In this document: positions 1 through 64,000 of the stretch, piece after piece
Numbering within the stretch: the first letter of the stretch is position 1
Layout: every line of letters begins with the position of its first letter
Assembly (NCBI GenBank): GCA_018828385.1
Contig: JAHJVE010000005.1
Location: 62,001 to 126,000 of the forward strand
Direction: 5' to 3'
From: Gammaproteobacteria bacterium
GTDB lineage: Bacteria; Pseudomonadota; Gammaproteobacteria; Burkholderiales; Rhodocyclaceae
DNA length: 64,000 nt
Made by a program: the position numbers and the translations under genes
Notes under the pieces: generated by a model
Database searches by the model: none
Seen by the model: only the letters and a program-made list of their open reading frames with translations
What the model was told of the DNA's origin: nothing

Positions 1-294
1 TGCCCGGCCACGCCGGAAGCGCCGAAGCCGCCGACCAAGAAGCTGTCGATCGTCGAGAAGATTGCCAAGATCCAGGAAGTGCTCGAGTCGGTTCGCCCGA
101 TGCTCCAGCGCGATCACGGCGATGTCGAGCTGGCCGACGTCCAGGGCAAGAAGATCTATGTGCACCTCAAGGGCGCCTGCTCCGGTTGCATGATGGAAGC
201 GGCAACCCTTGGCGGCATCCAGCAGAAGATGATCGAAGTGCTGGGTGAGCTGGTGCAGGTTCTGCCGTCGTCGCACATGCCCGTAGAGGCCTGA
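1..294 (+). CDS. nifU: NifU, C-terminal part (5' end outside window)
   Basis: The reading frame is open from the first base, so the gene starts upstream and only the last 97 residues are seen. They form the Nfu-type C-terminal domain, with the CSGC metal-binding pair in the stretch [11 protein letters not shown]. NifU is the scaffold on which NifS-derived sulfide and iron are assembled into clusters for nitrogenase. A Pro/Lys-rich linker precedes the domain, as expected where the central ferredoxin-like domain ends. nifS follows 82 bp downstream on the same strand, which supports NifU over a general Nfu or IscU protein. The nitrogenase genes themselves are not in the window. Confidence 0.88.
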
Positions 295-302
295 TCGAGA
301 CT

Positions 303-340
303 GCTACGGTCAACTGGAAAAAACGGCCAAATTCGAAATC
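303..340 (+). repeat. 38-bp interspersed repeat, copy A
   Basis: This copy lies in the nifU-nifS gap. Its core reads ACGGTCAACTGGAAAAAA followed by CGGCCAAATT. Closely similar blocks occur at 12184-12221 (minus), 25984-26021, 55475-55512 and, within fliF, 63201-63238 (minus). Similarity between this copy and the one at 25984 continues about 14 bp further downstream (GAAATC, then a CCAACTCAA-like stretch). It does not form a strong hairpin and has no obvious flanking duplication. Its function is unknown. Confidence 0.7.
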
Positions 341-375
341 ATCCCAACCTCAACAGAGAAACCGAGGACTGCGCC

Positions 376-1584
376 ATGAAACCGATCTATCTCGACAACA
401 ACGCCACGACGCGGGTCGATCCCGCGGTGGTCGAAGCCATGCTGCCGTTCTTCACAGAGCATTTCGGCAACGCCTCGTCGATTCACGCCTTTGGCAGTGA
501 AGTCGGCAAGGCGCTGAAGAAGGCCCGCAGTCAGGTTCAGGCGCTGCTCGGCGCCGAGCATGACTCGGAAATCATCTTCACCTCCTGCGGCACCGAGTCC
601 GACTCGACCGCCATCCTCTCCGCCCTCAAGGCCCAGCCCGACCGCAACACGGTGATCACCACCAACGTCGAGCACCCGGCCATCCTGACCCTGTGCGACT
701 GGCTCGAGAAAGAAGGCTATATCGTCCACAAGCTCAAGGTGGACAAGAAGGGCCGCATCGACCTGGACGAATACAAGTCGCTGCTCCATGACCGCGTCGC
801 CATCGTTTCGGCAATGTGGGCCAACAACGAAACGGGCACCATCTTCCCGGTCGTCGAGATGGCCGAAATGGCCGCCGCCAAGGGCATCATGTTCCACACC
901 GACGCCGTGCAGGCCGTCGGCAAGATTCCCATCGATCTCAAGAACACCAAGATCGACATGCTTTCGTTGTCCGGCCACAAGCTGCACGCCCCGAAGGGCA
1001 TCGGCGTACTCTACTTGCGCCGTGGCTGCCGCTTCCGTCCGCTACTCCGTGGCGGTCATCAGGAACGCGGTCGTCGCGCCGGCACCGAGAACTCGGCCTC
1101 CATTGTCGCCCTCGGCATGGCCTGCGAACTCGCCCAGCAGAAAATGGACGTCGAGAATACCGAAGTCCGCCGCCTGCGCGACAAGCTGGAAAAGGGCATC
1201 CTGAGCCAGGTTACCCACGCCTTCGTCACCGGTGATCCGAGCAATCGCCTGCCCAATACCGCCAACATCGCCTTCGAATACATCGAGGGCGAGGCCATCC
1301 TGCTCCTCCTCAACAAGGTTGGCATTGCCTGTAGTTCCGGCTCGGCCTGCACCTCGGGCTCGCTCGAACCATCGCACGTGATGCGCGCCATGGGCATCCC
1401 CTACACCGCCGCGCACGGCACGATCCGCTTCTCGCTGTCGGTCTACAACACCGAAGAGGAAATCGACCGCGTCATCGAAGCGGTGCCGCCCATCGTCGCC
1501 CAACTGCGCAAACTTTCGCCGTACTGGACCGACAAGGGCCCGGCCGCCAATCCCGAAGCGGCCTTCGCCCCGACATACGCCTGA
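376..1584 (+). CDS. nifS: NifS cysteine desulfurase
   Basis: This 402-residue PLP enzyme removes sulfur from cysteine and hands the persulfide to NifU. Visible signatures are the N-terminal YLDNNATT, the PLP-binding lysine K202 in SGHKLHAPKG, and the catalytic cysteine C325 in SSGSACTSG, the same position as in Azotobacter NifS. The start ATG has an upstream GAGG. The placement after nifU and the NifS-type active-site loop argue for the nitrogen-fixation paralogue rather than IscS. The C-terminus carries a short Ala/Pro-rich tail. A strong terminator follows 32 bp after the stop, so this is the end of the nif operon. Confidence 0.93.
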   Translation: MKPIYLDNNATTRVDPAVVEAMLPFFTEHFGNASSIHAFGSEVGKALKKARSQVQALLGAEHDSEIIFTSCGTESDSTAILSALKAQPDRNTVITTNVEHPAILTLCDWLEKEGYIVHKLKVDKKGRIDLDEYKSLLHDRVAIVSAMWANNETGTIFPVVEMAEMAAAKGIMFHTDAVQAVGKIPIDLKNTKIDMLSLSGHKLHAPKGIGVLYLRRGCRFRPLLRGGHQERGRRAGTENSASIVALGMACELAQQKMDVENTEVRRLRDKLEKGILSQVTHAFVTGDPSNRLPNTANIAFEYIEGEAILLLLNKVGIACSSGSACTSGSLEPSHVMRAMGIPYTAAHGTIRFSLSVYNTEEEIDRVIEAVPPIVAQLRKLSPYWTDKGPAANPEAAFAPTYA

Positions 1585-1616
1585 CGGCAACCGTCTCTCT
1601 CTGCAGTACCTCGGTT

Positions 1617-1646
1617 AGCCCCGGAAGCAATTCCGGGGCTTTTTTT
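1617..1646 (+). terminator. Rho-independent terminator after nifS
   Basis: A perfect 10-bp stem (AGCCCCGGAA paired with TTCCGGGGCT) closes on a GCAA tetraloop and runs into seven T. It sits between the nifS stop and the convergent GGDEF gene, whose stop codon lies at 1648-1650. Confidence 0.92.
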
Positions 1647-1647
1647 G

Positions 1648-2619
1648 CTACTCGCGATTGAGTTCGACCCGGTTGCGCCCGGCGCTTTTTGCGGCGTACA
1701 GGCTGCTATCGGCCGTCCTGACCAGTAGCTGCGGGGCGGTGTCGATGCTCGGCTGGGTGCTGGCGACGCCGAAGCTGCAGGAGACGCGGCCGTCGATGCC
1801 GCGCTCGTGCGGGATGCGCAGGTCCCGGGCCGATTGGCGCATGCGTTCGGCCACCGCGTAGGCGCCTTCGGCATCGGTGCCGGGCAGGATGGCGACGAAT
1901 TCCTCGCCGCCATAGCGGGCGACGCAGTCCTCGACGCGAAAGAGTGATTCGCTGAGCGAATTGGCCACCGCCCGGAGGCAGTGATCGCCCGCCTGGTGAC
2001 CGTAGATGTCGTTGAATTGCTTGAAGAAATCGACGTCGCTGAGGACGATGCTGAGCGGCGCCTCGTTGCGGATGCAGCGCTTCCATTCGACGAGCAGCGT
2101 GTCGTCGAAGTGGCGCCGGTTGGGGATGCCCGTCAGGCTGTCGAGAATGGCGATTTCCTTGAGCTGACGATGGACTTCGCAGATTTCCTGCTGCCGGGTC
2201 GAAATACGCAGCAGGGCACGAACCTTGGCGAGCAGGACGACCTCCGAAACCGGCTTGGACAGGAAGTCGTCGCCGCCAGCCAGAATGCCCCGGGCCAGCG
2301 TGTCCTCGTCGGTAACCGAGGAGAGGAAAACGATCGGCGTCCACGGCGAAATGCCTGTTTCGATTCTGGAAAGCTCCCAGGCGCGGATTCTTTGCGTCAG
2401 TTCGATGCCGTTGGTGTCCTGCTGGGTGGTGTCGAGTAGAACCATGTCGGGCTGAATTTCGCGAAACATCTGCAAGGCTTGCTCGGCATCACCCGTGGCG
2501 ATGGTGCGGACTTCAGGCAGTTGGCGAAGACACTCGCAAATCAGCGCCCGATTGCCGGCTGAGGGGTCGATGACGAGTACGGTCGGCTTGTTTCTGTCGG
2601 ATGCGGCCTGTTCGGACAT
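1648..2619 (-). CDS. Response regulator with GGDEF domain (diguanylate cyclase)
   Basis: The 323-residue protein has a receiver domain (about 12-140) and a GGDEF domain (about 155-320) predicted to make cyclic di-GMP. The active-site loop is intact (RYGGEEF, GGEEF at 237-241) and an inhibitory-site RVED lies five residues before it, as in product-inhibited cyclases. The likely phosphoacceptor is D63 (VLLDTT) and the conserved lysine is in FLSKPV. The usual Asp pair near the N-terminus is reduced: the stretch reads VLVIDPSA, with Pro in place of the second Asp. I chose the ATG at 2619 because a GAGG lies in front of it; an in-frame ATG eight codons upstream lacks one. The gene stands alone and no partner kinase is adjacent. 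Confidence 0.88.
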   Translation of the reverse strand: MSEQAASDRNKPTVLVIDPSAGNRALICECLRQLPEVRTIATGDAEQALQMFREIQPDMVLLDTTQQDTNGIELTQRIRAWELSRIETGISPWTPIVFLSSVTDEDTLARGILAGGDDFLSKPVSEVVLLAKVRALLRISTRQQEICEVHRQLKEIAILDSLTGIPNRRHFDDTLLVEWKRCIRNEAPLSIVLSDVDFFKQFNDIYGHQAGDHCLRAVANSLSESLFRVEDCVARYGGEEFVAILPGTDAEGAYAVAERMRQSARDLRIPHERGIDGRVSCSFGVASTQPSIDTAPQLLVRTADSSLYAAKSAGRNRVELNRE

Positions 2620-2783
2620 GATCGGATTGCCTCGTCGGATCAAAGTATTGATCGATCATAGCACCATGGCGAGAGGGGGCAGAAGCGGATGCCATTTTCG
2701 ATCGACCCGTCGAGGAGTAATATGTGGTCGTTTTCCATACGGTACCGTCTGGAAAAGCGATCGATATTCAGGAGACTGTGGCA

Positions 2784-3551
2784 ATGCAAATCAAGGATAA
2801 GGTATTTCTGGTAACCGGCGCCGGCTCTGGCCTGGGGGCGGCGACAGCATCGGCTTTGGCCGGGGCGGGGGCGAAGGTCGTGCTGGTCGACCTCAATCGC
2901 GAGGCCGGCGAAAAGTTGGCGGCAGAATTGGGCGCTGGCGCCTGTTTTGTCGAAACTGATGTGGCCAACGAGACTTCTGCGGTCAACGCGATAAATACGG
3001 CAATTTCAAAATTCGGTGCGCTGCATGGCCTGGTTAATTGCGCCGGCGTGGCCCCGGCCGAAAAGGTACTCGGCAAGGAAGGACCGCACCGCCTCGAGAG
3101 TTTCGCCAAGGTCATCAACATCAATCTGGTCGGCACCTTCAACATGATCCGTCTGGCCGCGGATGCAATGATGAAACATGAGCCGGATGCTGGCGGCGAG
3201 CGCGGCGTCATCGTCAATACCGCCTCCGTCGCTGCCTATGAAGGCCAACTCGGGCAGGCCGCCTACGCCGCTTCGAAGGGCGGCATCGTCGCCCTGACCT
3301 TGCCGGTCGCCCGCGAACTGGCGCGCAGCGGCATCCGCTGCATGACCATTGCACCTGGCATCATGGAAACGCCGATGCTGCTCGGCATGCCCCCTGAGGT
3401 GCAGGATTCGCTGAACAAGATGGTGCCGTTCCCGACGCGCATGGGTAAGCCGGCCGAGTACGCGGCGCTGGTCACCCATATCGTCCAGAATGCCTATCTG
3501 AATGGTGAAGTGATTCGTCTGGACGGTGCCATCCGGATGGGGGTCAAATAA
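2784..3551 (+). CDS. Short-chain dehydrogenase, 3-hydroxyacyl-CoA dehydrogenase (HSD10-like)
   Basis: The 255-residue Rossmann-fold NAD-dependent oxidoreductase has the cofactor loop TGAGSGLG (11-18), the NCAG motif (85-88), catalytic S148 and the YAASK tetrad motif (Y161, K165). The sequence resembles type 2 3-hydroxyacyl-CoA dehydrogenases (HSD17B10 family), which oxidise 3-hydroxyacyl-CoA in fatty acid or branched-chain amino acid breakdown. The ATG at 2784 is preceded by AGGAG; a longer in-frame start at 2724 lacks support. It is a single-gene unit flanked by a divergent GGDEF gene and a terminator. Substrate assignment is by resemblance only. Confidence 0.8.
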
Positions 3552-3578
3552 TCTATACTGCGGACCCGTCCTAGATCC

Positions 3579-3601
3579 AAAGGCACTTCGGTGCCTTTTT
3601 T
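3579..3601 (+). terminator. Terminator-like hairpin between the SDR gene and ccoI
   Basis: AAAGGCAC and GTGCCTTT enclose a TTCG tetraloop, followed by a run of T. The hairpin ends only about seven bases before the ccoI start codon, which leaves no room for a normal leader downstream of it. Confidence 0.85.
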
Positions 3602-3607
3602 GTTCGT

Positions 3608-6046
3608 ATGCCTCCCGCTTCCTGTTATCACTGTGGCCTGCCCATTCCCGATGATGTCGATCTGTCGGTGACGGTCGGCGGGGAGCCGCGGGCCATGTGC
3701 TGTTTCGGCTGCCAGGCGGTGGCTCAGTCGATCGTCGACAACGGCCTGGCCGATTATTATCGCAGCCGCGATGCGATGCCCGAGTCGCCGCGCGAAGCCA
3801 TGCCGGCGATTCTCGAACAACTGGTCATGTACGACCATGCCGAGTTCCAGAAAAGTTTCGTCAAGGAACTGGGGCAAAACGAGCGGGAAGCCTCGCTCCT
3901 CCTCGAAGGTATTACCTGCGCCGCGTGTATCTGGCTCAACGAGCAGCATGTCGGCCGGTTGCCGGGGGTAACTGCCGTCACCATCAACTACACGACCCGC
4001 CGCGCGCGCGTGCGCTGGGATGAATCCCGGATCAAGCTTTCCGACATCCTCGGTGCGGTCGCCGCCATCGGCTATCGCGCCTACCCTTACGACGCCGCCA
4101 AGAACGAGGAAATCTCCCGCAAGGAGCGGCGCGATGCGATGTGGCGTCTGTGGGTTGCCGGCTTCGGCATGATGCAGGTCATGATGTATGCCTACCCCGT
4201 GTATATCGCCGACGGTGAAATGGCGCCGGATATCGAAAGCCTCATGCGCTGGGCCAGCATGTTGCTCACCCTGCCCGTCATCTTCTATTCCTCGGCGCCG
4301 TTCTTCCGCAACGCCTGGCGCGACATCAAACTGCGTCGCGTCGGCATGGACGTGCCGGTGGCGCTGGGCGTCGGCACAGCGTTCGTGGCCAGTTGCTGGG
4401 CAACCTTTATGCAGTCCGGCGAGGTCTATTTCGATTCGGTCACGATGTTCATTTTTTTCCTGCTCGGCGGCCGCTATCTTGAAATGACGGCGCGCCAGAA
4501 GGCCGTCAGCGTGACCGAGGCGCTGGCCAGGCTGCTCCCGGCCTTTGCCCAAAAAATGGCCAAGTTTCCGGTTGACCGTGAGACCGAGCAATGTGTCGTC
4601 GCCGATTTGCGTCCCGGCGACTACATCATGGTCCGGGCTGGGGACGTCGTGCCGGCCGACGGAAGGGTCATCGAAGGCATCAGTTGCGCCAACGAGGCCC
4701 TGCTCACCGGCGAAAGCAAGCCAGTGCCGAAGGCTCCCGGCGAGGCGGTAACCGGGGGCTCGATCAATGCCGAGAGTCCGCTCGTCGTTCAGGTCGAGCG
4801 CGTCGGCGAAGAAACGCGTCTGTCGGCCATCATCCAGTTGATGGAACGGGCGGCGGCGGAAAAGCCGAAAATCGTCGTCCTGGCTGATCGCATTGCCAGC
4901 TATTTCGTCGCGGTCTTGCTGGCCGTGGCGGTATTGGTCGCCGTCGGCTGGTATTTCGCCGATCCATCGAAAGCGCTGTGGATCACCGTATCGGTGCTGG
5001 TCGTCACCTGTCCTTGCGCCCTGTCGTTGGCAACGCCCATCGCGCTGACCGTCTCGGCTGGCGCTCTGGCCAAGGATGGCCTGCTCGTCACGCGTGGCCA
5101 TGCCATCGAAACGCTGGCCAGGGCAACGCATTTCGTCTTCGATAAAACAGGCACTTTGACTACCGGGCGCATGCATCTGGTTGACGTTTTTCCTGCTGCA
5201 GCTACGAGTCGGGAGGACTGTCTGGCGATCGCCGCCGCCCTCGAACACGCCTCCGAGCATCCGGTGGCCAGCGCGCTGCGTCAGGCCGCCGGCGAGCAGT
5301 TGCCCGCAACCTCCGCCGCCGTGAGTGAGCCGGGTCAGGGCATGGAGGCGATCGTCGGCGGCCGTCGCTGCCGTATCGGCCGTCCCGATTACGCGCTGGC
5401 CCTGAGTGCCGGCAAATTGCCGGATACAGCCGCCGACTGGCTGGAAAGCGGCGACACGGTGGTCGTTCTTGCCGATGAAGACGGCTGTCTGGCACTGTTC
5501 AGAATCGGCGACGAGTTGCGCCAGGAGTCAGCAGCACTGATTGCCGAGCTTCGCGCCGCTGGCAAAAAAGTCATCCTGCTCACGGGCGATGCCCCGGCGG
5601 TTGCCCAGCGCGTTGCCGATAAGCTCGGTATCGCCGATGTGCGGGCCGGTGTGACTCCCCAGGGCAAGCACGATTGTGTTACCGGGCTTCAGGCGGAAGG
5701 TGCCGTCGTCGCCATGTTGGGTGATGGCGTCAACGACGCCCCTGTGCTGGCCCAGGCACAGGTCTCGGTGGCCATGGGCGGCGGTGCCCAACTGGCCAGG
5801 ACGCAATCCGACTTCATCCTGCTTTCTGAGAATCTCGACCACCTGCGTCATGGCTTGCGGCGGGCCCGCAAAACGCTGGATGTGATTCGCCAGAACCTCT
5901 GGTGGTCCTTCGCGTACAATTTCGTAGCCTTGCCATTGGCCATTGCCGGGTATGTAACTCCGTGGATCGCCGGCATCGGCATGTCGGCCAGTTCTTTACT
6001 GGTCGTCCTCAATTCGCTGCGCATTCAGCGCGTGGAGACAGATTGA
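3608..6046 (+). CDS. ccoI: CcoI copper-transporting P-type ATPase for cbb3 oxidase assembly
   Basis: An 812-residue P1B-type ATPase of the CcoI/FixI group, which moves copper across the inner membrane for the CuB centre of cbb3 oxidase. The N-terminus has the family cysteine cluster (CYHCGLP at 6-12, then CCFGC) and a heavy-metal domain with CAAC. The membrane metal site CPC is at 468-470, the phosphorylated aspartate is D512 in DKTGTLT, an HP locus is present (SEHPVAS), and the hinge reads GDGVND. The start has no visible Shine-Dalgarno, but it matches the family N-terminus. It overlaps ccoS by one base, which shows cotranslation. Confidence 0.95.
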   Translation: MPPASCYHCGLPIPDDVDLSVTVGGEPRAMCCFGCQAVAQSIVDNGLADYYRSRDAMPESPREAMPAILEQLVMYDHAEFQKSFVKELGQNEREASLLLEGITCAACIWLNEQHVGRLPGVTAVTINYTTRRARVRWDESRIKLSDILGAVAAIGYRAYPYDAAKNEEISRKERRDAMWRLWVAGFGMMQVMMYAYPVYIADGEMAPDIESLMRWASMLLTLPVIFYSSAPFFRNAWRDIKLRRVGMDVPVALGVGTAFVASCWATFMQSGEVYFDSVTMFIFFLLGGRYLEMTARQKAVSVTEALARLLPAFAQKMAKFPVDRETEQCVVADLRPGDYIMVRAGDVVPADGRVIEGISCANEALLTGESKPVPKAPGEAVTGGSINAESPLVVQVERVGEETRLSAIIQLMERAAAEKPKIVVLADRIASYFVAVLLAVAVLVAVGWYFADPSKALWITVSVLVVTCPCALSLATPIALTVSAGALAKDGLLVTRGHAIETLARATHFVFDKTGTLTTGRMHLVDVFPAAATSREDCLAIAAALEHASEHPVASALRQAAGEQLPATSAAVSEPGQGMEAIVGGRRCRIGRPDYALALSAGKLPDTAADWLESGDTVVVLADEDGCLALFRIGDELRQESAALIAELRAAGKKVILLTGDAPAVAQRVADKLGIADVRAGVTPQGKHDCVTGLQAEGAVVAMLGDGVNDAPVLAQAQVSVAMGGGAQLARTQSDFILLSENLDHLRHGLRRARKTLDVIRQNLWWSFAYNFVALPLAIAGYVTPWIAGIGMSASSLLVVLNSLRIQRVETD

Positions 6047-6237
6047 TGGAAAGTGTCTACCTGCTTATTCCGGTTTCGGTCCTCCTGGTTTTCGGGATCG
6101 CCGTGGCCTTCTGGTGGTCGGTGCGCAGCGGCCAGTTCGATGATCTCGAGGGGCCCGGCTTTCGCGTCCTGATGGACGAAGATCAGCCGACGCCACCCAA
6201 GAACGACGAGGAAGCCAACAAACCCGTCAATAGTTGA
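6046..6237 (+). CDS. ccoS: CcoS cbb3 oxidase maturation protein
   Basis: A 63-residue protein with one N-terminal membrane helix (about 5-27) and the family sequence AFWWSVRSGQFDDLEGP, followed by a charged cytoplasmic tail. CcoS is needed to put haem b and copper into the cbb3 catalytic subunit. Its ATG shares the A of the ccoI stop codon (TGATG). The end of the gene overlaps an FNR-type box, so the 3' end of this operon and the control region of the next unit are interleaved. Confidence 0.92.
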   Translation: MESVYLLIPVSVLLVFGIAVAFWWSVRSGQFDDLEGPGFRVLMDEDQPTPPKNDEEANKPVNS

Positions 6238-6247
6238 CCTGCGTCAA
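6234..6247 (+). promoter_or_regulatory. FNR/ANR-type box, upstream copy
   Basis: TTGAC-CTGC-GTCAA is a perfect dyad matching the TTGAC-N4-GTCAA variant of the FNR/ANR site. It overlaps the ccoS stop codon. A -10-like CAGAAT begins at 6270, 22 bp after the box, which is the spacing of class II FNR-activated promoters. The predicted start of transcription would be near 6282. Confidence 0.65.
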
Positions 6248-6281
6248 CGCTTAGGATGATCCTGCTTGGCAGAATTACGCC

Positions 6282-6350
6282 GTTGCGAGGCAAATGCCTC
6301 GCTGTATTTCTCTGTTGGGGTTGGGGTGCGTTACGACGCACCCTTTTTTT
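6282..6350 (+). ncRNA. Candidate FNR-driven small RNA, about 70 nt
   Basis: This region between ccoS and ccoN would start at the -10 described for the box at 6234 and end at a strong terminator. It contains two perfect hairpins: GCGAGGCA/TGCCTCGC (6285-6302), and the terminator GGGTGCGT/ACGCACCC with a TACG loop (6324-6343) plus seven T (6344-6350). Between them is a U/G-rich single-stranded stretch with UUUCUCU, the sort of sequence that could pair with Shine-Dalgarno regions. No open reading frame is visible. FNR-controlled small RNAs are known in other groups (FnrS, AniS), but I recognise no family here. The hairpin may instead only end the ccoIS transcript. Confidence 0.45.
6324..6350 (+). 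terminator. Rho-independent terminator after ccoS
   Basis: An 8-bp perfect stem with a TACG (UNCG-class) loop is followed by seven T. It ends the ccoIS transcript and possibly the small RNA proposed just upstream. Confidence 0.9.
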
Positions 6351-6418
6351 GTCCACGTTTCCCGCGCGTCTTGCTACGACTACATATTTCGGACTATCTG
6401 CCTTAGATAATAGGTAGG

Positions 6419-6459
6419 TTGATCTAGGTCAAAACGCACGCCCTGAACTAGAATACCAT
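6419..6459 (+). promoter_or_regulatory. FNR/ANR-controlled promoter of ccoNOQP
   Basis: The box TTGAT-CTAG-GTCAA (6419-6432) matches 9 of 10 consensus positions of the FNR site. A -10-like TACCAT (6454-6459) follows after 21 bp, close to class II spacing, so the start point would be near 6466. This is the expected low-oxygen control of cbb3 oxidase genes. Confidence 0.72.
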
Positions 6460-6528
6460 CGCTTTCCATGTGTCCCCTTGGGTTCAGGGAGGTGGGCATT
6501 CCGTTTTTTCTTTACGAGAGGTGGGTTC

Positions 6529-7953
6529 ATGTCTGGAACGAAAACCACATATAACGACAAAGTCGTACGGCAATTCGCTGTCATGACTGTTATTTGGGGC
6601 ATTGTTGGCATGCTGGTCGGTGTCATCATTGCTGCGCAGTTGGTCTGGCCGGAGCTGAATATTGGCTTCCTGCACTTTGGTCGTCTGCGCCCGCTGCATA
6701 CCAACGCAGTTATTTTTGCGTTTGGTGGCTGTGCTCTGTTTGCAACGTCTTACTGGTGCGTTCAGCGCACTGGGCACACCCGTTTGTGGGGTGGTCCGCT
6801 AATTCCATTTACTTTCTGGGGTTGGCAGCTTGTTATTTTGTTGGCCGCTATCAGCTTGCCATTGGGTATTACCCAAGGTAAGGAGTATGCCGAACTGGAA
6901 TGGCCGATCGACATCCTGATCACGCTGGTCTGGGTTTCGTACGCAATTGTTTTCTTCGGTACCATCGGCAAACGCACCGTTTCTCACATCTATGTGGCGA
7001 ACTGGTTCTTCGGTGCAATGATCATTGCTGTCGCTCTGTTGCATTTGGGTAACAGCGCGGCACTGCCTGTTTCCTTCCTGAAGTCCTACTCTGCATACGC
7101 CGGTGTGCAGGACGCGATGATTCAGTGGTGGTATGGTCACAACGCTGTGGGCTTCTTCCTGACCGCTGGCTTCCTCGGCATGATGTATTACTTTGTGCCG
7201 AAACAGGCTGGTCGGCCGGTTTACTCCTACCGTTTGTCTGTGGTCCACTTCTGGGCGCTGATCTTTACGTACATGTGGGCGGGCCCGCACCATCTGCACT
7301 ACACAGCGCTGCCTGACTGGACGCAGTCCGTCGGTATGATCTTCTCTCTGATTCTGTTGGCTCCGTCCTGGGGGGGCATGATCAACGGCATCATGACCCT
7401 GTCGGGTGCCTGGCATAAGCTGCGCGACGACCCCATTCTGAAGTTCCTGATCACCTCGCTGTCCTTCTACGGTATGTCTACGTTCGAAGGTCCGATGATG
7501 TCGATCAAAACTGTCAATGCCTTGTCGCACTACACGGACTGGACTGTCGGTCACGTTCACTCCGGTGCTCTTGGCTGGGTGGCGATGGTTTCCATCGGTT
7601 CCATGTACTACCTGCTGCCGAAGCTCTTTGGTAAGACTGAGATGTATAGCACCAAGCTGATGACGACCCACTTCTGGATTGCCACGATCGGTACCGTGCT
7701 TTATATCGCTTCGACCTGGATTTCCGGCGTGATGCAGGGCTTGATGTGGCGCGCAGTAAATGCCGACGGTACGCTGGCTTACAGCTTCGTCGAGTCCGTC
7801 AAGGGTTCCTATCCGTTCTGGGCAATCCGTTGGTTGGGTGGTGTCCTCTTCCTGTCCGGTATGTTGATCATGGCTTACAACATGTTCAAGACCATGGCTG
7901 GCGGTAGCACCAAGGACACGCCGGTGATCGTTCCGGTTGGTCATCACGCCTGA
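6529..7953 (+). CDS. ccoN: cbb3-type cytochrome c oxidase subunit I
   Basis: The 474-residue catalytic subunit carries haem b, haem b3 and CuB and reduces oxygen to water. It has the expected dozen or so membrane helices. Metal-ligand histidines are recognisable in the [31 protein letters not shown] and [10 protein letters not shown] segments. The start at 6529 has GAGAGGTGGG just upstream and fits the family N-terminus; a longer in-frame start at 6478 lies in the leader. It is the first gene of ccoN-O-Q-P, under the FNR-type box about 100 bp upstream. Confidence 0.97.
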
Positions 7954-7968
7954 TTAGGGGGAATAACA

Positions 7969-8604
7969 ATGCTCAAGCATGAACAAATTGAAAAGAGCGT
8001 AACGCTCCTTATCGTTCTTACGTTGTTGGTTGTGATCTGGGGTGGTTTGCTGGAGATCGTTCCACTGTTCTTCCAGAAATCCACCACTACGCCAGTCGAA
8101 GGCACGAAGCCGTATGACGCTGTGCGTCTTGCTGGCCGTGACGTTTATCTCCGCGAAGGCTGCTACAACTGCCATTCGCAAATGATTCGTCCGTTCCGTG
8201 CCGAAACCGAGCGCTACGGTCACTACTCCGTTGCCGGCGAGTACGTTTATGATCATCCATTCCAGTGGGGTTCCAAGCGTACCGGTCCTGATCTGCATCG
8301 TGTTGGCGGTCGCTACTCTGACGAGTGGCAGCGCGCACACCTGATGAATCCTCGCGATGTGGTGCCTGAGTCCAATATGCCCGCGTTTGCCTTCCTGGCA
8401 GGCAACAAGGCCAAGGATACGGTTGGCGCCGATATCGAGAAGAAGATGCAGGTCATGCGTACCTACGCAAATGTCCGCGGTATTCCTACCTACTCTGACG
8501 AAGAGATCAAGGGTGCCAAGGCGGCTATCGGCGATAAGACCGAACTTGATGTCCTGATTGCCTACCTGCAGGGCATGGGTACGGCTCTGAAGAACGTCAA
8601 GTAA
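7969..8604 (+). CDS. ccoO: cbb3-type cytochrome c oxidase subunit II (monohaem cytochrome c)
   Basis: A 211-residue membrane-anchored cytochrome c. One N-terminal helix (about 10-33) is followed by a periplasmic domain with a single haem site CYNCH (65-69). The likely distal methionine is in ESNMPAF. It passes electrons from CcoP to CcoN. The gene lies 15 bp after ccoN and its start has a GGGGGAAT-type ribosome site. Confidence 0.97.
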
Positions 8605-8609
8605 TAGCC

Positions 8610-8786
8610 ATGGACATCAACGATCTGCGTTCCATCGTTACGGTTGTCGGGTTGCTCTGCTTCCTGGGGATCGTGGGGTGGGCCTACGGCAAGGGTAGCA
8701 AGAAGGGGTTTGATGAAGCTGCCAACTTGCCGTTCGCGGAGCATGATGATCAGGGTGAGGCGTCAAAGCCGTCGCACCCCCGCTGA
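8610..8786 (+). CDS. ccoQ: cbb3 oxidase small subunit CcoQ
   Basis: A 58-residue protein beginning MDINDLRS, with one membrane helix (about 9-27) ending in GWAYGKGSKKGFDEA, the typical CcoQ pattern of a helix followed by a basic then acidic tail. CcoQ stabilises the assembled cbb3 complex. It starts five bases after the ccoO stop and ends 14 bp before ccoP. Its position between ccoO and ccoP and its size fix the identity. Confidence 0.9.
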   Translation: MDINDLRSIVTVVGLLCFLGIVGWAYGKGSKKGFDEAANLPFAEHDDQGEASKPSHPR

Positions 8787-8800
8787 AAAAAGGAAAGCAA

Positions 8801-9700
8801 ATGAGCGATTTCGTTAGCGATTTTTGGAACCTGTACGTAGTTGTTATCGTGCTTGCAAGTATTCTTGCTTGCGCGGTACTCCTGATTGTGCAGGGAAAGG
8901 CGACGTTTACCCCCGGAAAGACCATGGGGCACGTTTGGGATGAAACCCTCGAGGAATACAACAATCCAATGCCGAAATGGTGGAGTTGGATGTTTGTGAT
9001 CACCGTCATCTTTGCACTGGTTTACTTGGCTCTGTATCCGGGGCTGGGTAACTACAAGGGCATGCTGGGTTGGACATCAGGTGGCCAGCACAAGGCTGAA
9101 GTCGAGAAGATGGATGCTACGGTTAAGCCATTGTTTGACAAGTTCATGGCCATGGATGTCAAGGCTGTGGCCGGCGACAAGCAGGCTATGGAAATGGGCA
9201 AGCGCCTGTTCCTGACCTACTGCATGCAGTGCCATGGTGCTGATGCTCGTGGTGCCAAGGGCTTCCCGAATCTGACCGACTCCGACTGGCAATATGGCGG
9301 CGAACCGGATCAGATCAAGGAAACCATTTCGAATGGTCGTATGGGTGTGATGCCTCCGCATGAGCAGTTGGGTGCTGATAGCATCAAGGATTTGGCCAAC
9401 TTCGTCCGCTCGCTGTCTGGTCTGCCGAACGATTCCGTCCGCGCTGCCAAGGGCAAGGAAACCTTTGAATCTGCCGGTTGCGTTGGTTGTCATGGCATGG
9501 ATGCTCATGGCATGCACGCTGTTGGTGCTCCCAACCTGACTGATAAGACTTGGTTGTATGGTTCTTCTGAAGCGACCATTACCGAAACGATCACCAAGGG
9601 GCGTCAGAACCAGATGCCTGCCTGGAAGGAATTCCTGGGTGAAGCCAAGGTGCATCTGCTGTCAGCTTACGTGATTAGCCTGAGCCAAGGCGCCAAGTAA
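8801..9700 (+). CDS. ccoP: cbb3-type cytochrome c oxidase subunit III (dihaem cytochrome c)
   Basis: The 299-residue subunit receives electrons from periplasmic donors. It has two N-terminal membrane helices (about 10-32 and 60-80) and two haem c sites, CMQCH at 141-145 and CVGCH at 227-231. Methionines in GRMGVMPPHE and GRQNQMPAW are the likely distal ligands. AAAGGAAAG precedes the ATG. It is the last gene of the structural operon and is followed by a strong terminator. Confidence 0.97.
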   Translation: MSDFVSDFWNLYVVVIVLASILACAVLLIVQGKATFTPGKTMGHVWDETLEEYNNPMPKWWSWMFVITVIFALVYLALYPGLGNYKGMLGWTSGGQHKAEVEKMDATVKPLFDKFMAMDVKAVAGDKQAMEMGKRLFLTYCMQCHGADARGAKGFPNLTDSDWQYGGEPDQIKETISNGRMGVMPPHEQLGADSIKDLANFVRSLSGLPNDSVRAAKGKETFESAGCVGCHGMDAHGMHAVGAPNLTDKTWLYGSSEATITETITKGRQNQMPAWKEFLGEAKVHLLSAYVISLSQGAK

Positions 9701-9710
9701 TTGACATGTA

Positions 9711-9736
9711 CGGGGCGGCTAGGCCGCCCCGTTTTT
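9711..9736 (+). terminator. Rho-independent terminator after ccoP
   Basis: A 9-bp GC-rich stem (CGGGGCGGC with GCCGCCCCG) has a three-base loop TAG and is followed by five T. Confidence 0.92.
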
Positions 9737-9760
9737 ATTTCGGCATCAATAAACTGATTT

Positions 9761-9818
9761 GTATCTAAATTGCGTTGAACTAGCGCCGAGCAATGCTCGT
9801 TCAGCGCAATTTAGATAC
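9761..9818. repeat. 58-bp inverted repeat before ccoG
   Basis: The arms GTATCTAAATTGCG (9761-9774) and CGCAATTTAGATAC (9805-9818) are perfectly complementary over 14 bp. The stem continues, after one T/G pair, with TGAAC and GTTCA. The centre holds a further small dyad, CGAGCA/TGCTCG. No flanking target duplication is evident. It lies between the ccoP terminator and ccoG and ends about 10 bp before the chosen ccoG start, so it may be a regulator site, an RNA hairpin or the remnant of a small palindromic element. It does not carry the core sites of an integron attC. Confidence 0.8.
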
Positions 9819-9828
9819 GGATAAGATA

Positions 9829-11250
9829 ATGATGGAACCCTCCAGCAACAGACCCCATACCAAATCTGCTGATCCGAAGGCGGAAGTGTCTTTTTACGAA
9901 AAGCACAAAAAAGTATATGTCCGTGACGTCAAGGGGTGGTGGAACAATTGGCGCTGGATCCTAGTCTGGGTCACCCAAATGTTTTTCTATTGCATGCCCT
10001 GGCTAGAGTGGAATGGCCGTCAGGCCGTGCTGCTCCATTTGGTTGAACGAAAATTCTATTTGTTTGGCTTGGTCTTGTGGCCTCAGGATGTTTTCTACTT
10101 GGCATTACTGCTGATTGTTTCTGCCTATGCCTTGTTCTTGTTTACCGCGATAGCAGGGCGCCTGTTCTGTGGGTACGCCTGTCCCCAGACTGTGTATGCC
10201 GAGATATTCATGTGGATCGAAAACAGGATCGAAGGGGATCGTTCTGCCCGAATGAAGTTGGACAAGGGGCCGATGACGGCGAGAAAGTTCCGTCTAAAGG
10301 CGCTGAAGCACGCGGTTTGGTTGCTGATCTCGCTGTGGACTGGGGTTACGCTGGTGGCGTATTTCACCCCTGTGAGCGAACTGCTGGCGACCTTTCCGTT
10401 TGATTTTTCAGGATGGGAACTGTTCTGGACTTTCTTCTATGGTGGCTTCTGTTATATGCAGGCGGGCTTTCTCCGCGAACAGGTCTGCAAATATATGTGC
10501 CCCTATGCGCGTTTTCAAGGAGTCATGTTCGATCCGGATACATTGATTATTACCTACGATCCGGAGCGAGGAGAGCCGCGTGGTCCTCGCAAGAAGGCGG
10601 TCGATGTCAATGAGTCGGGCCTTGGCGATTGTGTGGATTGCGGATTATGCGTGGTGGTTTGCCCGGCAGGTATAGATATTCGCAAGGGACAGCAATATGA
10701 GTGTATCGGTTGCGGCGCATGTATCGATGTGTGCGATCCCGTCATGGACAAGCTGGGTTTGCCCCGTGGTCTTATCCGCTATACTACAGAAAACGCACTG
10801 GCGAAGCACTTCTCCTCCAAGGAGGTGGTTAAGCATCTTATTCGCCCGCGTATCGTGCTTTACACAGTAATTCTGATGGCTATAACCGTAACTGCTGTAT
10901 GGTCATTGGCAGTTCGCGTGCCACTGAAGGTTGATGTTATTCGCGACCGTTCTCTTTTGGCGAGAGAGGCTGAAGATGGGCGAATTGAAAACGTATACAA
11001 CCTGAAAATCATGAATACCACCGAGGTGCCCAAGCGTTATACGTTGTCTGTTCAGGGGCTGGAAGGGGCGGAGATTGTCGGTGACCGTATCGTCCAAGTT
11101 GGCAGTGCGGAGAACCATGAAGTCACTATCGTCGTTCGCGTTCCCCCGGAGTCCGGGAAAAACGGCGCGAACACCATTTATTTTGATATCAAGGCCCAGA
11201 ACCACGACAAAATTGCGGTTCACGAAAAGGCCTCATTCTTGATGCCCTGA
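9829..11250 (+). CDS. ccoG: CcoG, membrane polyferredoxin for cbb3 copper delivery
   Basis: A 473-residue membrane iron-sulfur protein (RdxA/FixG family), known to act as a cupric reductase in cbb3 oxidase assembly. It has several membrane helices in the first half, a CGYACPQTVYAE motif, and two ferredoxin clusters (CVDCGLCVVVCPAG and CIGCGACIDVCDP). A C-terminal periplasmic Ig-like domain follows the last helix. I chose the ATG at 9829; the open frame reaches back to 9793 inside the inverted repeat. The ribosome site is weak. Base composition is a little more AT-rich than the nif and flagellar genes. Confidence 0.94.
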   Translation: MMEPSSNRPHTKSADPKAEVSFYEKHKKVYVRDVKGWWNNWRWILVWVTQMFFYCMPWLEWNGRQAVLLHLVERKFYLFGLVLWPQDVFYLALLLIVSAYALFLFTAIAGRLFCGYACPQTVYAEIFMWIENRIEGDRSARMKLDKGPMTARKFRLKALKHAVWLLISLWTGVTLVAYFTPVSELLATFPFDFSGWELFWTFFYGGFCYMQAGFLREQVCKYMCPYARFQGVMFDPDTLIITYDPERGEPRGPRKKAVDVNESGLGDCVDCGLCVVVCPAGIDIRKGQQYECIGCGACIDVCDPVMDKLGLPRGLIRYTTENALAKHFSSKEVVKHLIRPRIVLYTVILMAITVTAVWSLAVRVPLKVDVIRDRSLLAREAEDGRIENVYNLKIMNTTEVPKRYTLSVQGLEGAEIVGDRIVQVGSAENHEVTIVVRVPPESGKNGANTIYFDIKAQNHDKIAVHEKASFLMP

Positions 11251-11251
11251 C

Positions 11252-11773
11252 ATGAGTAATTTAATGACATTGAATAATGACAATCGACCTTGGTACAAAG
11301 AGCGCTGGCCTTGGTTTTTGATGGCTGGGCCGGGAGTCGTGATTGTTGCCGGTTTTGTCACTTTGTGGCTGGCTGTTGTGAGTAATGATGGTTTGGTAAG
11401 TGATGATTATTACAAGCAGGGGCTTGCAGTGAACCAGAGCCTGCAGCGAGACCATCAGGCGGGAAATCTTGGGTTGCAGGGCGATGTAATGCGTTCCGGC
11501 TCAAATTTACGGCTGTTGCTGCGTGCCGATAGCGATGCTGGGTTGCCTTCCGAAATAGTTCTGAAGCTGGCGCATCCGACGCGTGCGGGACAGGATCAGT
11601 TGATTAAGATGAGCATGGAAGGGCCCGGATTTTACAGCGGCACGCTTGCCGCGGATGTTTCAGGGCGTTGGCTTGTGTCGATTGAGGATCCTGCCGCTAA
11701 ATGGCGGCTTCAAGGTGAATGGCAAGCTGATTCGTTGGAACCGTTGCGCCTGATGGCGCGATCGGGAAAGTAG
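11252..11773 (+). CDS. ccoH: CcoH/FixH cbb3 oxidase assembly protein
   Basis: A 173-residue protein with one N-terminal membrane helix (about 21-43) and a periplasmic FixH-type domain; the segment after the helix, VSNDGLVSDDYYKQGLAVN, is characteristic. FixH/CcoH interacts with CcoN during assembly of the oxidase. The start codon follows the ccoG stop directly (TGACATG), so the two are translationally linked. Confidence 0.9.
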   Translation: MSNLMTLNNDNRPWYKERWPWFLMAGPGVVIVAGFVTLWLAVVSNDGLVSDDYYKQGLAVNQSLQRDHQAGNLGLQGDVMRSGSNLRLLLRADSDAGLPSEIVLKLAHPTRAGQDQLIKMSMEGPGFYSGTLAADVSGRWLVSIEDPAAKWRLQGEWQADSLEPLRLMARSGK

Positions 11774-11806
11774 TAAGGTTTTTAATTTGTTACTGGGAGG
11801 TGACAT

Positions 11807-11947
11807 ATGGCGTGGGAACTTTTGTTTAGTAGTGATTTTGGTCTGATGAGCTTTGCAGTGATCGTCGGAGTTCTGATCATCGGTGCTGTAATGGGCAAGA
11901 TGTACTCGAACAAGATGGATGAGGATGCGCGTAAGGCTGGCAAGTAA
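11807..11947 (+). CDS. 46-residue single-helix membrane peptide (DUF3149-like)
   Basis: A small gene with an excellent ribosome site (GGGAGGTG five bases before the ATG). It encodes MAWELLFSSDFGLMSFAV, then a hydrophobic helix (about 15-31) and a charged tail ending DARKAGK. It resembles the DUF3149 family from memory; no function is established. It follows ccoH by 33 bp and precedes the terminator, so it is probably cotranscribed with ccoGH. By size and topology it could be an extra small subunit or assembly aid of the oxidase, which is inference only. Confidence 0.8.
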   Translation: MAWELLFSSDFGLMSFAVIVGVLIIGAVMGKMYSNKMDEDARKAGK

Positions 11948-11992
11948 CACTGTTTGCGTTATATCGCTCGCTGAGCGATGACTGGTCACAAG

Positions 11993-12028
11993 CCCTCGAT
12001 TGGCTCTGCTACTCGGGGGTTTGTTTTT
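11993..12028 (+). terminator. Probable terminator after the ccoGH unit
   Basis: CCCTCGA pairs with TCGGGGG (one G-T pair) across a 13-base loop and is followed by a T-rich run TTTGTTTTT. A second small dyad, ATCGCTC/GAGCGAT, lies just upstream at 11963-11979. Confidence 0.65.
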
Positions 12029-12396
12029 GCGTGAAGAGCAGTGACATATGATGCATGCTGGTTCAGGCTTGGCCTTTGCGGATAGGTATTAATGGCGTTC
12101 AAGGTCTAGAAACAAGGACGTCCAACGAGGAATCAGTAACTGTCTTTAGAAAATCGATCCTGCCTCTTATGCCAATATCAACGCATTTTAATATTGGCCG
12201 TTTTTTCCAGTTGACCGTGGAGGTCACGTATTCCGGCGATGTAGGCTCGGTCGCCCCTCCCTTGAGCAATATTTTTGATCGTCGGGTGCTCGAAATGGTT
12301 GAAAGCGCCAAGTTTGGCTGTGGTGCCTGACGATAAACTCGACGGGGTTTTGACTGTTTCTTTGTCGGTCGGATGAAGGATGTGGGTTGAGAGACC
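12029..12396. other. Gene gap of about 370 bp, no gene recognised
   Basis: Between the ccoGH terminator and the 3' end of the Nudix gene I see no convincing gene. The open frames on either strand lack ribosome sites and family resemblance. Base composition is somewhat AT-rich. The only structured element is the repeat at 12184-12221. A decayed gene cannot be excluded. Confidence 0.55.
12184..12221 (-). repeat. 38-bp interspersed repeat, copy D
   Basis: On the minus strand the core reads ACGGTCAACTGGAAAAAA then CGGCCAATAT, identical to the nifU-nifS copy over the first 27 core bases. It lies in the large gap between the convergent ccoGH and Nudix units. Confidence 0.7.
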
Positions 12397-12933
12397 CTAT
12401 GGCGCCGGAAGCTCCGCTTCATGAAATCTGTAGGTGCCTAGTGCGCGGTCGGCCAGGTAGCGCTCGAGACACAAGCTAACACTAAGAAAGGCCAGCTCAT
12501 TCCAGGGGATTTGTTCCGTATGGTACAGGCCGACCTCAAGGCTTTCCTCGCCGGCGTAAAAATGGGGGGTAGCCATACGGCCACGATAGAACAAATGGAC
12601 CTGGTTGATGTGAGCGATGCTGATCATGGCGAACGGACCATCGATCAGAATATTCGCCCCTGCTTCTTCGTGTGTTTCACGAATGGCTGCCTGTGCTGCG
12701 GTTTCACCGTTCTCCATGAAGCCGGCAGGAAGTGTCCAGAGGCCAAGTCGAGGTTCAATGGCGCGCCGGCAAAGCAGGATCCGGCCATCCCATTCGGCTA
12801 CACACCCGACGACCAAACGGGGATTTTCATAGTGGATGTGCCCACACGCATGGCAGACGTGTCTGGGTAGCGAGTCGCCTGGCGGTATGGAAAAAGTGAC
12901 AGGTGCGCCACACTGTTTGCAGTATCGAATCAT
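12397..12933 (-). CDS. Nudix hydrolase with N-terminal zinc ribbon
   Basis: A 178-residue protein with a four-cysteine zinc ribbon (CKQCG and CHACG, residues about 5-32), followed by a Nudix domain. The Nudix box runs from GFMENGET to REThEEAGA and keeps all catalytic Glu and Gly positions. Zinc-ribbon Nudix proteins of the NudC type cleave NADH and related dinucleotides, but the substrate cannot be fixed from sequence. The ATG at 12933 is preferred over the TTG two codons upstream; neither has a strong ribosome site. It is a single gene transcribed towards the ccoGH unit. Confidence 0.85.
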   Translation of the reverse strand: MIRYCKQCGAPVTFSIPPGDSLPRHVCHACGHIHYENPRLVVGCVAEWDGRILLCRRAIEPRLGLWTLPAGFMENGETAAQAAIRETHEEAGANILIDGPFAMISIAHINQVHLFYRGRMATPHFYAGEESLEVGLYHTEQIPWNELAFLSVSLCLERYLADRALGTYRFHEAELPAP

Positions 12934-13025
12934 GGTCAATTGTCAGCGTTTGATTGCGCCCCAGTCTACCACCGGGGATTCATCCCATGCCGAGAGTAAG
13001 GCGAGCTCGTTCTCCCTCTTTCTTT

Positions 13026-13055
13026 GCACTCAAGCAATTCAAGTGGCTACAATAG
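13026..13055 (+). promoter_or_regulatory. Possible sigma-70 promoter of motA
   Basis: TTGCAC, 18 bp, then TACAAT. The -10 differs from consensus at one position and the -35 is weak. It lies about 60 bp before the motA ATG. No sigma-28 pattern was found here. Confidence 0.4.
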
Positions 13056-13115
13056 CGAAAACCAGTTACTGGGCGGATTTGCGCTGGCTATTGCCGGTGT
13101 GACAGGGGGCTTTGC

Positions 13116-13973
13116 ATGTTTTTGATTGTTGGTTACGTCATCATTCTGGCCTCGGCGCTGGGAACGTATGCGCTGCATGGGAGCCTCCTCGCGCTCTGGG
13201 TGCCGACCGAGTATGTCGCGATTGTCGGCTTGACCATCGGTTACTTCGTCGCGGCCAATGACATCAAGATCATCAAGGCGACGATTGGCGCCGTCCCAGG
13301 TATCCTCAAAGGCTCGAAATACAACAAGGCGTTCTACATCGACGCCTTGGCCATGCTTTTCGAGATCCTTGGCAAAGTGCGGAAGGAAGGGTTGATGTCC
13401 ATTGAGGGCGACATCGAAAATCCCGAAGCCAGCCCGATTTTCAGCAAATATCCGAATCTTGTGCACGATCACCATGTCATGGAGTTCACCTGTGACTACC
13501 TCCGGATGATGGTTGGCGGAAACCTGAATACCGTCGAAATTGAAAGTCTGATGGATGTCGAACTCGAAACTCATCATCACGAGGCCGCCGAGCCCGGACA
13601 TGTCGTGGCTAGCATGGCCGGCGCTGTTCCCGCCTTCGGTATTGTGGTCGCCGTGATGGGGGTAGTGAATGTGATGGGGTCGGTTGGTAGCCCACCGGCT
13701 GTTCTTGGCAAGATGATTGGCGGCGCCTTGGTTGGAACCTTCCTGGGTATCCTGATTTCCTACGGCTTCGTCGAACCAGTCGCCAAGCTACTGGAGCAAA
13801 AGGCGCACGAAGGTGCGACCATTTACAAGACCATCAAGATGGTGCTTTTGGCCTCGATGTCTGGTTACGCGCCACAGGTGGCCATCGAATTCGGTCGGAA
13901 GACACTGGGGGCGCACGAACGGCCAAGTTTTATCGAGCTTGAAGAAGAGTTGAAGGCCCGCAAAGGCAAATAG
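13116..13973 (+). CDS. motA: Flagellar stator protein MotA (first pair)
   Basis: The 285-residue stator subunit has four membrane helices and a large cytoplasmic loop. The loop contains RKEGLMSIEGDIENP, with the charged residues that contact FliG, and the conserved prolines near helices 3 and 4 can be seen (GAVPAFGIVVAVMGV and GYAPQVAIEFGRK). With MotB it forms the ion channel that drives rotation. Length and sequence resemble the proton-type MotA of enterobacteria. motB follows after 27 bp. A second, shorter stator pair is at 39216. Confidence 0.95.
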   Translation: MFLIVGYVIILASALGTYALHGSLLALWVPTEYVAIVGLTIGYFVAANDIKIIKATIGAVPGILKGSKYNKAFYIDALAMLFEILGKVRKEGLMSIEGDIENPEASPIFSKYPNLVHDHHVMEFTCDYLRMMVGGNLNTVEIESLMDVELETHHHEAAEPGHVVASMAGAVPAFGIVVAVMGVVNVMGSVGSPPAVLGKMIGGALVGTFLGILISYGFVEPVAKLLEQKAHEGATIYKTIKMVLLASMSGYAPQVAIEFGRKTLGAHERPSFIELEEELKARKGK

Positions 13974-14000
13974 CCCGTTGGCAGCCTTTAGAAAAAAACG

Positions 14001-14948
14001 ATGAGTGACGACTCCACCCGCCCCATAATTATCAAGCGCAAAAAGGTCGTTGCGGGCGGCGCCCATGGCGGTGCTTGGAAAATTGCCTACGCCGACTTTG
14101 TGACGGCGATGATGGCTTTCTTCTTGCTGATGTGGCTGCTTGGTTCGACGGCCAAGGGCGATCTACAGGGTATTGCCGATCATTTTCAGAATCCCCTGAA
14201 GGTTTCCATGCAGGGTGGTAATGGCTCCGGTGATGCGACCAGCGTGTTGCAGGGTGGGGGCAAGGATTTGACGCGTCAGGCCGGGCAGGTCAAACGTGGT
14301 GATGTCGAGGCAAAAAAATCCACCTCCTTTTCAAAGGAGGCGCAGGCAGAGTTCCGACGCAAGGAGCGTGAGCGCCTGGAAAGTCTGAAGGCCGAGATCG
14401 AAAAAATGATTGAACAAAGCCCGCAACTCGCTCAATTCAAGAAGCAGATGTTGCTTGATATAACCTCTGAGGGGCTGCGTATCCAGATCATCGACGAGCA
14501 AAATCGTCCGATGTTCGACTCCAGTAGCGCTGATCTGAAACCCTACACGCGAGATATTCTGCGCCAGATCGGCAAGGCGCTAAACGGGGTAACGAATAGG
14601 ATAAGTCTGGCCGGGCATACTGACGCATCCCAGTTTTCCGGTGGTGAAAAGGGGTTTTCAAACTGGGAGCTTTCGGCTAACCGTGCTAACGCTTCCCGGC
14701 GAGAACTGGTCGTTGGGGGGATGGACGATAGCAAGGTCATACGTGTTGTCGGCCTTGCCTCCACTGTCCTTTTTGACAAAAACGATCCACTAAATTCGGT
14801 CAACCGGAGGATCAGCATTGTCGTCCTGAATCGCAAAACAGAGATGGCCATTCTCCAGGAAGACGGGCCTGAAGCCGAGCTTGATGGAGAGAGCTCGTTG
14901 CCTGAGGGGTTGAAGCTGCCTGTGGGCGGTAATGGTGTTGCCGGCTGA
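14001..14948 (+). CDS. motB: Flagellar stator protein MotB (first pair)
   Basis: The 315-residue partner of MotA. The single helix contains the ion-binding aspartate in AYADFVTAMMAFF, and the C-terminal OmpA-like domain (about 160-290) binds peptidoglycan, with the GHTDAS and NRRISIVVL motifs. A plug-like amphipathic segment lies after the helix. The 206-bp gap downstream separates it from cheY and holds no gene. Confidence 0.95.
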   Translation: MSDDSTRPIIIKRKKVVAGGAHGGAWKIAYADFVTAMMAFFLLMWLLGSTAKGDLQGIADHFQNPLKVSMQGGNGSGDATSVLQGGGKDLTRQAGQVKRGDVEAKKSTSFSKEAQAEFRRKERERLESLKAEIEKMIEQSPQLAQFKKQMLLDITSEGLRIQIIDEQNRPMFDSSSADLKPYTRDILRQIGKALNGVTNRISLAGHTDASQFSGGEKGFSNWELSANRANASRRELVVGGMDDSKVIRVVGLASTVLFDKNDPLNSVNRRISIVVLNRKTEMAILQEDGPEAELDGESSLPEGLKLPVGGNGVAG

Positions 14949-15154
14949 CCGACTGGCACGCTACGTAAGCTTGGCAGCAGTGCTGTGCAAGATCGGAAGT
15001 TCAGTTGATGTCGCATTGATCGCCGTGTTGGCACGTTGACCATATTTCGCAAAAAATGGGTGCTGTTTCCCAAAAATTGGACAATAATCCTATTATTCAT
15101 AACTGCTCCGCCAGCAGTGGAGTTGAGTTGTTCTGAGTTATTCACGAGGAAAAA

Positions 15155-15520
15155 ATGGCAAAAACCATTCTTGCAGTTGACGATTCCGCATCCATCCGCC
15201 AGATGGTGTCTTTTACCCTGAAAAGTGCCGGGTACGACGTGGTTGAGGCCGTCGACGGGCAGGATGGCCTCGATAAGGCCAAGGCCAGGGGTGTCAATCT
15301 CGTGTTGACCGACCAGAACATGCCGCGTATGGATGGGCTGACCTTGATCAAGAGCCTTCGCGGGATGCCGCAGTATGCATCGACCCCCATTCTGATGCTG
15401 ACCACCGAGTCTTCGGATGCGATGAAGTCCCAAGGCCGGGCTGCCGGTGCTACCGGGTGGTTGGTCAAGCCTTTCGATCCCCAGAAATTGATTGAAGTCG
15501 TACGCAAGGTGATCGGTTAA
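15155..15520 (+). CDS. CheY-type response regulator (first)
   Basis: A 121-residue stand-alone receiver domain with the acidic pair DD at 9-10, phosphoacceptor D53 (LVLTDQNMPRMDG) and the conserved lysine in VKPFDP. GAGG lies just before the start. It opens the chemotaxis block and precedes the long cheA. The sequence resembles the CheY proteins paired with hybrid-type CheA clusters more than the classical CheY at 29570, so it may be a phosphate sink or serve a different output. Confidence 0.9.
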   Translation: MAKTILAVDDSASIRQMVSFTLKSAGYDVVEAVDGQDGLDKAKARGVNLVLTDQNMPRMDGLTLIKSLRGMPQYASTPILMLTTESSDAMKSQGRAAGATGWLVKPFDPQKLIEVVRKVIG

Positions 15521-15607
15521 GTGAAGCCGGCAGACCTGTAATAGAGCGGGTCTTTTGCATTCAATTTTCGGTTTCCGGTCTGTGCGGAGCAGAAACCAGG
15601 GGGTGGT

Positions 15608-17956
15608 ATGACTATCGACATGAGTCAGTTCTACCAGGTGTTTTTTGAGGAATCGGCGGAACACTTGGCGACCATGGAAGGGCTGTTGCTTGAACTGGAT
15701 ATCGACAATCCGGATTCCGAGCAGCTCAACGCCATTTTTCGTGCCGCACACTCGATCAAGGGGAGCGCTGGAACCTTCGGTTTTACTGATCTGGCTGAAA
15801 CGACCCATATCCTGGAAAACTTGCTGGATCGTATTCGCAAGCAAGAATTGGGATTGCGGGCGGACATGGTTGATGCTTTTCTGGAGTCCGGTGATCTTCT
15901 GCGCGATATGCTCGAAGCTCACCAAGGTAGAGGGCAGGTAGATCCCCAGGCAGTAGCATCGATTTGTGCCCGGCTGCGTAATTTGTCAGCTGACGAGTCG
16001 GTGCCGGTTGGCCCTCCATTGCATTCCGCGGAGGAGAAGGGTGCTGCGGTAGTTGGTCTAAATGTGCCGGTCGGCAAGCGGGCCTTCGATATCCAGTTTG
16101 TTCCGACGGATGTCTCGGCAAAAGGCAATGGCCTTGCCAATCTTCTCGCCGAGTTACGTTCATTCGGGAATCTGGAGATCCTGAATCAGCCTGCATCGGA
16201 TATGAACAGCGTTGGCTACTGGCAGCTTCGTCTGGTTACCGACGCTGGACAGGAGTCATTTGCCGACCAGATTGACTTCATTGCAGAAAACGGTGCTTGG
16301 CGTGTCGTTGAAGAGACTGTTGCTGACGATGTTGACGGCGACTTTGGTTTTTTTGACAATTCACCTGGAGCTCCGGAAACCGACCCGGAATATGGTTTCT
16401 TTTCGCCAATGGGTAGCTCGACAGACTGTGCTTCTGCAGTCGAGCTACCCGCGCCCATAGATGAGTCTTATGGATTCTTCGCGCCACTACCGCAGGTCGA
16501 TGGGAGTATTCCAGCAGTTCCCGCAGCATTGGGCGAGGACGGCGATGGCTACGGATTCTTTACGCCTTTGCCGCCAACGGTGCCAGCGCAGCACGCTGCC
16601 GAGGAAGGGGATGGGTTCGGCTTTTTTGAGCCGCTAGCTCCCCCGTCTGCACCAGTGGAAGCAATTGAGCCGGTCACTCCTGCGCGTATTATCTCTATCC
16701 CCGGTGCAGTAGAAGCCAAGTCTGCTGCTTTGCCTGCGCGTGCCACAAAGTCTCAGCAGGGCACTGCCGCGGCTACTGAGTCTTCTATTCGTGTCAGCGT
16801 CGAGAAAGTTGACCAGTTGATCAATCTGGTCGGTGAACTGGTCATCACACAGGCAATGCTCCTACAGACGGCGGCACAGATTCAGGAAGGTGCGCCTGAG
16901 CGCTTGATCAACGGCTTGGCCCAACTCGAAAGAAATACCCGAGACCTGCAGGAATCGGTTATGTCCATCCGGATGATGCAGATTTCCTTCGTGTTTTCGC
17001 GTTTTCCCCGCGTTGTTCGTGATCTTTCGAGCAAGCTTGGCAAACAGGTCGAGCTCAAAACATCCGGTGAAACAACTGAGCTGGACAAAGGGTTGATCGA
17101 GCGTATCGCTGATCCACTGACTCACCTGATACGCAATAGTCTTGATCACGGCATAGAGTTGCCGGAGACGAGAATAGCCGCCGGTAAGAGTCCTGTCGGG
17201 ACGATTACCCTGAAGGCCTACCATCAAGGTGGAAGCATTGTCATCGAGGTCGGTGATGACGGCGCTGGTTTGCCGCGTAACAAGATACTGGCCAAGGCTC
17301 GCGAACGTGGGCTCCTGGTATCCGACCAGATGACCGATTCTGAAGTGTTCAATCTGATCTTCGAAGCCGGTTTCTCGACAGCCGACCAGGTCACCGATGT
17401 GTCTGGGCGCGGCGTGGGGATGGATGTCGTCCGCCGCAACATTCAGTCGATGGGAGGTCGTGTAGAGATTGAATCCATGTTGGGCGTGGGAACACGGATG
17501 ACGGTTCGCTTGCCGCTGACGCTTGCCATTCTCGATGGCATGTCGATCGCCGTTGGCGACCAGACTTACATATTGCCGCTTTCTTATGTGGTCGAGTCAT
17601 TTCAGCCAAAAGTCGGTGACATCAAGACCTTGTCCAATCAGGCGCGAGTCATTCAGGTTCGCGGCGAGTTTTTGCCGGTTGTGGTCTTGCACGAATTATT
17701 CAATATTAGGGCGCAATCGAACGATTTCTCGCAAGGCATCATGGTTGTGATTGATGCCGATGGCATTCATGCGGCGCTCTTTGTCGACGCCTTGATTGGG
17801 CAGCATCAGGTAGTCATCAAGAGTCTGGAAGCAAACTATCGCCGCGTGCCAGGGATTTCCGGCGCGACCATCATGGGTGACGGTCATGTGGCACTCATCC
17901 TGGATGTCTCGGCCATCGCGGGAATGGCAAAAACCAGTCTGCAAAAAGCAGGCTGA
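15608..17956 (+). CDS. cheA: CheA histidine kinase, long form with GFF-repeat linker
   Basis: The 782-residue chemotaxis kinase. The P1 phosphotransfer domain has H48 in RAAHSIKGSAGTFG. An additional alpha/beta region follows (about 158-236). The linker (about 240-392) holds five copies of a GFF motif, at 247, 263, 289, 316 and 338, mostly with [FY]GFF followed by a Pro. Then come the P3 dimer helix (about 393-460), the ATPase domain (NSLDHGIE, DDGAGL, GRGVGMDVV) and the CheW-like P5 domain. It lies between cheY and cheW. The linker repeats may bind a partner, since no standard P2 is evident. It differs clearly from the second cheA at 30841. Confidence 0.93.
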   Translation: MTIDMSQFYQVFFEESAEHLATMEGLLLELDIDNPDSEQLNAIFRAAHSIKGSAGTFGFTDLAETTHILENLLDRIRKQELGLRADMVDAFLESGDLLRDMLEAHQGRGQVDPQAVASICARLRNLSADESVPVGPPLHSAEEKGAAVVGLNVPVGKRAFDIQFVPTDVSAKGNGLANLLAELRSFGNLEILNQPASDMNSVGYWQLRLVTDAGQESFADQIDFIAENGAWRVVEETVADDVDGDFGFFDNSPGAPETDPEYGFFSPMGSSTDCASAVELPAPIDESYGFFAPLPQVDGSIPAVPAALGEDGDGYGFFTPLPPTVPAQHAAEEGDGFGFFEPLAPPSAPVEAIEPVTPARIISIPGAVEAKSAALPARATKSQQGTAAATESSIRVSVEKVDQLINLVGELVITQAMLLQTAAQIQEGAPERLINGLAQLERNTRDLQESVMSIRMMQISFVFSRFPRVVRDLSSKLGKQVELKTSGETTELDKGLIERIADPLTHLIRNSLDHGIELPETRIAAGKSPVGTITLKAYHQGGSIVIEVGDDGAGLPRNKILAKARERGLLVSDQMTDSEVFNLIFEAGFSTADQVTDVSGRGVGMDVVRRNIQSMGGRVEIESMLGVGTRMTVRLPLTLAILDGMSIAVGDQTYILPLSYVVESFQPKVGDIKTLSNQARVIQVRGEFLPVVVLHELFNIRAQSNDFSQGIMVVIDADGIHAALFVDALIGQHQVVIKSLEANYRRVPGISGATIMGDGHVALILDVSAIAGMAKTSLQKAG

Positions 17957-17978
17957 CAGTTGAACTGAGGAGCAAGAG

Positions 17979-18479
17979 ATGGAAGCGATGACCCACGGTG
18001 GTGGCGCGGTAAATGATGACGACTTGGTTGCCAGTGAGTTCCTGACCTTTACCCTGGGTAGCGAGGAGTATGCAATCGATATTCTCAAGGTTCAGGAAAT
18101 TCGTGGGTACGAGCAGCCGACGTTGATCGCCAATGCGCCGCCATTCATCAAAGGCGTGATCAACCTGCGAGGCATCATTGTTCCCATCGTCGATTTGCGT
18201 ATCAAGTTCAATCTCGGGAAGGTCGAGTACACGCCCTTTACCGTGGTGGTTATCCTCAATGTTGCCGGGCGCGTGATTGGTGCCGTGGTCGACAGCGTCT
18301 CCGATGTGTTTTCGCTGACGCGTTCGCAGATTCGTCAGGCGCCCGATTTTTCAGGAACGTTCGATACCAAGTACATCATTGGCCTGGCAACGGTCGACAG
18401 TCGCATGATGATCGTGACTGATATCGAACGCCTGATGATCAGCGCCGAGATGGCGCTTATTGATTCGGCCAGCGAATAA
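17979..18479 (+). CDS. cheW: CheW coupling protein
   Basis: The 166-residue adaptor links receptors to CheA. One CheW domain fills the protein after a polar N-terminal stretch; typical segments are [21 protein letters not shown] and [27 protein letters not shown] precedes the start. It is the only stand-alone CheW in the window, although both CheV proteins also carry the domain. The receptor gene begins about 30 bp downstream. Confidence 0.95.
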
Positions 18480-18507
18480 CGCACCGCCCTGTTTCAGGAG
18501 GCTCTGT

Positions 18508-21204
18508 ATGTTGAATTTACGACACTTCAAAATTGGCACTCGCCTGATCATGACGACGGTCGGCGCGTTGGCGATGATGATCGCCATTGTCGCGATTGCC
18601 CTGTTTAGTCTGAATGCGATTGGTGCGAAAGTCGATCATATTGCCAATGGCAACATCAAGAAGACGGAGCTGGTTTTTGACATGGAGACGCGCAATCTGT
18701 TGATTGGCAGACATGTGCGAACCGCCCTGATTCATGAGGAAACCGAAAAACAGCAGGCTGAGCAGAAAAAGGTTGAGGCTGATCTCCGTGCTTACTTGGC
18801 TTCGGAAAGTCAGATTGGCGGAACATTGGATTCGGCTGGTGCGAAGGAGGTTTTCGAGCGCATTTTGGGCGCGAGAAAAGATGCCGAGGCATCGATAGCG
18901 CAGATGTTTTCTCTGGTCAGGGCGGGGAGTCAGCCGGAGATTGAGGCGCATTTTTTCAACAGCTTCCGTCCCAAAATGCAGGTCTGGTTCGATGCCGTTG
19001 ACGAAATGCTTCAATTGCAAAAAGAGAATAACCGAGGCGATGTGGCTGAGATTGAGGCTGTCAAGGCGCGCGTTCAAACCACCATGCTTCTGTTGATCGG
19101 TTTTGCATTGATCATCATGATTCCTGCCGGCATCTGGGTGACTAGACAGATTACGGGGCCGTTGGATGCGGCGGTTGATGTGGCCGACGCGGTTGCCTCC
19201 GGTAATCTGGATAACAGTATTGATCTCAGTGGCGGCGATGAGCCTGCGAGGTTGATGAATGCACTCAGTAGCATGCAGGCAGGCCTCAAGGCGCGTACCG
19301 AGGCTGAGCACAAGGTGGCCAATGAAGCGCTGCGTATCAAGGTGGCTCTGGATGTGTCATCGAACAGTGTGATGGTCGCCGACCCCGACGGTGTGATCAT
19401 TTACTGCAATGCAGCTGCGCACGGCATGATGCGTGCCGCCGAGGCCGATATTCGTAGGGATTTGCCTGCGTTCCGGGTCAATTCGATCGTCGGTTCGAAC
19501 TTCGACATCTATCACAAGAATGCTGCTCATCAGCGCAATCTGCTTGCCGGGCTCAAGGGTATGCACCGCTCGCAGATCGTGGTTGGAGGACGGACTTTTA
19601 ATCTGGTGGCTAGTCCCATCGTCAACGAATTGAATGAGCGTCTCGGAACCGTGGTCGAATGGGCTGACCGCACCGCGGAGGTGGCAATAGAGGAGGAGGT
19701 TAGCGGCATTATCGCAGCGGCGGCTTCCGGCGATTTTTCTCGTCGTATCGATGCCCAAGAAATGAATGGCTTCTTCCGTCAGATATCGACCGGTATAAAC
19801 GATCTCCTTGAGGTGAACAGCCGGGCATTGACTGATGTCGGGGCCATGTTGACGCGCCTCTCCCAAGGCGACCTGACCCAAAAAATCGATACTGACTATC
19901 AGGGGGTCCTTGGGCAACTGAAGGACGACGCGAATGTTACGGTCGACAACCTTCAGGAGATCATTTTTTCGATCAAGAATGCGACCGATGCCATCAATAC
20001 GGCGGCGCAGGAGATTGCCAGCGGCAACCAGGATCTGTCCGGTCGAACGGAGCAGCAAGCCAGCAATCTAGAAGAGACGGCTTCCAGCATGGAAGAACTG
20101 ACCAGCACGGTCAAACAGAATGCTGATAACGCGCGCAAGGCCAGCGAATTGGCCGGCAGTGCCCAGCAGGTGGCCGAACGGGGGGGGCTGGTAGTTGGCC
20201 AGGTGGTGGAGACCATGGGGGCGATTCATCTGGCTTCGAACAAAATTTCGGACATTATCAGCGTTATCGACGGAATCGCCTTCCAGACCAATATCCTCGC
20301 CCTCAACGCAGCGGTCGAAGCGGCTCGGGCCGGCGAGCAGGGCCGTGGTTTTGCAGTGGTGGCAACCGAAGTACGGAATCTTGCCCAGCGGAGTGCGGCG
20401 GCGGCCAAGGAAATCAAGGCGTTGATTTCCGACTCTGTAGACAAGGTGCAAACGGGGGGGCGTTTAGTTGATCAAGCCGGGCAAACCATGGGTGAGGTCG
20501 TGGCGAGCATCCAGCGGGTTGCCAAAATCATGTCGGATATTTCATACGCCAGCCGGGAACAGACCGCGGGGATTGAGCAGGTCGGATTGGCGGTAAGCCA
20601 GATGGATGAAATGACGCAACAAAATGCGGCGCTGGTTGAACAGGCTGCTGCTGCTGCAGAAAGCCTTGAAGAACAGGCGCGCAATCTGGCCGAATCGGTT
20701 GCCATATTCCGTCTTTCCGGGAGTCTTGTCGTTCAAGGGCAGTCAGCTCTTGCCGGTCTGGATTTCAATGGGGCGATTGCCGCCCATGGCAAGTGGAAGC
20801 AACGGCTGCTTGATTACGTAGCAGGGGGTGGAGAGCAGCTTGATCCCGCGCTGGTCGGTCGCGATGACCAGTGCGCACTTGGCTGCTGGATTCATGGCGA
20901 CGGCCGCACTTTGAGCGGTAATGCCAAATATACAGAGCTGAAGGATGAGCATGCCGGATTCCATCGCTGTGCAGCTGAGGTAATTCGTACCCAATTGGCG
21001 GGCAACGTCGATGGTGCCAAGGCACAGATTAGTGGTGAGTTCGCCAACCGCTCGGCCCGGGTAATCGGTTTGCTGGAAAGTATGCGCAGAGGAGATAAAA
21101 GTGGTGCTCCCAGACAGCTGGCTTCGGCTGCTTCCAAAAACGTTTCATCCGTTAAGTTGCAAGCGCTTGCGGCACCGGATGAAGACGAATGGGAAGAGTT
21201 CTAG
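18508..21204 (+). CDS. Methyl-accepting chemotaxis protein with PAS and C-terminal zinc-binding (CZB) domain
   Basis: An 898-residue receptor. Two membrane helices (about 12-34 and 192-215) flank a four-helix-bundle periplasmic domain. Then come a HAMP domain, a PAS-like region (about 285-390) and the signalling hairpin with the conserved tip [20 protein letters not shown]. The C-terminal CZB domain (about 750-860) has HGKW, CALGCW and HAGFHR, the His/Cys pattern of a zinc sensor. It ends DEWEEF, a likely CheR/CheB tether. The ATG at 18508 follows CAGGAGG; the frame runs further upstream without support. The signalling domain is very similar to that of the next gene. Confidence 0.92.
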
Positions 21205-21237
21205 ATTGACAGAGCCTAAGGCATAGGGACTAAAACA

Positions 21238-24200
21238 ATGCGAAATAACCAGCCTGTGACCAAGGTGGAAGTCGAACTGGATGAAGACACCCTCATCGTT
21301 TCCAAGACCGACCTGAAGGGTCAGATTACCTACGTTAACAAGGCATTCATCGATATCAGCGGTTTCTCTGAATCGGAGCTGATCGGCCAGCCGCACAATA
21401 TAGTGCGCCATCCGGACATGCCGTCAGAGGCCTTTGCCGATCTGTGGAGGGATCTCAAGGATGATCGCCCATGGACCGGATTGGTCAAGAATCGCTGCAA
21501 GAACGGTGACTATTACTGGGTTCTGGCCAGCGCTACGCCGCTGCGTGAAAAAGGTGTGGTGGTCGGTTATATGTCTGTCCGCCGCAAAGCGAGCCGGCAG
21601 CAAATCTCTGCGGCCGAAACCGTCTACGCCGAGATACGCGAAAAGCGTGGGGGTGGAAAAGAAATTTACCACGGCAACGTGGTTGGCGCAGGGGTAGGCG
21701 GCTATCTGCGTCGCTGGTGGTCCAACGCTTCGTCATCCCGGAAAATCGTGCTCGGCATGTTGGTCGGCTTCGGCATTATTCTCGGCGGGGCAACCCAGTT
21801 GCTCGGAAACCACGTGGCCGCACTGCTTGATACCCAGGGGCGTGAAGGTCTGAAAAAGGACGTGGAGCTCATCAAGGCCATGGTAGAGACGAGCCTTACT
21901 GGGCTTCGCAAGGAGGCGATTCAGTTGAACCGCGGCTTCGCCTTGTCTTTTGATGACGAGATTGTTCTGGAGGGCGCCGAGGATCAGTCCGTGTTACGAC
22001 TGGCGAAAGGGGGCATCCTCAATGGCGAGTTCCAGATGGTCGATCGTTTCACCGAAAAAACCGGTGCGGTATCCACCATTTTTATGCGCCGTGGCGACGA
22101 TTTTCTGCGGATATCGACATCGCTTAAAAGAGAGAACGGCGAACGCGCCGTTGGTACCACCCTGGCCAAGAATCATCCGGCACTGGCCGAGTTATTGGCC
22201 GGGAAACCCTATGTCGGGCGTGCCAATCTGTTTGGAAAAGCCTTTTTTACGAGTTATACGCCAATTTTTGCCAAGACCGGTGCGGTGATAGGTGCCACCT
22301 TCATCGGACTCGATATTTCGACTGAGCTTGATGCGCTCAAAAAGCAGATTCGCTCTCTGAAGGTCGGCGAGACGGGTTACTACTACGTACTCGATGCCAG
22401 CCAGGGCAAGGATTTCGGGACGCTTCTCGTGCATCCAGCCAAAGAGGGAAACAACATCCTTGGCGCCAAGGATGCCGCGGGGCGCGAGTTCATTCGTGAA
22501 ATGCTGGAGCGCGGCCAGGGCGAGATCAGCTATCCATGGCTCAATACCGAACTGGGAGAAACAATAGCCCGGGAAAAAATCGTGGTGTTCGATACACTGT
22601 CTGATGCCAAATGGTTGATTGCCGGTGGAACTTACCTCGATGAATTTCACGCCTTGTCCAATCAGGTGGCGCGCTATGTCATGGTGGGTGGCTTGATTCT
22701 GGCGCTGCTACTGGCGGTCTTTCTTTATCAGTTGATAGCCAGGCTGATCGTCAAGCCACTCCAGCAAAAAGTCCTGCCTTTGTTCAACGACCTGGCCGAG
22801 GGGCGTTACGATACACCTCTGGACGTAGGGGGGAATGATGAGGTTGGGCAAGTCCTGCAGGGGCTTCAGTCAATGCAAATGCAGCAGGGCTTCAATGTGG
22901 CCGAGACACAGCGAATTGCCGATGACAATCTGCGTATCCGCATTGCCCTGGACTGTGTTTCGGCCAATCTGCGGATTGCCGATGATGATGGCACGGTGAT
23001 CTATGCCAACAAGGGGTTGTTAACGACCCTGCGCCAGATCGAGCCGGGGCTGCGCGAGCAGCAGCCGGATTTCACGGTCGACGGGTTTATTGGCAGCAAT
23101 ATCGGCGGCTTTTATCAGGATCCGGAGGCTGCGTTGAAAAGCCTGCGCGAACTGCAGACAACCCGGCAGGGCGAACTCAATATCGGTCATCGGATTTACA
23201 ACATCATTACCAACCCGATCATCAACGAGCGTGGCGAACGGCTTGGTACGGTGGGCGAATGGGTCGATCGCACGGCAGAGTTGAATGCCCAGCGCTCGGT
23301 GGCGGCGCTCGTCGCGCAGGCCTCGGCCGGGGATCTTGATGCGCGGCTCGATACGTCATCGCTGGAGGGCTTCTACAAGGAGCTCGGTACTGGCATCAAC
23401 AGTCTGGTTGAAACGAGTGGTTCGGCGATCGGCGAGATTGCCAACCTGTTGTCTAGAGTTGCTGATGGTGACCTCACCCAGACCGTGAACAGTTCCTATG
23501 ATGGGACGTTTGGGCGCTTGCGTGATGATGCCAACGAGACCGTAACCAAGCTCCGCAATCTGGTTGGCGACATTCAAGTGTCGGCACAAACGATCAATAC
23601 TGCCGCCAGGGAAATTGCCTCGGGCAACCAGGACCTGTCGGGGCGAACGGAGCAGCAGGCAAGTAGCCTTGAAGAAACTGCCTCGAGCATGGAACAGCTG
23701 ACTAGCACGGTCAAACAGAACGCTGACAACGCACGCCAGGCGAACGAACTGGCCGGCGCCGCGCAGCGGGTGGCCGACAAGGGCGGCGAAGTGGTCGGGC
23801 AGGTGGTCAATACGATGAGCGCCATACATCAATCGAGCAGCAAGATCGCTGACATCATCGGCGTGATTGACGGAATTGCCTTCCAGACCAATATCCTTGC
23901 CCTCAATGCTGCAGTCGAAGCCGCGCGGGCCGGCGAACAGGGGCGCGGTTTCGCCGTGGTCGCTACCGAAGTGCGTAATCTGGCGCAGCGTAGTGCTGCT
24001 GCCGCGAAGGAAATCAAGGGCTTGATCTCTGATTCGGTGGACAAGGTGGAAGTTGGCAACAAACTGGTTGATCAGGCTGGGCGGACCATGGCGGAGGTGG
24101 TTTCCAGCATCAAGCGTGTGGCCAAAATCATGGGCGATATTGCCGATGCTAGCAATGAGCAAAGTGCGGGTATCGAGCAGGTCTGTCGGGCCGTGAGCCA

Positions 24201-24459
24201 GATGGACGAGGTCACTCAGCAGAATGCGGCGTTGGTTGAGCAGGCGGCGGCCGCAGCGGAGAGCCTGGAAGAGCAGGCGCATCAGTTGGCGCAGACGGTC
24301 GCCGTTTTCCGGATTGCCGAGGGCCGGGAAGCGCCCCGCCTGGCTTCGCCAGCCCCTCGCCTCCAGCGGGAAGTCGCCAAAGCAACGAATAGCGAGCGGC
24401 AGGGCGGCGCCCCAAAACCCCCTGCGCTCAGTCTAGACGATGAGTGGGAAGAGTTCTAG
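21238..24459 (+). CDS. Methyl-accepting chemotaxis protein with N-terminal PAS and periplasmic Cache domain
   Basis: A 1073-residue receptor with a cytoplasmic Aer-like PAS domain first (about 1-130, with HNIVRHPDMP and YYWVLASATP). A helix (about 170-188), a large periplasmic Cache_3/Cache_2 region (about 190-475), a second helix (about 480-502), HAMP, a second PAS-like domain and the signalling hairpin follow. The PAS pattern is that of FAD-binding energy or oxygen sensors. It therefore has sensing parts on both sides of the membrane. It ends DEWEEF, like its neighbour. The last 300 residues are a recent paralogue of the preceding receptor. Confidence 0.92.
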   Translation: MRNNQPVTKVEVELDEDTLIVSKTDLKGQITYVNKAFIDISGFSESELIGQPHNIVRHPDMPSEAFADLWRDLKDDRPWTGLVKNRCKNGDYYWVLASATPLREKGVVVGYMSVRRKASRQQISAAETVYAEIREKRGGGKEIYHGNVVGAGVGGYLRRWWSNASSSRKIVLGMLVGFGIILGGATQLLGNHVAALLDTQGREGLKKDVELIKAMVETSLTGLRKEAIQLNRGFALSFDDEIVLEGAEDQSVLRLAKGGILNGEFQMVDRFTEKTGAVSTIFMRRGDDFLRISTSLKRENGERAVGTTLAKNHPALAELLAGKPYVGRANLFGKAFFTSYTPIFAKTGAVIGATFIGLDISTELDALKKQIRSLKVGETGYYYVLDASQGKDFGTLLVHPAKEGNNILGAKDAAGREFIREMLERGQGEISYPWLNTELGETIAREKIVVFDTLSDAKWLIAGGTYLDEFHALSNQVARYVMVGGLILALLLAVFLYQLIARLIVKPLQQKVLPLFNDLAEGRYDTPLDVGGNDEVGQVLQGLQSMQMQQGFNVAETQRIADDNLRIRIALDCVSANLRIADDDGTVIYANKGLLTTLRQIEPGLREQQPDFTVDGFIGSNIGGFYQDPEAALKSLRELQTTRQGELNIGHRIYNIITNPIINERGERLGTVGEWVDRTAELNAQRSVAALVAQASAGDLDARLDTSSLEGFYKELGTGINSLVETSGSAIGEIANLLSRVADGDLTQTVNSSYDGTFGRLRDDANETVTKLRNLVGDIQVSAQTINTAAREIASGNQDLSGRTEQQASSLEETASSMEQLTSTVKQNADNARQANELAGAAQRVADKGGEVVGQVVNTMSAIHQSSSKIADIIGVIDGIAFQTNILALNAAVEAARAGEQGRGFAVVATEVRNLAQRSAAAAKEIKGLISDSVDKVEVGNKLVDQAGRTMAEVVSSIKRVAKIMGDIADASNEQSAGIEQVCRAVSQMDEVTQQNAALVEQAAAAAESLEEQAHQLAQTVAVFRIAEGREAPRLASPAPRLQREVAKATNSERQGGAPKPPALSLDDEWEEF

Positions 24460-24461
24460 CC

Positions 24462-25367
24462 ATGGCCGATTCACGAAATCCCTCGCCTCAGCCCGTTGCG
24501 GGCTTGAGTTCATCGTTGTCAGCGATCCTGCATGCTCGAGACGGAAGCGCCCGGGAGTTTGCGTTTTCGAGCGCTGATTTCGAGCGTGTCCGCAAACTGA
24601 TCTATCAGCATGCCGGCATCTCGCTATCGCCGGTCAAACAGGACATGGTGTATTCGCGCCTGGCACGTCGTCTGCGGGCTACCGGCATGCCCTCTTTCGC
24701 AGCCTATCTTGACGGGCTTGAGCGCAATGGGGGCGACGAGTGGGAGCGCTTCGTCAATTCGCTGACAACCAACCTGACTTCGTTTTTCCGCGAGCCGCAT
24801 CACTTTCCGATTTTTGCCGATCACCTGCGCAAGCTTGGCACCAAACGACCGGTCCGCGTCTGGTGCTCTGCAGCGTCAACGGGTGAGGAGCCGTATTCGA
24901 TCGCAATCACCGTGGCTGAGACCTTTGGCGCGGATGTGTCGCACATATCGATCATCGCCTCCGATCTCGACACCAATGTGTTGGCCACTGCCGAAAAAGG
25001 GGTTTATCCGATCGAGCGGGTAGAAAAGCTCTCGCCGGAGCGCCTGCGCAAATTCTTTTTACGAGGGACCGGTAGCCAGGAAGGTTTTGTCTCGGTTCGC
25101 CCAGAGCTGAAACGGATGATCGCATTTCAGAGGATCAACCTGCTGGATACGAATTATTCGGTCAGGGGGCCACTGGATGTCATCTTCTGTCGGAATGTCA
25201 TGATTTATTTCGACAAGCCGACGCAGTACAAGATTTTGTCGCGCTTCGCCCCGATGATGCAGCCTGATGGACTGATGTTTGCAGGTCATTCGGAGAGTTT
25301 TCTGCACGCGGCGGACCTTTTCAAATCCCAGGGCAAGACGGTTTATGCCCTGGCGCGCGCCCGATAG
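24462..25367 (+). CDS. cheR: CheR chemotaxis methyltransferase
   Basis: The 301-residue enzyme methylates receptor glutamates with S-adenosylmethionine. The N-terminal helical domain begins about residue 20; the SAM motif reads VRVWCSAASTGEEPYSIA, and the later motif is DVIFCRNVMIYFDK. A beta-subdomain that can bind the receptor tail pentapeptide is present between them. I chose the ATG three bases after the receptor stop; a GTG inside the receptor's last codons is less likely. cheD follows after 12 bp. Confidence 0.94.
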   Translation: MADSRNPSPQPVAGLSSSLSAILHARDGSAREFAFSSADFERVRKLIYQHAGISLSPVKQDMVYSRLARRLRATGMPSFAAYLDGLERNGGDEWERFVNSLTTNLTSFFREPHHFPIFADHLRKLGTKRPVRVWCSAASTGEEPYSIAITVAETFGADVSHISIIASDLDTNVLATAEKGVYPIERVEKLSPERLRKFFLRGTGSQEGFVSVRPELKRMIAFQRINLLDTNYSVRGPLDVIFCRNVMIYFDKPTQYKILSRFAPMMQPDGLMFAGHSESFLHAADLFKSQGKTVYALARAR

Positions 25368-25379
25368 CGAAGGGGCCAA

Positions 25380-25985
25380 GTGCAACACGCCTACGATGAG
25401 CCGCTCGCCACCAACCGATACTTCGATCGGAAGTTCGGCCTTGAGGCCGCCAAAATATTGCCGGGGGAATACTTCGTGTCCGACCAGGACGCCCTGCTCG
25501 TGACGGTCCTTGGCTCATGCGTCGCAGCCTGTATTCGGGATGCCGACTCGGGCGTTGGCGGAATGAATCATTTCATGCTGCCCGACGATGGCGGGCGTAG
25601 TCCGTCGGGAACCTCGGCGCGTTATGGTACCTATGCCATGGAGGTGCTGATCAATCACCTGCTCAAATTAGGCGCGCGGCGCAACCGTCTCGAGGCCAAG
25701 GTTTTCGGTGGTGGCGCCGTGCTGGCCAGCCTGGCGAGCAGCAACGTGGGGGCGAAAAATGCCGAGTTCGTCCTCGACTTCCTGAAAGTAGAAAAGATCC
25801 CGGTGGTGGCCAAGGACTTGCTGGATTCATATCCGCGGAAAGTCTATTATTTTCCGCACACGGGACGTGTTTTGGTCAAGAAGTTGCACCGGGTCCACAA
25901 CACCACCTTGTTCAGCCGCGAAAGCGATTACAAGGCACGCCTGAGCGGTTCAGCCATTGAAGGCGATGTCGAGTTGTTCGTTTGA
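25380..25985 (+). CDS. cheD: CheD chemoreceptor glutamine deamidase
   Basis: A 201-residue protein with the catalytic cysteine in [13 protein letters not shown], and downstream conserved segments GGMNHFMLP and KVFGGGAVL. CheD deamidates receptor glutamines and can bind CheY or CheC in other species. The start is GTG, with AAGGGG a few bases upstream. The gap to cheB contains copy B of the interspersed repeat. Confidence 0.94.
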
Positions 25986-26021
25986 TACGGTCAACCGGGA
26001 AAAAGCGCCAATTTTGAAATC
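25984..26021 (+). repeat. 38-bp interspersed repeat, copy B
   Basis: The core reads ACGGTCAACCGGGAAAAA then GCGCCAATTT. It begins in the last base pairs of cheD (it covers the stop codon) and ends 17 bp before the cheB start, so it makes up most of the cheD-cheB gap. Confidence 0.7.
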
Positions 26022-26038
26022 CAACTCAATAGATACCG

Positions 26039-27079
26039 ATGAAAACTCGAGTCCTGGTTGTTGATGATTCGGCCTTAATGCGCGGTCTGTTGAGCCAACT
26101 GATCAGCTTGGCGCCGGATATGGAGGTGGTGGGGGCGGCTCCGGATGCCCAGACCGCCCGCGAAATGATCAAGTTGTTCAATCCGGACGTCCTGACCCTG
26201 GATGTCCAGATGCCGAAAATGGACGGCCTGGAGTTTCTCGAGCGCCTGATGCGCTTGAGGCCGATGCCGGTTGTCATGGTTTCGTCATTTACTGGATCTG
26301 GTTCCGAGACAACGCTCAAGGCCCTTGAATTGGGCGCTATCGATTTTATTGGCAAGCCACGGACTGACGGTGGCAGGAGTATGGAAAGCTATGCAGAGGA
26401 TCTGGTCGAAAAAATCCGCGCGGCCAAAGGTGCGCGCTTGCGTCCTTTAATGAGTTCCTCCACCGCTGCGCCGTCGTCACCGGCGCCAGCCAAAAATGGT
26501 CACTCTTCCAGCGGAAAGGTTATTTTTGTTGGCGCCTCGACCGGTGGCACCGAGGCAATCAAGGAATTTTTGCTGGGCATTCCCGCCGATTGTCCGCCCA
26601 TCATGATCGTCCAGCATATGCCGGAATCCTTTACCGCCTCATTTGCCCGTCGCCTGGACACCCTGTGCGCACCACACGTCATTGAGGCGCAAGGCAATGA
26701 GAAGATCGAGCCGGGTACGGTCTATGTTGCTCCTGGACATTCACATTTGCTGATTCGGCGGGGAGCTTCCGGTTTTCTCACCGAGTTGGCCCCGACGCCG
26801 CCCGTCAATCGTCATCGCCCATCGGTTGATGTGCTGTTTGATTCAGCCGCTACCCTGGTTGGGCGCAAGGCGGTCGGCGTTATTCTGACCGGCATGGGTA
26901 AGGATGGGGCTCAAGGATTGTTGCGCCTGCGCCAGGCCGGGGCGCGCACGTTCGGTCAGGACGAAGCAAGCTGCGTTGTGTACGGTATGCCACGCGAAGC
27001 ATTTCTGATCGGCGCCGTTGAAGAGCAGTGTCCGCTGGGAGAGATGGCCCGGCGCGTGATCGGTGCGATTTGCGTATAA
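26039..27079 (+). CDS. cheB: CheB receptor methylesterase/glutaminase
   Basis: A 346-residue adaptation enzyme. The receiver domain (about 1-120) has the acidic pair at 9-10 and phosphoacceptor D55; the Ser/Pro/Ala-rich linker is about 139-157. The methylesterase domain has catalytic S167 in GASTGG, H193 in VQHMPE and D289 in GMGKDG. The start has no clear Shine-Dalgarno because the repeat occupies the gap, so translation may rely on coupling to cheD. Confidence 0.95.
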
Positions 27080-27158
27080 CGGCCCCTGTCGGGCTTGTTG
27101 CCGGTGGTCAAAGGATTAAACTAGGACCTGATTTGACTTTTTAGGGATAGGAAAACAA

Positions 27159-27464
27159 ATGCAGGCAAGTGTTCTCAATGAATCCGGCAAGGTAACTCTC
27201 AAACTCGTTGGTCGTTTTGATTTCAATACTCACCGTGAATTCCGCGCCGCCTATGAGCCCCTCATTGCTGATTCGACCGTTCAGTCTGTTGCCGTCGATT
27301 TCGCCGGTGTCGACTATCTCGATAGTTCGGCGCTCGGTATGTTACTGATGTTGCGAGATAAATTGGGTGGTGCCAACAAGGAAGTAGCACTAGTCGGGGT
27401 AAGGGGTAACGTAAAACAGGTGCTAGATATTGCTAATTTTGGTAAATTATTCCAAATTTCCTAA
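27159..27464 (+). CDS. STAS-domain protein (anti-sigma factor antagonist type)
   Basis: A 101-residue single STAS domain. The phosphorylatable serine lies in DYLDSSALGMLLMLRD, the usual site for control by a HPK/anti-sigma kinase. ATAGGAAA precedes the start. No matching anti-sigma kinase or PP2C phosphatase is nearby, so its partner must be elsewhere. In related organisms such genes sit beside chemotaxis clusters, suggesting a link to receptor or flagellar signalling; this is inference. The 150-bp gap after it has no recognised gene. Confidence 0.88.
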   Translation: MQASVLNESGKVTLKLVGRFDFNTHREFRAAYEPLIADSTVQSVAVDFAGVDYLDSSALGMLLMLRDKLGGANKEVALVGVRGNVKQVLDIANFGKLFQIS

Positions 27465-27621
27465 ATGCTCGGTGTTCTAGGCCGTAAATGGACAGTGGGG
27501 TGGGCACCCAAATGGTGCTGGTGGCAAGTTCATTTCCCGGTGGAGCCAGAAATGGAAGCGACGCTTGGTCGGCTTCTGATTTTCGGGGCGGGCCGGATGC
27601 GCAGCATGCGAGAGGATGGCA

Positions 27622-28590
27622 ATGTCAGAATTATTGAAGAATATCGACGCACGAACCAAATTAGCGGGCACCAACAAGCTTGAGATACTTCTGTTCTTTC
27701 TCGGCTTGGATCAGCGCACGGGGCGCCGCGAAACTTACGGGATCAATGTTTTCAAGGTTCGTGAGGTCATGCGTACCCCGGTTATTACTGCGGCGCCCGA
27801 TATGCCGTCCTCTGTCGAGGGCATGGTGAGTCTGCGCGGGGCGCTGGTGCCGGTCATTGATCTCGCCAAATACTCTGGAATATCGCCTGAAACGCCGCGC
27901 GAAATCATGATCGTGACGGAATATAACGGCCACACCCAGGGCTTCCTGGTCGAAGGCGTCGATACGATCCTCCGCCTGGACTGGAGCAAGATGCGAGTTC
28001 CGCCGGAAATGCTGACCTCGCAGACTGGGGGGTTGGTGACGGCGGTCACGGAACTGGAAGACAACCGTCTTGTCATGATGATGGATGTCGAGAAGGTGCT
28101 TTCCGAAACTACCAGCATCGACAACGAGATCATGTATCGCGGCGTTGTTGTGGTAGACAAGCCGGATAGCACGGTTTTCTATTGTGATGACTCCAGCGTA
28201 GCCCGCAAGCAGATCGAGCGCACACTTGCTGCCATGGGGGTCAGGGGAATCTCGGCAGTAAATGGCCGCCAGATGTGGGAAGAAATGGAGAAAGTCGCGA
28301 CTTACGCACAGTCAGTTGGCAAGCCAGCTTCATCGATGATCAGCCTGATACTTACCGATATCGAAATGCCGGAAATGGACGGTTACATACTGACCAAAAA
28401 GATAAAGTCCGATCCACGGTTCAACGGGATACCCGTGATCATGCACTCGTCGCTGTCAGGGATGTCCAATCAAAAGTTGGGGGCGTCGGTTGGCGTAGAC
28501 GAATATGTGCCAAAGTTTGAACCCTTGCGTCTGTCTGAAACATTGGCCCGGCGACTGGGAGTTGAAACTGTGCCGGTTCGTGTGGCCTGA
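27622..28590 (+). CDS. cheV: CheV coupling protein (CheW plus receiver), first copy
   Basis: A 322-residue protein with an N-terminal CheW domain (about 10-165) and a C-terminal receiver (about 180-310) with the phosphoacceptor in LILTDIEMPEMDG. CheV couples receptors to CheA and tunes the signal when phosphorylated. The ATG at 27622 has GAGAGGATGG upstream; an alternative ATG two codons earlier overlaps that site. It is followed by a second cheV with the same architecture, so the pair is a tandem duplication that has diverged. Confidence 0.93.
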   Translation: MSELLKNIDARTKLAGTNKLEILLFFLGLDQRTGRRETYGINVFKVREVMRTPVITAAPDMPSSVEGMVSLRGALVPVIDLAKYSGISPETPREIMIVTEYNGHTQGFLVEGVDTILRLDWSKMRVPPEMLTSQTGGLVTAVTELEDNRLVMMMDVEKVLSETTSIDNEIMYRGVVVVDKPDSTVFYCDDSSVARKQIERTLAAMGVRGISAVNGRQMWEEMEKVATYAQSVGKPASSMISLILTDIEMPEMDGYILTKKIKSDPRFNGIPVIMHSSLSGMSNQKLGASVGVDEYVPKFEPLRLSETLARRLGVETVPVRVA

Positions 28591-28609
28591 GATATAGCGG
28601 GAGTTGGCG

Positions 28610-29545
28610 ATGGAACTCGTTGAAAACAAAAACCTGCTTGATAGTGTCGACGCTCGGACACGCCTGGCCGGTTCCAACAAGATGGAAATTTTGCTGTTCA
28701 CGTTAGGAACGCGTGAAATTTTTGGCATTAACGTATTCAAGGTTCGTGAGGTTGGCAGGACGCCGCACATCACCAAGACCCCCAATATGCCGCGAGGGGT
28801 TGAAGGATTAATTTCCCTCCGTGGCAACGTTATTCCAGTTCTGTCACTGGCGCCGTTCATGCATCTGGATGCGCCTGCAGGCCTCGGTAAAACGATGATG
28901 GTGGCCGAATATTCCAAGCGGACCTTGGGCTTTCTCGTGCATGATGTCGATCGCATCATCCGGGTGGACTGGGAGCGGGTGAAGGCTCCGGAAAGTGTTC
29001 TGGCGACTAACCAGGGGCTGATCACAGCAGTCATCGAACTGGAAAGTGGCGGGTTGGTGTCAATTCTCGATGTCGAGCAGATTCTCGCCAATGCATTCGG
29101 TGAGGCCATGATTGTTGATATCCAGCCAGCCAAGGTTGCGCCGGATACCAGCGTGTTTTTCGTGGATGACTCTATCGTCGCACGGCGCAAAATTGCAGAG
29201 GTTCTCGATAAGCTTGGTGTGCGCCACAAGCATGCGACCAATGGTATGGAGGCCTGGACGCGTCTTCAGGGGATTGCAGCCCACGCAATGCAGATGGGGA
29301 CCGACATTCGTCAAGACATTCGCCTTGTTTTGGTCGATGCCGAAATGCCGGAAATGGATGGTTATGTCCTGACCAAGAACATCAAGTCCGACTCGCGTTT
29401 CGAAGGCGTTCCGGTGGTTATGCACTCCTCGCTTTCCTCTGAGGCAAATCGCGCCATGGGTAAGTCGGTAGGTGTAGACGCCTATGTCGCAAAATTTGAC
29501 GCTGAAGCGCTTGCTGATACGTTGCGTCCGTTGATTGAACGATAA
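28610..29545 (+). CDS. cheV: CheV coupling protein, second copy
   Basis: A 311-residue CheW-receiver fusion. The CheW part has GINVFKVREVGRTP and the receiver has LVLVDAEMPEMDGYVLTKN. The ATG at 28610 has GGGAG six bases upstream; the TTG two codons earlier is not needed. It lies 19 bp after the first cheV and 24 bp before cheY. The two CheV share long identical stretches in the receiver (MHSSLS, EMPEMDGY) but differ in the CheW half, which suggests different receptor partners. Confidence 0.93.
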   Translation: MELVENKNLLDSVDARTRLAGSNKMEILLFTLGTREIFGINVFKVREVGRTPHITKTPNMPRGVEGLISLRGNVIPVLSLAPFMHLDAPAGLGKTMMVAEYSKRTLGFLVHDVDRIIRVDWERVKAPESVLATNQGLITAVIELESGGLVSILDVEQILANAFGEAMIVDIQPAKVAPDTSVFFVDDSIVARRKIAEVLDKLGVRHKHATNGMEAWTRLQGIAAHAMQMGTDIRQDIRLVLVDAEMPEMDGYVLTKNIKSDSRFEGVPVVMHSSLSSEANRAMGKSVGVDAYVAKFDAEALADTLRPLIER

Positions 29546-29569
29546 CAACCCAAGTTTCCGGAGTACTGC

Positions 29570-29965
29570 ATGGCAGCTGATCCCAAAATGAAATTTCTTG
29601 TGGTGGACGACTTCTCCACCATGCGTCGAATTGTTCGAAATCTCTTGAAAGAGCTTGGTTTCACGAATGTTGATGAGGCCGAGGATGGCGCCATTGCGCT
29701 GCAGAAGCTGCAGGGTGGTGGATTTGAGTTCGTAGTGACTGACTGGAATATGCCCAACATGGATGGCCTGACCCTTTTGCAATCCATCCGGGCGACACCG
29801 AATCTTAAGCATCTGCCCGTATTGATGATCACAGCGGAAGCCAAGAAGGAAAATATCATCGCTGCCGCTCAAGCAGGAGCTAGTGGTTACATTGTCAAGC
29901 CGTTTACCGCGGGAACGCTTTCGGAAAAGCTGAACAAGATTTTCGAAAAAATGGGTCAGGCGTAA
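29570..29965 (+). CDS. cheY: CheY chemotaxis response regulator (classical)
   Basis: The 131-residue receiver is close to enterobacterial Che[22 protein letters not shown] at the N-terminus, phosphoacceptor D58 in [12 protein letters not shown], and lysine in [11 protein letters not shown]. Phosphorylated CheY binds FliM and FliN to change rotation. cheZ follows after nine bases, so this is the CheY that CheZ dephosphorylates. Confidence 0.96.
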
Positions 29966-29974
29966 GGGGGAGCC

Positions 29975-30829
29975 ATGTCTGCCAATAACGATTCCGATGA
30001 TCTTGAAGCCCTCTTTGACTCAATTGCAGCGAGTGCTGTGCCCGCTCCGGCGCAACCTGTTGTCCCGCCAATAGGGGGCCAGGGCTCAGCAGCTTCGTCT
30101 GATTCCGATAGTGACGATCTGCAAGCGTTGTTCGACAGTGTTGCCGCGAAGACCGAGCTTGACCACGCCGCCGCCGACCATGTCGCGGAGCCCGTGATGG
30201 CCTCTGCGGACGGGTGGGCGCAACAGGAGGCTGTCTTCAATCGAATAGGGCACATGGCGCGCGCCCTTCATGACACCTTGGGGATGCTGGGCTACGATAA
30301 ATTGATTGAGAAGACAGTCTCAGCGCTTCCTGATGCCAAGGACCGTCTTGCTTATGTCGCCAATTTGACTGAACAGGCAGCATGCCGTGTTCTCAATGCC
30401 ACCGATATTGCCAATCCCTTGATCGACGAAATGGAGAGCGGTGCTCAGGATTTGGGGCAGCGCTGGGACCAAGTTTTTGCCAACGAAATGAGTACTGCTG
30501 AATTCAAGCTGTTGGCGGCCGATACGCGACTGTTCCTGAATCAGCAACTCCCCGATAAGACCCGTGCAACGCATGCGCAATTAACTGAAATCATGATGGC
30601 GCAGGATTTTCAGGATCTGACTGGGCAGGTGATCAAAAAAATTGTCGGCCTGGCTCATGAGCTTGAGTCTGGATTGATGACGGTTCTAATTGAGGTGTTA
30701 CCAGAAACAAAGCGCACAGAAGAAGTGGCTAATTTGATGAACGGTCCGGTAATTAACGCCGAAGGGCGCACCGATGTTGTGGTCAACCAGGAGCAGGTTG
30801 ATGACCTGCTGGATAGCCTCGGTTTCTGA
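29975..30829 (+). CDS. cheZ: CheZ phosphatase of CheY
   Basis: A 284-residue protein with the catalytic helix AQDFQDLTGQVIKK (about 208-222) and the C-terminal CheY-docking helix ending QVDDLLDSLGF. It is longer than Escherichia coli CheZ (214 residues) because of an N-terminal extension of about 80 residues. The extension carries two copies of DDL[EQ]ALFDS[IV]AA, at 8-19 and 47-58, separated by a Pro/Ala-rich stretch. They look like the C-terminal docking helix, so the protein may hold CheY at several sites. It lies between cheY and the second cheA. Confidence 0.94.
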   Translation: MSANNDSDDLEALFDSIAASAVPAPAQPVVPPIGGQGSAASSDSDSDDLQALFDSVAAKTELDHAAADHVAEPVMASADGWAQQEAVFNRIGHMARALHDTLGMLGYDKLIEKTVSALPDAKDRLAYVANLTEQAACRVLNATDIANPLIDEMESGAQDLGQRWDQVFANEMSTAEFKLLAADTRLFLNQQLPDKTRATHAQLTEIMMAQDFQDLTGQVIKKIVGLAHELESGLMTVLIEVLPETKRTEEVANLMNGPVINAEGRTDVVVNQEQVDDLLDSLGF

Positions 30830-30840
30830 GGGGGACAAAA

Positions 30841-32745
30841 ATGAGTGACTTTGGCGGAATGGAAGATCTGCTGCAGGATTTCTTGCAGGAGGCCAACGAC
30901 CTGTTGTCTGACGTTGACAACAAGCTTGTTGATCTCGAAAAGATGCCTGATGACCGTGCCTTGCTGAACGACATTTTTCGAGGGTTTCACACCGTCAAAG
31001 GTGGCGCGGGTTTTCTTAACGCTACAGAGTTGGTGACGCTATGTCACCTCACCGAAAATCTGTTCGACAGGTTACGTAATGGCGAACTCGAGCTTACCGC
31101 AGAATTGATGGATGTCATAATGGATGCCACCAAGGGCGTCCGTGAAATGTTTGGTGAGTTGAGTCAGTTTGTTCAGCCACAGCCCGCCGATCCGGCAGTG
31201 ATTGCCGCGTTGAAAGGGGTTTTGAGTGGGGGGGGCGTAGTGCCAGCTAACGTTCCCGAGCCGGCGCAGCATGCGACTAGTGTTTCACAGGCGCCTGCAT
31301 CTGAGCTTAGTGAGCCCGACTGGAGCGCCTTGCATGCCGCGGTGACTGGTGAGGTGCCTTCTGTTGCTCCAGCTCAGAGTGAGGTGATTACTAAAGCCGA
31401 AGCTGCGATAGTCGAGGCTGCTGTTACTCCGGCTACGGTTGCTCCCTCGGGTGGGGCTGCCGCATTTGGCCGGCGGGCAACGGACAGGCCTGGCGGTCAG
31501 CCAACGTCTGCGCGGCGGGCTGAGGAGCGCGGCCGCGAAAATACCATCCGTGTCGATACCTCTCGCCTGGATCAGGTCTTGAACCTTTCTGGTGAAATCG
31601 GCCTCACTAAAAACCGGCTGACCAGTTTGCGAGCCGATATTTTGGCTGGGAAAAACGACTCTGAAACGCTGCATGCGCTGGATCAAGCTGTAAGCCAACT
31701 CGATTTGCTAGTGTCGGATTTGCAGAATTCGGTCATGAAGACCAGGATGCAGCCGATCGGTCGACTTTTCCAGAAATATCCAAGGATTGCCCGCGATCTT
31801 GCTCGCCAGTTGGGCAAGGATGTTGAACTGGTTCTCGCTGGTGAGGAGACAGAAGTCGACAAGACAATGATTGAAGATCTCGCGGATCCGCTAATTCACC
31901 TGATTCGTAATGCGGTTGATCACGGCGTGGAAATGCCGGAGGAGCGTCAGGCTGCCGGCAAGCCACCCAAGAGTCTGGTTCGTCTTGAGGCGCGTCAGGA
32001 GGGGGATCACATAGTCTTGATCATCGCCGACGATGGCAAAGGGATGAATGCTGAGCGTATTCGCGCCAAAGCGACGGAAAAAGGTTTGATTTCCGAAGAG
32101 GAGGCGAACACGCTCGATGAGCGCCAAAGTCTCAACTTGATATTCATGCCCGGCTTTTCGACAAAAACCCAGATTTCCGATGTGTCGGGTCGAGGTGTCG
32201 GTATGGATGTCGTGAAGACCAACATCCAGAAGCTCAATGGTTCTATAGAGATTCGCTCGGAGCCGGGCAAAGGGTCTGTCTTTATTATTTCGTTGCCGTT
32301 AACGCTGGCGATATTGCCAGTATTGCTAGTACTACTGGGCGACCAACCATTCGCACTTCCGTTGTCGCTTGTGCGCGAAATATTGCCTATCGAGCAGAGC
32401 AAGATCCAGGAGGTTGGTGGCAAAGAAACCCTAGTGGTTCGAGGTGAGGTTTTGCCGGTAATTACCTTGGCCCGCCTCCTTGGCTGGCCGCTTGAGCGAT
32501 ATCCGGAGTACGGGGTGTTCATGCAGACTGCGGAACGGAGTTTTATTCTGGCGGTTGATAGTTTCGCCGGACGAGACGATGCGGTGATCAAATCCCTGGA
32601 GGATTTCCGTCCCAAGGGGGTGGCGGGCGTTACGACCCTTTCCAACGGGCAGATTGTTTTGATTTTGGATATGAAGGAGTTGCTTTCCGACCTTGGTCAG
32701 CATTCCGATTTTGGGTCTGCGGTTCGGGCGCTAGACTTCGCCTGA
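30841..32745 (+). CDS. cheA: CheA histidine kinase, second copy (classical length)
   Basis: A 634-residue kinase. P1 has H50 in GFHTVKGGAGF. A Pro/Ala/Val linker (about 115-220) follows with no obvious folded P2. P3 starts about 233 (IRVDTSRLDQVLNLSGEIGL). The ATPase motifs are RNAVDHGVE, ADDGKGM and GRGVGMDVV, and the P5 CheW-like domain ends the protein. It lies directly after cheZ and before a strong terminator, so it closes the chemotaxis operon. It lacks the GFF repeats of the first CheA. Confidence 0.95.
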   Translation: MSDFGGMEDLLQDFLQEANDLLSDVDNKLVDLEKMPDDRALLNDIFRGFHTVKGGAGFLNATELVTLCHLTENLFDRLRNGELELTAELMDVIMDATKGVREMFGELSQFVQPQPADPAVIAALKGVLSGGGVVPANVPEPAQHATSVSQAPASELSEPDWSALHAAVTGEVPSVAPAQSEVITKAEAAIVEAAVTPATVAPSGGAAAFGRRATDRPGGQPTSARRAEERGRENTIRVDTSRLDQVLNLSGEIGLTKNRLTSLRADILAGKNDSETLHALDQAVSQLDLLVSDLQNSVMKTRMQPIGRLFQKYPRIARDLARQLGKDVELVLAGEETEVDKTMIEDLADPLIHLIRNAVDHGVEMPEERQAAGKPPKSLVRLEARQEGDHIVLIIADDGKGMNAERIRAKATEKGLISEEEANTLDERQSLNLIFMPGFSTKTQISDVSGRGVGMDVVKTNIQKLNGSIEIRSEPGKGSVFIISLPLTLAILPVLLVLLGDQPFALPLSLVREILPIEQSKIQEVGGKETLVVRGEVLPVITLARLLGWPLERYPEYGVFMQTAERSFILAVDSFAGRDDAVIKSLEDFRPKGVAGVTTLSNGQIVLILDMKELLSDLGQHSDFGSAVRALDFA

Positions 32746-32769
32746 TTCTTGTTTTCAGTCAACGAGTTG

Positions 32770-32798
32770 AGAGGGGGCGTTGCCCCCTCTTTTCTTTT
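32770..32798 (+). terminator. Rho-independent terminator after the second cheA
   Basis: AGAGGGGGC and GCCCCCTCT form a perfect stem around a GTT loop, followed by a T-rich run (TTTTCTTTTT). Confidence 0.92.
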
Positions 32799-32918
32799 TG
32801 GGTGTTTACTCTGTTGTCATGGGGTTGCGGATGGCATCTGAGAAACAGATTAAATAAACTTACGTACCTATATAATTTTTCTGGTTTTTTCCTATAATAG
32901 CCATAACGTAAACCAAAG

Positions 32919-34058
32919 ATGGCTATGGCCGAAGATAGCGACCTCGAGAAAACAGAAGAGCCTACAAGTAGGCGAATCGAGCAAGCCCGGGAGAAGGGGC
33001 AGGTTCCCCATTCCCGCGAACTTGGTACTTTTCTTGTTCTGATCGTCGCTGCCGCAACTTTCTGGATGATGGGCGGCTGGTTCATGCGGCGCTCTATGGC
33101 GATCGTAGAAAAAAGCTTCTCGATCGAGTCGCAGGTCATGCGTGAGCCGAGTCTGATGCTGCCGCGCTTGGCGGAGATTTCGGGTGATGCGTTATTTGCT
33201 TTTTCTCCCTTGCTTGGTTTGCTTCTTCTGGCGGCAGTCATGCCACCATTTTTCCTGAATGCTTGGGTGTTTTCACCCCAGGCGATAGCTCCGGATTTCA
33301 ATCGGCTTAATCCGCTTACCGGTTTTGGTCGGATGTTTTCCTGGAATAGCTTAATGGAGTTGGGCAAGGCTGTGCTGAAAGCCGGATTGCTGGGCGGTGT
33401 GGCTGTTGGGCTGATCTGGAGTCAGCGTGATGAAATATTCGGTTTGCTGAGCGAGTCACTTGAAGCTGGGCTTGTACATGCGGGGAATCTGGTTTCCTTT
33501 TCCTTCTTGATGATGGCTGCGGCGCTGTTGTTGGTTGTTGCTGCAGATGTTCCTTTCCAGTTGTGGCAATACTTCGATAAATTGAAGATGACCAAGGACG
33601 AGGTCAAGCAGGAAATGAAGGAAATGATGGGTGATCCGCACGTCAAGGGGCGCATCCGGAGTCTGCAGATGCAAGCTGCGCGAAAGCGCATGATGGCTGC
33701 GGTTCCCACGGCCAATGTGGTGGTTACCAATCCGACCCATTTTGCCGTGGCGCTGGCCTATCGGACGGGCATGGCTGCTCCCAAGGTAGTGGCCAAGGGG
33801 GCGGGGGCGGTGGCATTGAAGATACGAGAAGTGGCCCACGAGAATGGAGTGCCGATCATGGAGGCGCCGCCGCTCGCGCGAGCTCTTTACAAGCATGCCG
33901 AGCTTGATTCGGAAATTCCCTCGACTCTGTACGGTGCGGTTGCAGAGGTCCTTGCGTACATCTACCAGCTCGCGAACTGGCGTCAGGCAGGGGGGGTGTA
34001 TCCGGCGCCGCCACGTGACTTGCCTGTGCCGCCCGAGCTGGTTCCGGTGGGGGTGTAA
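32919..34058 (+). CDS. flhB: FlhB, flagellar export gate and substrate switch
   Basis: The 379-residue membrane protein has the N-terminal EKTEEPTSRRIEQAREKGQ, four helices and a cytoplasmic domain with the autocleavage motif NPTH at 271-274. Cleavage there switches export from hook to filament proteins. The C-terminal tail is proline-rich (PAPPRDLPVPPE). The ATG at 32919 is used; another two codons later is possible, and neither has a strong ribosome site. AT-rich sequence with two TATAAT-like hexamers precedes it, so a promoter is likely in the 170-bp gap. flhA follows immediately. Confidence 0.96.
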   Translation: MAMAEDSDLEKTEEPTSRRIEQAREKGQVPHSRELGTFLVLIVAAATFWMMGGWFMRRSMAIVEKSFSIESQVMREPSLMLPRLAEISGDALFAFSPLLGLLLLAAVMPPFFLNAWVFSPQAIAPDFNRLNPLTGFGRMFSWNSLMELGKAVLKAGLLGGVAVGLIWSQRDEIFGLLSESLEAGLVHAGNLVSFSFLMMAAALLLVVAADVPFQLWQYFDKLKMTKDEVKQEMKEMMGDPHVKGRIRSLQMQAARKRMMAAVPTANVVVTNPTHFAVALAYRTGMAAPKVVAKGAGAVALKIREVAHENGVPIMEAPPLARALYKHAELDSEIPSTLYGAVAEVLAYIYQLANWRQAGGVYPAPPRDLPVPPELVPVGV

Positions 34059-36143
34059 ATGGCGACCTCGTCACTGGGACTGCAGGGTTATATCGCACGG
34101 ATGAATGCTCCTCAGCTTGCTGCGCCAGTACTTATTTTGGCGATTTTGGCAATGATGGTGTTGCCGCTTCCGGCTTTTGTTCTGGATCTGCTCTTTACGT
34201 TCAATATTGCCATATCAGTGCTGGTCCTGCTTGTTGCGGTCAACACGCAAAAGACCTTGGAATTCTCGGTTTTCCCGACGGTTTTGCTGGTTACAACCTT
34301 GCTTCGGCTCTCACTGAATGTCGCTTCGACGCGAGTGGTTATGCTAGAGGGGCATACGGGGCCGGATGCTGCCGGAAAAGTGATCGAGGCATTCGGGCAT
34401 TTCATGGTTGGCGGGAATTTTGCTGTCGGAATCCTTGTTTTTATGATCCTTGTGGTCATCAATTTTGTGGTGATTACCAAGGGCGCGGGCCGGGTAGCAG
34501 AGGTTTCGGCGCGCTTCACGCTTGATGCGATGCCGGGGAAGCAGATGGCGATCGACGCTGACCTCAATGCCGGACTGATTGGCGAAGAGGATGCCCGCCG
34601 GCGTCGTTCCGAAATATCTCGCGAGGCCGAATTTTTCGGTTCGATGGATGGTGCGTCAAAGTTTGTACGTGGCGACGCCGTGGCGGGAATCATCATCATG
34701 CTACTAAATGTTGTGGGGGGGCTGATTGTCGGTGTCCTTCAGCACAATATGGAGTTAGCTCAGGCAGCAAAAAATTATACCTTGCTGACCATTGGCGATG
34801 GCCTAGTAGCACAAATTCCTGGGTTGATCATTTCTATTGCCGCGGGCATGGTTGTCACGAGGGTGTCGGATGATCGCGATATCGGCCAGCAGGTTGTCGG
34901 GCAGATGTTCAGAAGTGCCAAGGTAATTGGAATTACCGGTGCGATCGTCGGCTTCCTCGGAATGATTCCTGGTATGCCAAATCTGGTTTTCCTGATGTTG
35001 GCCTCAGGCATGGGCTGGATGGCCTGGCGGATGATGGAGAAGGAAAGGCGCATTGTCGAAGCGCCAGTAAAAGTCGCGCCAGCGCCAGTTCAGGAGGCCC
35101 TGGAGGCAACTTGGGGAGATGTGGCTCCACTCGATGTGCTTGGTTTAGAGGTCGGTTATCGCTTGATACCATTGGTCGACAAGTCGCAGGACGGGGAGTT
35201 GCTCCGTCGTATTCGTGGCATCCGAAAAAAGTTTGCGCAGGAAGTCGGTTTTCTTGTTTCCCCTGTTCATATTCGCGACAACTTGGAATTGAAGCCTAAT
35301 GCTTACCGAATTCTGCTCAAGGGCGTAGAGGTTGGGCAAGGCGAGGCTTACGCAGGGCAACTGATGGCCATCAATCCGGGGCGCGTTGCGGGGACATTAA
35401 ACGGTACGGTGACCAAAGATCCAGCGTTTGGGCTGCCCGCTGTCTGGATCGATCAGAGTCAGCGAGAGCAGGCGCAGGCCTATGGCTATACCGTGGTAGA
35501 TGCCTCGACCGTGGTCGCCACGCACCTCAATCACTTGATCCTGACGCACGCAGGGGAGCTACTGGGGCGCCAGGAGGTACAGCAACTCCTGGATCATCTT
35601 GCCAAGGAAATGCCAAAGCTGGTCGAGGATTTGGTGCCCAAGATTTTGCCGCTAGGTACGCTGCAAAAAGTCCTTCAAGCGATGCTAGAAGAGGGGGTCC
35701 ATATACGGGATATGCGGACCATCATAGAGACTGTTGCCGACCACGCCACGCGTACTCAGAATGCCGATGATCTGTCGAGCCAGGTGCGTATAGCCTTGGG
35801 GCGGGCAATTGCTCAGCAATTGTTCCCCGGTAGTAGCGAAATGCAGGTCATGTCGCTTGATCCAACTTTGGAGCGCCTTCTTTCACAAGCCGTGGCTGGT
35901 GGGTCCGAAAACACTAGTTTTGAACCTGGGCTTGCCGATACGTTGTTACGCGAAACAGGGCTGGCCGCCAGTCGTCAGGAAGGCTTAGGCTTGCCGGCTG
36001 TGTTGCTGGTTCCAGGAAGTTTGCGCCTATTACTGTCCAGATTCCTGCGGCGTACCGTTCCTCAGTTAAAGGTGCTGTCCCACAACGAAGTACCTGAAAC
36101 CCGAATTATTAAGGTGACCTCGATCATCGGAGGTAGAACATGA
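34059..36143 (+). CDS. flhA: FlhA, flagellar export gate protein
   Basis: A 694-residue protein with about eight membrane helices in the first half, the conserved FHIPEP-type loop (TLDAMPGKQMAIDADLNAG) and a large cytoplasmic docking domain for export chaperones. It starts directly after the flhB stop. The frame is intact through the C-terminus, and the last four bases overlap flhF. Confidence 0.97.
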   Translation: MATSSLGLQGYIARMNAPQLAAPVLILAILAMMVLPLPAFVLDLLFTFNIAISVLVLLVAVNTQKTLEFSVFPTVLLVTTLLRLSLNVASTRVVMLEGHTGPDAAGKVIEAFGHFMVGGNFAVGILVFMILVVINFVVITKGAGRVAEVSARFTLDAMPGKQMAIDADLNAGLIGEEDARRRRSEISREAEFFGSMDGASKFVRGDAVAGIIIMLLNVVGGLIVGVLQHNMELAQAAKNYTLLTIGDGLVAQIPGLIISIAAGMVVTRVSDDRDIGQQVVGQMFRSAKVIGITGAIVGFLGMIPGMPNLVFLMLASGMGWMAWRMMEKERRIVEAPVKVAPAPVQEALEATWGDVAPLDVLGLEVGYRLIPLVDKSQDGELLRRIRGIRKKFAQEVGFLVSPVHIRDNLELKPNAYRILLKGVEVGQGEAYAGQLMAINPGRVAGTLNGTVTKDPAFGLPAVWIDQSQREQAQAYGYTVVDASTVVATHLNHLILTHAGELLGRQEVQQLLDHLAKEMPKLVEDLVPKILPLGTLQKVLQAMLEEGVHIRDMRTIIETVADHATRTQNADDLSSQVRIALGRAIAQQLFPGSSEMQVMSLDPTLERLLSQAVAGGSENTSFEPGLADTLLRETGLAASRQEGLGLPAVLLVPGSLRLLLSRFLRRTVPQLKVLSHNEVPETRIIKVTSIIGGRT

Positions 36144-37588
36144 ACGTCAGAAAATTCATTGCGGCAAATGCAAGAGACGCCTTGCGCAAGGTCAAGGAAA
36201 CCCTGGGGAATGACGCGATCATTCTTTCGAATCGCGGGGTGCCGGGCGGCGTAGAGATTATGGCCGTAGCAGCGCGCGACATGGCAATGATCGTTCCCAC
36301 GCCTGTTGGTGAAGGCGCCAAATCGGAAAGGCATTCGCCAGACAGTCTTCAGGAAGATGACTATCGCGTAGTGCTGAGTTCGGCGCGAGCTAGGATTTCT
36401 CAGCCACCTCAGCCTACCGTTGTTTCTTCTTCATCGTCCGCTCCTCGTCCGTCTCCTGCCAACAAGTCATCAACGACGCCAGTCAATGCGGGAATTCCGA
36501 GAACCGGGGCATTGCGACATTTGGAAACCAGCCATCCAGGTTCTCCAGGGGCATGTGATACGCGAATGGCACCAAGTGGCGCAACTAGTTCACCTTCAGC
36601 TACAGCAAAGAGCGAGGCTCGCCGACCGGATGCGGAAGTAGTGCCCATGGAGGTGATGGACGAAATTCGATCATTACGCAAGATTGTTGAGCAGCATCTG
36701 GCTGGTTTCGCGTGGGGTGAATCCGCTCGAACCGAGCCCGTGAAAACGGATATCCTACGCCAGATGCTGGATGCTGGCTTCTCACCCCAATTTTCCCGTG
36801 AACTGCTTTTTGACTTGCCGCGAGAAATGACCGGACCGGAGGCAATGGCTTGGGTGAAGGGGGCTGCGGACCGGTCGTTGCTTACAATTGGAAACGAAAA
36901 CGATATCGTGGACCGAGGTGGTGTCTACGCTCTGGTTGGTCCGACAGGTGTAGGAAAAACGACAACGACTGCAAAGCTTGCCGCGCGTTGTGTTTTGCGC
37001 CATGGCCCTAGCAAAGTGGCTCTTGTTACTACCGATGGATATCGGATTGGCGCTCATGAGCAACTACGCATCTATGGCCGAATCCTTGGGGTTTCGGTTC
37101 ATTTGGTCAAAGATGCCAACGAACTTCGGCAGACGCTGGCAGAGCTGAAGCACAAGCACATGGTCTTGATCGATACGATGGGAATGAGCCAGCGAGATAA
37201 GCTGGTTCCTGAGTTGACGGATATGCTTGCCGGTTGCGATGTTCAGCGCTTGTTGTTGCTCAACTCGACATCACGCGGGGATACACTGGATGATGTCGTT
37301 CGTGCATATGCTGGAGATTCGTTGGCGGGATGCATTTTGACCAAGATTGACGAGGCTGCCAGTCTGGCGACGGTCCTGGATGTGATCATGCGCCATGGAC
37401 TCAAGCTCCAGTATGTATCGAACGGGCAGCGAGTCCCTGAAGACTTGCATCTGCCAAATCGCAGTTATTTGCTTCATCGCGCATTCAAGGATGTGCCAGA
37501 AGCCTCACCTCACAAGTACGATGGTCTCGAGCCTGGATTGATGATGGCGAGTGCCGGCCTAGTAGCTGCCGGAGGTCGTCGTGGCTGA
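36140..37588 (+). CDS. flhF: FlhF, SRP-type GTPase for flagellar placement
   Basis: A 482-residue protein with an N-terminal basic domain (VRKFIAANARDALRKVKETLG), a Ser/Pro-rich variable middle (about 95-175) and a C-terminal NG domain with GPTGVGKTTTTAKLA. FlhF marks the polar site of flagellar assembly. It overlaps flhA by ATGA and flhG by eight bases. Together with flhG it argues for polar flagella. Confidence 0.95.
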   Translation: MNVRKFIAANARDALRKVKETLGNDAIILSNRGVPGGVEIMAVAARDMAMIVPTPVGEGAKSERHSPDSLQEDDYRVVLSSARARISQPPQPTVVSSSSSAPRPSPANKSSTTPVNAGIPRTGALRHLETSHPGSPGACDTRMAPSGATSSPSATAKSEARRPDAEVVPMEVMDEIRSLRKIVEQHLAGFAWGESARTEPVKTDILRQMLDAGFSPQFSRELLFDLPREMTGPEAMAWVKGAADRSLLTIGNENDIVDRGGVYALVGPTGVGKTTTTAKLAARCVLRHGPSKVALVTTDGYRIGAHEQLRIYGRILGVSVHLVKDANELRQTLAELKHKHMVLIDTMGMSQRDKLVPELTDMLAGCDVQRLLLLNSTSRGDTLDDVVRAYAGDSLAGCILTKIDEAASLATVLDVIMRHGLKLQYVSNGQRVPEDLHLPNRSYLLHRAFKDVPEASPHKYDGLEPGLMMASAGLVAAGGRRG

Positions 37589-38471
37589 CTTTTGTGTTGA
37601 TCAGGCAGCAGGATTGCGTCGCATGTTGGGGGGCTGCCCACAATTGCAGGTAATCACTTTTGTGGCCGGATGTGACGGCGTCGGACGTAGTGTCGCCGTG
37701 GCAAATATAGGCGTGGCGCTTGCGCGGCTTGGTAAAGAGGTCCTGATCATCGATGAACATGTTGCTGGTGATGATATCGCCTCTATGTATGGCATGAACT
37801 CGAGGCACGATCTCCTGAATGTGGTTCAACGCGAAATGCCGCTCTCGCAAGTCTTGCTTCAACCTATGCTTGGTTTGCGAGTTCTCCCTGCAGCGCGAGC
37901 GGCAAGAAAATTGGGGCGCCTATCTTTGCCGCAGCAGCAGACTTTGCTCAATGCAATGTCCGGCTTGGAGAGACCAATTGACGTTATTCTTGTCGATGCG
38001 AGTGTGGCTCATCCAAATGGCTTTTCACCGTTTGGGTTGGTGTCCCAAGAGGCTGTAGTCGTTCTCTCCGGGAGTAGTGCCTCGATAACCGAGGCGTACT
38101 CGTTGATCAAAAAAGTAAGCCATGCATTTTCACGAAAGCATTTCCGTATTCTGGTAAACAAGGTTCGCAGTCAGTCAGATGCGCGTTCAATTTTTGAGAA
38201 TATTGCCCAAGTTGCCGCGCAACGCGGTGTTGCTCGACTTGATTATGCTGGAGCTATACCACTTGATGAAGCCTTGCGTCAGGCGGCTCAACTTTGCCGG
38301 CCTGTCCTAGTTCAGGCGCCAGACTCTTTGGCGGCGGCAGCATTCCGGGATATCGCTTCGGATATGCTTTACTGGCAGCGTAGTGAAAGCGAGGCTGGTG
38401 GCGTCGGTCAATTTATGCAGCAACTGCTACACTTGAGTCAACGCATAACCCCAAATGTATTGCGAGCTTGA
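37581..38471 (+). CDS. flhG: FlhG (FleN), MinD-like regulator of flagellar number, divergent P-loop
   Basis: A 296-residue MinD/ParA-family protein. The N-terminus has the DQAAGLR motif (7-13) that stimulates the FlhF GTPase. The nucleotide loop is unusual: where the family has KGGVGKT, this has CDGVGRS (31-37), so the signature lysine is Cys and the Walker lysine is Arg. The next acidic motif is IIDEHVAGDD in place of the usual DADLG. The start is GTG inside flhF. Position and N-terminus make the identity firm, but ATP hydrolysis is in doubt. Confidence 0.9.
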   Translation: MADFCVDQAAGLRRMLGGCPQLQVITFVAGCDGVGRSVAVANIGVALARLGKEVLIIDEHVAGDDIASMYGMNSRHDLLNVVQREMPLSQVLLQPMLGLRVLPAARAARKLGRLSLPQQQTLLNAMSGLERPIDVILVDASVAHPNGFSPFGLVSQEAVVVLSGSSASITEAYSLIKKVSHAFSRKHFRILVNKVRSQSDARSIFENIAQVAAQRGVARLDYAGAIPLDEALRQAAQLCRPVLVQAPDSLAAAAFRDIASDMLYWQRSESEAGGVGQFMQQLLHLSQRITPNVLRA

Positions 38472-39223
38472 TGTATACCGCTGCCGGGCAGCCAGATAGG
38501 GAACAGTTGGTTCAGCGCTTCATGCCGTTGGTGAAGCGTATTGCCTATCATCTTATGGCACGACTGCCGCCCAGCGTGCAGTTTGATGATCTCGTCCAAA
38601 ACGGGATGCTTGGGTTACTTGACGCAATTGATCGCTACCAAGAAGGATTTGGCGCACAGTTTGAAACCTATGCGACACAGCGGGTCAGAGGCGCAATGCT
38701 CGATGGCCTCAGGGAAAACGATTGGCTGCCACGTAATTTGCGTCGAGAGTTGCGGCGTATCGAAACAACAATCAACCTGCTTGAGCACGAACATGGGCGT
38801 GCGCCGTCCGAAAAAGAGCTGGCCGAAGCGTTAGGTATGTCTTTGGCTGATTACCAAAAGACCTTGCAGGACGCGCGTGGTCATCAGATCGTTTATTACG
38901 AGGATTTTTCAGGTGCGGATGACGAGGATTTTCTCGAGCGGCACTTAACCGATAACGATTCCGATCCTGTGAGCATTCTGGAAAATCAGGGTGTCAAGGA
39001 GCAATTGGTGCTGGCTATCAGCATGCTGCCAGAACGTGAAAAATTGATGATGGCTTTGTATTACGAGCAAGATTTGAATTTGCGCGAAATCGGCGAAGTT
39101 ATGGGAGTGACTGAATCCCGCGTTTGTCAGTTGCACACTCAGGCTATTGCTCGACTACGTAGCCGGATAGTCGGCGAGCGGCCAGCGGCCAAGAAACATC
39201 GCAAGGAGATAACCGGTGGATAA
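38471..39223 (+). CDS. fliA: FliA, sigma-28 factor for late flagellar genes
   Basis: A 250-residue sigma factor. Region 2 has LVKRIAYHLMARLPPSVQFDDLVQNGMLGLLDAIDRY, and region 4 ends in the helix-turn-helix with LREIGEVMGVTESRVCQLHTQAI. It recognises TAAAGTTT-N11-GCCGATAA promoters, two of which are seen in this window. Its ATG overlaps the flhG stop (TGATG). It is inhibited by FlgM, encoded close by on the other strand. Confidence 0.97.
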   Translation: MYTAAGQPDREQLVQRFMPLVKRIAYHLMARLPPSVQFDDLVQNGMLGLLDAIDRYQEGFGAQFETYATQRVRGAMLDGLRENDWLPRNLRRELRRIETTINLLEHEHGRAPSEKELAEALGMSLADYQKTLQDARGHQIVYYEDFSGADDEDFLERHLTDNDSDPVSILENQGVKEQLVLAISMLPEREKLMMALYYEQDLNLREIGEVMGVTESRVCQLHTQAIARLRSRIVGERPAAKKHRKEITGG

Positions 39224-39956
39224 GATCAGCCTCGCCGGCCTCGCGATAAGCATTGTGGCAATCATTGGTGGCCAGTATCTTGAAGGTGGAAGTATTGGCT
39301 CTCTGGTTCAGCCTACAGCCCTCTTGATCGTCCTCGGAGGCACTTTGGGGGCGGTGTTGTTGCAGAGTCCAATTCACATCTTCAAGCGGGGAATGAAGAT
39401 GGCGAAGTGGGTTTGGATTCCCCCTGTTATAGAGCAGAAGCGTCAAATTGAACAGATTCTCAATTGGAGTCAGATGTCCCGCCGCGAGGGGCTGCTTGCG
39501 CTTGAAAACTATATTCCGGGAATTAAGGATGAGTTTGCTCGAAAGGGGCTGCAACTCCTGGTAGATGGCGCTGACCCTGAGCGAATCCGGGAATTGCTCG
39601 AAGTCGAAATTGGAACATTTGAAGATGAGTGGCGCCAGTCAGCAAAAATTTGGGATGCGGCGGGTGGCTATTCTCCGACGATAGGCATTCTCGGCGCGGT
39701 GATGGGACTCATTCATGTCATGGAAAACCTATCTGATCCGACGAAGCTTGGTGGCGGGATCGCTGTTGCCTTTGTTGCGACAATCTACGGTGTCGGCCTC
39801 GCCAACCTGGTATACCTTCCCATCGCTGCCAAGCTGAAGTATTACGTGATGCGCATGGTGTCAGCGCGGGAGATGCTTGTCGACGGTTTGGTCGGCATAG
39901 CGGTTGGCGACAACCCCCGAATCATCGAGGGGCGCCTCAAGGGCTATCTTCACTGA
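39216..39956 (+). CDS. motC: Stator protein MotA/PomA type (second pair, MotC)
   Basis: A 246-residue stator subunit of the shorter PomA/MotC type, with four helices and the motifs GGTLGAVLLQSP and AAGGYSPTIGILGAVMGLIHVMENL. It starts with GTG inside the end of fliA and overlaps its partner by one base. Being cotranscribed with fliA, it is controlled apart from the motAB pair at 13116. Confidence 0.92.
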   Translation: MDKISLAGLAISIVAIIGGQYLEGGSIGSLVQPTALLIVLGGTLGAVLLQSPIHIFKRGMKMAKWVWIPPVIEQKRQIEQILNWSQMSRREGLLALENYIPGIKDEFARKGLQLLVDGADPERIRELLEVEIGTFEDEWRQSAKIWDAAGGYSPTIGILGAVMGLIHVMENLSDPTKLGGGIAVAFVATIYGVGLANLVYLPIAAKLKYYVMRMVSAREMLVDGLVGIAVGDNPRIIEGRLKGYLH

Positions 39957-40759
39957 TGGCACGCAAGCGCCGTGAGGAGGAGCACGAAAACCACGAACGC
40001 TGGCTGGTTTCCTACGCCGATTTCATAACGCTGTTGTTCGCATTTTTTGTGGTCATGTACGCTGTCTCATCAGTGAATGAGGGCAAGTACAAGGTTCTAT
40101 CGAATTCTCTGACCAATGCATTTAATAATAAAACCGGCGAACCGGGCGGGCAGCCGATCGCTGTGATTCAGGGGGCGCTTCCCATGCCGCCCCGTCCCGT
40201 TATCAAAGTCGACAAGGCGCCCGAAACCGCTAAAGCCGAGTCTAGAAAGACTGAGCAACGGCAAAAAATGAAAAATGTGGCTGGTGATATCATGGCCGCG
40301 CTCCAACCGTTGGTTGCAGCGGGAAAGGTCAGGCTGCTTGAGACCAGTCGTGGTGTGACCATCGAAATCAACGATAGTGTGCTTTTTCCTGCCGGCCAAG
40401 CAAGGCTTCAGCCTGCTTCAATAAGTGCCATGGGAGTTATCGCGCAGGTTCTTGCGAATACCGACTATCCGATAACCATTGAGGGACACACTGATAATGT
40501 CCCGATTTCTACGTCCCAATTCCCGTCAAATTGGGAATTGTCAGCCATGCGGGCTACGACTGTTCTCCGGCTGTTTAATGATGGAGGAGTGGGGGCCGAA
40601 CGATTGACTGCAATTGGCTATGGAGAAACCCGCCCTGTGGAAACCAATACTACGCCAGAGGGGCGAGCCAGAAATCGCCGTGTAAGTATCCTGATTGATT
40701 CAAATCGCCCAGAAGAGCCAACCGAGATTAATGAGGCGCCCAAGGCCCCCGTTCGGTGA
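39956..40759 (+). CDS. motD: Stator protein MotB type (second pair, MotD)
   Basis: A 267-residue MotB-family protein. The ion-binding aspartate is in SYADFITLLFAFFVVMYAVSS, and the OmpA-like domain has GHTDNVPIS and NRRVSILID. It shares one base with motC (TGATG). The linker before the OmpA domain is Lys-rich. It ends 18 bp from the convergent flgN stop. Confidence 0.92.
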   Translation: MARKRREEEHENHERWLVSYADFITLLFAFFVVMYAVSSVNEGKYKVLSNSLTNAFNNKTGEPGGQPIAVIQGALPMPPRPVIKVDKAPETAKAESRKTEQRQKMKNVAGDIMAALQPLVAAGKVRLLETSRGVTIEINDSVLFPAGQARLQPASISAMGVIAQVLANTDYPITIEGHTDNVPISTSQFPSNWELSAMRATTVLRLFNDGGVGAERLTAIGYGETRPVETNTTPEGRARNRRVSILIDSNRPEEPTEINEAPKAPVR

Positions 40760-40777
40760 TCTGTCTGAGCGTTGTGG

Positions 40778-41236
40778 TCAGGCCGAATCAATGATTCGGC
40801 TGCCTGTGTTCAGAGCGGATTGTCCGCTGCTGCTGTATAGCGACTGATCTTCTTGGCCGTGGGTCAGAACGAAAAGTGCTTCACTGGTTTTTTGGTGCAG
40901 CGCATTGATCAGGCTCCCATTCAAATCGTTCAAGTTACGGGCATCCCGCGCTGCTGCCAGCAAGCCATCCCAAAGCACGGCTGCCTCGGTTTCCTTTGGG
41001 TGCGCTGACAGCCATGCCTGCATGTCGATCGGTGCTTCACCTGGTGACGAAAGAATGCGGGAGCGTTCTGCGCCCGTTTGATTCAGGCTGTCGACCAGCG
41101 AGAGCTTTTCCTTGCTTAATTCAGTCAATCCGTCGGTGTTGCCTGAACGCAAAACCTCCTGCTCACGCAATAGCGTACTTTTGAAGCGTGCCACCAGTTC
41201 AGTCTCACGCTTTAACAGTGCTGCAACCGTGTTCAT
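40778..41236 (-). CDS. flgN: FlgN, export chaperone for hook-filament junction proteins
   Basis: A 152-residue helical protein with no membrane segment, consistent with FlgN, which binds FlgK and FlgL before export. It starts at the ATG overlapping the flgM stop (TGATG). Conservation in this family is low, so position after flgM is part of the evidence. A dyad GCCGAATC/GATTCGGC (40782-40800) lies in its last codons. Confidence 0.85.
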   Translation of the reverse strand: MNTVAALLKRETELVARFKSTLLREQEVLRSGNTDGLTELSKEKLSLVDSLNQTGAERSRILSSPGEAPIDMQAWLSAHPKETEAAVLWDGLLAAARDARNLNDLNGSLINALHQKTSEALFVLTHGQEDQSLYSSSGQSALNTGSRIIDSA

Positions 41237-41514
41237 CAAGCCTTGCGCTGCGAATCTAGCAGGTCGCGCGCAGACTGAATCAGTCCGTCGGCAATTGCCT
41301 CCGGATTGACCTTGAAGCGGCCTTGCGAGATGGCGTCCTTGATTTCCTGAATGCGTGCTGCGTTAACCGGTGGCTTGTCGGCGCCCTGAATAGTGCCGGC
41401 AAGTTGGCTAAGACTCACTGATTCGGCGTTTGGCGACGCTTCCTGGGGCGAGCGGGCTGCTGGCCGATTGGTAATGGGCGCAGTAACTGGTTTGTATGTG
41501 TTGTCGATTTTCAT
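41236..41514 (-). CDS. flgM: FlgM, anti-sigma-28 factor
   Basis: A 92-residue protein: a polar, disordered N-terminal half and a C-terminal sigma-binding region (about 50-92) with VNAARIQEIKDAISQGRFKVNPEAIADGLIQSARDLL, shown here because it is the family signature segment by segment: RIQEIKDAI, GRFKVNPE, IADGLI. It holds FliA inactive until exported through the finished hook. It is preceded by a near-perfect sigma-28 promoter, giving feedback control. Confidence 0.94.
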   Translation of the reverse strand: MKIDNTYKPVTAPITNRPAARSPQEASPNAESVSLSQLAGTIQGADKPPVNAARIQEIKDAISQGRFKVNPEAIADGLIQSARDLLDSQRKA

Positions 41515-41549
41515 GATGTGGCTCGCAATACTTTTTGATCTCAGACGGT

Positions 41550-41576
41550 ATATCGGCCGCCAATGACAAAACTTTA
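41550..41576 (-). promoter_or_regulatory. Sigma-28 (FliA) promoter of flgM-flgN
   Basis: On the minus strand, TAAAGTTT, 11 bases, then GCCGATAT. This matches the sigma-28 consensus at all eight -35 positions and seven of eight -10 positions. It is in the flgA-flgM gap, about 36 bp before the flgM ATG. Confidence 0.9.
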
Positions 41577-41579
41577 GCT

Positions 41580-42257
41580 TTAAAAATCTATTTCCACACT
41601 GCCATCAGCACGTGCTGTGCCAGTTATGGTTTGACCAGAATTCATCCGTACCTGCGTTTGCTGGCCGATGGTTGCATTATTGATGGCTTTACCTTCGGCG
41701 CGGACCGAGAATCCGTTTCCGCTGGATATTACCCTGACTGTCTGGCCCTGATGAATGACGACCGGCGCGGCGAGTTGATTGGTTCTTATGGTTTGTCCGG
41801 CGCCCAGGGAGTTGCGCAGTGTCTTTCCGATAATGGCTGATGGGTCGCTGACGACGCCTGTTGGGAGATGGGAGACGTCGCCGCTAAGTGTGACCAGATC
41901 TGATGCAACGATTACCTGACCGGCAATAAGTGGTCGGCTGGTCGTGACATAGTTGCCGGCTACGGCAATTTGAGCCGGCACAAGAACGGTCCAGCTATTT
42001 GGCGAAAGGCAGCGAACCCCAACGTGTGTCCGGCCGACGATCTTGCTGCCCTGCGGTGTGAAAGCTTCGAATACCGAGCATGGGGGAAGTTTGCTCGCAT
42101 CAATTTTCCCCATCGAAATGCTTGTCTTGCCGGAAAGGCTTTTCGTCTGCAGACGGATGTGCTGCTCCGCTGTGGCGAGAATGCTTGCCGAGTCTGCCGC
42201 CTGAGCGAGCAGGCAATGGAGAAGCAGGAAAAGAAGGGCGAAGAGACGGGGCTGCAT
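41580..42257 (-). CDS. flgA: FlgA, P-ring assembly chaperone
   Basis: A 225-residue periplasmic protein with a signal peptide (MQPRLFALLFLLLHCLLAQA) and the SAF domain (RPLIAGQVIVASDLVTL; GQTIRTNQL), typical of FlgA, which helps FlgI form the P ring. I prefer the ATG at 42257 because it begins the signal peptide; an in-frame ATG at 42293 would add 12 polar residues. It is divergent from flgB. The sigma-28 promoter for flgM lies just after its stop. Confidence 0.9.
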   Translation of the reverse strand: MQPRLFALLFLLLHCLLAQAADSASILATAEQHIRLQTKSLSGKTSISMGKIDASKLPPCSVFEAFTPQGSKIVGRTHVGVRCLSPNSWTVLVPAQIAVAGNYVTTSRPLIAGQVIVASDLVTLSGDVSHLPTGVVSDPSAIIGKTLRNSLGAGQTIRTNQLAAPVVIHQGQTVRVISSGNGFSVRAEGKAINNATIGQQTQVRMNSGQTITGTARADGSVEIDF

Positions 42258-42327
42258 GTCAGCATTTTGCCCTAATGAGGAGGTTTGGCGCATCTATTTA
42301 TCCGTGGCATGAAGTGTGCTTTTTATG

Positions 42328-42345
42328 CTCCAACAACTGTTGGAG
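42328..42345 (+). promoter_or_regulatory. Perfect dyad covering the flgB ribosome-binding site
   Basis: CTCCAACA and TGTTGGAG form an 8-bp stem with a two-base centre. The GGAG of the right arm is the Shine-Dalgarno of flgB, six bases before its ATG. In RNA the hairpin would hide the ribosome site; in DNA it could be an operator. Confidence 0.55.
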
Positions 42346-42351
42346 TCCGGC

Positions 42352-42762
42352 ATGTCAAACATCGCACAACATTTTTCGGTATTAAGCAAAGCGCTCGATT
42401 TGCGTACCCAGCGCCATCAGGTCTTGGCATCCAATATCGCCAACGCTGATACACCGAACTACAAGGCCAGAGATTTTGATTTCAGGTCAGCCATGCAGAA
42501 TGCCTTGACGGGGCGTGCTGATAATGGGGCGTTGAGCATGGCGTTGACATCGGGTGCCCATCAGTCGGGAAGCGGAATGGGCGGTAGCGGCCCCCTTCAA
42601 TACCGGACTGAAACCCAATCGGCGGTTGATGGCAATACGGTCGATATGGATGTTGAGCGTGCCCAGATTACCGATAACGCGCTTCAGTACCAGATTCTTG
42701 CCCAGTTGATCAGCAACAAGTTCCAGGGGCTGCGCAGTGCGATGGCCTCGACGCAGAGCTAA
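42352..42762 (+). CDS. flgB: FlgB, proximal rod protein
   Basis: A 136-residue rod protein with the family N-terminus (LSKALDLRTQRHQVLASNIANADTPNYKARD, seen in pieces such as SNIANADTPNYKARDFDF). The ATG at 42352 follows GGAG; a longer frame upstream includes the dyad and is unlikely. It heads the flgBCDEFGHIJ series. Confidence 0.95.
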   Translation: MSNIAQHFSVLSKALDLRTQRHQVLASNIANADTPNYKARDFDFRSAMQNALTGRADNGALSMALTSGAHQSGSGMGGSGPLQYRTETQSAVDGNTVDMDVERAQITDNALQYQILAQLISNKFQGLRSAMASTQS

Positions 42763-42773
42763 GGAGAGATTGA

Positions 42774-43184
42774 ATGAGCCTGTTTAACGTCTTTCAGGTG
42801 TCGTCGAGTGCGATGACTGCGCAGTCGATGCGCCTCAACGCTGTGGCCTCCAATCTGGCCAATGCTGACAGTATCGTATCGTCAGACGGACAGCCGTACA
42901 GGGCCAAACAGGTGGTGTTCGAGGCGACGCCGATGGGTGGTGCCGGGGAGATTTCCAAGGGCGTCCGGGTGCGCCAGGTGGTCGATGATGCCTCTCCTCC
43001 GCGCGTTGTGTATGACCCCAAGAATCCGGCGGCCGATGAAAAAGGCTATGTCACCTTCCCCAATGTCAATGTGGTCGAAGAAATGACCAACATGATTTCC
43101 GCCTCGCGCTCATATCAGACGAATGTCGAGGTCATGAATACTGCAAAGACGATGATGCTGCGCACGCTGCAGATCGGTCAATAA
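42774..43184 (+). CDS. flgC: FlgC, proximal rod protein
   Basis: A 136-residue rod protein. The N-terminus has [22 protein letters not shown] and the C-terminus has [25 protein letters not shown], both typical of flagellar axial proteins. It starts 11 bp after flgB with AAGGAGAG ahead. Confidence 0.97.
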
Positions 43185-43195
43185 GGAGAAGAATC

Positions 43196-43867
43196 ATGAG
43201 TGGCGTTACAAGTACTCCTACGGTCAACTCGGTTTTACAGCAACTTTCGGAAAGCAAAAGTGCTACGACAAGCACGGCCGACCAGCTGGGCGACCGTTTC
43301 CTGACCATGCTGGTTACTCAGATGCAGAACCAGGATCCGTTGAATCCCATGGACAACGCGGAAATTACCAGTCAGCTGGCGCAGATCAATACCGTCAAGG
43401 GTATCGACAGCCTGAACACCACCATGCAAAAGCTGCTGACCTCCTACAGCGACGCGCTTTCCATGCAGTCCTCTTCGCTGGTCGGCAAAAATGTCCTTGC
43501 CGCCGGCAATTCTCTGCCGCTGGGCGACAACGGCGCGCTGGGCGGCGTGAAGTTGGATGGCGATGCGGACAAGGTCAGCATCGTGATCAGCGACGCCAAT
43601 GGCGTCAAGGTGGCGCAGGAGGACCTGGGGGCGCAAGAGGCCGGGGTGATCAATTTTGTCTGGGATGGCAACGGTGCTGACGGAAACCGTTTGGCCAACG
43701 GCAGCTATCAATTCGCAGTGCAGGCCACGCAGGGGGGCAACAAGGTGACGACAACCGCGTTGGAGGTTGGCACGGTATCTGCTCTCGTTAGAGGGCAGAA
43801 CGGCTTCCAGCTTGAAATACCGGGCACCGGCCTGGTTGATTTCGGTGCAGTCGAACAGATTTTTTGA
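43196..43867 (+). CDS. flgD: FlgD, hook scaffolding protein
   Basis: A 223-residue hook cap with the N-terminal FLTMLVTQMQNQDPLNPMDNAE motif and a C-terminal FlgD Ig and Tudor-like region (FVWDGNGADGNRLANGSY). It caps the growing hook and is later replaced by FlgK. AAGGAG precedes the start. Confidence 0.96.
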   Translation: MSGVTSTPTVNSVLQQLSESKSATTSTADQLGDRFLTMLVTQMQNQDPLNPMDNAEITSQLAQINTVKGIDSLNTTMQKLLTSYSDALSMQSSSLVGKNVLAAGNSLPLGDNGALGGVKLDGDADKVSIVISDANGVKVAQEDLGAQEAGVINFVWDGNGADGNRLANGSYQFAVQATQGGNKVTTTALEVGTVSALVRGQNGFQLEIPGTGLVDFGAVEQIF

Positions 43868-43888
43868 GATTGAGTCTAGGAGCACATC

Positions 43889-45112
43889 ATGGCATTCCAA
43901 CAAGGTTTGAGCGGTCTGAATTCCTCCTCCAAGGCACTGGACGTTGCTGGTAACAACATCGCCAATGCCTCGACCGTCGGCTTCAAGTCTTCGGCAACCC
44001 ACTTCGCCGATGTCTATGGTGCCTCCCTGCAGGGCGGCGGCGGTTCGCAGATCGGTATCGGTAGCACGCTGAGCGGTGTCCTACAGCAATATACGCAGGG
44101 CAACATCACGGCGACCAACAACCCGCTGGATATCGCCATTAACGGCACCGGCTTCTTCGGATTGACCCAGAATGGATCGGTCAGCTATTCGCGTAACGGC
44201 CAGTTCCACCTGGACAAGGATGGCTTCATCATCAATGACCAGAACCGGAAACTGCTGGGGGTGCTTGCCGATTCGACCGGCAGTATTCCGCAACAGCCGC
44301 CGACCGATCAGCTCAAGGTCGATTTCGTTACGGGGACACCGAATCCGACCAGCACGGCAGGGGTGACGGCCAACCTCGACTCGCGTCAGGCGCAGCCGGC
44401 GCAAACTCCATTCGATCCGGCAGATCCGGATACCTACAACAGTTCGACGGCCATGACGGTCTACGACTCGTTGGGTAACCCCCACACTCTGTCCTACTAT
44501 TTCTTGAAGACGGCGACACCGAATCAGTGGACCTTGTACACCCGCATGGATGGAAATGCGCCAACCGTCGCTGAAACGGCCGGTGGGGTAACCTTCAACT
44601 CGTCTGGCGTACTGACTTCAGCTGGTTCGATAACCAAAAGCTACACCGTAGCCACGGGTGCCGTAACACCGCTGACTTTTGATATCGACGTCTCGAACAT
44701 GACCCAGTTCGGCAGCCCGTTTGCCGTCAATGATCTGACGCAGAATGGTTTTGCCCCGGGCAACCTCGCCGGCGTCAGTGTTTCCAAGGACGGCATCGTT
44801 CAGGCCCGCTACGACAACGGTCAGACGCGGGATATTGGTCAGGTGGCGCTGTTCAACTTCCGTAATCCGAACGGTCTCTCCTCGATTGGTAACAACCAGT
44901 GGTCGGAAACGGCCGATTCGGGGCAGCCGACGCCAGGCAATCCGAATACCGGTATTTTCGGCGTGCTGCAGGCATCGGCCATCGAAGAATCGAACGTCGA
45001 CCTGACGGCGGAACTGGTCAATCTGATTGTGCAGCAACGTAACTACCAGGCGAGCGCGCAATCGATCAAGACGCAGGACCAGATTCTGCAGACGCTGGTC
45101 AATATCCGTTAA
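43889..45112 (+). CDS. flgE: FlgE, hook protein
   Basis: A 407-residue axial protein. The N-terminus is AFQQGLSGLNSSSKALDVAGNNIANASTVGFK in the typical pattern (NNIANASTVGFK), followed by middle D1-D2 domains and the C-terminal ELVNLIVQQRNYQASAQSIKTQDQILQTL helix pattern. Length is normal. It builds the hook polymer. Confidence 0.97.
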   Translation: MAFQQGLSGLNSSSKALDVAGNNIANASTVGFKSSATHFADVYGASLQGGGGSQIGIGSTLSGVLQQYTQGNITATNNPLDIAINGTGFFGLTQNGSVSYSRNGQFHLDKDGFIINDQNRKLLGVLADSTGSIPQQPPTDQLKVDFVTGTPNPTSTAGVTANLDSRQAQPAQTPFDPADPDTYNSSTAMTVYDSLGNPHTLSYYFLKTATPNQWTLYTRMDGNAPTVAETAGGVTFNSSGVLTSAGSITKSYTVATGAVTPLTFDIDVSNMTQFGSPFAVNDLTQNGFAPGNLAGVSVSKDGIVQARYDNGQTRDIGQVALFNFRNPNGLSSIGNNQWSETADSGQPTPGNPNTGIFGVLQASAIEESNVDLTAELVNLIVQQRNYQASAQSIKTQDQILQTLVNIR

Positions 45113-45143
45113 TTTCGATTTTTGATCTTTTTTCGAGTCGACC

Positions 45144-45887
45144 GTGGATCGCCTGATATATACCGCCATGACCGGTGCCAAGCATGTCTTCATGCAGCAG
45201 GCCGGCACGGCCAACAACCTCGCCAACGCCAGCACCGTCGGTTTCAAGGCGCAGGAGCACCGCTTCCGGGCGGTGCCGATCCTGAGCGATGCCATGCCGA
45301 CCCGGGCCTTTGTGGTCGACGCGTCCGTCAGCGACGTTTTCAGCGAAGGCCCGGTGATGTTCACCGGCCGCAACCTTGACGTTTCGGTTCAGGGGCGTGG
45401 CTGGTTGGCCGTGCAGTTGCCGGATGGCAGTGAGGCCTACACGCGCGCCGGCAGCCTGGATGTCGACGTGACCGGGCTGCTGCAGACCAAGAGCGGTTAT
45501 CCCGTGGTCGGCGATGGTGGGCCGATCAACGTACCGCCTGACAACAATATTGAAATAGCGCAGGACGGGACGATTTCGGTTATTCCCGCCTTCGGCACGC
45601 CAAACAACGCCAACGCAATCGGGCGTCTGAAACTGGTGAATCCCCCTGAGGCCGATCTCGTGCGTGGCGCCGACGGCCTTTTTCGCCTGCGTAGCGGCCA
45701 GCCCGCGGAAGTCGACGCAACGGTTCGCGTAGCGCCGGGTTCTCTCGAGGGGAGCAACGTCAATGTGACCGATGCCATGGTCAATTTGATCAGTCTCTCC
45801 CGTCAGTTCGAGATGCAGATCAAGATGCTGCAAACCGCCGATACCAACGCTCAGCGCGCCGACCAATTGCTTTCATTGAATGCCTGA
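45144..45887 (+). CDS. flgF: FlgF, proximal rod protein
   Basis: A 247-residue rod protein starting with GTG (MDRLIYTAMTGAKHVFMQQ) and containing ANNLANASTVGFKAQEH. The C-terminus has VNVTDAMVNLISLSRQFEMQIK. There is no strong ribosome site. flgG follows after 12 bp. Confidence 0.95.
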   Translation: MDRLIYTAMTGAKHVFMQQAGTANNLANASTVGFKAQEHRFRAVPILSDAMPTRAFVVDASVSDVFSEGPVMFTGRNLDVSVQGRGWLAVQLPDGSEAYTRAGSLDVDVTGLLQTKSGYPVVGDGGPINVPPDNNIEIAQDGTISVIPAFGTPNNANAIGRLKLVNPPEADLVRGADGLFRLRSGQPAEVDATVRVAPGSLEGSNVNVTDAMVNLISLSRQFEMQIKMLQTADTNAQRADQLLSLNA

Positions 45888-45899
45888 TAGGACCCAATC

Positions 45900-46682
45900 A
45901 TGATCCGTTCCCTGTGGATAGCCCGAACCGGCCTCGATGCCCAGCAAACCCAGCTCGACGTCATCGCCAACAATCTGGCCAATGTCGGAACGAACGGTTA
46001 CAAGCGTTCCCGCGCGGTTTTCGAGGATCTGCTCTATCAAAACCTGCGCCAGCCTGGCGCCCAGTCGTCGCAGCAATCGCAGATTCCGACCGGGCTGCAG
46101 CTCGGGGCTGGGGCTCGCCCGGTAGCGACGGCTCGCCTGTACACCCAGGGTAATCTGCAGAAAACCGACAACACACTCGATGTCGCCGTTCAGGGCGAGG
46201 GTTTTTTCCAGATACTGTTGCCGGACGGGACGACTGGGTACACCCGAGATGGCTCGTTCCAGCGCGACAACCAGGGGCAGATCGTGACGGCTGACGGTTA
46301 CCCGTTACAGCCCAACATCACGATTCCCGCCAATGCGCTGTCGGTGTCGATTGGTACCGATGGTACCGTGACGGTGACTCAGGCCGGAACGGCGGCGGCG
46401 ACGCAGATCGGCTCGATCCAGCTGGCAACATTCGTCAACAACGGTGGCCTGCAGGCGGTCGGCCAGAATCTCTTCCTGGAAACCGCCGCGAGCGGAACGC
46501 CGACGCCCAATACGCCGGGAACCAATGGCGCCGGGGCCACCAATCAGGGCTATGTTGAAACGTCCAACGTCAATGTGGCCGAAGAACTCGTCACGATGAT
46601 TCAGACCCAGCGCGCCTACGAACTGAATTCGAAGGTGGTGTCGACCTCCGATGCAATGCTCGGGCGCCTGACCCAGTTGTGA
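45900..46682 (+). CDS. flgG: FlgG, distal rod protein
   Basis: A 260-residue rod protein. The N-terminus is [20 protein letters not shown] with [19 protein letters not shown], and the FlgG-specific segment [17 protein letters not shown] is present. The C-terminus ends in [24 protein letters not shown] sequence. Length is normal. Confidence 0.97.
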
Positions 46683-46691
46683 GGTGACATC

Positions 46692-47348
46692 ATGAAACGT
46701 CTGGCCTTGCTGGCTGTGGTATTGACCAGCGCTTGCGCGACAACGCCGCCGACCAACGTGCATCAGCCGATGTCGGCCCGCCCGGTGGCCCGTCTTGAGC
46801 CGGTCAATGGCAACGGCGCGATTTATCAGGCCGGCTACAGCCGCCCGTTGTTTGAAGACCGCCGGGCCCGCTATGTTGGCGATACGATCACGATCAAGAT
46901 TTCCGAAAGTACGACGGCGTCTGCAGCCAACGCCAACAAGCTGGATAAATCAAATTCGCAGAAGGCCTCGGTCAGCACGCTGTCGGGCTTGCCCGGAAAA
47001 GGCTTGCTCGGCTTGAATTTGGGGGCGACGAGCTCGACCGCTTTCAGCGGCAAGGGTTCGGCGGCCAATAACAACGTTTTTAACGGCAATATCACGGTGA
47101 CGGTCATCGACGTCATGCCGAACGGCAACTTGCTGGTTTCCGGGGAAAAGCAACTGGCGATTGGCGAGGAGCAGGAGTTCATCCGCATTTCCGGGGTGAT
47201 CAATCCCAGCTTTGTTGATTTCTCGAATACGGTCGAGTCTTCCAAGGTGGCCGACGCGCGCATCGAGTACAAATCGGCCGGCCAGATCAGCGAAGGCCAG
47301 ATCATGGGCTGGATGGCACGATTCTTCCTTAATGTTCTGCCATTCTAG
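46692..47348 (+). CDS. flgH: FlgH, L-ring lipoprotein
   Basis: A 218-residue outer-membrane lipoprotein. The signal ends in the lipobox LTSAC (C15). The family core includes YVGDTITIKISESTTASA and GNLLVSGEKQLAIGEEQEFIRISG. It forms the bushing of the rod in the outer membrane. GAGGTG precedes the start. Confidence 0.97.
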   Translation: MKRLALLAVVLTSACATTPPTNVHQPMSARPVARLEPVNGNGAIYQAGYSRPLFEDRRARYVGDTITIKISESTTASAANANKLDKSNSQKASVSTLSGLPGKGLLGLNLGATSSTAFSGKGSAANNNVFNGNITVTVIDVMPNGNLLVSGEKQLAIGEEQEFIRISGVINPSFVDFSNTVESSKVADARIEYKSAGQISEGQIMGWMARFFLNVLPF

Positions 47349-47372
47349 GGAATATTCAGGCGGAGACGGAAC

Positions 47373-48467
47373 ATGAAGACATTTGGCGGCAATTGGTTCC
47401 GGCAGGCGGCAATCTTGGCCGCTTGCCTTCTGCCGCTTTGCGGCCAGCCGGCATTTGCCGAGCGCCTCAAGGACATTGCCTCGATTCAAGGGGTGCGCAA
47501 TAACCAGTTGATTGGCTATGGCCTGGTGGTCGGCCTCGATAACACCGGCGACCAGACGACGCAGACACCATTCACGACGCAGGCCATGGGCAACATGCTG
47601 TCGCAACTCGGCATCAATCTGACGACAGAGCAGGCGACCAAACTCCAGTTGAAGAACGTCGCTGCCGTCATGGTAACGGCCGTCATGCCGCCATTTTCAA
47701 AGCCCGGTCAGACAATCGACATCACGGTGTCGTCCATGGGTAACGCCAAGAGCCTGCGCGGCGGCACGCTGCTCATGACCCAGTTGAAAGGCGGCGACGG
47801 GCAGATTTATGCCATCGCCCAGGGCAATATTCTGGTTGGTGGCGTTGGTGCCTCATCCGGCGGCTCCAAGATTGCGGTGAACCACCTTTCGGCGGGCAGA
47901 GTCCCGGCCGGGGCGACGATCGAGCGCGACGTGCCAACGGCCGTCGGCCAGGGCGGCTTTATTTACTACGAACTCGATAGCACCGACTTCGGAACTGCCC
48001 TTAACGTGGTTGAGGCGATCAACAAGGCAACGCAACCGGGGACCGCACGCGCCGTCGATGGCCGGCGGATTGCCGTGCGTGCGCCGGATGAAATGGATGC
48101 GCGGGTGGCCTTCCTTGGCCGCCTGGAGAGTCTGGAAGTCAAGTCCGTGGTCGGTTCCGCTCTGGTTGTCATCAACCCGCGGACCGGTTCGGTCGTCATG
48201 AACCAGAAGGTCACGCTTGATCCTTGCGCCGTGGCGCATGGCAGCCTTTCGGTCGTCGTCGATGCGGCTAATCCGGCCACCGGAAAACAGGCGGATATCC
48301 AGGTTTCCCAAGGCAATGGCAGCCTCATGAACGTCAAGGCCGGGGCCAATCTGGCCGACGTGGTCAGGGCGCTCAATGCACTGGGCGCCAATCCCCTTGA
48401 TCTGCTGGCCATCCTCCAGGCCATGAAGGCAGCCGGGGCGTTGCGGGCAGAACTTGAAGTCATCTGA
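47373..48467 (+). CDS. flgI: FlgI, P-ring protein
   Basis: A 364-residue periplasmic ring protein with a signal peptide cleaved near ...GQPAFAERLKDIA, then the conserved GVRNNQLIGYGLVVGLDNTGDQ and MLSQLGINL. It is chaperoned by FlgA. The C-terminus has ALNALGANPLDLLAILQAMKAAGAL. Confidence 0.97.
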   Translation: MKTFGGNWFRQAAILAACLLPLCGQPAFAERLKDIASIQGVRNNQLIGYGLVVGLDNTGDQTTQTPFTTQAMGNMLSQLGINLTTEQATKLQLKNVAAVMVTAVMPPFSKPGQTIDITVSSMGNAKSLRGGTLLMTQLKGGDGQIYAIAQGNILVGGVGASSGGSKIAVNHLSAGRVPAGATIERDVPTAVGQGGFIYYELDSTDFGTALNVVEAINKATQPGTARAVDGRRIAVRAPDEMDARVAFLGRLESLEVKSVVGSALVVINPRTGSVVMNQKVTLDPCAVAHGSLSVVVDAANPATGKQADIQVSQGNGSLMNVKAGANLADVVRALNALGANPLDLLAILQAMKAAGALRAELEVI

Positions 48468-48482
48468 GCGCTGAAGACGCCA

Positions 48483-49439
48483 ATGAAAATTCAGGATACG
48501 CCGAACCGCGCGGCCTTCGATGTTCAGGGTTCACAGGACATCCGTGCCCAGTTTCAAAAAGATCCAAAGCAAGGTCTGAAAGCCGCCGCCCAGCAGTTCG
48601 AGGCACTATTCCTGCAAATGGTCATGAAGAGCATGCGCGATGCAACGCCGCAGGATGGGCTGCTCAACAGCGACCAGTCGCGCTTCTACACCGGCATGCT
48701 GGATCAGCAGATGGCGCAAAACATGGCGTCTAGCCGTGGCGGCATCGGGTTTGCCCGGCTGATTGAACAGCAATTGGGGCAGCATCTGGATTCCGCCAAA
48801 GGGCAGGCGGATTTGCTGGCGCCGGCAACTGCTGCCGCCAAGGATTTGCCGCTTGCCGTTTCCGATGTCAGTCACCTTCAGCACAGACCGGTGCTCGGCA
48901 ACTTGCCAACCTCGGCATCGTATGGCGCCAAGGGGGCTGTGACCCCAACGGTTAGTCAGGAGCCGCCGGCGTCGTCCCGCGAGTTTGTCAATCGCGTCTG
49001 GCCGCATGCGGTCGAGGCCTCACGGTCAACCGGAATTCCACCCGTATTTCTGATTGGCCATTCGGCGCTTGAGAGCGGCTGGGGTCAGGGCGAAATCCGC
49101 AAGGCAGACGGGACGAACAGCTTCAACCTGTTCGGCATCAAGGCCGGGAAGAACTGGACGGGCGACACCGTCGAAGCGACCACCACCGAGTATGTCAATG
49201 GCCAGCCGACCCGGACGGTTGAACGTTTCCGTGCCTACGCTTCCTACGAAGAAGGCTTTCGCGACTACGCCAATTTGCTGCGCAATAGCCCGCGTTACTC
49301 CGAGGTGATCGGCTCGCAGGATGGCACAGAGTTTGCTCGACGTTTACAGCAAGCAGGCTATGCCACTGACCCGATGTACGCTGACAAGCTCTCGCGCATC
49401 ATCAATGGTCCGACCCTGCGCCAGGCACTTATCGGTTGA
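48483..49439 (+). CDS. flgJ: FlgJ, rod cap and peptidoglycan hydrolase
   Basis: A 318-residue two-domain protein. The N-terminal rod-binding domain has QFEALFLQMVMKSMRDAT; the C-terminal glucosaminidase domain (about 155-310) has the putative catalytic glutamate in HSALESGWGQGE and the NLFGIKAG motif. It opens the cell wall for the rod. A sigma-28 promoter begins eight bases after its stop, so the flgBCDEFGHIJ operon and flgKL are separately controlled. Confidence 0.95.
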   Translation: MKIQDTPNRAAFDVQGSQDIRAQFQKDPKQGLKAAAQQFEALFLQMVMKSMRDATPQDGLLNSDQSRFYTGMLDQQMAQNMASSRGGIGFARLIEQQLGQHLDSAKGQADLLAPATAAAKDLPLAVSDVSHLQHRPVLGNLPTSASYGAKGAVTPTVSQEPPASSREFVNRVWPHAVEASRSTGIPPVFLIGHSALESGWGQGEIRKADGTNSFNLFGIKAGKNWTGDTVEATTTEYVNGQPTRTVERFRAYASYEEGFRDYANLLRNSPRYSEVIGSQDGTEFARRLQQAGYATDPMYADKLSRIINGPTLRQALIG

Positions 49440-49446
49440 TCCGTAC

Positions 49447-49473
49447 TCAATGTTTTGGGTTCACGGCCGTTAA
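49447..49473 (+). promoter_or_regulatory. Sigma-28 (FliA) promoter of flgK-flgL
   Basis: TCAATGTT, 11 bases, then GCCGTTAA. The -10 matches seven of eight consensus positions and the spacing is exact; the -35 is weaker (five of eight). It is 27 bp before the flgK ATG. Confidence 0.78.
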
Positions 49474-49499
49474 TGAGGCTGTAGAGTAAAGGAATTGCT

Positions 49500-51530
49500 A
49501 TGAGCAGTGGAATGCTTTCAATCGGGATCACCGGGATCCATGCGGCGCAGCTGGGGCTTGAAGCGACCCAGCACAATATCGCCAATGCCAATACTCCCGG
49601 CTACAGCCGCCAGTATATTCAGCAGTCGGCAGGCATCCCCCGGCTGACCGGCTCCGGCTATTTCGGCAGCGGCACCACGGTTGATACCGTTCGCCGTGCC
49701 TACGATAAATATCTGACGGCACAAACCTTTGCTGCTCAGGCCACGGCTTCCGAATCTGCTACACAGCTGGCCAAGCTGAGCCAAATCGACAACATGCTGG
49801 GTGACCCGAGTTCGGGTTTGGCTCCCGCCATGCAGGATTTCTTTACCGGCGTGCAGCAGGTGGCCGCCAACCCGTCTCTCGTGTCGGCCCGCCAAAGCAT
49901 GCTGTCTTCGGCCGAAGCCCTGGCTGGTCGCTTCTCGGCAATGTCAAGCCGTCTTGGCGAGATGTACGATAGCGTCAATGGCGAGATCGCCGGGGAAATC
50001 GAGCTGATCAATGTCTATGCCCAGCAACTGGCCGAGGTCAATGGCCAGATTACGCGTGCTGAAGCGGCTACCAGCCAGCCGCCCAACGATTTGCTCGATT
50101 TGCGCGATCAGTTGGTCGCGGATCTGAACAAGCATGTGCGAGTGACGACCGTCGAAGATTCGATTGGCAATTTCAACGTATTTGTCGGTAATGGCCAGCA
50201 ACTGGTCGTCGGTTCGGTCGTCAACCAACTGGTTCCGATTACCTCAAGCTCCGATCCCGAACGGATCGTGGTCGGCTTGCGCGGACAATCCGGGGCGGTT
50301 CAGGAGTTGTCGGAGTCGCTGATCGAAGGCGGGGCTCTTGGTGGCTTGATGAAATTCCGCGCCAATTCACTCGACGACGTCTCAAACACCTTAGGGCAGA
50401 TCGCAGCGTCGCTCGCTTTGACCTTCAATGCCCAGCATGCGCTGGGGCAGGATTTGGAAGGGCTGAACCAGACTTCTGCGACGGCGGGATTCCAGGCAAA
50501 TTTTTTCGAAATATCGCAGCCGAAAGTGCTGGCTAGCAGCGCCACCGCCAATGTCGTGACGGCCAGTTTCCTGGCGCCGACCGGTGATCCGGCAACGGGA
50601 AATTTCCAGACAAATTTGACGGGCAGCGACTATCTCTTGCTTGACGATGGAACCAACCTGACGCTGACGCGCCAGACTGATGGAAAGACTTGGAGCACGC
50701 TTAGCGGGGCCGGGGCGGTTGCGACGTTGAATGGTCTGATTACTGGCGAAGGTTTCAGTATCAATGGCGCCACGCCAACTGCGAACGTCAATTACCTCAT
50801 CGAGCCAACCCGCGATGCGGCCCGAAATTTTCAGATCAATTCGTCGGTGGCGGCCGATGTGAAGCGGATCGCCGCTGCCGCACCGAGCATCACCACATTG
50901 GGGTTGGCAAACACCGGTTCCTTGGCGGTTAGCCAGGGAACCGTGACGACAGGCTACTCCTTGGCCAATGTGCCGAAGGTGTTTTCTTATAGCCAGGCAG
51001 GTGACGCATTTACCTTCGGTTTTCCGGCCTCGGGAACGGTCAGCGCGACCTATGCTGATGGAACGACGTTAGCGATTGCCGCCAGCCCAATCAATCGTTC
51101 GAATGCGGGGGCGGAACTGACGCGCATTACCTACAATGGAATTGCTGTTGATATTTCCGGGACGCCGGCCAATGGCGACACCTTTACCATCGACAGAAAT
51201 TTCTCGGGTGTCTCTGATAGCCGCAACATAGTCAAGCTGGCGGCATTGCAGACACAAAATACGATGGAAGGTGGCAAGGCTAGCTATCAGGGGGGTTATG
51301 CCAGCCTGGTCAGCGGCGTTGGTTCGGTAACCCGCCAGGTCAAGGTCAGTGGCGAGGCCCAGCAAGCGCTTCTCAAACAGAATGAGTTGGCGCGTTCGGC
51401 GGTTTCCGGTGTCAATCTTGATGAGGAAGCAGCCAACCTTATCCGCTATCAGCAGGCCTACCAGGCATCGGCAAAGTCGCTCGATATCGCATCGAAGCTG
51501 TTTGATACGCTTCTCTCCATCACCAATTAA
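49500..51530 (+). CDS. flgK: FlgK, hook-filament junction protein 1
   Basis: A 676-residue protein. The N-terminus has LGLEATQHNIANANTPGYSRQ and the C-terminus GVNLDEEAANLIRYQQAYQASAKSLDIA. The middle is long and repetitive in Ala, Thr and Ser, making it larger than the 547-residue E. coli protein. It joins hook to filament and is exported with FlgN. Confidence 0.96.
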   Translation: MSSGMLSIGITGIHAAQLGLEATQHNIANANTPGYSRQYIQQSAGIPRLTGSGYFGSGTTVDTVRRAYDKYLTAQTFAAQATASESATQLAKLSQIDNMLGDPSSGLAPAMQDFFTGVQQVAANPSLVSARQSMLSSAEALAGRFSAMSSRLGEMYDSVNGEIAGEIELINVYAQQLAEVNGQITRAEAATSQPPNDLLDLRDQLVADLNKHVRVTTVEDSIGNFNVFVGNGQQLVVGSVVNQLVPITSSSDPERIVVGLRGQSGAVQELSESLIEGGALGGLMKFRANSLDDVSNTLGQIAASLALTFNAQHALGQDLEGLNQTSATAGFQANFFEISQPKVLASSATANVVTASFLAPTGDPATGNFQTNLTGSDYLLLDDGTNLTLTRQTDGKTWSTLSGAGAVATLNGLITGEGFSINGATPTANVNYLIEPTRDAARNFQINSSVAADVKRIAAAAPSITTLGLANTGSLAVSQGTVTTGYSLANVPKVFSYSQAGDAFTFGFPASGTVSATYADGTTLAIAASPINRSNAGAELTRITYNGIAVDISGTPANGDTFTIDRNFSGVSDSRNIVKLAALQTQNTMEGGKASYQGGYASLVSGVGSVTRQVKVSGEAQQALLKQNELARSAVSGVNLDEEAANLIRYQQAYQASAKSLDIASKLFDTLLSITN

Positions 51531-51541
51531 GGAATGACATC

Positions 51542-52762
51542 ATGCGCATAAGTACCTCGATGATGTTCGATACCGCGACGCAGAACATGCTGCAGTTGCA
51601 GACCAATGTGTACAAACTACAAAACCAGATGTCGACCGGGCGCCGTATTCTCACCCCGTCCGATGATCCGGTTGCTGCCGCGCAAGCGCTGGAGATCAGT
51701 CAGCGACAATCGATAAATAAGCAGTTCCTTGATAACCAGGGGAATGCGGCGAGTCAGTTGTCGGAACTGGAAAGCAACTTGAGGACCGTCGGCGATCTGA
51801 TTTCAAATGTGATGGTCCGGGCGGCTGAAGCAGATAATCCGAATATCAGCGATACGTCGCGTCAGGCAATTTCTTTTGAGATCAATGAGGATTTTGCCCA
51901 GTTGCTGGGACTGGCGAACGGCAGCGATGCACTGGGGCAGCATATTTTTGCCGGACTCAGGGGGGCGACAACCCCGTTTGCCGTCACCGGCTCGCCGGGA
52001 AACCGAACCACGACCTATCACGGCGATGACGGTCGCCGCCAGTTGCAAGTGGAGACGGGACGGACGATGGGGGTATCCGAGGCGGGCAGCGATGTCTTCA
52101 TGCGTATTCCGCAAGGCAACGGATCGTTTGAGTTTGCAGCCGGCGCAGGCAATACCGGGGCGGGCGTTATCGGTACTTCGTCGGTCATTTCCGGATATGA
52201 CGACTCCACGTATCAGCTTACTTTTACTGCGCCCGGTGTGTACGACGTCTATGTCAATGGCTCGGCCACGCCCTCGCTGACCGGTCAGACATATACCGAT
52301 GGATCGGATGTCGTCTTGGGCCCGGCGGCACAGCAGATCAAGATAAAAATTTCCGGAACTCCCGCTGCCGGTGACACTTTCACGGTCCAGCCGGCAAGCA
52401 ATCAGGACCTGTTCACGACCATCGACAGCATGATCAAGGCGCTCAGCGCCAATGTGACCAGCACGCCGGCGACACGGGCCGCGTTCAAGAATCAGATGAC
52501 ATCGATTCGCGAGAATCTGGATCAGGCTTATCTTCACGTGATTACTACACAGACCTCGGTTGGCGCGCGGCGGCTTGAGTTGGAGAATCTGACTAATGCT
52601 GGCTCAGATCGCGATCTGCAGTACCAGACCGATATTGGCAGACTTCAGAATCTCGATTACACCCAAGCGGTTTCCGACATGGCGAATCAGAAAGTGGTCC
52701 TTGAGGCGGCCCAACTGACCTTCAAGCAAGTCAGCCAGATGTCCCTCTTCAATTACCTATGA
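51542..52762 (+). CDS. flgL: FlgL, hook-filament junction protein 2
   Basis: A 406-residue flagellin-like protein. The N-terminal helix has MRISTSMMFDTATQNMLQLQ and MSTGRRILTPSDDPVAAAQALE; the C-terminus has QAVSDMANQKVVLEAAQLTFKQVSQMSLFNYL in the flagellin pattern. An AAGGAATG site precedes the start. It overlaps the next gene by ATGA. Confidence 0.96.
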   Translation: MRISTSMMFDTATQNMLQLQTNVYKLQNQMSTGRRILTPSDDPVAAAQALEISQRQSINKQFLDNQGNAASQLSELESNLRTVGDLISNVMVRAAEADNPNISDTSRQAISFEINEDFAQLLGLANGSDALGQHIFAGLRGATTPFAVTGSPGNRTTTYHGDDGRRQLQVETGRTMGVSEAGSDVFMRIPQGNGSFEFAAGAGNTGAGVIGTSSVISGYDDSTYQLTFTAPGVYDVYVNGSATPSLTGQTYTDGSDVVLGPAAQQIKIKISGTPAAGDTFTVQPASNQDLFTTIDSMIKALSANVTSTPATRAAFKNQMTSIRENLDQAYLHVITTQTSVGARRLELENLTNAGSDRDLQYQTDIGRLQNLDYTQAVSDMANQKVVLEAAQLTFKQVSQMSLFNYL

Positions 52763-53217
52763 AAAAGCTTGGTGCCTCGCTGGTCGCAGCAGTTTGTCTG
52801 GCTGGCTGCGGGACTTCTCCGCTGATTCCGAACGAGACTATCCAGCTTACGGCAAAAACCGGGATTAGCCTGTCGTCGCTGGCGACGGTTGCCGTGGTCG
52901 GTGCGGCGATTTATCTGGTTTACGATCCGCTGGCACCCAACTGGGAGATCGAGGAGTCAAGGCTGTCGCCGGATGTCTATCGTTTCTCCATGAAGATGAA
53001 GCGCTACCATACCGGAGGGGCCGGTGAGTCGGTTCAGATCCTCAAGCGGCGCGCCAGTCAGTTGCAATACGAGAACGGGTTTGCCAGCTATCAGATCCTG
53101 GAATACACCGAGGGAATTGACTCGCAGACCATTGGCGCCCGGCGCATGGCCGAAGGGACGATACGCCTGGTTCAGCGTCAGGAAGCCGATTCGTACAAGA
53201 TGAATGAGCGCTACTGA
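52759..53217 (+). CDS. Conserved-type lipoprotein of unknown function after flgL
   Basis: A 152-residue protein with a lipoprotein signal ending LAGC (C17) and a second hydrophobic stretch (about 36-54, SLATVAVVGAAIYLVYDPL). The C-terminal part (about 60-150) is polar, mixed alpha/beta, with YRFSMKMKRYHTGGAGE. I recognise no family with a known job. Overlap with flgL by four bases suggests cotranscription. Its 3' end overlaps the convergent fliR by seven bases. Confidence 0.8.
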   Translation: MKKLGASLVAAVCLAGCGTSPLIPNETIQLTAKTGISLSSLATVAVVGAAIYLVYDPLAPNWEIEESRLSPDVYRFSMKMKRYHTGGAGESVQILKRRASQLQYENGFASYQILEYTEGIDSQTIGARRMAEGTIRLVQRQEADSYKMNERY

Positions 53218-53996
53218 GGGGCGGGTACGGCAAATCCCAGTATGGCGTTGAGCGCATATTCGTAAAGCGACTGTAACGGGATGGCCAGGTAATTCATGCT
53301 GATGGCCAGTGCGATGAAGCCTCCGATCATCGTGAGCGGGAAGCCCAGCGCAAAAATATTCAGTTGAGGGGCCGCCCGGGTAAGAACGGCGAGCGCGATG
53401 TTGGTGATCATCAGCGCGACAACCACGGGGAGCGAGAGCAACACCCCGACCGAAAACATCTTTGATCCGAGTTCGACGATATTCAGCCAGCTCCCGGCGG
53501 CCAAGGGCGCAGGGCTGACAGGTATGGCGTAAAAGCTTTGTGCCAGCGTGGCAACGTACATCAGATGGCCATTCAGTGAGAGAAACAGCAGGAAACTGAC
53601 GAGACCAATGAATTCGCCGATGACGGGTGTTTGTGACGAACTCAACGGGTCGTAGGCGGTGGCGAAGCCCAGTCCCATTTGTGCTCCGATGAATTCGCCG
53701 GCCAGGTCGACGGCGGCGAAGACCACGCGGGCAGCGAAGCCCATGCCGATGCCGATCAGCATCTGCTGCGCCATGATCCACAGGCCGGCCAGCGAGCCCG
53801 GGGCAACTGTCGGCATCGGCGGCAGGGCTGGAACGATGGCGATGGCGATACCGATACCGAGAATGAGGCGGGTGCGACGGGGGATGCCGGCCGAACCCCA
53901 CAGCGGTGAGGTGGCGATGAAGGCCAGGATCCGGGTCAGCGGATAGGCGAAGGCAACAATCCAGGCATCGAGTTGTGCCGTCGTTATGCTGAGCAT
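53211..53996 (-). CDS. fliR: FliR, flagellar export gate protein
   Basis: A 261-residue inner-membrane protein with about six helices, including GLWIMAQQMLIGIGMGFAARVVFAAVDLAGEFIGAQMG as the family segment (QMLIGIGMGFAARVVF). It forms the export channel with FliP and FliQ. It is the last gene of the fliF-to-fliR minus-strand run and overlaps the convergent lipoprotein gene by seven bases, with no terminator hairpin visible. Confidence 0.95.
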   Translation of the reverse strand: MLSITTAQLDAWIVAFAYPLTRILAFIATSPLWGSAGIPRRTRLILGIGIAIAIVPALPPMPTVAPGSLAGLWIMAQQMLIGIGMGFAARVVFAAVDLAGEFIGAQMGLGFATAYDPLSSSQTPVIGEFIGLVSFLLFLSLNGHLMYVATLAQSFYAIPVSPAPLAAGSWLNIVELGSKMFSVGVLLSLPVVVALMITNIALAVLTRAAPQLNIFALGFPLTMIGGFIALAISMNYLAIPLQSLYEYALNAILGFAVPAPQ

Positions 53997-53997
53997 G

Positions 53998-54267
53998 TCA
54001 GCCGATCAATTGTGGAATGCTCTCGAACAGGCGCTGGATGTAGTCGATCATGTATTGCAGCATCCAGGGGCCGGCGAGCATCAGGACGAGGAACATGACA
54101 ACCAGTTTCGGGACGAATTGCAGGGTCGCTTCGTTGAGCTGGGTTGCTGCCTGAAAAATGCTGATGATCAAACCGACAACCAGGGCCGAGAGCAGGGCCG
54201 GCGCCGCCATGAGCAGCGTGACTTCAATGGCCTGGCGGCCAATTTCCATGACGACGCCGGGAGTCAT
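53998..54267 (-). CDS. fliQ: FliQ, flagellar export gate protein
   Basis: An 89-residue protein with two membrane helices (about 16-38 and 52-74). It begins MTPGVVMEIGRQAIEVTLLM and has the family turn VGLIISIFQAATQLNEATL. It overlaps fliP by four bases and lies one base from fliR. Confidence 0.96.
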   Translation of the reverse strand: MTPGVVMEIGRQAIEVTLLMAAPALLSALVVGLIISIFQAATQLNEATLQFVPKLVVMFLVLMLAGPWMLQYMIDYIQRLFESIPQLIG

Positions 54268-55007
54268 GTGCTAAAACTTTTGACCAGCGAGCCGATGACC
54301 AGATGCCAGCCATCAACGAGGACGAAGAGCATCAACTTGAACGGCAGGGCGACCATGACCGGCGACATCATCATCATGCCCATCGACATCAACAGGCTCG
54401 CGACGACCATGTCGATGATCAGGAAGGGGATGAAAATGATGAAGCCGATCTGGAAGGCGGTTTTGAGCTCGCTGATGACGAAAGCCGGAATCAGGACGCG
54501 CAGGGGGATGTCTTCAGGCTTTTCGAACTTGCCGGCCCTGGCCACATTGGCGAGCATGGCGATGTCGGCTTCGCGGGTCTGGCGCAGCATGAAGCTGCGC
54601 ATGGGGACGGCGGCGCGCTCGCCGGCCTGGACGATGTTGATCTTGTTTTCCGAAAGCGGCAGATAGGCGTCGGTATAGACCTTGTCGAGCGTCGGCGACA
54701 TGACGAAGAAGGTCAGGAATAGCGCCAGGCCGACCAGTATCTGGTTGGGTGGCGAGGTCTGGGTGCCCATGGCATGGCGAAGCAGCGAGAGAACGATGAT
54801 GATGCGGGTGAAACTGGTCATCATCAGCACCGCGGCCGGCAGGAAGGTCAGCGCCGTGAGGAAGAGCAGCGTCTGGATGGTCAGGCTGTAGGTCGTCCCG
54901 CCACCGCCGGTCGGTGTGCTGGTGACCGAAGGCAGTCCGCCGACCTGAGCCAGGGCCATGATCGGGGGCAGCAGCAGGCTGAACCCGAGGATCACGCGCC
55001 TAAGCAT
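54264..55007 (-). CDS. fliP: FliP, flagellar export gate protein
   Basis: A 247-residue protein with a cleavable signal (MLRRVILGFSLLLPPIMALA) and the family motifs RHAMGTQTSPPNQILVGLAL and KLMLFVLVDGWHLV. I chose 55007 because the signal peptide starts there. The open frame runs 67 codons further upstream, but that part is in the fliO sequence and is not credible. It overlaps fliO by eight bases. Confidence 0.95.
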   Translation of the reverse strand: MLRRVILGFSLLLPPIMALAQVGGLPSVTSTPTGGGGTTYSLTIQTLLFLTALTFLPAAVLMMTSFTRIIIVLSLLRHAMGTQTSPPNQILVGLALFLTFFVMSPTLDKVYTDAYLPLSENKINIVQAGERAAVPMRSFMLRQTREADIAMLANVARAGKFEKPEDIPLRVLIPAFVISELKTAFQIGFIIFIPFLIIDMVVASLLMSMGMMMMSPVMVALPFKLMLFVLVDGWHLVIGSLVKSFST

Positions 55008-55410
55008 TGTTCTGGCGTTCCTTGATCGATTTGAGCCACTGGGCGAACGGTGCTTCGGGGTGGCCGGGCGCCGATTCAGCTTCGAGGGGAACGCCCTTGG
55101 GGAGTTGATGCAGTGTACGGATCTGTCCGGGAACAATGCCGATGACCAGCCAGGTTTCGCCGACTTCAACCAGCACGATACGTTCGCGCGGGCCGAGTGC
55201 CACGCCACCGACGATCTTCATGCCACCTCGGCCAAAACCCTTGCCGCCGGACAGTTTGCGGGCCAGCCAGGCGGTGCCGAAAAGCAGTCCGATAATGAGG
55301 ACGAGGGCCAGGGTTGCCTGCAGGTAGGTAGCGGCCGGAATGCCCGGGTTGGTGGCATCGCTAGCCCACGCGGAGAGCGGCAGCAGCAGGGGAATGAGTA
55401 GGCGCAGCAA
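55000..55410 (-). CDS. fliO: FliO, flagellar export assembly protein
   Basis: A 136-residue protein with an N-terminal signal-like segment, one membrane helix (about 31-52) and a cytoplasmic domain with MKIVGGVALGPRERIVLVEVG and LVIGIVPGQIRTLHQLP. FliO helps FliP assemble. The 138-bp gap between fliN and this gene holds copy C of the repeat. Confidence 0.92.
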   Translation of the reverse strand: MLRLLIPLLLPLSAWASDATNPGIPAATYLQATLALVLIIGLLFGTAWLARKLSGGKGFGRGGMKIVGGVALGPRERIVLVEVGETWLVIGIVPGQIRTLHQLPKGVPLEAESAPGHPEAPFAQWLKSIKERQNNA

Positions 55411-55474
55411 GTCAGGAGTCGCGTTTGGAAGGAGTCAGGGCGCTATCTTAAACCCAAACCCGAAAATCGGCGTT

Positions 55475-55512
55475 GCTACGGTCAACCGGAAAAAAAGGCC
55501 AAAAATGAAAGC
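55475..55512 (+). repeat. 38-bp interspersed repeat, copy C
   Basis: The plus-strand core reads ACGGTCAACCGGAAAAAA then AGGCCAAAAA. It occupies the fliN-fliO gap, where the genes run on the minus strand, so it faces against transcription here. The surrounding 138 bp contain no gene. Confidence 0.7.
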
Positions 55513-55548
55513 CGGCCCAGGGGCGGCAACGACTGCGCCGGAGGGCGG

Positions 55549-55986
55549 TTAGCGGTTGAGCTTACGCATGCGCTCCGAGGGCGTGATGATGTCGGTCAGG
55601 CGGATACCGAACTTGTCATTGACGACCACGACTTCGCCTTGGGCGATGAGCGTGCCATTGACCAGAACGTCCATCGGCTCCCCGGCCATGGCGTCGAGTT
55701 CGACGACCGAACCGTGAGCCAGCTGCAGCAGGTTCTTGATGGTGATCTTGGTCCGGCCCAGCTCGACAGTGATCTGGACTGGGATGTCGAGAATCATGTC
55801 GAGTTCGTTCATGATCCCGCCCTGGCCTAGCGGCGCCGAGAAAGACGGGAAGATGTCGGCCGGTTGGGCGGTGGCCGCGGCGCCATCGCTGACGACCTGT
55901 TCCGCCATGGCGGCAGCCCAGTCGTCCTCGCTGATCTGGCCGGCGTCTTCGGCCGGGGTTTCTGTATTTTCGATATCGTCAGCCAT
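55549..55986 (-). CDS. fliN: FliN, flagellar motor switch protein
   Basis: A 145-residue switch protein with an acidic N-terminal extension (MADDIENTETPAEDAGQISE) and the C-terminal SpoA domain: VQITVELGRTKITIKNLLQLA and GSVVELDAMAGEPMDVLVNG. The ATG at 55986 has GGGAGAGAAAA before it; upstream frame is inside fliM. It overlaps fliM by eight bases. CheY-P binds both FliM and FliN. Confidence 0.96.
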   Translation of the reverse strand: MADDIENTETPAEDAGQISEDDWAAAMAEQVVSDGAAATAQPADIFPSFSAPLGQGGIMNELDMILDIPVQITVELGRTKITIKNLLQLAHGSVVELDAMAGEPMDVLVNGTLIAQGEVVVVNDKFGIRLTDIITPSERMRKLNR

Positions 55987-56995
55987 TTTTCTCTCCCATC
56001 GCCGGTTCCCCGGGCGGTGCGTCGGGCGAAGCAGCGATGAATCGCTCGACTTTAAGTGCGTACTGGCCATTTTGCTGGCCATAGGAACATTCCATGAGGG
56101 GCACGCTATCCACCAGCGCCTCGATGCGCGGCGACAGGTTCAGGGGGATGACGTCACCCTCCTTGAGATTGAGGATTTCGCGCAGCGAAATTTTGCCGGT
56201 GCCCAGATGGGCGACAATCTCCACTTCAGCACCCTGCAACTGCTTGCGCAGCGTACCGATCCAGCGCTTGTCGGTGGACAGCTGGTCACTTTGCATCGTG
56301 CTGTAGAGCAGGTCGCGGATTGGCTCAAGCATCGAATACGGAAAGCAGATGTGCATGTCAGCCGTGGCGCCGCCGAATTCCAGCGTGAAAGTCGTTGAGA
56401 CAACGATTTCCGAGGGCGTTGCGATGTTGGCAAACTGCGAGTTCATTTCCGAGCGGATGTACTCGAAATTGATGTCGTAGACCGGCTTCCAGGATTTGCT
56501 GTACTCGGTGAAAACGACGTTCAGCAAGCCCTGGATGATGCGCTGTTCGGTGGCCGTGAAATCACGCCCTTCGACGCGGGTGTGAAAGCGCCCGTCACCG
56601 CCGAACATATTGTCGACAACGAGAAATACCAGGTTCGGATCGAACACGAACAGGGCTGTGCCGCGCAAGGGCTTGGCAATGACCAGATTCAGGTTGGTCG
56701 GGACGACGAGATTGCGAATGAACTCGCTGTATTTCTGAACACGGATCGGACCTACCGAGATCTCCGCATTGCGGTGCATGTAGTTGAACAGGCCGATACG
56801 CAAATAGCGCGCGAAGCGCTCGTTGACCAGTTCCAGCGTCGGCATCCGTCCCCGGACGATCCGTTCCTGGGTGCCGAGGTTGTACGAACGTATCCCGCCG
56901 CCTTCGCCCGAACTATCGTCGGGCTCGTCGGTCTCGCCGGTGACGCCCTTGAGTAGGGCATCAACCTCGTCCTGGGATAGGAAATCTCCCGCCAT
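55979..56995 (-). CDS. fliM: FliM, flagellar motor switch protein
   Basis: A 338-residue switch protein. The N-terminus (DFLSQDEVDALLKGVTGE) is the CheY-P docking peptide, followed by the middle CheC-like domain and a C-terminal SpoA domain (HLGTGKISLREILNLKEGDVI). The mRNA overlaps fliN. fliL ends six bases upstream of its start. Confidence 0.97.
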   Translation of the reverse strand: MAGDFLSQDEVDALLKGVTGETDEPDDSSGEGGGIRSYNLGTQERIVRGRMPTLELVNERFARYLRIGLFNYMHRNAEISVGPIRVQKYSEFIRNLVVPTNLNLVIAKPLRGTALFVFDPNLVFLVVDNMFGGDGRFHTRVEGRDFTATEQRIIQGLLNVVFTEYSKSWKPVYDINFEYIRSEMNSQFANIATPSEIVVSTTFTLEFGGATADMHICFPYSMLEPIRDLLYSTMQSDQLSTDKRWIGTLRKQLQGAEVEIVAHLGTGKISLREILNLKEGDVIPLNLSPRIEALVDSVPLMECSYGQQNGQYALKVERFIAASPDAPPGEPAMGEKNG

Positions 56996-57001
56996 GGATC
57001 C

Positions 57002-57556
57002 TTACTGGATAATGAATGAAGTGAAGAGAACGGCCGTGACCGGGCCATCGGGCGTTTCGGCTGCAGCTTTCTTTTTCTTCACGGGCGTTTCGACAATGGA
57101 GTTGATTTCATGCTTTAGCGCTTCCGCCAATTGCTCCTTGCCTTCCTTGGGCAACAGCTCGGACGCCTTCTTCGACGACAGCAAGAGGGTCAGGTTGTTG
57201 CGAATCTTCGGCATCTTGGCCTTGATTTCAGGCTCAGCCGCCACGTCTTCGACCTCCAGGGACAGCACGACCTGAAGATATTGATCGCCGGCTTCCGGAA
57301 CGAGGTTGACGGTAAACGCATCAAGGTTGATGAAGACCGGATGCATTTCCTTGTCTTTCTTTTTGGCCGGCTTGGCTGCTTCGTCGGCTGTTTCTTCGTC
57401 GCCCTCGGCATGATCCGGCTTGAGCAGCATATAGGCGGCGCCCCCGCCCGCCAGGACCAACAGCAGAACGACGGCGAGGATGATGATCAGCAGTTTTTTG
57501 CTTTTTTTGGGGGGGGCTTCGGCCCCTTCTTCGGCTGGCTTGGCATCCTTGGCCAT
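57002..57556 (-). CDS. fliL: FliL, stator-associated basal body protein
   Basis: A 184-residue protein with one membrane helix (about 22-44) after a Lys/Pro/Ala-rich N-terminus, and a periplasmic domain with FINLDAFTVNLVPEAGDQYLQVVLSLE. The ATG at 57556 has GAGGGAGA upstream, which decides it over the ATG seven codons earlier. FliL rings support the stators. Confidence 0.94.
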   Translation of the reverse strand: MAKDAKPAEEGAEAPPKKSKKLLIIILAVVLLLVLAGGGAAYMLLKPDHAEGDEETADEAAKPAKKKDKEMHPVFINLDAFTVNLVPEAGDQYLQVVLSLEVEDVAAEPEIKAKMPKIRNNLTLLLSSKKASELLPKEGKEQLAEALKHEINSIVETPVKKKKAAAETPDGPVTAVLFTSFIIQ

Positions 57557-57590
57557 TGTCTCTCCCTCTCTAGTCAATCATGAAATCCGG

Positions 57591-58883
57591 TTACGCAAAC
57601 AGGTCAACCAAACCCCGACCGCGCTGAACAGGTGTTCCGGAAGGGGCGGAGCTTGCGTGACTATCGGGCGAAAGTATAGCGGTTTCCCTGGTGGTGCGGG
57701 CCTCATTGGCAAATTGAAAAGCCGCTTCGCGGTTCTGTGACGGCAACTGGCTGCCGACATTGGCCTCACCGAGACTGATGCCGGCCGTCGAGAACATCTC
57801 ACGAAGCTGGGGCAGCGAGTCCTGAATGGCCTGCCTGACTTCGGCGTGGGGCGAGGCGAACGAGGTGGTTGCGACGTCGCCACTGAGCGAAATGGAAATC
57901 TGCACCGGACCCAGTTGTGGCGGATTGATGCTGATTTGGGCAACCTGCTGGTCGTTCTTGGCAAGCCAGACGATACGGCTACCAAAATCCTGGCTCCAGT
58001 TCGGCGAACCAAGTGCGGTGTGGATGGTCGGCGACTGGGCTGGCGCCGTGGAGGGGGCCGCGGCGCTGGCGGCACCGGTGGCGGCAAGTGCCGTCACGAA
58101 GGCCGGCGTGTTGCCGCTATTGCCGGGGTTCGCGTCGCCGGCAAGAATTGCCGCATTGGCGTTGTCGGAGCGGGGAATGATCCGGGGCTCGCCGGCTTTC
58201 GCTGCCTGCGCGGCAGGCGGCAGAGCCGGGGCTGCGCTGGGCAGCTCCGTATTGGCTCGCTGCGGCAGTGTCGGACGGCCATCCTCGGCTGTCGTCTTGG
58301 CATTGTCAGCTTTGCTTGTTCGCTCGGAAATGCTTGGTTTCTCACGGTCGACCTGATCCGGGAGGCGATTTTGAACCGGCGTAGCAATCTGGGGGGCAAT
58401 GTACTGCGCGGCCAAGCCAGGATCGCTTTGGGTCGGGTCGGGGAGCGGGAGCGCCTTTGGATCCTTGTCGTCGGTTTTCTTTTTGCTGTTGGCTTCGGTG
58501 ATGGTTGTGTTCGTTGGCAGCCCAAAGGTTTCGGCTGGTTGAGTGGGGCTTGAGAGGGCAGCCAGGATGTCCTCGGCACGTTCTTCGGTACCCTGACGAG
58601 GAGCGACCTGCTTTTCAATGATGGGTAGCGTCCCGCTGTCCGGCGCCGGGCTTGCCTGCGTGGCTAGTTGAGCTTGCAAGTCATACCCGGGCTTGAGAGA
58701 GGCTGGCGTGGCTTCGCCTGGCAGCAAGCTTGGCTCTGCCTGACCTGCGGTCGGAAGTTGCTCGGCAAGAAGTGCGGCGAAATCGAGCGGCACGCCGGAA
58801 TCGGTCAGAAGGTCTCCGAGGCCAGGCAGGGCTGCTTTGCCGCCGCTGGCAGCAATCAAAGTGGAAACTGCCGAAATGCTCAT
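57591..58883 (-). CDS. fliK: FliK, hook-length control protein
   Basis: A 430-residue protein rich in Ala, Pro, Thr and Ser over the first 300 residues (the ruler part) with a C-terminal Flg_hook domain: WLAKNDQQVAQISINPPQLGPVQISISL and AIQDSLPQLREMFSTAGISL. FliK signals FlhB to switch substrates. Its low-complexity N-terminal part is what is expected in the family. Confidence 0.92.
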   Translation of the reverse strand: MSISAVSTLIAASGGKAALPGLGDLLTDSGVPLDFAALLAEQLPTAGQAEPSLLPGEATPASLKPGYDLQAQLATQASPAPDSGTLPIIEKQVAPRQGTEERAEDILAALSSPTQPAETFGLPTNTTITEANSKKKTDDKDPKALPLPDPTQSDPGLAAQYIAPQIATPVQNRLPDQVDREKPSISERTSKADNAKTTAEDGRPTLPQRANTELPSAAPALPPAAQAAKAGEPRIIPRSDNANAAILAGDANPGNSGNTPAFVTALAATGAASAAAPSTAPAQSPTIHTALGSPNWSQDFGSRIVWLAKNDQQVAQISINPPQLGPVQISISLSGDVATTSFASPHAEVRQAIQDSLPQLREMFSTAGISLGEANVGSQLPSQNREAAFQFANEARTTRETAILSPDSHASSAPSGTPVQRGRGLVDLFA

Positions 58884-58941
58884 GATCTGACCTTGAGTTG
58901 CATGGAGATGTTGTCAAGGTAAGCAAGGCATGTGCCTGGAT

Positions 58942-59397
58942 TTATTCGCCTTCTTCGTCGTTGCGAACGGCGTATTTGCGAGCCGTGTGTTCTTCCTGGA
59001 TTTTCTGTTGCTGCTTGTTGTCGATTGCCTTCTCTCGCACTTCGTGCCGTAGCGAGAGGGTGTCAATGGCTTTCAGCCGCTTGTTTTGTTCTTTCCAGTT
59101 TTCCTGGCCATGTGCCGTGTTCTGCTCAGAGTGGCGAACGGCCTGTGTTTGCTGGCTGATCGCTTCGTCAATGCGGGCAAGAAAATCCTGATAGTTGCGC
59201 AGCGCCAATGGCGTCAGGCCCTGCTGACAGGCTTCGCGTAATTTGACCGCATAGTCGGCCCGATATTCCTCCAGCATCTGCAGGCGGCTACGCGCACTTT
59301 GCTCGGCAGCGATCAGGTGACCCAATTGCCGGGTCGCTTCATCCGTTCGGCTTTGCATGAGTTCGAGCAGGGGCTGCAGGGAGAATTTGTTGGCCAT
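58942..59397 (-). CDS. fliJ: FliJ, export ATPase stalk/chaperone escort
   Basis: A 151-residue protein almost wholly coiled coil (Gln/Glu/Arg/Leu-rich), beginning MANKFSLQPLLELMQSRTDEA. FliJ sits in the FliI ring and drives export. It starts three bases from the fliI stop. Low sequence conservation is usual; context makes the assignment firm. Confidence 0.92.
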   Translation of the reverse strand: MANKFSLQPLLELMQSRTDEATRQLGHLIAAEQSARSRLQMLEEYRADYAVKLREACQQGLTPLALRNYQDFLARIDEAISQQTQAVRHSEQNTAHGQENWKEQNKRLKAIDTLSLRHEVREKAIDNKQQQKIQEEHTARKYAVRNDEEGE

Positions 59398-59400
59398 GGC

Positions 59401-60819
59401 TTACGGGAAAAGCGTGGAAAGCGCGCTGACGCTGCTCGCGAAGTCGGACTGCTCGGTCAGTTGTTGCTGAAGAAAGGCTTCCATGCGCGGATACAGGTTG
59501 ATGGCTTGATCGAGAACGGGGTCCGAACCCGGGGCGTAGGCGCCAACCGATATCAGGTCGCGCGATCGCTGGTAACGGGCAAAAAGGACCTTGAAGCGGC
59601 GAATCTGGTCGAGTTGGGCCGGTTCGATCAGGTTGACCATAGCGCGGCTAATCGATTGCTCGATATCGATGGCCGGGTAATGTCCGGCATCGGCCAGCGT
59701 GCGGGAGAGCACGATGTGACCATCGAGAATGGCCCGCGCGGCATCGGCAATCGGGTCCTGCTGGTCATCGCCTTCGGCCAGAACAGTATAGAAGGCGGTC
59801 ATCGACCCGCCGCCTTCCGGGCCGTTGCCTGCCCGCTCGACGAGTTGCGGCAGGCGGGCAAATACCGAAGGCGGATAGCCTCTGGTGGCCGGCGGCTCGC
59901 CGATGGCCAGGGCGATTTCCCGCTGGGCCATGGCGTAACGGGTCAGGGAGTCCATGATCAGGAGAACCTGTTTTCCCTGGTCGCGGAAATACTCGGCGAT
60001 GGTCGTCGCATAGGCCGCGCCCTGCAGGCGCATGAGGGGTCCGGTATCGGCCGGCGCGGCAACCACTACGGCCCGGCGCATGCCTTCTTCGCCGAGAATT
60101 TGTTCGATGAACTCCTTTACCTCGCGGCCGCGTTCGCCGATCAGGCCGACGACGATGACTTCGGCTTCGGTATAGCGGGCCATCATGCCAAGCAGCACCG
60201 ATTTGCCGACGCCGGAACCGGCGAACAGGCCCATGCGCTGACCGCGACCCACTGTGAGCAGGGCATTGATCGAGCGAATGCCGACATCGAGGGGATGCTC
60301 GATGGCCGCCCGCGTCATCGGGTTGATCGGGCGGCTCTGCAGTGGGCGGGTCAGGTTCGAGCGCAGTGGTCCCTTGTTGTCCAGAGGACGGCCAAGGCCG
60401 TCGAGTACTCTGCCCAGCAACTCGTCGCCAACCGGGCCCTGCTTGGCGCGATCAATAGCACGGCGTTTGCGTTTGACCGGAAAATCGACCCGGGGGGCAG
60501 GATTCGGTGGGTCGCAGGCAATCACCCTGGCCCCCGGCGCCAGTCCGAAGACATCATCGGATGGCATGAGGTACAACTTCTCCCCGGCGAAACCGACCAC
60601 CTCGGCTTCGACGGGGGCGCCACTAGCCGGAAATATATGGCAGGAGCTACCGAGCGGCAGTTTCAGTCCCGAGGCCTCCATGACCAGGCCATTAATGCGG
60701 GTCAGCCGGCCAGCTGGCCAGAGCGGCTGAGCCGAGGCGGCGGCAAGCTGACAGCCCTCGAGGAAATGCTGCCAGCGCCCGACGTGGTCGGGAACAGCGT
60801 TCAAAGTCGGTTCATCCAT
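59401..60819 (-). CDS. fliI: FliI, flagellar export ATPase
   Basis: A 472-residue ATPase with Walker [16 protein letters not shown] and the family segments [13 protein letters not shown] and [14 protein letters not shown]. The ATG at 60819 begins the conserved N-terminus ([16 protein letters not shown]); the frame is open for 31 more codons within fliH but is not credible. It overlaps fliH by 19 bases. Confidence 0.96.
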
Positions 60820-61523
60820 TCTGATGGGGCGACGCCGATGGACTCCAGAACCCGGCGCCAGCGTGTTTCTATCGTCGCATCGACTTCGCTGGCACCAGCT
60901 ACCAGTATGCAACCACCGGGCGAAACCTCGGGATCGTCGATGATTTGTGCGCCGGTCTGCGATAGTTGATCGCCGATCTGTTCGCGAATCACCGGGGCGT
61001 CTGCCGGGTTCATGCGAATGACGACATGCGCATGATGGAGCGGCAAGGCGCTGATTGCTTCGCGAATGACCGGCAAAAGAAGCTCGGGTCGGGTGCTGAT
61101 TGCGCCGCGCAGGACCTGCGCCGCTACTTCGAGGGCGAGGTTGAGTACCTGGTCGGCGACATGCTGGTCGAGATGGGCCAGTGAAGTCTGCAGGTTGCCC
61201 ACGAGTTCGGCAAAGTAGGCCGTTGTTTCTGCCGCTGTCGCTGCCATGGCCTGGCGCCCGGCCTCCAGTCCTTCGCTGTAGCCAAGGCTGTGCCCATCGG
61301 CCCGCGCTTCTTCGCGGATGCGTTCAAGTTCTTCGGCGCTGTTCTGGGCCTGCGCTGGCTCGGGTTCTGCTGGGCCGGAGACAGGGGGCGGCGCTGTACG
61401 CTCGGCCTTGTCTGGCGAAACGGAGGGGGGTTGGCTGCCTGTTGCCGGCTGGGCATCGAGAGAACCGATACTCCAGCGTTGATAGCTGGTGAGCTTGTCT
61501 TTGGGGATGACGCTGCCGGGCAT
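60801..61523 (-). CDS. fliH: FliH, export ATPase regulator
   Basis: A 240-residue protein with a Pro/Ala/Glu-rich N-terminal third, a central coiled coil ([28 protein letters not shown]) and a C-terminal domain similar to the ATP synthase delta subunit ([18 protein letters not shown]). It binds FliI. It lies five bases after fliG. Confidence 0.94.
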
Positions 61524-61528
61524 TTTGC

Positions 61529-62533
61529 CTAGACCATTTGTTCGCCGCCGGCGCCGCCGAGGACGATTTGTCCTTCGTCGGCCAGACGGCGCACAACCTT
61601 GAGGATTTCCTTTTGCTCGCCTTCGACTTCGGAGAGTCGTACCGGACCCTTCGATTCGAGGTCTTCGCGCAGCATTTCGGCAGCCCGTTGCGACATGTTC
61701 TTGAAAATCTTCTCGCGGAGTTCCGGCGATGCCCCCTTGAGGGCGAGGATGAGAGAGTCGGACTGAACTTCGCGCAAAATGAGCTGGATGGAACGATCGT
61801 CGATGTCCATGAGATTCTCGAAGACGAACATCTCATCGAGAATTTTTTGCGCCAGATCCGGGTCGTATTCCCGGATGGCGTCAACGACCGAGGTTTCATT
61901 GGCCGTGCCGATGAAGTTGAGAATCTCGGCGACCGTGCGAATGCCGCCCATCGCTGTCCGCTTGACGCTGGTCGAGCCGGACAGGATGCGCATCATCGCC
62001 TCGTTCAGTTCGCGCAAGGCGGATGGCTGAATCCCCTCCAGGGTGGCGATGCGCAATACCACGTCATTGCGCAGGCGCTCGGTGAAGTGATTGAGGATTT
62101 CGCTGGAATGGTCGTGTTCCAGATGGACCAGTATGGTCGCGATAATCTGTGGGTGTTCGTTTTTGATCAGGTCGGCAACGGTTGTTGCGTCCATCCACTT
62201 GAGGCCCTCGATCCCCGAAGTCTCGCCGCCTTGCAGGATGCGGGAAATGAGGTTCGATGCCTTGTCGTCGCCAAGCGCCTTGGTCAGCACGGAGCGGATG
62301 TAGTTGTCGGTATCGACGTGTACGGCAGCATGTTCTTCGGCGTTGTTGTGGAATTCGTCGAGAACGCCTTCGACCGTCGTCCGCGGCACGCTCTTGAGCA
62401 AGGCCATGGCATGACCAAGTTTTTGCACCTCGCGCGGCCCAAGGTGTTTCAGTACTTCGGCTGCGTGGTCCTCGCCGAGGGCAATCAGCAGCGTGGCACT
62501 TTTTTCGAGGCCGTCGTCAGCGCTAGGAGGCAT
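61529..62533 (-). CDS. fliG: FliG, flagellar motor switch protein
   Basis: A 334-residue rotor protein. Conserved segments include EKSATLLIALGEDHAAEVLKHL, NEHPQIIATILVHLEHDHSSEIL and the C-terminal charged helix region DDRSIQLILREVQSDSLILALKGA that meets MotA. It overlaps fliF by 11 bases. Confidence 0.97.
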   Translation of the reverse strand: MPPSADDGLEKSATLLIALGEDHAAEVLKHLGPREVQKLGHAMALLKSVPRTTVEGVLDEFHNNAEEHAAVHVDTDNYIRSVLTKALGDDKASNLISRILQGGETSGIEGLKWMDATTVADLIKNEHPQIIATILVHLEHDHSSEILNHFTERLRNDVVLRIATLEGIQPSALRELNEAMMRILSGSTSVKRTAMGGIRTVAEILNFIGTANETSVVDAIREYDPDLAQKILDEMFVFENLMDIDDRSIQLILREVQSDSLILALKGASPELREKIFKNMSQRAAEMLREDLESKGPVRLSEVEGEQKEILKVVRRLADEGQIVLGGAGGEQMV

Positions 62534-64000
62534 TGGCGCCCATCCAGTCCTTAATGATGTTGGCTACTGCCTTCGGGTCCGCCTGCGCGAGGTCGCGTGC
62601 TTTTTGTACCTTGTTGGCGTAATGATCGATACGAACCTGATCTTCCTGATCTCCATCGACGCCTGAAATCCGCACATGGCCCGCAGCACCTGCAACACCC
62701 TCGGCAGTGGCTGCGGCGCGGCGCTCGGCCGCAGACGGGAACATCGTTTTCAGCGACGGCTGGATGATCTTTAGGAAGAGGAAGGCAACGATCAGGCCAA
62801 TCACTAGGTATTTCAGGATGTCCTTGGCGTAGGAGATATTTTCCGGATCCTTCCAGAGCGGCAGCGAGGTGTCGACCTTTTCATCTGCGGTGAAGGGCGC
62901 ATTGGCAACGGAGATCGAGTCGCCGCGCTCATTGTTGAAGCCCATTGCCTGGCGGACCAGTTCGTTGATCTGTTTCATTTCCGCATCGGGAACCGGCTTG
63001 TTTACGGGCTGGCCGTTCTTGTCGATTTCCTTGCGATGATTGATGACGACTGCGGCGGACAGGCGCCGGATATCCCCCATGCCCTGTTTGGTATGGCGAA
63101 TGGTTCTGTCTACTTCAAAATTGACCGTCGCGTTCTTGTTGGTGTTGAGCGGTTGGCCCACGGAATTGAGTGGTGCGGTGACGCCGGCGGCCTCGAGCCG
63201 GCCTTGAATTTCGCCCGTTTTTCCCGGTTGACCGTTGGAATTGCCGGTGGCCGGTTGGGTCAGCGGCGCGGTGGCCGGTACCGGCGGCTGGTTGGTCAGG
63301 GCGCCTGGTACGCCGCCGGAGGCCTGGTTGATGCTGGCCGATTCAGTGGTCTGGCGGCTGCGCACCGCTGTCGTTTCCGGCGTATTGTTGGGGCGATAGC
63401 TCTCGGCGGTTTGTTCGCTCTGGGAGAAATCGATGTCGGCGGCGACCTGGACCTTGAAGTTTTCGCTGCCGAGCATGGGCTTCAGAATGTCCTCGATGCG
63501 CCTGATGATGCTGCTCTCGATGTCACGGACATACTTGACCTGGGTGGCATCGAGGCCGGCCTCGGTCAGCTTGCTTTTCAACTGCGAAAGGAGGGTGCCG
63601 CTCTGGTCGATGACCGTGACGTTGGCGGCGGGCAACTGCGGTACGCTGGACGAAACCAAGTGGGTGATGCCGGCGATCTGCCCGCCGTCCAGTGTGCGTC
63701 CAGGATAGACGTTGAGCATGACCGATGCGGTCGGCTTTTGTTCTTCGCGAACGAACACAGACGGCTTGGGGATGGCCAGATGAACGCGGGCCGACTGCAC
63801 GGCGCCAATCGACTGGATGGTACGGGCCAGTTCGCCTTCCAGGCCGCGCTGGTAATTGACCTGTTCGGCAAACTGGCTGATACCGAATTTCTGGTTTTCC
63901 ATCAATTCGAAACCCACCATGCCGCCACGCGGCAGCCCCTGCGAGGCTAGTTTCAGGCGAATGTCGTGCACGCGGTCGGCGGGAACCTGCAAGGCGCCAT
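62523..64000 (-). CDS. fliF: FliF, MS-ring protein (5' end outside window)
   Basis: The frame is open to the window edge, so the N-terminal part including the first membrane helix is missing. Visible are the PrgK/YscJ-like ring domains (VHDIRLKLASQGLPRG; VQSARVHLAIPKPSVFVREE), a variable Gly/Pro/Gln/Thr linker, the second helix (ILKYLVIGLIVAFLFLKII) and the FliG-binding C-terminus (ADPKAVANIIKDWMGA). The linker contains a copy of the repeat (63201-63238) read as NGQPGKTGEIQG. It is followed by fliG through fliR. Confidence 0.95.
   Translation of the reverse strand, partial: GALQVPADRVHDIRLKLASQGLPRGGMVGFELMENQKFGISQFAEQVNYQRGLEGELARTIQSIGAVQSARVHLAIPKPSVFVREEQKPTASVMLNVYPGRTLDGGQIAGITHLVSSSVPQLPAANVTVIDQSGTLLSQLKSKLTEAGLDATQVKYVRDIESSIIRRIEDILKPMLGSENFKVQVAADIDFSQSEQTAESYRPNNTPETTAVRSRQTTESASINQASGGVPGALTNQPPVPATAPLTQPATGNSNGQPGKTGEIQGRLEAAGVTAPLNSVGQPLNTNKNATVNFEVDRTIRHTKQGMGDIRRLSAAVVINHRKEIDKNGQPVNKPVPDAEMKQINELVRQAMGFNNERGDSISVANAPFTADEKVDTSLPLWKDPENISYAKDILKYLVIGLIVAFLFLKIIQPSLKTMFPSAAERRAAATAEGVAGAAGHVRISGVDGDQEDQVRIDHYANKVQKARDLAQADPKAVANIIKDWMGANAS
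63201..63238 (-). repeat. Candidate fifth copy of the 38-bp repeat, within fliF
   Basis: On the minus strand the sequence reads ACGGTCAACCGGGAAAAACG then GGCGAAATTC, close to the four intergenic copies in its first 21 core bases and weaker afterwards. It falls in the variable linker of FliF, in frame, encoding GQPGKTGE. It may be an in-frame insertion or a chance match; the variable location favours insertion being tolerated. Confidence 0.4.

Follow-up and report, generated by a model that had tools for sequence, protein, structure and literature searches.

Does the short stretch between ccoS and ccoN in the 64,000-nucleotide piece of DNA analyzed here (the window) encode a small RNA that answers to oxygen through FNR? 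To our knowledge, descriptions of FNR-driven small RNAs come from few lineages. An earlier note on this DNA proposed such an RNA between the two genes, and this proved to be the best reading of a block that is conserved and from which transcript and FNR dependence can be predicted. We consider it likely, with good confidence, that positions 6234 to 6350 form a conserved unit running from an FNR box to a terminator and encode an FNR-activated, trans-acting small RNA, made at low oxygen, that would repress many target mRNAs by pairing through its linker. At the level of sequence, this is supported by the box, the hairpin-linker-terminator layout, the conservation of the unit and the fact that complementary sites accompany the RNA gene. 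From these features we infer transcription from about position 6282, FNR as the probable activator, Hfq as a likely helper and repression over the Shine-Dalgarno region.

Architecture and conservation of the unit between ccoS and ccoN

All features of the locus lie on the plus strand. A ccoI-like gene for a copper P-type ATPase (3608 to 6046; Pfam E1-E2_ATPase, HMA and ATPase-cat_bd) is followed by ccoS, encoding the cbb3 oxidase maturation protein (6046 to 6237; Pfam FixS, 75.4 bits), and the downstream neighbor is ccoN (6529 to 7953; Pfam COX1). The FNR-type dyad TTGACctgcGTCAA (6234 to 6247), predicted to be the class II activator site of the small RNA, overlaps the ccoS stop codon (TGA, 6235 to 6237). 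Past the dyad by 22 nt, at the spacing of a class II FNR promoter, lies the -10-like hexamer CAGAAT (6270 to 6275). Since the box is centered at 6240.5, class II spacing (41.5) puts the start near 6282 and hence CAGAAT at -12 to -7. The RNA predicted from this spacing (6282 to 6350; match to model R1 at 6281 to 6350, 92.3 bits) consists of a 5' hairpin, GCGAGGC-aaat-GCCTCGC (6285 to 6302), a near-invariant linker, TTTCTCTGTTGGGGTTGGGG (6307 to 6326), and an intrinsic terminator (6324 to 6350) with the stem GGGTGCGT-TACG-ACGCACCC (6324 to 6343) and seven T (6344 to 6350). The linker region, which contains UUUCUCUGUUGGGGUU, is the predicted pairing region. A second FNR-type box, TTGATctagGTCAA (6419 to 6432), likely serves ccoN. 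Dyad, hexamer and terminator with its TACG loop and seven T were thus all present where the earlier note had placed them. Its description of an RNA of about 70 nt with one internal hairpin also stood; what it took for a U/G-rich loop is mostly linker between two hairpins.

The 70-nt RNA folds with a predicted energy of -31.4 kcal/mol (z -4.87), which none of 200 shuffled sequences equaled, and a weak UCUC/GGGG pairing appears between the two hairpins in the predicted fold. Scanning this sequence alone with a sigma-70 pattern gave no site, and a terminator scan of it found two terminators versus 1.1 expected. Such promoter and terminator scans of a single sequence say little by themselves, and it is conservation rather than these scans that lifts the unit above chance level. 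The genome itself carries an FNR gene, above the profile cut-off, as well as an Hfq gene, and the RNA predicted in the window has a seven-U tail.

A BLASTN search with positions 6180 to 6360 matched 30 of 36 same-genus genomes (own genome counted) and none of the 24 genomes sampled elsewhere in the order, outside the family; among the six same-genus genomes without a match, five are listed as 70 to 89% complete and one as 95%. Core and box were found at all 30 loci, each with the strict dyad TTGAY-N4-RTCAA upstream of the core; 28 boxes read exactly TTGAC-N4-GTCAA, and two carry one change. The genus alignment comprised 29 copies, as the thirtieth (L029), with a broken T run, was excluded. In these copies UUCUCUGUUGGGGUU is invariant, and the 5' hairpin covaries, all seven of its pairs having changed on both sides. 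The predicted RNA measures 66 to 71 nt in the genus. By the rule also applied to the family, only 18 of the 30 genus boxes have a -10-like hexamer behind them at class II distance (random sequence, 72 of 1,500).

Across the GTDB family, model R1 matched 154 of 199 genomes in 55 of 68 genera, almost always at one place per genome, a count that includes at least one false match (G064), which was rejected for having no core, no cco match alongside and no pattern match. Sixty R1-matched places were examined, and 59 have the core. The strict dyad TTGAY-N4-RTCAA lies within 130 nt upstream at 55 of these 59 loci, versus 4 of 1,893 random 130-nt stretches, and in 51 of these 55 cases the box has a -10-like hexamer behind it at class II distance (random, 66 of 2,750). 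The surroundings are kept too, with ccoN within 600 nt downstream at 54 of 59 loci and ccoS upstream at 53 of 59. Predicted RNA length is more variable in the family (39 to 134 nt, median 95). In 76 distinct sequences the linker core UUCUCUGUUGGGGUU is near-invariant, and five of the eight terminator stem pairs have changed on both sides, a level reached in none of 500 shuffles. The linker is therefore nearly invariant while both hairpins covary. Conservation from box to terminator in relatives, proposed as a check of the idea, held, because the block recurs as one unit across the family.

The position of the unit, directly behind ccoS in nearly all loci, would also suit a simpler explanation, namely that it has no RNA function of its own and simply forms the 3' end of the ccoIS mRNA, its terminator joined by an FNR site that helps ccoN and its linker kept for local purposes, e.g., termination or RNA stability. 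A strong terminator would indeed serve ccoIS. However, ccoN appears to have a box of its own: as proposed earlier for the one at 6419, a second FNR-type box lies between terminator and ccoN, closer to the latter, in 49 of the 54 family loci with ccoN downstream. Moreover, the invariant UUCUCUGUUGGGGUU is unnecessary for termination, and the genome-wide complementary sites described below track the RNA. We regard the 3'-end explanation as highly unlikely and keep to an FNR-controlled small RNA.

Searching with R1 at E values up to 0.01 gave a match in 24 of 80 ccoN loci from named records, all in records labeled as members of the Rhodocyclales, as unspecified Betaproteobacteria or as Proteobacteria. 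The named records of the family include Dechloromonas, Accumulibacter, Thauera, Denitromonas and Parazoarcus, groups associated with denitrification, phosphorus removal and the breakdown of aromatics. In other families of the order, full-strength copies were detected with the core model R2 in two genomes, G403 (L215; listed with 6% contamination) and G422 (L216), both with the FNR box and with ccoI, ccoS and ccoN around them. These copies outside the family may reflect transfer, misbinning or an older origin. A genome of another family of the order (G299; L217, C1:1389513-1389558) gave a 33-bit R2 match that lacks the CTCTGTTGG core and stands far above the terminator-like background. Most of the matches in 80 of 300 genomes of the order scan were set aside as apparent generic terminators, since only 11 of the 80 reach 60 bits, and the 48 of 274 genomes matched at E values up to 0.01 in the class scan also look like generic terminators.

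Likeness to described small RNAs

Comparison of the window with Rfam, a check suggested in the earlier note, showed no family passing its gathering score anywhere in the window; two families, SorY and AniS, match below threshold. SorY (RF02651) is the best of the sub-threshold Rfam matches with 40.3 bits in cmscan (E 2.6e-7; gathering score 111), and AniS (RF02274) reached 20.7 bits (gathering score 50). Rfam also holds an FnrS family, the model of which gave no match up to E 5 in Rfam searches of the window and none in those of ten relatives. The SorY-like similarity was seen at 6285 to 6351 of the window and again in two of ten relatives (L122 and L149; 38.6 and 32.4 bits), and it may reflect remote kinship or convergence.

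These matches raise the possibility that the RNA is a remote member of a described family, either SorY of Rhodobacter or the neisserial AniS/FnrS, retained from a distant ancestor. The hairpin-linker-terminator layout is shared, and with SorY so is CUGUUGG..UUGGG. The gonococcal FnrS/AniS, which is FNR-induced, is described as having a stem-loop at its 5' end, then an unstructured part and a terminator (PMC3032703), the same layout as predicted here, with a different linker. Yet the gathering scores of both families are far higher than the scores obtained. SorY of Rhodobacter sphaeroides is described as being controlled by alternative sigma factors, of the RpoH stress type, and as targeting a malate transporter mRNA (PMC8307010), whereas the RNA predicted here has an FNR dyad instead. 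In addition, an R2 scan of 274 genomes, all from the class Gammaproteobacteria, returned nothing above 29 bits besides the own genome. The Rfam scores rule out membership in SorY or AniS proper, and descent as a remote member is in our view unlikely.

The RNA proposed here is similar in its predicted control to FnrS of E. coli, which is driven by an FNR class II site centered at -41.5 (PMC3032703). An FNR dyad at class II distance, the mark of an FnrS-type RNA, was found at 55 of 59 family loci, with a -10-like hexamer after 51 of 55, as far as sequence can tell. The promoter logic is the same, but seed, location and predicted targets differ; E. coli FnrS regulates metabolic and stress genes, e.g., sodB, grxD and marA (PMC10993149). 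Judged by these features, the likeness of the predicted RNA to E. coli FnrS is one of logic and does not extend to sequence. NfiS and NfiR of Pseudomonas stutzeri are reported to pair with the nif mRNAs nifK and nifD and to stabilize them (PMC9170634), whereas the nif-related sites of the RNA predicted here precede nifS and nifB. S17 of Bordetella pertussis is presented as a small RNA that is conserved widely among betaproteobacteria and has a C/U-rich 5' end; its annealing is expected to interfere with the binding of ribosomes (PMC11722255). It differs in being processed from a longer RNA beside coq7, and the term "fnr" is absent from the main text of that paper (PMC11722255); S17 is related to bdhR1 (RF02278), which gave no match here. 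A text search with the core letters found no paper, and literature searches of open-licence PMC articles returned no description of the predicted RNA, which is a weak negative.

Complementary sites in RNA-bearing genomes

Prediction of targets by pairing to start regions, also put forward in the earlier note, yielded complementary sites before many genes, which we take as the predicted regulon. In the own genome, the complement of the core occurs with one mismatch at three sites besides the gene, two of which lie in leaders, those of nifS and of a 2Fe-2S ferredoxin. The nifS gene (376 to 1584, plus strand; NCBIfam TIGR03402, 652 bits versus a cut-off of 530.75) is the predicted target in the window. 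Its leader site (340 to 361, plus strand) would pair with positions 6307 to 6328 of the small RNA over 22 consecutive pairs, two of them G-U, with -38.3 kcal/mol compared to -33.1 for the best of 200 shuffles. When leaders within the window were ranked, nifS came first (-34.2), followed at -27.8 by the leader of an ORF unlikely to be a real gene. The site before nifS also exists in four other same-genus genomes. The start region of ccoN was rejected as a target, its duplex reaching only -8.7 kcal/mol, as was an own-genome site before a 34-amino-acid ORF, the duplex energy of which was no better than that of shuffles. The nifS gene stands with a NifU-like domain gene at the start of the window (79 to 1584), a few kilobases from the cco cluster, and the predicted site sits in the gap that separates the two. 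A gene for a response regulator with a GGDEF domain (1648 to 2643, minus strand) lies between nifS and the cco genes.

We searched 50 RNA-bearing genomes of the family for CCCAACCCCAACAGAGA with up to two mismatches and obtained 121 matches, 49 in the RNA gene and 72 elsewhere, versus 17 matches for the reversed pattern. An ORF of at least 60 amino acids starts 2 to 40 nt downstream of 60 of the 72 sites, although a handful of these 60, e.g., ones with TTG starts, look like chance ORFs. The sites are not independent, as the 60 proteins cluster into 43 groups, the two largest of which come from one genus. ATG is the start codon of 56 of the 60 ORFs, and in 32 of these 56 the site ends at most 12 nt before it and hence covers the Shine-Dalgarno region. 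What is new here is that complements of the linker exist outside the gene and lie mostly just upstream of ORFs.

Genomes without the RNA served as controls. Fifty genomes from other families of the same order contained 24 sites, none of them with fewer than two mismatches (reversed pattern, 12); nine of the 24 are near an ORF start, four of these with ATG. Twenty same-family genomes without an R1 match contained four sites, again all with two mismatches (reversed pattern, 6). Sites with a single mismatch numbered 21 in the 50 RNA-bearing genomes versus none in the 70 control genomes. By these counts, the predicted target sites co-occur with the RNA gene. Furthermore, the letter beside the seed, which lay outside the search pattern, tracks the letter of the RNA, with A:G at 14:1 where the RNA has U and 9:9 where it has C (P = 0.009), a test in which one genus weighs heavily. 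A preference for G-U among the mismatches (29 of 63 versus 9 of 27) was not convincing.

The right end of the site, CAGAGA or CGGAGA, resembles a Shine-Dalgarno sequence, and the RNA-less genomes of the order held twice as many sites as reversed-pattern matches. Some of the site excess therefore stems from Shine-Dalgarno-like letters, and the sites as a whole might be a translation enhancer or a Shine-Dalgarno-rich leader motif of the family that is independent of the RNA. Several results speak against this. The left half, CCCAACCCCAA, is not Shine-Dalgarno-like, and permuting it while keeping the same right end left only three matches in the same 50 genomes. RNA-less genomes of the same family have only the four two-mismatch sites in 20 genomes, and the sites before nifS and the ferredoxin gene are located further upstream than the start-proximal region. 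An RNA-independent leader motif is thus very unlikely in our estimation, and we treat the sites as predicted targets of the FNR-controlled RNA.

Predicted regulon and proposed function

All 60 site-linked proteins were clustered, and 36 of them were run against profile libraries. Several predicted targets recur: NifS has a site upstream in five genomes of the genus, the 2Fe-2S ferredoxin in five genomes plus a sixth (the own genome) with a bulged site, TusE/DsrC in four genera and acetylating acetaldehyde dehydrogenase in two. FolE2 has a site in G126; an opposite-strand R2 match led to a relative in G079 with 58% identity. Single cases comprise 4-hydroxyphenylpyruvate dioxygenase (own genome), catechol 2,3-dioxygenase, an FAD monooxygenase, a sarcosine-oxidase-like protein, a fatty-acid-desaturase-like protein, cytochrome bd oxidase subunit I, peroxiredoxin C, glutathione peroxidase, isocitrate lyase, acyl-CoA dehydrogenase, NifB, a YfhL-type ferredoxin and an Fpr-like reductase. 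Alkaline phosphatase, phasin, a branched-chain amino acid permease, an outer-membrane efflux protein and others have no clear link to oxygen, a point against the explanation. Functions that consume oxygen or relate to peroxide would nonetheless make up much of the predicted regulon, alongside Fe-S, sulfur-relay and nif genes.

In the mechanism that we propose, FNR would activate the promoter at the 6234 to 6247 dyad under low oxygen and Hfq would hold this U-tailed RNA, whose linker would pair with the ribosome-binding regions of target mRNAs. Sites over the Shine-Dalgarno region would lead to repression; for sites 15 to 40 nt upstream, as in nifS and the ferredoxin, activation would be as possible as repression. 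Given the make-up of the predicted regulon, the RNA would shut down aerobic functions when FNR is active and tune the supply for Fe-S clusters and nitrogen fixation. Repression of nif genes under low oxygen would run against expectation, and this counts against the explanation. Overall, the data point to a real, family-wide sequence unit that is likely an FNR-controlled small RNA, with a regulon that is computationally well supported. A bolder reading, to which we give an even chance, is an oxygen master switch that evolved independently in the Rhodocyclaceae: one FNR-driven RNA, in the locus of the high-affinity oxidase, would use a fixed seed of 17 to 22 letters to silence oxygenases, bd oxidase and peroxide defense and to set Fe-S, sulfur-relay and nitrogen-fixation supply, with targets rewired from genus to genus.

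If made as proposed, the FNR-controlled RNA would be a further FNR-driven small RNA, found in 55 of 68 sampled genera of one family, and would tie the oxygen signal post-transcriptionally to oxygen-dependent catabolism and nitrogen fixation. The seed hardly varies and some relatives are without the RNA, so gain and loss of target sites should be readable from genomes, which would make the evolution of a small RNA regulon directly testable.

Some of the sites precede short ORFs. In three same-genus genomes a site lies 5 nt ahead of the start of a conserved 86-amino-acid protein (MSATTIDCKGQ...; L248:423-680, also in L236 and L244) that matched nothing in Pfam. In two genera a site directly precedes the start of a 150-amino-acid protein (L261:841-1293 and L280:422-871), the L261 copy of which had no Pfam or NCBIfam match. 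A 34-amino-acid hydrophobic ORF (MDELSYVGITF..., from L250), with a duplex energy no different from that of shuffles, follows a site in two same-genus genomes (L250 and L243).
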